NCBI GenBank assembly: GCA_030613545.1
Contig: JAUWLU010000010.1
Location: forward strand, 1-33,692
Reading direction: 5' to 3'
Length of the DNA: 33,692 nt
From: Desulfuromonadales bacterium
Lineage (GTDB): Bacteria; Desulfobacterota; Desulfuromonadia; Desulfuromonadales; Syntrophotaleaceae
The notes under the pieces were generated by a model. It had not been told where the DNA came from, ran no database searches, and was given only the letters and a program-made list of their open reading frames with translations. Positions 1-33,692 of the stretch are shown here, in pieces (the first letter of the stretch is position 1; every line of letters starts with the position of its first letter). A program made the position numbers and the translations under genes.

Positions 1-346
1 GGCCGGCGATGCTGCCGTCCTTTTCCAGCACCACGGCGGTGTTGTGATAGAGGCCTGCTGCCCGCCGCTCGAATAACGAGGCGACCACCACCACACCGAG
101 CTCTGCGGCAATGGCGCCGCGCAATTCCGTAGAAGGGCCGGGAATGGTTTCGGCCAGGTCGAAACGATCACAATCTTCAGCCTGACAGAAATAGCGGCTG
201 GTATGCAGTTCCTGCAGCACGACCAGCTCCGCGCCCTGGGCGGCGGCCTGGCGAATGCCGGCGATGCTGCGGGCGAGGTTTTCCTGGCGGTCGTCGCTGC
301 AGGTCTGTTGGATCAGACCGACGGTTAAAGACGGTTGGCGGGTCAT
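1..346 (-). CDS. aguB: N-carbamoylputrescine amidase (nitrilase superfamily), C-terminus cut off by window edge
   Basis: Reverse-strand translation from ATG at 346: MTRQPSLTVGLIQQTCSDDRQENLARSIAGIRQAAAQGAELVVLQELHTSRYFCQAED..., typical of the CN-hydrolase AguB family; ATGA overlap with the aguA stop. Confidence 0.87.
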   Translation of the reverse strand, partial: MTRQPSLTVGLIQQTCSDDRQENLARSIAGIRQAAAQGAELVVLQELHTSRYFCQAEDCDRFDLAETIPGPSTELRGAIAAELGVVVVASLFERRAAGLYHNTAVVLEKDGSIAG

Positions 347-1365
347 GGCAGTACTCCTTGGGGCAGTTGCATGGTCAGGCAATGCAGGGAGCCGTGTTGC
401 AAAATCACAGCTGAGCAGTCGATGCCGATAATTTTCCGATCGGGAAAGGCCGCGCCTACGGTGGCCAGAGCCTTATCGTCCTGCGGATCGCCGTAGGTGG
501 GCATCAGTACCGCGCCGTTGATGATCAGAAAATTGGCATAGGTCGCTGGCAGCCGCTGACCGGCGTCATCGAAGCGGGCTGCGGGCCAGGGCAGGGGCAG
601 CAGGCGATAGGGCCGGCCGGCCTCGGTGCGAAAGGCCGTCAGTTCTTCCGCCATGCGGGCCAGAGCGGGGTAGTGAGCATCCTGCGGGTCATCACAGGCG
701 ACGTAGAGGATGGTATCGTTGGGCGCAAAGCGGGCCAGGGTGTCGATATGGGCGTCGGTGTCGTCACCGAGCAAATGGCCGTGTTGCAACCAAAGAATGC
801 GCCGACAGCCCAGAGTGTCCCGTAGCTCCCCTTCGATCTGCTCCCTGTTGCGGTTCGGGTTGCGGTTGGGATTGAGCAGGCATTGGCTGGTGGTCAGCAG
901 GGTGCCGCAACCGTCGCTTTCGATGCTGCCCCCTTCCAGGACCAGAGAGCGGCAATCGACAGGGGCAAAGAAAAAATTCCGTTGCTGCAGATGCTGAGTA
1001 ACGGCGCTGTCCTGCTGAGCCAGGAATTTATTGCCCCAGCCATTGAACACAAAATCCTGCAGGCGGGGTACGCCATCGGCAAGGATGGTGATCGGTCCGA
1101 AATCTCGGCACCAGGTGTCGTCAAAAGGGACCTGAACCAGGGTGATGGAGGCCATCGTTGCGCCAAAGGTCTCCAGTTTGGCGGCCAGGGAGCCAGGATC
1201 GGCAGTGGCAATCAAAAGCTGTTCATGACGGCTTATGGTATCGGCCAGTTGTAAAAAGACCGGCTCCACCAGTGGCAGCACGGAGGCCCAGTCGGTTTGT
1301 TCGTGAGGCCAGGCCAACAGGACCCCGTCCTGGGGTTCCCATTCGGCGGGCAGTCTGACAGTCAT
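343..1365 (-). CDS. aguA: Agmatine deiminase (peptidylarginine deiminase family)
   Basis: 340 aa; motifs WPHEQTDW, DDTWCRDFGP, EGGSIESDG, GDDTDAHID typical of agmatine deiminases; overlaps aguB by 4 bp. Confidence 0.92.
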   Translation of the reverse strand: MTVRLPAEWEPQDGVLLAWPHEQTDWASVLPLVEPVFLQLADTISRHEQLLIATADPGSLAAKLETFGATMASITLVQVPFDDTWCRDFGPITILADGVPRLQDFVFNGWGNKFLAQQDSAVTQHLQQRNFFFAPVDCRSLVLEGGSIESDGCGTLLTTSQCLLNPNRNPNRNREQIEGELRDTLGCRRILWLQHGHLLGDDTDAHIDTLARFAPNDTILYVACDDPQDAHYPALARMAEELTAFRTEAGRPYRLLPLPWPAARFDDAGQRLPATYANFLIINGAVLMPTYGDPQDDKALATVGAAFPDRKIIGIDCSAVILQHGSLHCLTMQLPQGVLP

Positions 1366-1464
1366 TCTGGTCTTCCTCTATGGGGCGCTATTGGCGGGCG
1401 GCAGCCTGCTCATCCTAAAGAATCCAATCTCAATTTGCAACCGCTCGATGCAGGGTCAGACCCC

Positions 1465-2973
1465 TTACAGCAGGCCGAGCTGGCGCAGCAGATAATGCGC
1501 CATGGCGTAGAGGGCGGCACAGCCGGCCAGGGCCATAATGGTATGTCGTTGTCGAGCCGAAAGGTGCAAGGGCTGCCAACCGGAGCGCCAGGGAAATTCC
1601 CCGGTAAAACGTCGCCGGACTTCCAGCGTGGTGAGAAGAAAGGTCAGCCAGGTGGCAGCCAGCAGATAGCCGGCTACGATGTCACTGAACCAGTGCAAAC
1701 CCAGATAGCAGCGGCTTAATCCGACCACCAGGGCGACGAAGCTCAAGAGAATGATCATCGTCAGCCGTGATTGCCAGTAGCGCAGGGGTCCCAACAGATA
1801 ATAGGCCAGCAGGCCGACCAACAGCAGTGCGGAAAACGCATGACCACTGGGAAAGCTGGCGCTGGTTGGCTGTAGCTGAGCGAAGAAAGGCAATGGCCGC
1901 AGACGATGGAAGAGTACTTTGCCCAGCAGCACCAACAGCTCGCCGCCGCCCATGCCGACCAGCAGGATAGCTGCTGAGAAATCCCGATTGTTGAGCACCA
2001 GCCAGAGCAGTAACAGGCCGCAGAAAATGAGCAGGGCCGGCAGGTTGGCCAGGGAGGAGGCCAGCAGCATAAGGCGATCAGCCAGGGGATGATGCAGCTG
2101 ACCCAAGAGCGTATAGATTTGCTGGTCAATGCGGGATACCAGCGCAAACGAGTTCAGCAGCCAGAAAAACAGTCCGGCAAACAGGGCGCTGAAAGCAAAG
2201 CCGCAGGTCAGGTAGAGGCCCGAGCCCTTTTTCAAACAGAAGCGGTCGGCGGCAAAGGTCCATAGGCGCGGGAACCGGTCGGATAGTGCGGTGATGCCCG
2301 GACGGCCCAGGAACGACTGCCAGGCAGCGGTCAGCCGTGCCCAGAGAGAACCGGTCCGTTTTACTATCCGGGGAAAAAGTTTTTTCCAGAACAGACTGTT
2401 GGCGATAAACAGCACCACCAGGGTGGCAAGTAACAGGCTGAATTGGCCGGTCAACAGCTGTACCTTCTGCCAGCTGGCCGCGCCTAGATAACCAAGGGCC
2501 GGATAGGCGATCCCCCACAGGATGCAACTCAGCAGGGTATTGCGGGCAAAGGTGCCCGGCAGCATGCCTGTGCAGCCTGCGACAAAAGGAATACTGCCGC
2601 GAAGCGGCCCGGTGAAACGGCCCAAAAATAGACTTTTGCCGCCGTGGCCGCAAAAAAAGAGTTCCGCTTTTCTGATCAGACCGAGGTGTTTTTTAAAGGG
2701 TTTGCTATGCATCAGCCGTGTACCGAAACGGCTGCCCAGCAGATAGCTGATCATGTCGCCAAGCAAGGCCCCGGCAAAGGCGGCAATCGCGATCGAGGTC
2801 GCCTCCCCCTTGCCATGAGCGGCCAGAAAGCCGGCCAATACAACAAGGGTGCTTCCCGGTACCAAAAGGCCCGCCAAAACAATCGATTCGAGCAGGGCGA
2901 TGGCGCTGATAAGAAGATAGTAGAGCCCTCCCTCTGGCAGCAGGGTGATAATATTTTCCAGAAACGTTTGCAT
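1465..2973 (-). CDS. DedA/VTT-family membrane protein fused to a PAP2 phosphatase domain
   Basis: 502 aa; N-terminal DedA-like (LLAGLLVPGSTLVVLAGFLAAHG, GDMISYLLGSRFG, RFTGPLRGSIPFVAG); C-terminal PAP2 motifs (KVLFHRLRP, FPSGHA, SRCYLGLHWFSDIVAG). Confidence 0.88.
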   Translation of the reverse strand: MQTFLENIITLLPEGGLYYLLISAIALLESIVLAGLLVPGSTLVVLAGFLAAHGKGEATSIAIAAFAGALLGDMISYLLGSRFGTRLMHSKPFKKHLGLIRKAELFFCGHGGKSLFLGRFTGPLRGSIPFVAGCTGMLPGTFARNTLLSCILWGIAYPALGYLGAASWQKVQLLTGQFSLLLATLVVLFIANSLFWKKLFPRIVKRTGSLWARLTAAWQSFLGRPGITALSDRFPRLWTFAADRFCLKKGSGLYLTCGFAFSALFAGLFFWLLNSFALVSRIDQQIYTLLGQLHHPLADRLMLLASSLANLPALLIFCGLLLLWLVLNNRDFSAAILLVGMGGGELLVLLGKVLFHRLRPLPFFAQLQPTSASFPSGHAFSALLLVGLLAYYLLGPLRYWQSRLTMIILLSFVALVVGLSRCYLGLHWFSDIVAGYLLAATWLTFLLTTLEVRRRFTGEFPWRSGWQPLHLSARQRHTIMALAGCAALYAMAHYLLRQLGLL

Positions 2974-3083
2974 TGAGAATTCCGTACCTCACCGTCAGGG
3001 GCGGGCATTTTGGGTTCAAAAATGCCCACCATCAAAGAGCTTGAAAAGATTATATTTGTTGCCGTTTGTCAAAGAAGGCCGGC

Positions 3084-3111
3084 TTGCCAATAAGGGCCGG
3101 ATTGATACTAT
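3084..3111 (+). promoter_or_regulatory. Possible sigma70-like promoter upstream of the Lon-like gene
   Basis: TTGCCA (3084-3089), 16-bp spacer, TACTAT (3106-3111); consensus match only. Confidence 0.3.
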
Positions 3112-3212
3112 TATATTAGAAATTTGTCTGACTGCTCAACAGACCTGCCATCGGTGGTTGGTGCAGGCAGCAAGCGATAATTGCCACATAACCGCAAAGA
3201 GGGGGGCAAATT

Positions 3213-5621
3213 GTGAAACAATATCGGCTCAGTCCCGAAGAACTGACCTGGCGTTGCGATCCGGCTCAATTCGAATTTGAAACAACCGAAAAACTTTGCT
3301 GCCTTGAGGAAATGATCGGACAGAACAGGGCCCTTACCGCCATCGAATTCGGACTGGGTATCGAAGCCGATGGTTTCAATATATTTATTCTTGGCGAGCC
3401 GGGAACCGGACGTTCAACGACAATTAGAACGCTTCTTGAACAGCGCTCACTGAAGGAATCGGTGCCGGACGACTGGTGCTATGTCCAAGACTTTGGCGAT
3501 GGCTCCAGACCAACCAATATCCGCCTGCCTGCCGGCAAAGGCAAGAATTATCAAAAGGATGTTGATGCCCTGGTGGTGCAGATGGCCGCGGCCATACCCA
3601 AGCTTTTCGAAAGCAAGGAGTACGAGCAGGCCAAAAACCAGATTGCCAGCGAATCCCAGGAGCAGAACAAAAAATTGGTGCAGGAGCTTGAGGAGCAGGT
3701 AAACAAGGAAGGGTTTCTGCTGCAGCGCACGGTGGGTGGCCTGGTGCTGGTGCCGACCAAGGATGACGAGCCCCTTTCCCAGAGAGATTTTGCCGATCTC
3801 GCGGAAGCAGAACGTCAGGCTATCGAAGAAAAGGGTGCCGTGCTGCAGGATCAGCTCAACGAAGTATTGCGTAAAGGGGTTGAGCTGGAAAAAGCAATGC
3901 GTGCCGCCACCCTGAAGATGGAAAAGGATTTTCTCAGTCGAACCATGTGCCATATTTACGAAGATCTGGCTGAAAAATACCAGAAATATCCCAAGGTTCT
4001 GGCGCACTTTGAGAACTGCATGAAGGACATTCAGGACCGGGTCGACGAGTTTCGCCCGTCGCAAGGGGCGCAGATGCTGCCAGGGGGCAAAATGGGCCGC
4101 CAGGAGCCTTCCTTTGACCGGTATCGCATCAACCTGTTCGTCGACAATGGCGAAGCCACGGGGGCACCGGTCGTCTATGAGGCGAATCCGACCTATTTCA
4201 ATCTCTTTGGCCGCATCGAGCATATTATCCAGTCCGGCACGGCGACCACCAATTTCACCATGGTCAAGCCCGGTGCGCTGCATCGCGCCAATGGTGGCTA
4301 CCTGATTCTCGATTGCCGTGAGATATTGATCAATCTCTTCTCCTATGAGGCCTTAAAGCGCTGTCTGCGTAACGGTGAGGTCAAGATCGAAGACATGGCC
4401 GAGCAGTATCGTCTAATTGCCACCGTTTCTCTCAAGCCGGAGGCGATCCCCCTGCGCTGCAAGGTCGTTCTGATCGGCATCCCCTGGCTTTACTATCTCC
4501 TCTATCAGCTCGATCCCGATTTTCGCAAATATTTTAAGGTCATGGCCGATTTCGACCGGATGATGGATAACACCTGGGAAAATGTTCAGCAGTATGCCTT
4601 GTTCGTGGCAACCAAATGCCAGAAGGAAAAGTTGCTGCCCTTTTCGCCGGGCGGTGTCGCTCGAGTCGTGGAGCATGCAGCTCGTCTTATCGACGATAAA
4701 CATCGCTTGTCTTCGCGATTCATCGACGTTGCTGACCTGATTCGCGAGGCCGCCTTCTTTGCCAAACGCCATAATGTCGAAACGGTGGAGCGGGAGCATG
4801 TCGAGCTGGCCATCGAGTCAAAAATCTATCGCTCAAACCGAGTCGAAGAACGGGTCCAGGAGCTCATCGATGACGGCACCCTGCTGATCGATACCGAGGG
4901 GGAGGTGGCCGGTCAGCTCAACGGACTATCGGTCTTTATGCTCGGCGATTACGCTTTTGGCCGGCCGGCGCGGATAACAGTGCGTACCTTTATGGGTAAG
5001 GGCGGGGTGGTCAACATCGAGCGTGAAGCCAAACTGTCCGGTCCCATCTACGACAAGGGGTTGCTGATTCTGTCCGGTTTTATCGGCGATCGCTTCGCTC
5101 AGGACAAACCTCTGGCCCTGGCCGCCTCCATTTGCTTTGAGCAGTCCTACGGCGGCGTCGAGGGCGACAGCGCTTCCTCGGCAGAACTCTACGGACTGCT
5201 CTCTTCCCTGTCGGGCTTGCCCATTAACCAGGCCATCGCCGTAACCGGGTCGGTCAACCAGCGCGGCCAGGTGCAGTCCATCGGCGGTGTTAACGAAAAG
5301 ATTGAAGGCTTCTATGTCGTCTGCAAGGCCAAAGGTTTCACCGGCAAGCAGGGGGTCATCATCCCGGCATCCAATGTCAGGAACCTGATGCTCAAACAGG
5401 AGGTGGTAGAAGCGGTGGCCGCAGGTCGGTTCCATGTGTGGGCCGTGTCGGATATCGACCAGGGCATTGAACTGCTCACCGGAGTTCCGGCAGGTGAGCG
5501 TCAAGAGGATGGTTCCTGGCCGCAAGGCACGGTAAATTATCTGGTCGACGAACGTTTGCGGGAGATGGCCGAAAGTATTCTCAAGTTTAGTCGCGAGGAA
5601 GAAAAGGGTTCCGGCATCTGA
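3213..5621 (+). CDS. Lon-like ATP-dependent protease (AAA_32 plus S16 protease domain)
   Basis: 802 aa, GTG start with purine-rich RBS (agaggggggcaa). Catalytic Ser region GDSASSAELYGLLSSLSG and Lys region GSVNQRGQVQSIGGVNEKIEGF; P-loop-like GEPGTGRSTT. Confidence 0.92.
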   Translation: MKQYRLSPEELTWRCDPAQFEFETTEKLCCLEEMIGQNRALTAIEFGLGIEADGFNIFILGEPGTGRSTTIRTLLEQRSLKESVPDDWCYVQDFGDGSRPTNIRLPAGKGKNYQKDVDALVVQMAAAIPKLFESKEYEQAKNQIASESQEQNKKLVQELEEQVNKEGFLLQRTVGGLVLVPTKDDEPLSQRDFADLAEAERQAIEEKGAVLQDQLNEVLRKGVELEKAMRAATLKMEKDFLSRTMCHIYEDLAEKYQKYPKVLAHFENCMKDIQDRVDEFRPSQGAQMLPGGKMGRQEPSFDRYRINLFVDNGEATGAPVVYEANPTYFNLFGRIEHIIQSGTATTNFTMVKPGALHRANGGYLILDCREILINLFSYEALKRCLRNGEVKIEDMAEQYRLIATVSLKPEAIPLRCKVVLIGIPWLYYLLYQLDPDFRKYFKVMADFDRMMDNTWENVQQYALFVATKCQKEKLLPFSPGGVARVVEHAARLIDDKHRLSSRFIDVADLIREAAFFAKRHNVETVEREHVELAIESKIYRSNRVEERVQELIDDGTLLIDTEGEVAGQLNGLSVFMLGDYAFGRPARITVRTFMGKGGVVNIEREAKLSGPIYDKGLLILSGFIGDRFAQDKPLALAASICFEQSYGGVEGDSASSAELYGLLSSLSGLPINQAIAVTGSVNQRGQVQSIGGVNEKIEGFYVVCKAKGFTGKQGVIIPASNVRNLMLKQEVVEAVAAGRFHVWAVSDIDQGIELLTGVPAGERQEDGSWPQGTVNYLVDERLREMAESILKFSREEEKGSGI

Positions 5622-5648
5622 GCAGATACCGGATCAAGCAGGGTTGAG

Positions 5649-5679
5649 GGTCGCTTCGAAGTGAAGCGGCCTTTTTTTT
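5649..5679 (+). terminator. Intrinsic terminator after the Lon-like gene
   Basis: GGTCGCTTC-gaagt-GAAGCGGCC stem followed by T8. Confidence 0.88.
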
Positions 5680-5882
5680 CGGACCTATAACCCAAACAAA
5701 GGTTGATGCTTTCGCAAAAAGTCATGAGATGGCTAAGCAAAAATTTCGGCCTACAAGGCGTAGTGATTTTTTAGGGGTGAAGGCATACATATGGTATGTC
5801 GAAGTCTTGAAAAAACGCTGCAACGCAGTAGGACGGACTTTTTGCGACGCCATCACCTTTGTTTTGGTTATAGACCCGAAAA
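5676..5882. repeat. 27-nt imperfect inverted repeat enclosing MITE-like copy 1
   Basis: Left arm 5676-5702 TTTTCGGACCTATAACCCAAACAAAGG; right arm 5856-5882 CCTTTGTTTTGGTTATAGACCCGAAAA; 24/27 complementary without gaps. Confidence 0.85.
5705..5854 (+). mobile_element. 150-bp MITE-like interspersed element, copy 1
   Basis: Starts GATGCTTTCGCAAAAAGTC and ends GACTTTTTGCGACGCCATC (imperfect TIRs); about 93% identical to copies at 7300-7449 and 14634-14783; central GGCATAC-atatg-GTATGTC hairpin. Confidence 0.85.
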
Positions 5883-5905
5883 TTATCGGAAATATGGGCC
5901 GATCA

Positions 5906-6017
5906 GGCGATTTTGCAGTTGGTTCATGGCAAGTCCGGCAGCCTCCTAGGCCTGTTACCCAGAGATTTAAGATTGTCGACAAAATCGCCGTCATCCACTA
6001 GAATTGGATGACGGCGG
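5906..6017 (+). promoter_or_regulatory. Candidate attenuator/riboswitch-like leader with competing helices
   Basis: GGCGATTTTG (5906-5915) is perfectly complementary to CAAAATCGCC (5980-5989). This overlaps the 5' arm of terminator CGCCGTCATCCA (5986-5997)/TGGATGACGGCG (6005-6016). Confidence 0.4.
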
Positions 6018-6024
6018 TTTTCTT
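5986..6024 (+). terminator. Intrinsic terminator hairpin upstream of the EI24-like gene
   Basis: 12-bp perfect stem CGCCGTCATCCA-ctagaat-TGGATGACGGCG followed by GTTTTCTTTATTT. Confidence 0.75.
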
Positions 6025-6100
6025 TATTTCAATTTCAGGTTGCTGTTCGGCGAGGTCAGGCCGCTGCATCCTATTCTTCCTTTCTAACCCGGAGTTAGCC

Positions 6101-6853
6101 ATGCTCGATTTTCCCCGCGGTTTTTTTTCGATACTTCGTGGTGGCCGTCTTTTTATGCGTTACCCGCGGCTGTTGAAGCTGGTGCTGATTCCGTTTCTGA
6201 TCAATGTGGTCACTTTCTCTCTGGCGGTCTATTTCGGTTTGCAGTTTTTTCACGACTTTGTGTTGAACCTGCTTCCGCAGGGGGACGCCTGGTACTGGGT
6301 AGTGCTTTATTATGCCCTTTGGCTGACGGTCGGTCTGCTGACCCTGGTGCTGGTTTTTTTCTGCTTTACCGTGGTCGGAAACCTGATTGCTTCGCCTTTC
6401 AATGAATTGCTGTCGGAGCGGATCGAAAGTTTGCTGCTGCCCGAGGTCGAGGCTGCGCCCTTTTCCTTGAGGGCTTTCGGGCGCGATATGCTGAGGGTCT
6501 GGTTGGTTGAGTTGAAAAAGATGAGCCTGTTCGTTGTTGCCATGCTGGTGCTGTTGTTGCTCAATCTGCTGCCGGTGGTCGGTAATCTGCTCTATGGGGT
6601 ATTGTCGATTCTGCTGACCCTGTTTTTTCTGGCCTGGGAGTACTTCGCCTTTGTTCACGAGCGTAAGAACCGCGATTTCCGTTATCAGCGTCAGTATTTG
6701 ATGCAGCGCAAGCAGTTGGTGTTGGGGTTTGCCTTCGGAGTGCTGCTGATGCTGGCTGTTCCCTTTTTGCAACTGGTTTGCATCCCGGTCGCGGTAGCCG
6801 GTGCCACCCTGTTATGGTGCGAGGAGCGGGCGGGCCACCGTCTGATTTCCTGA
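6101..6853 (+). CDS. EI24-domain (CysZ-like) integral membrane protein
   Basis: Start set at MLDFPRGFFSILRGGRLFMRYPRLLKLVLIPFLINV with ggag upstream; multiple TM segments, SPFNELLSERIE, WEYFAFVHERKNRDFRYQRQYL as in EI24/DUF540 proteins. Confidence 0.78.
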   Translation: MLDFPRGFFSILRGGRLFMRYPRLLKLVLIPFLINVVTFSLAVYFGLQFFHDFVLNLLPQGDAWYWVVLYYALWLTVGLLTLVLVFFCFTVVGNLIASPFNELLSERIESLLLPEVEAAPFSLRAFGRDMLRVWLVELKKMSLFVVAMLVLLLLNLLPVVGNLLYGVLSILLTLFFLAWEYFAFVHERKNRDFRYQRQYLMQRKQLVLGFAFGVLLMLAVPFLQLVCIPVAVAGATLLWCEERAGHRLIS

Positions 6854-6939
6854 CCCCCTTGGGGTGGGCCGCGGGACGCCCTGACGATGGCAGCAGGGCG
6901 CATTGTGCTCAGGATGAGGGCCAATTAGCGAAGACCTTG

Positions 6940-6948
6940 TGATATAAT
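6940..6948 (+). promoter_or_regulatory. Extended -10 promoter element (TG-A-TATAAT)
   Basis: TGATATAAT at 6940-6948, about 105 bp upstream of the 73-aa ORF; no strong -35 seen. Confidence 0.45.
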
Positions 6949-7053
6949 GTTTTTACAGCGATACCATTTTGCCAGTACGTAATCGGCCCGCTGCAGCCGG
7001 ATGGGGCAGGGTGCCTTTGCCGGGGCGGGCTTCAGCAGTCATGAGGAGGTTGT

Positions 7054-7275
7054 ATGACCAAGCTGAACAATCGGGATATCGAACGTGCCAGTCTGGAAAC
7101 GGAACTGAAAAGGGGATTGCAGAGGACCGACGAGGATCTGAGTATTATGGAGCGCCACGCTGCGGAACTGGCGATGGTGGAATACGGCATCCAGTTAGAC
7201 ATGCGTAAATGGGATCGTGAATATAAGGATGCCCGTCTGCACAGTGTGCCGCGGGCGATGAAACATCTGCGGTAA
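7054..7275 (+). CDS. Small hypothetical protein (73 aa, charged, helical)
   Basis: ATG with strong RBS (gaggagg); MTKLNNRDIERASLETELKRGLQRTDEDLSIMERHAAELAMVEYGIQLDMRKWDREYKDARLHSVPRAMKHLR. Confidence 0.65.
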   Translation: MTKLNNRDIERASLETELKRGLQRTDEDLSIMERHAAELAMVEYGIQLDMRKWDREYKDARLHSVPRAMKHLR

Positions 7276-7299
7276 ATTGTCTGCTATAGAGACAAACAA

Positions 7300-7449
7300 G
7301 ATGCTTTCGCAAAAAGGCATGAGAGGGCTAAGCAAAAATTTCGACCTACAAGGCGTAGTGGTTTTTCAGGGGTGAAGGCATACATATGGTATGTCGAAGT
7401 CCTGAAAAAGCGCTGCAACGCAGTAGGGTGGGCTTTTTGCGACGCCATC
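7300..7449 (+). mobile_element. 150-bp MITE-like interspersed element, copy 2
   Basis: Same termini and length as copy 1; flanked by 6-bp direct repeats AAACAA (7294-7299 and 7450-7455). Confidence 0.9.
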
Positions 7450-7490
7450 AAACAAAGAGCCCCTCAAAAAGAGGGGCTCTTTGTTTGTCT
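7450..7490. terminator. Bidirectional terminator hairpin whose left arm was split by MITE-like copy 2
   Basis: AAACAAAGAGCCCCTC-aaaaa-GAGGGGCTCTTTGTTT-GTCT; the partner AGAC of the outer stem is now at 7290-7293, left of the element. Lies between convergent genes. Confidence 0.85.
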
Positions 7491-7523
7491 AAAAGTTCTA
7501 TGGGGATACTGGCGAATGGGCTG

Positions 7524-7907
7524 CTACTGTTCCTGGTCTTCTGCCGGCCCTTCTTCTGCCGGCGCTTCTTCTACCGGCGCTTCTGCCACCTTTATGCTCT
7601 CGATTTCCTGTTCCAAGGCCGCGGCTTCCGCCTTGAGGTTGTCAAGGGTGTGAAATTGTTCCTGCACCTCGTTCTTTGCCAGAATGTCGGGGGCTCCGCT
7701 TTCACGAATGTCGTCGATCAACTTACCCAAATCGCCATGACAGGTGGCGATCTTTTTATGCAGCGAAGCGAGGTCAATTTTTTTCTGCACAATGCGTTTA
7801 TATTTGTTGGCCTGAAATCCGGCCACGTGCAGAGTCTTTCGGGTGGAGTCCCACAGTTTTTCGCTGGTTGTTTTTCTTTTTTCCTTGGGCGAGCCCTGTT
7901 CTTCCAT
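7524..7907 (-). CDS. Hypothetical coiled-coil protein with acidic Glu/Ala/Pro-rich tail
   Basis: 127 aa; RBS AGGAGG-like upstream on minus strand; tail APVEEAPAEEGPAEDQEQ encoded by degenerate GCCGGCGCTTCTTCT-type repeats. Confidence 0.7.
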   Translation of the reverse strand: MEEQGSPKEKRKTTSEKLWDSTRKTLHVAGFQANKYKRIVQKKIDLASLHKKIATCHGDLGKLIDDIRESGAPDILAKNEVQEQFHTLDNLKAEAAALEQEIESIKVAEAPVEEAPAEEGPAEDQEQ

Positions 7908-8068
7908 AGTGTCCTCCTGAAAGATTAATGATCAAAAGTTGTTAAAATATTACCATATCTGTGTAGCCCGTCAAGACTCCGCTCTATACCTTTGCGGGGA
8001 GAGGTCGGTCCGGGACAGGGGCAAAATGAAATTTATATGCCAGCATGTGACTGGGGAAGGGAAGGCAA

Positions 8069-9010
8069 ATGCTCGAAGCGGGTAAAACGAAATTTCAGAT
8101 CGATTTGCGTCGTTATCTTCGTGAAGACGGCGTCGACGATAAGCTGACACATCTCATCTGCGAGATTGCAGAGGCGTCCAAATACATCGTCAACTCAATC
8201 CGCACCGGAGATCTGGGGGTCGCCGGTACCTCCAATCTCTATGGCGAAGAGCAGCTGGCTCTCGACGTGCTCTCCGATCGCATCATGCGCAAGCGTCTGG
8301 CTAAAAGCGGAGTGGTAAGCAATGTCGCTTCTGAAGAGACTCGCGACGTGATCGCTCTGTCACCCCATTGCGCGGGTAACTACTCGGTGGCCTTTGATCC
8401 CCTTGACGGTTCCTCGCTGGTCGATGTCAATCTGGCTGTGGGCACCATTGTGTCTATCTATGCCGGCAGCGACCTCATGCAACGGGGGAAGCGCCAAGTC
8501 GCAGCTCTCTACATCCTTTACGGGCCGCGAACCACTCTGGTCTATACTACCGGCAACGGAGTGCACGAATTCGGCATGAACCAGCTTATGGAATATACCC
8601 TGCTGCGGCGTAATATTCGTTTGGCGCCAAAGGCGGGCATCTATTCACCCGGTGGGCTGCGCAATCGCTATTCGCCCGGTGTCGAGGGCTTCGTCTGTTA
8701 TCTGGAGGCGAAGGGAGCAAAGCTGCGTTACAGCGGCGGGCTGGTTCCGGATGTCAACCAGCTGCTGATAAAGAGTAACGGAATCTTTTTTTACCCCCAC
8801 CTGCAAGGGGCGCCACAGGGCAAGTTGCGGCTTCTTTACGAATTAAACCCGATGGCTTTTTTGATTGAGCAGGCAGGGGGAGCCGCGTCCAACGGACGGC
8901 AAAGAATACTTGAAGTGCAGCCTCAGGCCATCGATGATTGTCAGCCATTCTTCGGCGGTTGCCGCGATGATGTGGCCAAGGCGGAGGAATTGATCGCCAG
9001 CCGGGGGTGA
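8069..9010 (+). CDS. fbp: Fructose-1,6-bisphosphatase class I
   Basis: 313 aa; GDLGVAGTSNLYGEEQLALDVLSD, FDPLDGSSLVDVNLAVGTIVSIY, LRYSGGLVPDVNQLL, KLRLLYELNPMAFLIEQAGG. Confidence 0.93.
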   Translation: MLEAGKTKFQIDLRRYLREDGVDDKLTHLICEIAEASKYIVNSIRTGDLGVAGTSNLYGEEQLALDVLSDRIMRKRLAKSGVVSNVASEETRDVIALSPHCAGNYSVAFDPLDGSSLVDVNLAVGTIVSIYAGSDLMQRGKRQVAALYILYGPRTTLVYTTGNGVHEFGMNQLMEYTLLRRNIRLAPKAGIYSPGGLRNRYSPGVEGFVCYLEAKGAKLRYSGGLVPDVNQLLIKSNGIFFYPHLQGAPQGKLRLLYELNPMAFLIEQAGGAASNGRQRILEVQPQAIDDCQPFFGGCRDDVAKAEELIASRG

Positions 9011-9042
9011 GTTCGGTGGTGTTTTTCTGGTTTTGATAGGGC

Positions 9043-9073
9043 AAAACCCCCGTCCGAAGGACGGGGGTTTTTT
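9043..9073. terminator. Bidirectional terminator between convergent fbp and korC
   Basis: AAAACCCCCGTCC-gaa-GGACGGGGGTTTTTT. Confidence 0.92.
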
Positions 9074-9077
9074 ATGA

Positions 9078-9626
9078 TTAGGCGATAAGGGATTTGATCT
9101 TTTCGTATCCGGTGTTGTAGGCCTTCTTGTTGAGTTCGATAAAGGCCTCCGGTACACGAGCGATAACGGCCTGTTCGCCGGCCTCTCGGGACACGATGCC
9201 AGTCAATGCCACCATGGCGCCAAGGGCAACGACATTGGCCACGATTTCCCGGCCGATTTCGTTCTTGGCGGTGCTGATGATGGGGAATTTGACCGTTTTA
9301 AAATCACCTTGCGGCTCCCGTTTGACAAAGTCCGAATCGATCAGCAGCATGCCGCCTGGCTTGATGCCTATGGCATACTTATCGGCGGCTTCCTGGGTGA
9401 GGGCCAGGCAGGCGTCGACGCTGGTCGCCTTGGGGTAGTCGATAGGCTCATTAGAGATAATGACCTCTGACTTGGAGGCACCGCCGCGGGCTTCCGGGCC
9501 GTAACTCTGCGACTGCACCGCGTGCTGCCCTTCGACAATGGCGGCCGCCTCGGCCAGAATGATGCCGGCGGTAATCAGCCCCTGGCCGCCTGCTCCAGAA
9601 AAACGCAATTCGTATCTGCTCGACAT
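9078..9626 (-). CDS. korC: 2-oxoacid (likely 2-oxoglutarate):ferredoxin oxidoreductase gamma subunit
   Basis: 182 aa; MSSRYELRFSGAGGQGLITAGIILAEAA, QSYGPEARGGASKSEVIIS. Confidence 0.87.
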   Translation of the reverse strand: MSSRYELRFSGAGGQGLITAGIILAEAAAIVEGQHAVQSQSYGPEARGGASKSEVIISNEPIDYPKATSVDACLALTQEAADKYAIGIKPGGMLLIDSDFVKREPQGDFKTVKFPIISTAKNEIGREIVANVVALGAMVALTGIVSREAGEQAVIARVPEAFIELNKKAYNTGYEKIKSLIA

Positions 9627-9655
9627 TATAGCTATCTCCTCGTTCTTTACGGCCG

Positions 9656-10471
9656 TCAGGCGCCCTGAGCCCTGGCGATAACCTGCTGGTATTGTTCGCA
9701 GTATTCAGGACGTTCTTCCTGGTGCAGAATGCCCGTCAAAACCTTTCCTTCCAACTGCTCCGGGGTCATGTGGGCGGCCGCCTTGACCGGTACAGCTATC
9801 TCCTTAAGACGCTTCATCATGTCGACCACCGAACGGAATTTGTTGCGTCGGCCGTAGGCGGTCGGACAGTCGTCGAGAACCTCGATGACCGCCATGCCCT
9901 TGTGACGCAGCCCCGCAGCGATCAGCTTGTCGATCTGGGTGGCATGAAAGGCGGTGGTGCGGGCGACGAAGGTCGCGCCTGCACCGATGGCCAGCTTGGG
10001 GACATCGAAGATCGGATCGGGGTTGCCGTAAGGAGTGGTCGATGCTTTAGCCCAGGTCGGGGTGCAGGGCGAAAACTGGCCGCCGGTCATGCCGTAGATG
10101 TAGTTATTGAGCAATACATAGGTCATGTCGATGTTGCGCCGGCAGGCGTGGATGAAATGGTTGCCGCCAATGGCTACGCCGTCGCCATCTCCGCCAACCA
10201 CCAGTACGTCCATTTCCGGTTTGGCCATTTTGATGCCGGTTGCGAAAGCGGCGGCCCGGCCGTGGGCGGTGTGCAGGGTATTGAAATCGACGTAGCCGGG
10301 CAAACGGCTGGCGCAGCCGATACCCGATACGATAGCGGTATTGTTTTTTTCCAGGCCGCAGGTATCGATAGCCCGCAGCAGGCCTTTCATGACGATGCCG
10401 TGGCCGCAGCCGGGACACCAGATGTGCGGCAGTTTGCCGGGGCGCAAATACTGTTCGTAATCAAAAGCCAT
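9656..10471 (-). CDS. korB: 2-oxoacid (likely 2-oxoglutarate):ferredoxin oxidoreductase beta subunit (TPP-binding)
   Basis: 271 aa; WCPGCGHGIVMKGLLRA, GIGCASRLPGYVDFNTLHTAHGRAAAFATGIK, GGDGDGVAIGGNHFIHACRRN. Confidence 0.9.
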   Translation of the reverse strand: MAFDYEQYLRPGKLPHIWCPGCGHGIVMKGLLRAIDTCGLEKNNTAIVSGIGCASRLPGYVDFNTLHTAHGRAAAFATGIKMAKPEMDVLVVGGDGDGVAIGGNHFIHACRRNIDMTYVLLNNYIYGMTGGQFSPCTPTWAKASTTPYGNPDPIFDVPKLAIGAGATFVARTTAFHATQIDKLIAAGLRHKGMAVIEVLDDCPTAYGRRNKFRSVVDMMKRLKEIAVPVKAAAHMTPEQLEGKVLTGILHQEERPEYCEQYQQVIARAQGA

Positions 10472-10473
10472 GA

Positions 10474-11607
10474 TTAAAGGACCTCCTTGACCTTGGCGAC
10501 GATCTGCGCCGGAGTTATCGGTTCGCCGTCGACCCGGCCGATGCCCTCAATGGGGCAAACCCGCCGAGTGACCCGCTCGACTTCAAGGATCAGCTGGCCG
10601 AGATTCATTTCCGGCACCACTATGGCCTTGGCCTGGCCAGCTAGCTCGGCCATCCGCTGTTCGGGGAAGGGCCACAGGGTGATGGGCCGGAACAGCCCGG
10701 CTTTGATGCCCTCCTTGCGCAAAACATCGACCGCGTAGCGTGCCGAACGGCTGATGGTGCCGTAGGCGACTACGATGACCTCCGCATCGTCGATGAGGTA
10801 CTCTTCGTTCTTTTCGATGGCTGCACGATTGGCTTCGATTTTACGGAGTTGGCGTCGCTGTTCCGCGTCGACCAGTTCGGGTTTGCTGGTCGGAAAGCCG
10901 TCGGCCGCTTTGTTGAGGCCGGTTACGTGATAACGGTATTCGGAACCGAAGGAGGCCAGGGGCGGGATATCGCCCTGGCTGTCATCAAAGGGCTTGTAGT
11001 CGGCAGGAGATACGGTCGCTTGCTGACGGTCAACAACCTCCAAATCCCCCGGTTCGGGAAATTCGATGCGTTCGCGCATGTGGCCGTTGATTTCGTCTAG
11101 CAGCACCTGGACCGGCATGCGGTAGATTTCGGCCAGGTTGAAGGCGCGCACCGTTTCGCTGAAGATCTCCTGGCAAGAAGCCGGCGCCAGAGCGATGGCC
11201 GGATGGTCGCCATGGGTGCCCCATTTGGCTTGCATGACATCCGACTGGCTGGGGCCGGTCGGCATGCCCGTGGAGGGACCGCCGCGCATGACGTTGACGA
11301 TTACGCAGGGAATCTCGGCAATGCAGGCATAGCCGATCAGCTCCTGCTTGAGGGAGATACCGGGGCCGGAGCTGGCGGTCAGAGCCTTGGCGCCGGTCAA
11401 CGATGCGCCGAGGATCGAGGCCATGGCTGCGATCTCGTCTTCCATCTGAATAAACTTGCCGCCGGTCTTCGGCAATTCCTTCGACATCACCTCGGCTACC
11501 TCGGTCGAGGGGGTGATGGGGTAGCCACCGAAAAAACTGCAGCCGGCATACAGGGCACCGTAGGCGCAGGCTTCATTCCCCTGTAACAGAGCAACTTTTT
11601 TAGCCAC
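10474..11607 (-). CDS. korA: 2-oxoacid (likely 2-oxoglutarate):ferredoxin oxidoreductase alpha subunit
   Basis: 377 aa; GNEACAYGALYAGCSFFGGYPITPSTEVAE, SSGPGISLKQELIGYA, MRGGPSTGMPTGPSQSDVMQAKWGTHGDHP. Confidence 0.9.
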   Translation of the reverse strand: MAKKVALLQGNEACAYGALYAGCSFFGGYPITPSTEVAEVMSKELPKTGGKFIQMEDEIAAMASILGASLTGAKALTASSGPGISLKQELIGYACIAEIPCVIVNVMRGGPSTGMPTGPSQSDVMQAKWGTHGDHPAIALAPASCQEIFSETVRAFNLAEIYRMPVQVLLDEINGHMRERIEFPEPGDLEVVDRQQATVSPADYKPFDDSQGDIPPLASFGSEYRYHVTGLNKAADGFPTSKPELVDAEQRRQLRKIEANRAAIEKNEEYLIDDAEVIVVAYGTISRSARYAVDVLRKEGIKAGLFRPITLWPFPEQRMAELAGQAKAIVVPEMNLGQLILEVERVTRRVCPIEGIGRVDGEPITPAQIVAKVKEVL

Positions 11608-11640
11608 GTTGTCTGACCTCCTATAGAAAAAGACTCAAGC

Positions 11641-11826
11641 TTAGTGAACCTTGACAGCAAAATCGGGGCAGCGTAATTCACACAGCATACATTTGGTGCA
11701 GGCCTCGGGGCGTACTACCTTGGCGACAAAACCTTCCATTTTAAAGACATTCGTCGGACAGAATTCGACGCAGATGCTGCATCCCTTGCAATAATTTTCT
11801 ATGATTTCCACTTTCGGGCTGCTCAT
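11641..11826 (-). CDS. korD: 2x[4Fe-4S] ferredoxin subunit of the 2-oxoacid oxidoreductase
   Basis: 61 aa from internal ATG; CKGCSICVEFCPTNVF and CTKCMLCELRCP clusters. Confidence 0.87.
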   Translation of the reverse strand: MSSPKVEIIENYCKGCSICVEFCPTNVFKMEGFVAKVVRPEACTKCMLCELRCPDFAVKVH

Positions 11827-11980
11827 TCCCGTATTCTCCTTTGTCGGAATTGATCTCTGCTCGGACTTCCCTATGATCGGGTCCGGGCGCAAGCGCCAAC
11901 GCGCAATCTAACACGTTTTTCGCGCCCAGTGGGGAAAAAAGGCTTTACTCGCCCGGCTTCGCAGGGGCTAGGCTACGAAA

Positions 11981-12011
11981 AAAAAGCAGGACAATCCTGC
12001 GATTGTCCTGC
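11981..12011 (-). terminator. Intrinsic terminator after mdh (minus strand)
   Basis: GCAGGACAATC-ctgc-GATTGTCCTGC; read on the minus strand it is followed by a T-tract (plus strand aaaaaaaa upstream of the stem). Confidence 0.88.
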
Positions 12012-12037
12012 TTGAATGCATGGTGTTCCTGAAGATT

Positions 12038-12991
12038 TTAGAGGCTGTCGACCAGCTTTTTGACTGCGTCCACGGAATGGTCGAACATCCGTTGCTCTTC
12101 AGCGGTCAAGTCAAATTCGACGATCTGCTCGATACCGCCAGCTCCAAGGATGCAGGGCACCCCGACGTAGTAACCGCTGACGCCGAATTCGCCGTCCAGC
12201 ATAGCGCAGGCCGGCAGCAGACGTTTCTGGTCGTTGAGCACCGCCTCGACCATGGCCACGGCGCTGGCCGCCGGCGAGTAGAAGGCGCTGCCGGTTTTGA
12301 GTAATTCCACCACCTCGCCGCCGGCATTCTGGGTGCGGGTTACCAGAGAGTCCATCACCTGTTGGGCTTTGGCCCGGTCACCGCCGTATTTGCGTTTCAG
12401 CAAATCCATTGCCGGAATGCCGTTAACGTTGGCGAAGCGAACGATGGGCACCATGGCATCGCCATGACCGCCCAGCACCATCGCGTTGATGTCCCGTACC
12501 GAGACGCCTAATTCCCAGGCGATAAAACTGGCGAAACGAGCCGAATCGAGGACTCCGGCCATGCCGATGACCCGCTGCGGGGGAAAACCGGTCAGGCGCT
12601 GACAGAGGGTAACCATGGCATCGAGGGGATTGGAGAGCACGATGACGGTGGCGTTCGGCGCATGCTCTTTGATTCCTGCAGCGACGGAGGTCATGATGCG
12701 GGCATTGACCTCGATGAGGTCGCCCCGGCTCATGCCCGGCTTGCGGGCTATGCCGGCGGTAACGACTACAATATCGGCACCGGCGATACAGGAGATATCG
12801 TTGCCGCCACTGATGCGCAGGTCAAAATTGACGATGGGCGCTGCTTCAGCCAGATCGAGGGTTTTCCCTTGGGGCAAGCCTTCGACGACATCGTAAAGGA
12901 CCACGTGGCCTAAGATGCGCTGCGCCGCGAGTTGGGCGATAGTGGCCCCGATCTGGCCGCCGCCGACCAGGGCGATTGTGGGTTTAGCCAT
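12038..12991 (-). CDS. mdh: Malate dehydrogenase
   Basis: 317 aa; [68 protein letters not shown]. Confidence 0.95.
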
Positions 12992-13185
12992 TCGTTTTCT
13001 CCTCGCAAAAATAGCATGGCCCGCCTAAGTAGGGCCAAAGGGCTGCGAGCCGCCGGATGCTGGCAGGGCGGCCTGCGAAGCCTGCAAAAGAATCGTTATA
13101 TTCGATCGAACCGTTTCAAGGGCAGAGGGGGAACCTCAACCGGAACCTGTTCAACCAGGTCTTGAAGGTGTCATCTGGCAAGCTG

Positions 13186-14583
13186 TCAGGTTGCCATGTT
13201 GCCGATAATGGCGGTAGCGAATTCCGAGCACTTCAGCAGGGTCGCTCCATCCATCAAACGCTCAAAATCGTAGGTGACCTTTTTCTGGTTGATGGTCTTT
13301 TCCATGGCTCCGATGATCAGGTCAGCCGCTTCCTGCCAACCGAGATGCTCGAGCATCAGCACTCCGGAGAGGATGACCGAGCCGGGGTTGACCTTGTCAA
13401 GGTTGGCATATTTGGGAGCGGTACCGTGGGTTGCTTCAAAAATGGCGTGGCCTGTATCGTAGTTGATATTGGCTCCAGGGGCGATGCCGATGCCGCCGAC
13501 CTGTGCCGCCAGGGCATCGGAGAGATAATCGCCGTTGAGATTCATGGTGGCGATAACATCGAACTCCCTGGCTCGAGTCATCACCTGTTGCAGGGCGATA
13601 TCGGCGATGGCGTCCTTGACCAGCAATTTGTTGCGCCATTGGCCGTTGCCATGGCTTGGCAGCAATTCAAGGGTCTGTTCGACTTCCCGGCGAATTTCGC
13701 CTTGCTGTTCGGCGGTCATCATATCGTAGCCGGGGTCGATCAGCCGAGCGATGGCCGTGTGGTCGAGGCTCGAATCCTGCTCGTGGTTGTCCAGAATCCA
13801 GGTTTCCCTTGCGGTAACGCAGTCGTTGCGAAATTCGCTGGTGGCCACTTCATAGCCCCATCTCTTAAACGCCCCCTCGGTGTACTTCATGATGTTGCCC
13901 TTATGCACCAGGGTCAGGGAGCGGCGGCCCTGTTTCAGGGCATAGCGAATCGCGGCTCGTACCAGGCGAGTGCTGCCCTGGCGGGAGATGGGCTTGATAC
14001 CGATACCGCAGTTGTCAGAAAAACGAAGCTGCTCGATGCCCATTTCCTGCTGCAGAAAGCGAATCACTTTTTGTGCCGCGTCGCTACCCGCCGGCCATTC
14101 AATGCCGGCGTAGATATCTTCGGTATTCTCCCGAAAGATGGCCATGTCCACATCCTGCGGTTTTTTCACCGGCGAAGGAACCCCGGCGAAGTAGCGCACC
14201 GGGCGCAGGCAGACGTAGAGATCGAGAAGCTGCCGCAAGGCCACGTTCAGCGAGCGGATGCCGCCACCGATGGGGGTGGTCAGAGGCCCCTTGATGCCGA
14301 CCAGAAACTCGCTAAAAGCGCTGACGGTTTCCTCCGGCAACCAGCCGAGGCCCATGTTGAAGGCCTTTTCACCAGCGTAGACTTCCATCCAGCTGATCTT
14401 GCGCTGACTGCCATAGGCCGCTTCGACCGCAGCATCGAAGACCCGTACCGCAGCCCGCCAGATGTCCGGACCGGTCCCGTCCCCCTCAATGAAAGGGATG
14501 ATCGGCCGGTCGGGCACCTGAAGTGCGCCGTCTTTAAGGACGATTCTGTCTCCTGCAGGGACATTGGCATGAATGTAGGTCAT
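13186..14583 (-). CDS. icd: Isocitrate dehydrogenase (NADP-type)
   Basis: 465 aa; [76 protein letters not shown]. Confidence 0.93.
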
Positions 14584-14633
14584 GACTGCTCCTTCGGCTG
14601 ACGGTTCAAAATAATGCCGGATAATTCAATTAT

Positions 14634-14783
14634 GATGGTGTCGCAAAAAGTCCATCCTACTACGTTGCAGCGTTTTTTCAGGACTTCGACATACTTTATG
14701 TATGCCTTCACCCTTGAAAAACCACTACGCCTTGTAGGTCGAAATTTTTGCTTAGCCATCTCATGTCTTTTTGCGAAAGCATC
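14634..14783 (-). mobile_element. 150-bp MITE-like interspersed element, copy 3
   Basis: Reverse complement of copies 1/2 (about 93% identity), same 150-bp length; flanked by direct repeat AATTAT (14628-14633 and 14784-14789). Confidence 0.9.
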
Positions 14784-14931
14784 AATTATACAAGGGAACG
14801 AAACGGGCCGGTAGACTGCCTGGCAGTTGACAGGCGATGGGCGCAAAAGGCCCGGTGCTGTCTGAGCAGTGCAACTTTGCAAGTCTGCAAAAGCGCCCGT
14901 AGCGGTTCAAGAAAAAAGATCCAACCAGCCA

Positions 14932-15651
14932 TCAGTGGACCAGTTCACCGATGGGAAATATTTTCGATTCACGGGCCCTCTGTCGTGCTTCCTGCTGATC
15001 CTGGTCACTGACCTGGCGAGGGATGGCCAGGGCCTGCTTCGGGTAGATCTGGCGCGGGTCTTTGATCTGGTCGCGGTTGGCCTGATAGATAAGGGGCCAG
15101 AGCAGGGCATCGGCATAGATATCATTGCGGGCGGCAATGGTCCAGAGGGTTTCTCCACCCCGCACTCGATAGGATTCAGGCCGCACCAGGGCCGGTTTGA
15201 TCACCGGCGGGATAGCTGCAACCTTCCTTTTTCGCGGCGGCGAACTTGTGCTTCGTTGGGCCGCTGCCTGCCTTGCAGCCGCCTCCGCCTCCGCCTCCGC
15301 TTCCGCCTCCGCTTCCGCCTCGCGCAGCAACTGGGCTTCCCGCTCGCGGGTTTTGCGCTGTTCGCGCTGGACTTGCTCCTGGCGGGCTTTGACCAGGGCC
15401 TTCTGGGCATGAGATTCGGCCAGGGGCAGAATCTTCCGTGCCAGACGGTATTCCTTGCGTCGAATCAGCGCCTCGCCGTCTTGCAGAGCAGCGCTGGCGG
15501 CCCGGTATTCAGCGGCTGCCAGAATCTGGGCTTCGGCGGCCGCCGCTCTGGCCAGAGCGGTCCGGGCGGTCAGCAGCTCCTGCCGGGGGAGGGTAGCGCA
15601 CCCCCACAGCAGACCCGTGAGCAGCAAGATTGAGCAGAGTGCTCTTGCCAT
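14932..15651 (-). CDS. LysM-domain lipoprotein with EA-repeat linker
   Basis: 239 aa; lipobox-like LLTGLLWGCATL; C-terminal LysM YRVRGGETLWTIAARNDIYADALLWPLIYQANRDQIKDPRQIYPKQALAIP. Confidence 0.82.
   Translation of the reverse strand: MARALCSILLLTGLLWGCATLPRQELLTARTALARAAAAEAQILAAAEYRAASAALQDGEALIRRKEYRLARKILPLAESHAQKALVKARQEQVQREQRKTREREAQLLREAEAEAEAEAEAEAAARQAAAQRSTSSPPRKRKVAAIPPVIKPALVRPESYRVRGGETLWTIAARNDIYADALLWPLIYQANRDQIKDPRQIYPKQALAIPRQVSDQDQQEARQRARESKIFPIGELVH
15281..15322 (-). repeat. Hexanucleotide coding microsatellite encoding (Glu-Ala)n
   Basis: Seven GC[CT]TC[CG] units in tandem on the plus strand, translating to EAEAEAEAEAEAEA on the minus strand. Confidence 0.9.
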
Positions 15652-15713
15652 CAGTCGACTTTCCTGGACAGAAATGCCCTTTGTCGGCCCTTTAGCGGCC
15701 GACTGTGGGACGG

Positions 15714-17528
15714 TTACTGCGAGCGGATCGCGCTGCGGATTGAAAGCTCTCGCAGCTGTTTGTTGTCGACCTGGCCCGGTGCCCCCGAAAGCAGGCAGGT
15801 GGCTTTCTGGGTCTTGGGAAAGGCAATGACGTCGCGAATCGAGTCGGAACCGGTCAGGATCATGGCCAGCCGGTCGAGACCGAAAGCGATGCCGCCATGG
15901 GGCGGTGCCCCGTATTCCAAGGCACTGAGCAGGAAACCGAACTTTTCTTCGGCTTCTTCGGCATCGATGCCAAGCAGGGCAAACATCTTTTTCTGCACCG
16001 CCTGATCGTGGATGCGAATGCTGCCGCCGCCGATCTCCGAACCGTTCAATACCAGGTCGTAGGCCTGGGCACGGACACTGCCGGGATCTCCGTCGAGAAG
16101 CGCCATGTCCTCTTCGACAGGAGCAGTGAAGGGATGGTGAACCGCCACGTGACGACGGGCTTCACCATCCCATTCGAGGAGCGGAAAGTCGGTAATCCAG
16201 GCGAAGCGGTAGTCGTCGTTGCTCGCCAGGCCGAGTTTGTGGCCAAGGTGTCCGCGCAGGCGACCGAGGGATTCGTTGGCGATGCGGAACGAATCGGCTA
16301 CAAACAGCAGCAGGTCACCGGCTTCGGCCTGCAGAGCCTGGTCGATGTGGGCAATTTCCTTGTCGGTGAAGAACTTGGCAATGGGCGACTGCCAGCTGCC
16401 GTCCTCCTGGACCTTGACGTAGGCCAGGCCCTTGGCGCCGTAGATCTTGGCGAACTCGGTCAGGTCGTCGATCTCCTTGCGGGAGAAGGTGGCGCATTTC
16501 TTGGCGTTGAGGGCCTTTACGATGCCGCCCTTTTTAACCACCTCGGCAAAGACCTTGAAGCCCGAGTCCTTAACCAGGTTAGATAATTCTACCAGCTCCA
16601 GCTCGAAGCGCAGGTCGGGGTTGTCGACGCCGAAGCGAGCCATGGCCTCGGTGTAACTCATGCGCGTCATGGGCAGGGCAATCTTCACCCCCAACGTGGC
16701 CTGGAATACCTCGGCAATCATGTTTTCCATGATGCTGATGATCTGGTCGCGGTCGACGAAGCTCAGCTCGCAATCGATCTGGGTGAATTCGGGCTGTCGG
16801 TCGGCGCGCAGGTCTTCGTCGCGAAAGCATTTGACGATCTGGTAGTAGCGGTCGAAGCCGGAGACCATCAGCAGCTGCTTGAACAGCTGCGGCGACTGGG
16901 GCAGGGCAAAAAAGGTGCCGGGAGTGACGCGGCTCGGCACTAGATAGTCGCGGGCTCCTTCCGGAGTACTCTTGGTCAACACGGGCGTCTCGATTTCGAC
17001 AAATCCCCCGTCGTCCAGATAACGCCGAACCGTTTTACTCACCTGATGGCGCAGCATCAGGTTGCGTTGCAGGGGACCGCGCCGCAGGTCGAGATAGCGG
17101 TGTTTGAGGCGAATGTTTTCGGCCACCTCAGAAAATTCGTCGATCATGAAGGGAGGGGTTTGGGCGCTGTTGAGAATGCGCAGCTCACGAACCTCGACCT
17201 CCACCTCGCCGGTCTTCATCTTCGAGTTGACCGTTCCTTCAGGACGGGGCGAAACCACGCCGCGGACGGCGATCACGAATTCATTGCGCACCTGCTCGGC
17301 TTTGCCGTGGGCGTCAGGATCGCGGTCGGGATCGAGGGCCAGCTGGGCGATGCCTTCGCGATCGCGCAGGTCGATAAAGATCAGCCCGCCATGGTCCCGG
17401 CGGCGCTGCACCCAACCCATGAGGCAGACCTCCTGGCCGATCTCGGCGGCCGAGATGTCGCCGCAGTAATGGCTTCTTTTCCAATCTCCCAGAATATCGT
17501 TCAAGGGTGTCTCCTTTGATGATGACAA
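15714..17528 (-). CDS. aspS: Aspartyl-tRNA synthetase (bacterial type)
   Basis: 604 aa; [90 protein letters not shown]. Confidence 0.96.
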
Positions 17529-17604
17529 TTAATGGGGCCGATGGCACGGCCGGTTTGGCATGAAACGGAAATTATATAAAGCGACTTCGGCCTCGGTCAA
17601 GAAG

Positions 17605-18885
17605 TTATCCCGCCGCTGGCGTCTGCTCGGCTTCACTGAGCAACTTCAGTAGCTGTTCTTCGAGACCTTCAAGGGCCAGCTCCTGCTGGGTGCCGGCATC
17701 CATGTCCCGCAGAATTACCATCTGCCGGGCGAGTTCTTCTTCGCCGAGGATCAGCACATAGCGGGCACCAAATTTGCCGGCTCGTCGCATCTGGGCCTTG
17801 AGGCTTTTGGTGGCATATTCCATCTCAACGCGCAGACCCTGCCGCTGCAGGGTTGCCATGAGCAGAAAGGCCCGGTCGCTGGCGGGCTGGCCCAGGGCGG
17901 CCAGAAACAGGGGCAGCCGTTCGGCGGCTAGCTGGTCGGTGCCCTTCATCAGCACCAGTCGCTCGACGCCCATGGCGAAACCGATGCCCGGCAGGGCCGG
18001 GCCGCCGAGGTCCGCGATCAGGCCGTCGTAGCGGCCACCGGCGGCGACGGCGTTTTGTGAGCCGAGACTGTCGGTCACCATCTCGAAGGTGGTTTTGCTG
18101 TAGTAATCGAGGCCGCGCACCATGCGGGCGTTAACGGTGTAGCTAATGGCCAATCCCTGCAGATAACCTTTGACCTGCGTAAAATGGTCGGCGCAGCCGC
18201 CGCACAGATGGTCGAGCATCGAGGGGGCGGTAACGGTTGCCTCCTGGCAGGCCGGGACCTTGCAGTCGAGAATCCGCAGCGGATTGGTCTGGGAACGACG
18301 CTGGCAGTCGCTGCACAGGTTGCCGAGGCGGTCCTGCAGATAATCGATCAGGGCCTGGCGATAGGCCGGCCGGCATTCTTTGCAGCCCAGGGAGTTGATG
18401 TGCAGTTCGACGTCGTCGATGCCGACGGCGCTGAAATAGTCGCACAACATGGCCAGGATCTGGGCATCGATTTTTGGATCGTCGACCCCGATGGCTTCGA
18501 CGCCGATCTGATGAAACTGGCGGTAGCGTCCCTTTTGCGGTCGTTCGTAGCGGAACATGGGACCCAGGTAGTAGAGCTTGGCTACCGGATCCTGGGCGTG
18601 CAGCTTCTTTTCGATGAAGGAGCGTATGACCGGAGCGGTCCCTTCCGGTCGCAGGGTCAGGGAGTTGCCGCTCTTGTCGGAAAAGGTGTACATCTCCTTT
18701 TCGACGATATCGGTGGTTTCGCCGATGGAGCGGCAGAAGAGTTCGGTCTTTTCCACCACCGGCACCCGGATTTCGGCAAAGCCGTAGGTTTGAAAGATGC
18801 GATGGGCTTCTCGTTCAAGAAACTGCCAGGTGGCTATTTCCCCCGGCAGGATATCGTTCATGCCTTTGATGCCTGTGATGTTCAC
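17605..18885 (-). CDS. hisS: Histidyl-tRNA synthetase
   Basis: Start reset to GTG at 18885 (VNITGIKGMNDILPGE) with RBS AAGGAACG; motifs LRPEGTAPVIRSF, FRYERPQKGRYRQFHQIGVE, ARMVRGLDYYSKTTFE. Confidence 0.93.
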   Translation of the reverse strand: MNITGIKGMNDILPGEIATWQFLEREAHRIFQTYGFAEIRVPVVEKTELFCRSIGETTDIVEKEMYTFSDKSGNSLTLRPEGTAPVIRSFIEKKLHAQDPVAKLYYLGPMFRYERPQKGRYRQFHQIGVEAIGVDDPKIDAQILAMLCDYFSAVGIDDVELHINSLGCKECRPAYRQALIDYLQDRLGNLCSDCQRRSQTNPLRILDCKVPACQEATVTAPSMLDHLCGGCADHFTQVKGYLQGLAISYTVNARMVRGLDYYSKTTFEMVTDSLGSQNAVAAGGRYDGLIADLGGPALPGIGFAMGVERLVLMKGTDQLAAERLPLFLAALGQPASDRAFLLMATLQRQGLRVEMEYATKSLKAQMRRAGKFGARYVLILGEEELARQMVILRDMDAGTQQELALEGLEEQLLKLLSEAEQTPAAG

Positions 18886-19078
18886 GGGACGTTCCTTTGC
18901 TGTTTCTATGGTCCAGATGCTTGTTGTTTGGCTGTAACGGTTTGCAGCCAGCCGCATGTATACCTGAATCCGGCAGTTTTGGCAAATCGATTCGCCTTGC
19001 ACTGGTGGGGGGCTGGGCAACCGTTGCGGGCAGATGGGATAGGACGCAAACCGCAGAAGAGCGGCAGAAGGCGTGGGC

Positions 19079-20449
19079 TTAAAGGTGTAGCTCCCGAGCG
19101 CTGCGAACCACGTTGCGGACCTTCTTGCCGACATACATGGCCCGGTCCGCCAGATCGATGATCCCCTGATGGTCGTCGGAGTCGACGGGAAAAGTAGCGT
19201 AGCCGACGGTCGCCGTCAGTCGGGCCGGATTGTCGCTTGCGGCGAAGAAGCTGTGCTGCTCGATGTTGCGGCGAATGCGTTCGGCGACAATGGCGGCGCC
19301 TTCGGCATCGGTCTCGGCCAGAAAGCCGGTAAATTCATCGCCGCCGTAACGGAACAGAATATCGGCCTCACGAACACTCTGCCGCAGCAGATCGGCGACC
19401 TCCTTGAGGGCCTGACTGCCGGCCAGATGGCCGCGGGAATCGTTGATCGCCTTGAACCGGTCGATATCGATAAAGACCAGGGAGAACTCGAGACCGTATC
19501 GCTCGGCGCGATGAATCTCCTGATCGAGGATCATCTGCAGATAGCGATAATTATGCAGGCCGGTCAAATCGTCGGTGTGAATCAGCTTGCGGACATCCTT
19601 GTAGCGATAGGCATTGCTGAAGCCGAGCGCGGTCTGCTCCAGCAGAAAGAGCAGGTTGCGGCGCGGCAGAGGCTGGCGGAAATCCTCTTCCACCCGGTTG
19701 AACAGCACCAGCAGACCTTCGATCCGTTTTTGATAGTGCAGAGGCAGCAGGCACAGAGAGCGGGTGCCCGTCGGCAGGGGCAGGTCGGTGGGCAGTTCAT
19801 CGCCCTGCAGCAGGCGAAAATCCTTGAGCCCTTCAAGGGTGGGCAGCAGGGCATGGGCCAGGGGCAGAGCCTCGTTTTCCGGCAGATCGTTGAGGGCAAT
19901 GACCTGAGAGACGCTGTTTTCAGCCGGCAGAAAGGCCATGCCGCGGCCGCCGCCAACCTCATGAAGCAGCGCCTGCAACGCCTCGGCAAAGAGCTGTTCG
20001 ATGTCGAGTCGGGCCGCCAGGTGCTGACCCCGCTGAAAGAGTTCGATCTGGCGCTTCAGTTGGGTGTTTTCATTGAGCAGCCGACGCTGTTCCAGGCAGG
20101 TGCGCACCACATGGTGTAGCTCTTCAGGGTTGAAGGGCTTAAGCAGATAGTTACAGGCGCCGTTCTTGAGCGCCTGAACCGCCGTTTCGACGGTGCCATG
20201 GCCGGTGGCGAGGATGACCTCCGGTGGATTATTGCGGGCGCGGCACTGGCGCAGAACCTCCAGGCCATCCATGCCGGACATGACCAGGTCGGTCACGACC
20301 ACCGAGATTCCCCCCTGCGCAATGCGGGCCATGGCCAGTTCCCCCGAGGAGACCGTTTCCACCTCGTGACCGTCTTCGCTGAGCAGTTTGGTGAAGAGAC
20401 GACGAAAAAAGAGCTCGTCGTCGACAACCAGAATAGTCGCTTTATTCAT
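19079..20449 (-). CDS. Response regulator with C-terminal GGDEF diguanylate cyclase domain
   Basis: 456 aa; REC (ILVVDDELFFRRLF, VVVTDLVMSGMDGLEVL), middle GAF-like region, GGDEF with YGGDEF and inhibitory-site RxxD (READ) five residues before GGDEF. Confidence 0.92.
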   Translation of the reverse strand: MNKATILVVDDELFFRRLFTKLLSEDGHEVETVSSGELAMARIAQGGISVVVTDLVMSGMDGLEVLRQCRARNNPPEVILATGHGTVETAVQALKNGACNYLLKPFNPEELHHVVRTCLEQRRLLNENTQLKRQIELFQRGQHLAARLDIEQLFAEALQALLHEVGGGRGMAFLPAENSVSQVIALNDLPENEALPLAHALLPTLEGLKDFRLLQGDELPTDLPLPTGTRSLCLLPLHYQKRIEGLLVLFNRVEEDFRQPLPRRNLLFLLEQTALGFSNAYRYKDVRKLIHTDDLTGLHNYRYLQMILDQEIHRAERYGLEFSLVFIDIDRFKAINDSRGHLAGSQALKEVADLLRQSVREADILFRYGGDEFTGFLAETDAEGAAIVAERIRRNIEQHSFFAASDNPARLTATVGYATFPVDSDDHQGIIDLADRAMYVGKKVRNVVRSARELHL

Positions 20450-20517
20450 TCAGTCGCTCTCCAGGGGAAATGAAGGCCTAAAAACTAGCAAAAATTAGCA
20501 AATCACATGTCAGACTG

Positions 20518-22953
20518 TCAACGGAAAAGGCCTTTGCGCCAACGCTGCAGGCGCCAACCGGAGCCGTCGCTGCTGAAGCGTAGGGTGCCGTCCCGGCCGG
20601 TATCGTGCAGCCTCAGGCCTTGCTCAGTCAGGGCTTCTGTAACCTGTTGGTGCGGTAGGCCGTAGCTATTGTGCCGGCCGCTGGAGGCAAACACCTGTCG
20701 CGGGTGCAAACCTTCCACCAGTCGCCAGGGTTCAGAATAGCGACTGCCGTGATGGGGCAGTTTGAGCAGGGTGACCGGGCCGGCAGGCGGATGGGCCAGC
20801 AAATCGCCGACCCCCTGGCGTTCCAGGTCGCCGGTCAGCAACAGGCCGTCCTGACCATGGCGGGCATAAAGGACCAGGGAGCGGTCGTTGACCTTGGGCG
20901 CTTGCTGAGACGGTATATAGATCGCCAGTTCCCCTGTCGTTCCCTGATCCAGTTTGGTCCAGCCCGCAGCAAAGGTGCGCAGAGGAATGGCATGTCGCTG
21001 CAGCGGTTCGCGTATCTCAGGATGGAGTTCTGCCAATGGCTGGGCGGACCAGAAGGCCTTGACCGGAAAGTGGTTGAGAACCTCTACCAGGCCCTGGCGG
21101 TGATCCGGGTGGTCGTGAGTGAGGATGACCGCTTCCAGGGAGGCGACTCCAAGGCGGGCGAGAGCGGGCGCTACCAGCCGGGCGCCCACATCGAAATTGC
21201 TGCCGTAGAGTCCGCCGCCATCGATAAGGTAATGACCGGTTTTGGGCCGCGACAGGAGCAGGGCTTCGCCCTGGCCGACGCTTAGAGCGGTGATCGTCAG
21301 CCTCTGAGGTGTTTTCTGCGGCAGAAACAGCAAGAGTAGCGCTGCCACCAGCAGCGGGCCGCGCAGGTAGCGCCAGCGACCCGTCCAGCGCGGAACCAGC
21401 AGCGACAGGGATAAGATGGCCACGCCGGTCAGGATTCGTGGTGAGAGATAACATACCTTGGCCGACAGCAGCGGTCCCTGGCTAACCTGGCTGGCCCCCT
21501 GCAGGGTCAGTTGGCAGATTTGCCCGCACAGCCGATACAGCGCGGCGCCAGCGGACGGCCACAGAGGGTCGAGTAAGGTTCCGGTCAAACCCAGCGGCAC
21601 GGCGCCAAATCCGATCAAGGGCACAGCCAGAAGATTGTTCAGCAGGCCGGCCGGGGCCAGCAGATGAAAGTGGCTAAGGATCAGCGGGGTGGTGGCGATG
21701 GTCGCAGCCAGGGTGGTCGCTGCCAGGCCGCTCGGCCAGCGCCACCAGCGGGGCAGAGCGGCAATGCGCCGTTGCCAGGTCGGCAACAACAGCAGGATGC
21801 CGCCGACCCCGGCCATCGACAGTTGCCAGGCTGGCTCGAAGAGACTTAAGGGCGCGCTGCAGAGCATGGCCAGAGCGACGCTGGCCAGGGCCTGCAGGGG
21901 GCTTGTGCGACGGCCCGTAAGGAGCAATAGGGCGCCTATGACGGCCATGAAAAAAGCTCTGCGGGTCGACAGCGCGTTGCCGGACAACTGAAGATACAGC
22001 CACAACAACGGCAACAGCAAGGTCGGCAGCAGGCGGCCGGGAGGCATGAACAGTAACAGCCTTTCGCTGCGTCGATAGAGCCAGCGGCCGACCCTGTAGA
22101 GCAGCAGGGCCAGCAGTCCAAGATGTAGGCCGGAGATAGCGAACAGGTGGGACAGACCCGTCTCCGCCAACTGCTGACGCTGGGTTGAGGCCAGCTGTCG
22201 GTCGCCGATCACCAGCGCACGCACCAGCGCTGCCTGGTCGGGCGCCACTGCCAGGTCGATGTGCTGACCGATGGTGCGGCGTAGCGCTGCCAGCCGAGCC
22301 AGAAGACCAGTCCCTCTTTCGGCGGCGAAGGGCACGATAGCCTCGGCTCGATCGAGGTAAGTCGTAACATAAATATTTCGCGCCGCCAGGTAGCGTCCAT
22401 AATCGAATTCGCCCGGGGTGCCGAAGGGTGCAGGGGTTCGCAGCCGGCTGCGAAATCGGATGCGCTGGCCAATCTGCAGGTGGGGATTACCTTCGCCAAT
22501 AGTCAGTCTCAGGCGCCCGGTGAGGGCTTGCCGGGCCGGATCGTTTATCAGCCGCTCCGCTTCGAGGTCGATGCGCAGGTTGCCGGTGCCAGGGTTGATG
22601 GCTTGCACTCGGCCTTCGATGGTCAGGGGTTGGCCCTGAGGCAGTCGAGCGACATGGTGGGCCGGCAGGGGCGGGAAGATCTGCCGCTGGTATTGGGCCA
22701 CTGCCAGCAGGGCACAGAACGCTGCCAGGATCACCGGTGCCAGGCGGGTGTTGCGCAGTAACAACCAGGCGCCGGCCAGCAGGGTTGGCCAGAGCAGCGG
22801 CAGCGGCAGTGGCGGAGAGTAAGTGGCCGCGAGCAGGCCGCCGATGGTGCTCAGCAGCAGCAAGGCCAGGACCCGCGGTTGATTCGCTCCGTTGGCGAGC
22901 TCTGAGTGGCTACGGTGGCGTGTAAATGATTCTGTCTGGCTAAGGTGAGACAT
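20518..22953 (-). CDS. comEC: ComEC/Rec2-family DNA uptake channel
   Basis: 811 aa; competence domain (LFAISGLHLGLLALLLYRVGRWLYRR) plus metallo-beta-lactamase part (DGGGLYGSNFDVGARLVAP, VILTHDHPDHRQGL, LLKLPHHGSRYS). Confidence 0.93.
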   Translation of the reverse strand: MSHLSQTESFTRHRSHSELANGANQPRVLALLLLSTIGGLLAATYSPPLPLPLLWPTLLAGAWLLLRNTRLAPVILAAFCALLAVAQYQRQIFPPLPAHHVARLPQGQPLTIEGRVQAINPGTGNLRIDLEAERLINDPARQALTGRLRLTIGEGNPHLQIGQRIRFRSRLRTPAPFGTPGEFDYGRYLAARNIYVTTYLDRAEAIVPFAAERGTGLLARLAALRRTIGQHIDLAVAPDQAALVRALVIGDRQLASTQRQQLAETGLSHLFAISGLHLGLLALLLYRVGRWLYRRSERLLLFMPPGRLLPTLLLPLLWLYLQLSGNALSTRRAFFMAVIGALLLLTGRRTSPLQALASVALAMLCSAPLSLFEPAWQLSMAGVGGILLLLPTWQRRIAALPRWWRWPSGLAATTLAATIATTPLILSHFHLLAPAGLLNNLLAVPLIGFGAVPLGLTGTLLDPLWPSAGAALYRLCGQICQLTLQGASQVSQGPLLSAKVCYLSPRILTGVAILSLSLLVPRWTGRWRYLRGPLLVAALLLLFLPQKTPQRLTITALSVGQGEALLLSRPKTGHYLIDGGGLYGSNFDVGARLVAPALARLGVASLEAVILTHDHPDHRQGLVEVLNHFPVKAFWSAQPLAELHPEIREPLQRHAIPLRTFAAGWTKLDQGTTGELAIYIPSQQAPKVNDRSLVLYARHGQDGLLLTGDLERQGVGDLLAHPPAGPVTLLKLPHHGSRYSEPWRLVEGLHPRQVFASSGRHNSYGLPHQQVTEALTEQGLRLHDTGRDGTLRFSSDGSGWRLQRWRKGLFR

Positions 22954-23009
22954 ATTCTGTCACAGGGTCGGGGCATGCTGGGGGCAATTCACCAAGAGGG
23001 AGGCTGCCC

Positions 23010-23315
23010 ATGTTTGAAATGATGATGCTGCTCGGATTTTTTTATGCCGGTTGCTGTTGTCTGCTGCCGGACCGCCGCAATTCACCCCGTTTTCGACGGC
23101 AGGATGTTTTTCAGAAACGTCCGTCCAAGAGGACTGCGCGGCGCGACGAATCGGTGCAGCGAGCGATGCAGCCCTGCCGGCCTATGGCCGCGGCTCGAGT
23201 GACAGTTCGTAACCGGGCGGCTACAGGCCTATTCCGGCAATGCTGGTTTGGCACCGGGCGCAGCGGCCATCCGCAAGATGTCTGCCGATCAGCTGGAACG
23301 TGCAACGTTCGATAA
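23010..23315 (+). CDS. Possible small ORF (101 aa), divergent from comEC, overlapping the 3' end of the radical SAM gene
   Basis: ATG with gagggagg upstream; hydrophobic Cys-rich N-terminus MFEMMMLLGFFYAGCCCLLPDRR; no recognised family. Confidence 0.25.
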   Translation: MFEMMMLLGFFYAGCCCLLPDRRNSPRFRRQDVFQKRPSKRTARRDESVQRAMQPCRPMAAARVTVRNRAATGLFRQCWFGTGRSGHPQDVCRSAGTCNVR

Positions 23316-24228
23316 CCCGTGAGCCGCAGTCGGGGCAGACGGTGTGTTCCCAACTGCCGGCAAGGTTGCCCTCGTAGATGTAGCGCAGGCCGGCATCGTT
23401 GCCGATGCGGCGGGCTCGTTGCAGGGTGGCCAGCGGCGTGCTCGGGCAATCGGCCATGCGGTAGGCCGGATGGAAGGCGGTGACGTGCCAGGGGGTGTCG
23501 CAACCGAGCTGCCCGGCGATGAAGTTGGCTATGGCGTGCAATTCCTCATCGCTGTCGTTGCAGCCGGGGATCAGCAGGGTGGTCACCTCCAGCCAGATGC
23601 CGAGCCGATGGTAGTGTAGCAGGGTTTCCAGTACGCCCTGTAGTTCGGCACCGGTGAGTTTTTTATAGGTCGCGGCGGAAAAGCTTTTCAGGTCGACATT
23701 GGCCGCATCGAGGTAGGGAGCGATCTGTTCCAGGGCTTCCGGGGTGGTGTAGCCGTTGCTGACGAACACATTGCCCAGGCCTTGCTGGCGGGCCAGCACG
23801 GCACAGTCATAGGCGTATTCGTAGTAGATGGTCGGTTCGGTGTAGGTATAGGCGATGCTGCGGCAACCGCTGGCTGCGGCCCGTCTCACCTGCTCTGCCG
23901 GTGCCAGTTGCTGGCCGGCGATGGGGCGCTCGGCGGACCATTGGGCGATGGTGTGATTCTGACAGTGCAGGCAGTGGAAGTTGCAGCCGACGGTGGCAAT
24001 CGAATAGCTGAGGGAGCCAGGATGATAGTGAAAGAGAGGTTTTTTTTCGATGGGATCGATCTGTTCAGCGATGCAGCGGCCGTAAACCAGGCTGTAGAGT
24101 TTGCCGGCCCGATTTTCCCGTACCTGACAGCGGCCGCGCTGGCCTTCGGCGATCAGACAGCGAAAACGACAGAGGGCGCAGCGCACCCGACCGTCGCTTA
24201 ACCTTTCCCAGAACAGCGCTTCGTGCAT
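23221..24228 (-). CDS. amrS: AmmeMemoRadiSam system radical SAM enzyme
   Basis: 335 aa; CALCRFRCLIAEGQRGRCQVRENRAGKLYSLVYG, radical SAM CNFHCLHCQNHTIAQW, FVSNGYTTPEAL, DLKSFSAATYKKLTGA. Confidence 0.88.
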   Translation of the reverse strand: MHEALFWERLSDGRVRCALCRFRCLIAEGQRGRCQVRENRAGKLYSLVYGRCIAEQIDPIEKKPLFHYHPGSLSYSIATVGCNFHCLHCQNHTIAQWSAERPIAGQQLAPAEQVRRAAASGCRSIAYTYTEPTIYYEYAYDCAVLARQQGLGNVFVSNGYTTPEALEQIAPYLDAANVDLKSFSAATYKKLTGAELQGVLETLLHYHRLGIWLEVTTLLIPGCNDSDEELHAIANFIAGQLGCDTPWHVTAFHPAYRMADCPSTPLATLQRARRIGNDAGLRYIYEGNLAGSWEHTVCPDCGSRVIERCTFQLIGRHLADGRCARCQTSIAGIGL

Positions 24229-24284
24229 GAGTACCTCCAGCAGTGAAGGCCGACTCGGCTGCAGCAGCTGCCGTTGTTACGGGT

Positions 24285-25190
24285 TTAGCTGCCGCCAAGA
24301 AAAGACTGACGAGTTTCCTCAAAGGCCCCGGAAACTTCTTCGAGAACAGCGTCTACCGCTGCTTCATCGAGCTGCAGTTGGGCGGCGTGGGGGGTGCTCA
24401 GCAGTTGCAGGGATTCTTCGGCCTGGCGTTGGCCGATGCCGAGGCGTTGGCAGACGGTGCCGGCCAGGTTGACCGTCGCGAGCAGACGTTCCGTCGTTTG
24501 ATCGAACTCTCCGGCCGGTGGCGGGTCGGCGTGAAACAGGGTACAGGCCACCAGGGCCGGAGAGAAGTTCCAGCTGTCGAGCAACGCGGCGCCGATGGCG
24601 CTATGGGTGTAGGGGAAGTGTTTCCGTTCCAGGTTGGCCAGAGAGCCTTCCTGGTTGTAAACTCCCTGCATGACCTCGGCGTAATCTTCCGGGGCGAGAT
24701 TGTTCATGGCGATCTTGCCGATATGGCGCATCAAACCAGCCAGAAAGGCTTCCTCAGGGTCCAGGTTCCCTGCCTGGCGGGCAATGGCCCGGGCGCTCAG
24801 AGCGCTGCCGATCGAGTCTTCCACCAGCAGCTTTTCAATCAGGCCGAAGCGCTTGTTCAGAGTCTTCATGCCGGCGGCCAGAACCAGGCTCTTGAGGGTT
24901 TTCAGGCCCAGTATCGAAACGGCGCCTTCAAGGCTGGTGATCTGGCGCTGAAAGCTGTAGTAAGAACTGTTGGCCACCTTCAGCACACAGGCGGCCACCG
25001 CCGGATCCTTGGCGACAACCATGGCCAGTCCTTTGGCCGACCAGTCCGGATCCTGCGTGGCCATCAAAAATTCGGTGATGATATCGGCCATGGCCGGCAG
25101 ATCCTTGACCGCGGCGGCCGCGGCGGTCAGTTCCAGATTGCCTTCCGCCCATTGGCTAAAGGACCAGGTGCTCGTTTCGGGGTTTTCCAT
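24285..25190 (-). CDS. HDOD-domain signalling protein
   Basis: 301 aa; LTAAAAAVKDLPAMADIITEFLM, VLKVANSSYYSFQRQITSLEGAVSILGLKTLKSLVLA, AFLAGLMRHIGKIAM. Confidence 0.85.
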   Translation of the reverse strand: MENPETSTWSFSQWAEGNLELTAAAAAVKDLPAMADIITEFLMATQDPDWSAKGLAMVVAKDPAVAACVLKVANSSYYSFQRQITSLEGAVSILGLKTLKSLVLAAGMKTLNKRFGLIEKLLVEDSIGSALSARAIARQAGNLDPEEAFLAGLMRHIGKIAMNNLAPEDYAEVMQGVYNQEGSLANLERKHFPYTHSAIGAALLDSWNFSPALVACTLFHADPPPAGEFDQTTERLLATVNLAGTVCQRLGIGQRQAEESLQLLSTPHAAQLQLDEAAVDAVLEEVSGAFEETRQSFLGGS

Positions 25191-25393
25191 AGACTAAGTT
25201 CCTCGCTGGCTTCTATTCGATAAGAGAGACGCTTGCTCCCTCGGGCCATCAACAAGAGTGTCGAAGATTTCTGCAGTACCTTAGCAAAACCGGTTCAGCA
25301 TCGTCAATTCAGATATCCAATCGAGCAGTCTATGGGCAGCCCCGAACGTTGTGACTAAATCCCGGGTAGCGGCTCAGGCATGGCGTACAGCGG

Positions 25394-26491
25394 TCAAAAG
25401 GTAAAGCGCCGCATGCTGACATTGAGCAGCAGGCCAGCACCGAGCATGGTGGTGATCATGCTGGTGCCACCGTAGGAGAAGAGGGGCAGAGGAACCCCGA
25501 CCACCGGCAGCAGGCCAATGACCATGCCGAGATTGATGACAATGTGCCAGAACAGCATGGCCGAGACACCGAAAGCCAGAAAGGTGCCGAACAGGTCGGC
25601 GGCGTTGCGGGCCACATAGATGCCCCAGATGACGATCAGCAGGTAAAGACAGAGCAGGGTCAGGCTACCGCAGAAGCCCCACTCTTCGGCGAATACCGAA
25701 AAGGCGAAATCGGTATGCCGTTCCGGCAGAAAAGAGAGCTGTGACTGGGTGCCCTTCATGAACCCTTTGCCGAAAAATCCGCCACTGCCGACGGCAATTT
25801 TCGACTGAATGATGTGGTAGCCGGCACCGAGGGGGTCCCGCTCCGGGGCGAGGAAGGTCAGAATGCGCTGTTTCTGGTAGTCGTGGAGTAGAAACCAGCC
25901 GCCGCCGGCACCCCCTGCCGCCAGCACGGCCAGCGCCGCCAGGGTGCCTCTGCGAATGCCGGCGAACAGGCTCATGGTAAAGCCGATGAACAGAACGATG
26001 AGGGCGGTGCCGAGATCGGGTTGTTTCATGATCAGCAGCGCCGGCAGGCCGAGCAACACGAAGGGCAGCAACAGGTCGCCAAAGGAATAGCCGGCCAGGG
26101 TGTCCTGGCCGGCGAAGTAGCAGGCCAGGGCAATGATGATGACGATTTTCATGATTTCGCTCGGCTGCAGATTGAAAAAGCCGAGATCGAGCCAGCGGGT
26201 GGCTCCCATGGACGTCTTGCCAACCAGCAACACCGCCAGCAGCAACAGCAGGGTCAGGCCGTAGAGGATAAAGCCGAGGTGCTGCAGATGCCGATAGTCG
26301 ATAAAGCTCACCCCGGCGGCGAGCAGGATTCCTCCGCCCAGCCAGTAGATCTGTTTTAGATAGACCGGTGTCGACAGCGGCGACCAGGAAGAGGTGGCGC
26401 TGTAGAGGTTGGCGATGCCGATCAGGGCGGTTAGCACTACCAGCAGCAGCAGTGGCCAGTCGAAATGGGTTATCAGGCGGCGATCGAACAT
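25394..26491 (-). CDS. rodA: Rod shape-determining glycosyltransferase RodA (SEDS)
   Basis: Start reset to MFDRRLITHFDWPLLLLVVLTALIGIANLYSATSSW; FLPERHTDFAFSVFAEEWGF, GLLPVVGVPLPLFSYGGTSMITTM. Confidence 0.93.
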   Translation of the reverse strand: MFDRRLITHFDWPLLLLVVLTALIGIANLYSATSSWSPLSTPVYLKQIYWLGGGILLAAGVSFIDYRHLQHLGFILYGLTLLLLLAVLLVGKTSMGATRWLDLGFFNLQPSEIMKIVIIIALACYFAGQDTLAGYSFGDLLLPFVLLGLPALLIMKQPDLGTALIVLFIGFTMSLFAGIRRGTLAALAVLAAGGAGGGWFLLHDYQKQRILTFLAPERDPLGAGYHIIQSKIAVGSGGFFGKGFMKGTQSQLSFLPERHTDFAFSVFAEEWGFCGSLTLLCLYLLIVIWGIYVARNAADLFGTFLAFGVSAMLFWHIVINLGMVIGLLPVVGVPLPLFSYGGTSMITTMLGAGLLLNVSMRRFTF

Positions 26492-26495
26492 GGCA

Positions 26496-28346
26496 CTAGT
26501 CTCCCTCGAATGCACCGTTAGCGGGCGGCGGTTGCAGCTTGAAGTAGCTGTCAAACATGGCCCTGGCGATGGGCGCGGCGGCGGTGCTGCCGTGGCTGCC
26601 GTGCTCGACCACCACCGCCACCGCAATTTCCGGATTGGCGGCCGGCGCGTAGGCGGTGAACAGGGCGTGGTCGCGCAGTCGGTAGGGAATCTCCGCATCC
26701 CGTTTTCGGCGCTTGCGTTGGTGAACGACTTGCGAGGTGCCGGTTTTGCCGGCGAAGGGCAGCTCCTTGATACGGCTCAGCCAGGCGGTGCCGCGCGGTT
26801 CGTTGACTACCGCCTCCAGACCGCGACGCAGGACGTCGAGATGGGACTGGTCGAGGTGGGCCTGTTGCACGACCTGCGGTTTCGTCTCCTGCCGAACCTT
26901 GCCGGCCATGTCCTCGATACGCTTGACCAGGTAGGGCCGCAGCACGGTGCCGCCGTTGGCCACGGTGGCCATCAGGGTGGCCAGTTGCAGCGGAGTGGTG
27001 AGGATATAGCCCTGGCCGATGGAAGCGATCAAGGTTTCGCCTCGGTACCAGCGGTCGTTGAACTTTTGTTGCTTCCACTGTTGGTCGGGAATCAGGCCCT
27101 GGCGTTCGCCGGTCAGCTCCAGCCCGGTCGGCGTTCCCAGACCGAGACGGCGGGCCATGGCGGCGATACGATCGATGCCGACCTGCTGACCGACCTCGTA
27201 AAACCAGACGTCGCAGCTTTCCTGCAGGGCCTTTTTCAGGTCGGTGATGCCATGGCCGCCCTTTTTCCAGCAGCGGAAGGTACGGTTGCCGACGGTCAAT
27301 TCGCCCTGGCAGTTGACCTTGGTGCGGGCCGTCGCCTGACCGCTTTCCAGGGCCGCCAGGACGGTGACGATCTTGAAGATCGAGCCGGGGGGATATTGGC
27401 CCTTGAGGGCGCGGTTCTGCAGGGGGTCAAGGGGATTGTGCAGCAGCTCGACCCATTCCTGGCCGGTGATGCCTCGGGCAAACAGGGACGGGTCGTAGCC
27501 GGGCTTGCTGACCATGGCCAGCACCTCTCCGGTACGCACATCGAGAGCCACCGCGGCACCGGCCTGGTCGCCAAAAGCCGCTTCGGTGGCCAGTTGCAGG
27601 TCGCGGTTGATGGTCAGGGTGACGCGATTGCCCGGCACCGGTTCCTGGGTTTTGAGGATGCGCAGCTTTTTCCCCTGAACGTCGACTTCCACTCGACGTT
27701 CGCCGGGAATGCCGTTCAGGTACTGTTCAAAGACCTTCTCCAGGCCGTTTTTGCCGACGAAATCGCCCGCATGATAGGCCCGGTAGGGCGCGGCGCGCAG
27801 TTCCTCTTCGGTAATTTCCCCCAGGTAGCCAAACAGATGAGCGGCCGATTCTCCATAGGGGTAAAAGCGCACCGGCCGCACCTCGGTCAGAATTCCTGGC
27901 AGTTCGACGGAATGCTCCATGACCTGCTCCAGGACGCTGCGGCTGACATCGTCAGCCAGAGGCACCGGCCGATAGCGGGGAAATCGTCGTCCGGCAGCCC
28001 AGCGTTTCTGCAGAATGGCCAGGTCGAGATCGAGGAGTTCGGCCATGCGCGCCAGCAGTTTTTCCGGATCCTCGACTTCCTGGCGCAATGCGGCGATGCG
28101 AAAGGCGGGCCGGTTGTCGACCAGCATGTGACCGTCCCGGTCGACGATCGATCCTCGCGGGGCGGCGATGGGAATATAGCGGGTGCGGTTCTTTTCCGAC
28201 AGGGCCTGGTAGGCGTCGGCCCGAATGATCTGTAGATACCAGAGCCGCAGGAACAGCAGCACGAAGATCGCCAGTGCCGCCAGGGAGGCGATGATAAAGC
28301 GTTTTTTCAGGGCCGGTGAGCCCGACCAGCCGGTGTTGAGGGCCAT
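26496..28346 (-). CDS. mrdA: Penicillin-binding protein 2
   Basis: 616 aa; PRGSIVDRDG, QYPPGSIFKIVTVLAALE (SxxK), FAGKTGTSQV (KTGT). Confidence 0.95.
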   Translation of the reverse strand: MALNTGWSGSPALKKRFIIASLAALAIFVLLFLRLWYLQIIRADAYQALSEKNRTRYIPIAAPRGSIVDRDGHMLVDNRPAFRIAALRQEVEDPEKLLARMAELLDLDLAILQKRWAAGRRFPRYRPVPLADDVSRSVLEQVMEHSVELPGILTEVRPVRFYPYGESAAHLFGYLGEITEEELRAAPYRAYHAGDFVGKNGLEKVFEQYLNGIPGERRVEVDVQGKKLRILKTQEPVPGNRVTLTINRDLQLATEAAFGDQAGAAVALDVRTGEVLAMVSKPGYDPSLFARGITGQEWVELLHNPLDPLQNRALKGQYPPGSIFKIVTVLAALESGQATARTKVNCQGELTVGNRTFRCWKKGGHGITDLKKALQESCDVWFYEVGQQVGIDRIAAMARRLGLGTPTGLELTGERQGLIPDQQWKQQKFNDRWYRGETLIASIGQGYILTTPLQLATLMATVANGGTVLRPYLVKRIEDMAGKVRQETKPQVVQQAHLDQSHLDVLRRGLEAVVNEPRGTAWLSRIKELPFAGKTGTSQVVHQRKRRKRDAEIPYRLRDHALFTAYAPAANPEIAVAVVVEHGSHGSTAAAPIARAMFDSYFKLQPPPANGAFEGD

Positions 28347-28362
28347 GGGTAGCGAGTCCGGG

Positions 28363-28872
28363 TTACAGGCGTCTGGCCGTACTGCGCGTCGGCCGATGAC
28401 GACGCAGCCGCTGCAGGATATTGAGCAGCAGCCAGGCGCAAATCAGGTTGAGTAGAGACTGCAGCGGCAGGGAACGCAGGATGTTGCGCCAGACCGGTCC
28501 TGCATCGGTAAGAAAACCGAGCAGGAAAATCAGCATGGCGGCCTGAAGCAGGGTGCCGCACAGTACCATGAACAGCAGCAGGGCCGGGCTTTCGGCATTG
28601 AGTCGTTCGGCCAGCCCGCGCAGAATAAGATACAGGACCAGAAAAATCAGGCCGTAAAGTCCCAGGCAGCTGCCGGCGAAGCTGTCCTGCAGTAGGCCGA
28701 TGGTGTAGGCCGCAAGACCGGCGCTAAAGCCCTGACGGTAGAGCCCGAGGTAGATGACCAGAACCAGCAGCAGTTCAGGCTTCAAATGCAGGGGCAGCAG
28801 TGCGGGGGCCAGAGCGGATTCGACCAGAATGCCGGCGAGGCCGAGCAGGAAATAGCCGACCACTATATTCAT
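28363..28872 (-). CDS. mreD: Rod shape-determining protein MreD
   Basis: 169 aa, hydrophobic, position between mreC and mrdA; GLLQDSFAGSCLGLYGLIFLVLYLILR. Confidence 0.85.
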   Translation of the reverse strand: MNIVVGYFLLGLAGILVESALAPALLPLHLKPELLLVLVIYLGLYRQGFSAGLAAYTIGLLQDSFAGSCLGLYGLIFLVLYLILRGLAERLNAESPALLLFMVLCGTLLQAAMLIFLLGFLTDAGPVWRNILRSLPLQSLLNLICAWLLLNILQRLRRHRPTRSTARRL

Positions 28873-29687
28873 GGCGTTGCCCCCAGCAGCACCAGCACCT
28901 CTTCGAGGCGGGTGAAATCAACTTCCGGGATTACGGTGACGGTCTGAAAAAGGCCGTAAGTTTCCCCTTCGACATCGCTGGCTCGACCGAGGACCAGACC
29001 CTTGGGGAAAATGCCTCCGGTACCGGAGGTGATGATGTGGTCGCCGACCGCGATGTCGTCGCGGCGCAAGGCAAACTCGAGGGTCAGGTAGTCGCCCTGG
29101 CCGCGACAGATGGCTCGACTGCGGCTGCGCTGTACCAGGGCCGCCGCCGTAGACGAGGCGTCGGTAATCAGCAATATCCGCGATTGACGGGGCGTGCATT
29201 TGACGACCCGGCCGACGGCTCCTTCGGCGACCACCACCGGCAGCCCTTCCCGCAGGCCGTGCTGGCGGCCCTTATCGATGAGCACGGTGCGAAACAAACT
29301 GCTGGCGTCGACGGCGATGACCCGCGCGGCAACCCCGGAAAGACCGCTTGCTTCACGGAAATCGAGGAGCTTGCGCAGCCGTTCGTTGGCCAGACGCACC
29401 TCCTGCAGGTCGGTCAGTTCGCCCCGCAGTTGACGATTTTCAGCGCGCAGCGTTTCGTTCTGACGCTCTGTGTCGATCAGCCACAGGTAGCGACTCCATA
29501 ACCCGTCTGCCGTGCGACAGGTACTATCGAAGCTGTAAAGCAGCGGTGCGGCGATCTGCAACACGATCTTCTCGAACAGGGTCGTTTTGCTCTGGTGACG
29601 GAGGTTGGTCGAATAGAAGAGCAGGGCGGCCAGTACGAGACAGCCGGCCAGCAATCGAACGCGGTATTTACGAAGCAGCTCCAGCAT
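28869..29687 (-). CDS. mreC: Rod shape-determining protein MreC
   Basis: Start reset to MLELLRKYRVRLLAGCLVLAALLFYSTN at 29687; LRAENRQLRGELTDLQEVRLANERLRKLLDF, VIAVDASSLFRTVLIDKGRQHGLREGLPVV. Confidence 0.9.
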   Translation of the reverse strand: MLELLRKYRVRLLAGCLVLAALLFYSTNLRHQSKTTLFEKIVLQIAAPLLYSFDSTCRTADGLWSRYLWLIDTERQNETLRAENRQLRGELTDLQEVRLANERLRKLLDFREASGLSGVAARVIAVDASSLFRTVLIDKGRQHGLREGLPVVVAEGAVGRVVKCTPRQSRILLITDASSTAAALVQRSRSRAICRGQGDYLTLEFALRRDDIAVGDHIITSGTGGIFPKGLVLGRASDVEGETYGLFQTVTVIPEVDFTRLEEVLVLLGATP

Positions 29688-29720
29688 GGCGGTAAAATTC
29701 GAAGAAAAAGGGCCGGCCAA

Positions 29721-29747
29721 AGAAAAAAGAGGGCTTGGCGCCCTCTT
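29721..29747 (-). terminator. Intrinsic terminator between mreB and mreC
   Basis: Minus strand AAGAGGGC-gccaa-GCCCTCTT followed by TTTTCTTT. Confidence 0.8.
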
Positions 29748-29748
29748 G

Positions 29749-29785
29749 CTTGCTGAAAAACCCTTGAAGGACCTTATTCAGCAAG
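29749..29785 (-). repeat. 9-bp hairpin (CTTGCTGAA/TTCAGCAAG) adjacent to the mreB-mreC terminator
   Basis: CTTGCTGAA at 29749-29757 and TTCAGCAAG at 29777-29785. Confidence 0.7.
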
Positions 29786-29914
29786 GTCGTGAAAACATGC
29801 GACACCCTCAAGGCAAATAGCATCTGCTTGTAACAGACTTCTGGCGTATTTCGATCACCCAATCAGGGTTTTACGATCCCATAGATGCCGCAGCCTGCGA
29901 GGGAGAAAACCGTC

Positions 29915-31108
<1,194 letters not shown>

Positions 31109-31167
31109 CTAACATTCCCCTTTTCGTTTGCAGCCTGAAAATATGCAGTCAAAAGGAGTCTTTGACG

Positions 31168-33126
31168 ATGCTGGATTTAATTCGAAGAAAACAGAAATCG
31201 GTGGTGGTCAAGATCGTGTTCTGGACCATTATTGCTGCCTTTGTCGGGACGATTTTCCTGGTCTGGGGCCAGGGCGGCCGCGGCACCGGAGCCGAGGGTG
31301 ACGTGGCGGTTAAGATTGATGGCCAGCGGGTGACCTTTGGCGATTTCCGCAATGCCTATGACAATATGCGGCGCCTCTACCAGAACATCTACCGCGAACG
31401 CTTCACTCCCGAGATGGAAGAACAGCTCGGTCTCGAAGGGCAGGCGCTGGAGAGGCTGATCAATCAGGCCCTGCTGTTGCAGGAAGCGGATGATCGGGAT
31501 ATCGAGGTATCCAAGAGCGAGTTGGTCGAGGCCATCGGCCGCATAACGGCTTTTCAGGTCGACGGCGCTTTCAGCAAGGAACAATACTTAAAAGTGCTCG
31601 CCTACGAGCGCCTGACCTCGGAGCAGTTCGAAGACAGCCAGCGCCGCCAGTTGCTGCTCGAAAAGGTTCGCCGGCAGATCGAAGAGGCGGCGACGGTCAG
31701 CGACGAAGAGGTTGCCGTGGAATACCGCCGCCGCAACGAAAAGATCAATCTGGCTTTTGTTCGCCTGGCGCCGGCCCTCTTTGAAGACGATGTAACCGTC
31801 ACCGATGAGGCGCTGCAGGGCTATTACGACGATCATCAGGAGCAGTTCCGGAAGGCCGAGACGGTGGCCTTGAACTATCTTAAGTTCAAATCGGCCCGTT
31901 ACGCAGCAGAGGTCGACCTCGGTGACGAAGCGCTGCAGACCTACTATCGTCGCCATCAGGCTCAGTTCGACGTCGCCGAGCAGGTTAAAGCCTCGCACAT
32001 TCTGCTGCGAGTCGATGCGGATGCCGATAAAAAAGTCAAACAGCAAAAGCGCCAGCTGGCCGAAAAGCTTCTCGGTCAGATCAAGACCAGGGACGGCAAG
32101 AATTTCGCCAAATTGGCCCGTCGTCATTCGGATGATGCCGGCAGCGCCGTTCAGGGTGGAGCGCTTGGCTATTTTGTCCGCGGCACCATGGTGCCGGCCT
32201 TTGAAGAGGCTGCCTTTGCCCTGCAGCCAGGCCAGGTGAGCGGCATCGTCGAGACCAATTTCGGTTATCATATCATTCTCTGTCAGGGGCGCATCGAAGC
32301 GGGGGTCAAAGAGCTGGCCGACGTTCTCGACGAGGTCAAAGCGGGGGTGATCAAGCAACAGTCCCGCCAGATGGCTCTGGAAAAGGCCATGGACGCATAT
32401 AATATTCAGCGCAAGAGCGGTGATCTGGCCGCGGCTGCCGAAGCCAATGGCCTGACCGTGAAGACGACCGGCGCCTTTGAGCGGGGCGCCACGATACCCG
32501 GCATCGGCAAGGCGGCGGAGCTCAATGAGGCGGCCTTTAAGCTCAAGGAAAATGAACTGGGTCGGCCGGTGCCTCTGGCCGACGCCATCTATCTGACCGC
32601 TCTTAAGGAGCGTCAGCCCAGCCATGTGCCCGAACTGGCGACGGTGCGGGCCGCCGTCGAAGCGGCCTATCGCCGCCAGGAAAGCCACACCCTGGCCCGC
32701 CAGACCGCCGAAAAGCTGCTGGCCGAGGTGCAGGGCGGTAAAACGCTGGCTGCCGCGGCTCGCAAGGCCAAGCAGAAGCTCGAGGAGACCGGCCTCTTCT
32801 CTCGCTCCTACGGTACTTTCGTGCCGCGCATCGGCAGCGCTGCCAATGTGGCCGAGGTGGCCTTCGAGCTGAGCAAAGAAAAGCCCGCCGCCGGCAAGGT
32901 TTTCGAGGTGGCCGGCAAATTTGTGGCCGTTGCCTTCAAGGCCCGGCAGCAGGCCGACATGACCAAGCTGGACGCAGAAAATCGCGGCGAGCTGGAGAAG
33001 GTCTTGCTCGCCCGAAAAAAAGAGACCCTGCTCGAAACCCGTCTTAAGGAACTGCGCAAAGAGGCCGATATCGATATCCATCCGGCCCTGCAAAACTCTC
33101 TCAAGGAAGAAGAACTGGCATCATGA
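31168..33126 (+). CDS. ppiD: PpiD/SurA-like membrane-anchored peptidyl-prolyl isomerase
   Basis: Start at [35 protein letters not shown] with aaaaggag RBS; parvulin domain [30 protein letters not shown]...[11 protein letters not shown]. Confidence 0.88.
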
Positions 33127-33692
33127 GACCCATCGTATTGCAAAGCGACTGCAGCGATCTGCAGCTGGTCAACCGTGGCAAGGTCCGCGACATCTACGAT
33201 CTTGGCGAGCATCTGCTGATCGTCACCAGCGACCGTATTTCCGCCTTCGACGTGGTAATGAACGAAGGCATTCCCGACAAAGGCTTCGTGCTGACCCAGA
33301 TCTCCAAATTCTGGTTTGAGCGCATGGCCGATATCGTGCCCAATCATCTGCTGGCCACCGAGGTCAGCGATTTTCCGGCGGTAACCCACCAGTATCGCGA
33401 ACAGCTCGAAGGGCGCAGCATGCTGGTCAAAAAGGCCGCGCCGCTGCCCATCGAATGCATTGTGCGCGGCTATATCACCGGCTCCGGTTGGAAGGAATAC
33501 GGCCGCCAGGGCAGTGTCTGTGGCATTCCCCTGCCGGCCGGTCTGCAGGAGAGCCAGCAGCTCCCCGAGCCGATCTTCACCCCCTCGACCAAGGCTGAGC
33601 TGGGCGCCCACGACGAGAATATCTCTTTCGACCAGGCCGTCGAGCTGTGCGCGCCGGGGCTGGCCCAGCAGGCCAAGGAAGCAAGCCTGGCC
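33123..33692 (+). CDS. purC: Phosphoribosylaminoimidazole-succinocarboxamide synthase, truncated at window end
   Basis: [54 protein letters not shown]... [17 protein letters not shown]; 4-bp overlap with ppiD stop; continues to the last base. Confidence 0.94.

Follow-up and report, generated by a model that had tools for sequence, protein, structure and literature searches.

Did a short mobile element interrupt an existing terminator between two convergent genes, and can transcription of both genes still end there? This question was raised by one intergenic region in the genome of a sediment bacterium of the Desulfuromonadales (hereinafter referred to as G000; an assembly of 403 contigs), within an analysed stretch of 33,692 nucleotides that we call the window. 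The two genes facing this region encode conserved hypothetical proteins of 73 and 127 aa, and neither protein gave a match in Pfam or NCBIfam searches. The features of the locus are as follows:

7054 to 7275, plus strand: left gene of the convergent pair, conserved hypothetical protein of 73 aa
7290 to 7293, plus strand: AGAC, the outermost 4 bp of the left arm before the insertion, now severed from the hairpin; its partner in the empty site is GTCT (7487 to 7490)
7294 to 7299, plus strand: left copy of the target site duplication (TSD) AAACAA, read from the sequence
7300 to 7449, plus strand: MITE-like element of 150 bp, copy 2 in the window, with ends GATGCTTTCGCAAAAAG and CTTTTTGCGACGCCATC
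7450 to 7455, plus strand: right copy of AAACAA, read from the sequence; in the predicted fold it restores the A-tract in the arm as well as the minus-strand U-tract TTTGTTT (terminator of the minus-strand gene)
7450 to 7490, both strands: predicted bidirectional terminator hairpin left after the insertion, based on folding and the hairpin of congeners
7456 to 7465, plus strand: inner left arm, AGAGCCCCTC
7466 to 7470, plus strand: hairpin loop, AAAAA
7471 to 7490, plus strand: right arm, GAGGGGCTCTTTGTTTGTCT
7524 to 7907, minus strand: right gene of the convergent pair, conserved hypothetical protein of 127 aa

The element begins with GATGCTTTCGC, finishes with GCGACGCCATC, and is four positions off the consensus of 61 copies. 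The longest open reading frame over it (7386 to 7928, plus strand) starts inside the element and then runs antisense across the gene for the 127-aa protein. When both flanks were joined with a single AAACAA, the region read AGACAAACAAAGAGCCCCTC-AAAAA-GAGGGGCTCTTTGTTTGTCT, a perfect stem (20/20 bp). An earlier note on this DNA had claimed this restored palindrome, with AAACAA as the duplication at an insertion point in the left arm, and every base that it reported was present. Its description of the split arm as the ascending one holds for the plus strand; for the minus-strand gene the same arm is the descending arm plus the U-tract, because the hairpin is symmetric and the genes are convergent.

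Of the 14 genomes of the family, 13 contain both genes, which adjoin convergently there (73-aa gene on the plus strand, 127-aa gene on the minus strand). An element-free, G+C-rich hairpin was found in this intergenic region throughout the rest of the family, and also at additional named loci. The arms of the empty site were AGACAAACAAAAAGCCCCAC..GAGGGGCTTTTTGTTTGTCT, AGATAAACAAAGAGCCCCGC..GCGGGGCTCTTTGTTTATCT, and AGACCAACAAAGGGCCCC..GGGGCCCTTTGTTGGTCT in three congeners (G001, G002, and G003, respectively), and the intergenic sequence of the nearest named relative, JABXKU010000009.1 (Desulfuromonadales bacterium isolate 42485_Bin_1; locus L081), was that of G003. The reconstructable empty site that the earlier note had proposed between the convergent genes therefore exists in all three congeners as one palindrome of about 20 bp. 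It was single and element-free as expected, but its letters (AGACAAACAAAAAGCCCC, AGATAAACAAAGAGCCCC, and AGACCAACAAAGGGCCCC) differed from those predicted. Since the congeners have diverged (77–84% identity in the 73-aa protein), the exact ancestral sequence is an inference.

Five of the 20 pairs were altered on both sides in the three congeners compared with the reconstructed G000 site, a number reached in none of 500 shuffles. Paired cells amounted to 97.5% in the congener comparison, as against 38–60% when it was slid. Two of the five compensatory changes are pairs 4 and 5, which flank the insertion junction between AGAC and AAACAA; the pairing of AGAC was kept in all three congeners, with a double change from C-G to T-A at the fourth pair. 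These changes indicate that, until the element inserted, the outer arm was paired and maintained within the hairpin. A non-palindromic sequence in element-free relatives, which the earlier note had named as evidence against its reading, was looked for in the three congeners, and a palindrome with compensatory changes was found instead. Moreover, none of 1,500 random A....T positions in G000 lay in a stem scoring ≥16, and none of 1,148 flank-matched positions (taken from the flanks of other copies) lay in a stem scoring ≥14, so that the 20-bp palindrome is not due to chance.

These data bear on the proposal that the palindrome is of later origin, the hairpin or the repeat arrangement having arisen with or after the element, or that the junction is an assembly artefact. 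The G000 assembly does break often within the element repeat, and two contigs (C49 and C296) have one flank in common with different partners. Against this, an element-free equivalent hairpin with covariation lies between the same genes in three congeners, and an exact TSD is unlikely at a chimeric joint; we regard the proposal as extremely improbable. The element-free orthologous hairpin argues instead that the hairpin is old and that the insertion is specific to the G000 lineage. Flank matches imply that some other insertion sites are common to congeners (e.g., loci L035/L037 and L045/L047), and the site at 7300 to 7449 is not among them. On C49 and C296 themselves, the copies concerned (loci L018 and L030, respectively) have a common left element flank and different right flanks, which is probably an assembly chimera at the repeat, or else strain variation.

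The 150-bp element is MITE-like. Its consensus is short, non-coding, and without a transposase gene, and the terminal inverted repeats (GATGCTTTCGCAAAAAGTC versus GATGGCGTCGCAAAAAGTC) are identical at 16 of 19 consensus positions. Among the 63 G000 copies with both flanks, an exact TSD of 6 bp was found in 38 and one of 7 bp in seven, whereas exact matches at 3, 4, or 5 bp numbered 0–1. Two further copies are located in the window:

5705 to 5854, plus strand: copy 1, no TSD, between inverted ends of another repeat; six differences from the consensus
14634 to 14783, minus strand: copy 3, 6-bp TSD AATTAT; nine differences from the consensus

A first look over the G000 genome gave 290 candidates, of which all 40 that were scored were confirmed, and exact ends numbered 171 and 194; contig and locus sequence totalling about 596 kb was examined in G000. 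Across the order, 80 of 136 genomes gave matches, covering 28 of 53 genera, with up to 95% identity in another family (G094). An autonomous partner was sought in the examined loci as pairs of terminal inverted repeats 0.4–3.5 kb apart with a body of their own, and none was identified. Searches by end pattern in the complete genome G001 and in G093, G117, and G054 gave none of insertion-sequence size, and no mobilising transposase with these ends was found in these searches or among the ends listed for G000 (the first 100). The right end GATGGCGTCGCAAAAAGTC was near-exact across genera, and the left end was variable or absent (L031 to L054; G001, G054, and G117). Tandem right ends were seen at a spacing of about 95 bp at three loci in G054 and of about 152 bp in G001 (1258494–1258948). 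A 76-bp short form in L199 (4326–4401) retains both ends of the element but lacks most of its interior.

Copy 1 lacks a duplication because a pair of inverted ends from a different repeat encloses it (window 5680 to 5878), and this arrangement is a chimeric or nested repeat. The repeat ends follow the pattern CGG[AG][CT]CTATAACC[CA]AAACAAAGGT, of which a 17-bp core occurs exactly 10 times in the genome. Such an end lies beside a remnant of an IS1595-type (ISXO2-like) transposase in L243 (PF12762, E 4.9e-24), and in L241 the junction of AAAGGT with TGATGCTTTCGC is the same as at copy 1 and is joined to a different body. In G003 (L081), glnK, amtB, and a gene for a porin-like protein (approximately 2.4 kb) separate a Lon-like gene from cysZ; in G001 and G002 as well, cysZ is preceded by the porin-like gene. 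The glnK-amtB-porin-like block is absent from G000 (window 5622 to 6007), with the chimeric copy 1 in its place; the sole Amt match in G000 is a paralogue (37% identical) on another contig.

The target of the family is an AT-rich hexamer with A at position 1 (36 of 38) and T at position 6 (33 of 38), with pyrimidines ahead and purines behind. It could be supposed that the family prefers intrinsic terminators or palindromes and that this locus is one instance. Copy 2 sits in a perfect 20-bp hairpin and a copy in L200 (TSD AAATTT) in an imperfect 11-bp one, and insertion sequences that target palindromes are known. When hairpins at the insertions were compared with those at random and flank-matched positions, however, terminator targeting was rejected: stems scoring ≥10 were found at one of 41 insertions versus 11 of 1,148 matched positions (Fisher p = 0.34), and only three of the 41 had such a stem within 60 bp. 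The AT-rich hexamer with its pyrimidine-rich 5' and purine-rich 3' context accounts for the target, and we regard the preference as highly unlikely. A literature search for terminator-targeting MITEs found no paper. With AT-rich A....T hexamers rather than terminators as the target of the family, the choice of site is attributed to chance, and as one among a few hundred insertions the locus needs no special explanation.

As expected of intrinsic terminators, the empty-site hairpin is a stable, G+C-rich stem-loop at a gene end (20 bp, about −38 kcal/mol) that is kept in relatives with covariation. Its predicted fold energy was −38.2 (plus) and −37.5 (minus) kcal/mol, with z about −9 to −10, compared with −31.0 (plus) and −31.9 (minus) kcal/mol for the occupied site. 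In the empty site both strands carry the U-tract TTTGTTTGTCT, which is T-rich, broken by G, and able to pair fully with the A-tract; a simple consensus terminator scan flagged the minus-strand register and not the plus strand. An Rfam search gave no hit at the gathering score; a rimP-leader match over the element and terminator (minus strand, E 0.15) was below threshold and was taken as chance. After the insertion 17 pairs remain, of which 16 come from the TSD and the inner arm, as the earlier note had stated, and one, which it had not counted, from C7449 of the element with G7487. The stem is thus 17 rather than 16 bp, since the last base of the element replaces the displaced C of AGAC.

Loss of the outer 3–4 bp is predicted to lower stability by about 6–7 kcal/mol, and the RNA of the element is predicted to fold strongly (z −5.95). 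Both observations would fit a view in which the insertion abolished the terminator in one or both directions, leaving the long hairpin of the element to take over or transcription to read through. This is very unlikely: 17 bp with the entire G+C core are left, folding of the complete locus still predicts the hairpin, and the 8 bases immediately past the core, TTTGTTTG, are the same as before on both strands, from the original sequence on the plus strand and from the right AAACAA on the minus strand. Without the duplication, the minus-strand tract would pass directly into GATGGCG. Folding and the retention of the U-tract on both strands suggest that the predicted terminator probably persists after the insertion.

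Taken with the congener sites, this very probably means that a non-autonomous MITE entered, at a chance site and in the G000 lineage only, the left arm of an older, predicted bidirectional intrinsic terminator of convergent genes, of which 17 of 20 pairs were re-formed. A transposase supplied from elsewhere would have inserted the 150-bp element at AAACAA with a stagger of 6 bp; this hexamer was then doubled by repair, as indicated by the TSD and the empty sites. The right AAACAA and the last C of the element would then re-form the stem pairs. Lying downstream of the hairpin core, the plus-strand U-tract was unaffected, and the minus-strand U-tract, as the complement of the interrupted arm, is rebuilt by the duplication. 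Both genes probably still terminate at the hairpin.

Similar elements have been described in other bacteria. The Chunjie MITE of Geobacter uraniireducens is 178–235 bp long (compared with 150 bp for the element here), occurs in tens of copies, mostly intergenic, and has conserved terminal repeats and direct repeats (PMC10969869). Both are multicopy MITEs of the wider Desulfuromonadia lineage, a likeness that is one of description only. QMITE1 and QMITE2 of Coxiella, MITEAba12 of Acinetobacter, and other bacterial MITEs are short, non-coding, high-copy elements with terminal inverted repeats and target duplications, for which effects on transcript structure have been proposed (PMC5896051, PMC6382973, PMC10969869); their architecture is shared by the element here, again by description only, and their hosts differ. 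The hairpin itself resembles bidirectional intrinsic (Rho-independent) terminators of convergent genes in its symmetric G+C-rich stem, its A-tract and T-tract sides, and its conserved position. Unlike in ordinary bidirectional terminators, one arm was broken by a mobile element and the U-tract was restored by the target duplication.

The event is an ordinary MITE insertion in a predicted terminator, of a kind already known, with unusually complete documentation. Because the occupied and empty states are both known, the locus could be used to measure how much displacement a terminator tolerates before failure, and the paired states could also show how a duplicated hexamer repairs a bidirectional terminator. 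The wider value lies in the element family, which is very abundant, present in over half of the genomes sampled from the order, and without a known mover. We tentatively suggest, as a possibility somewhat short of even, that it represents an undescribed, order-wide repeat family of the Desulfuromonadales, moved by a transposase that makes 6-bp duplications at A....T and with much stronger conservation of the right end than of the left, and that terminators withstand its insertions because their U-tract is regenerated by the duplicated AT-rich hexamer. If so, this locus would be a natural test of terminator robustness.
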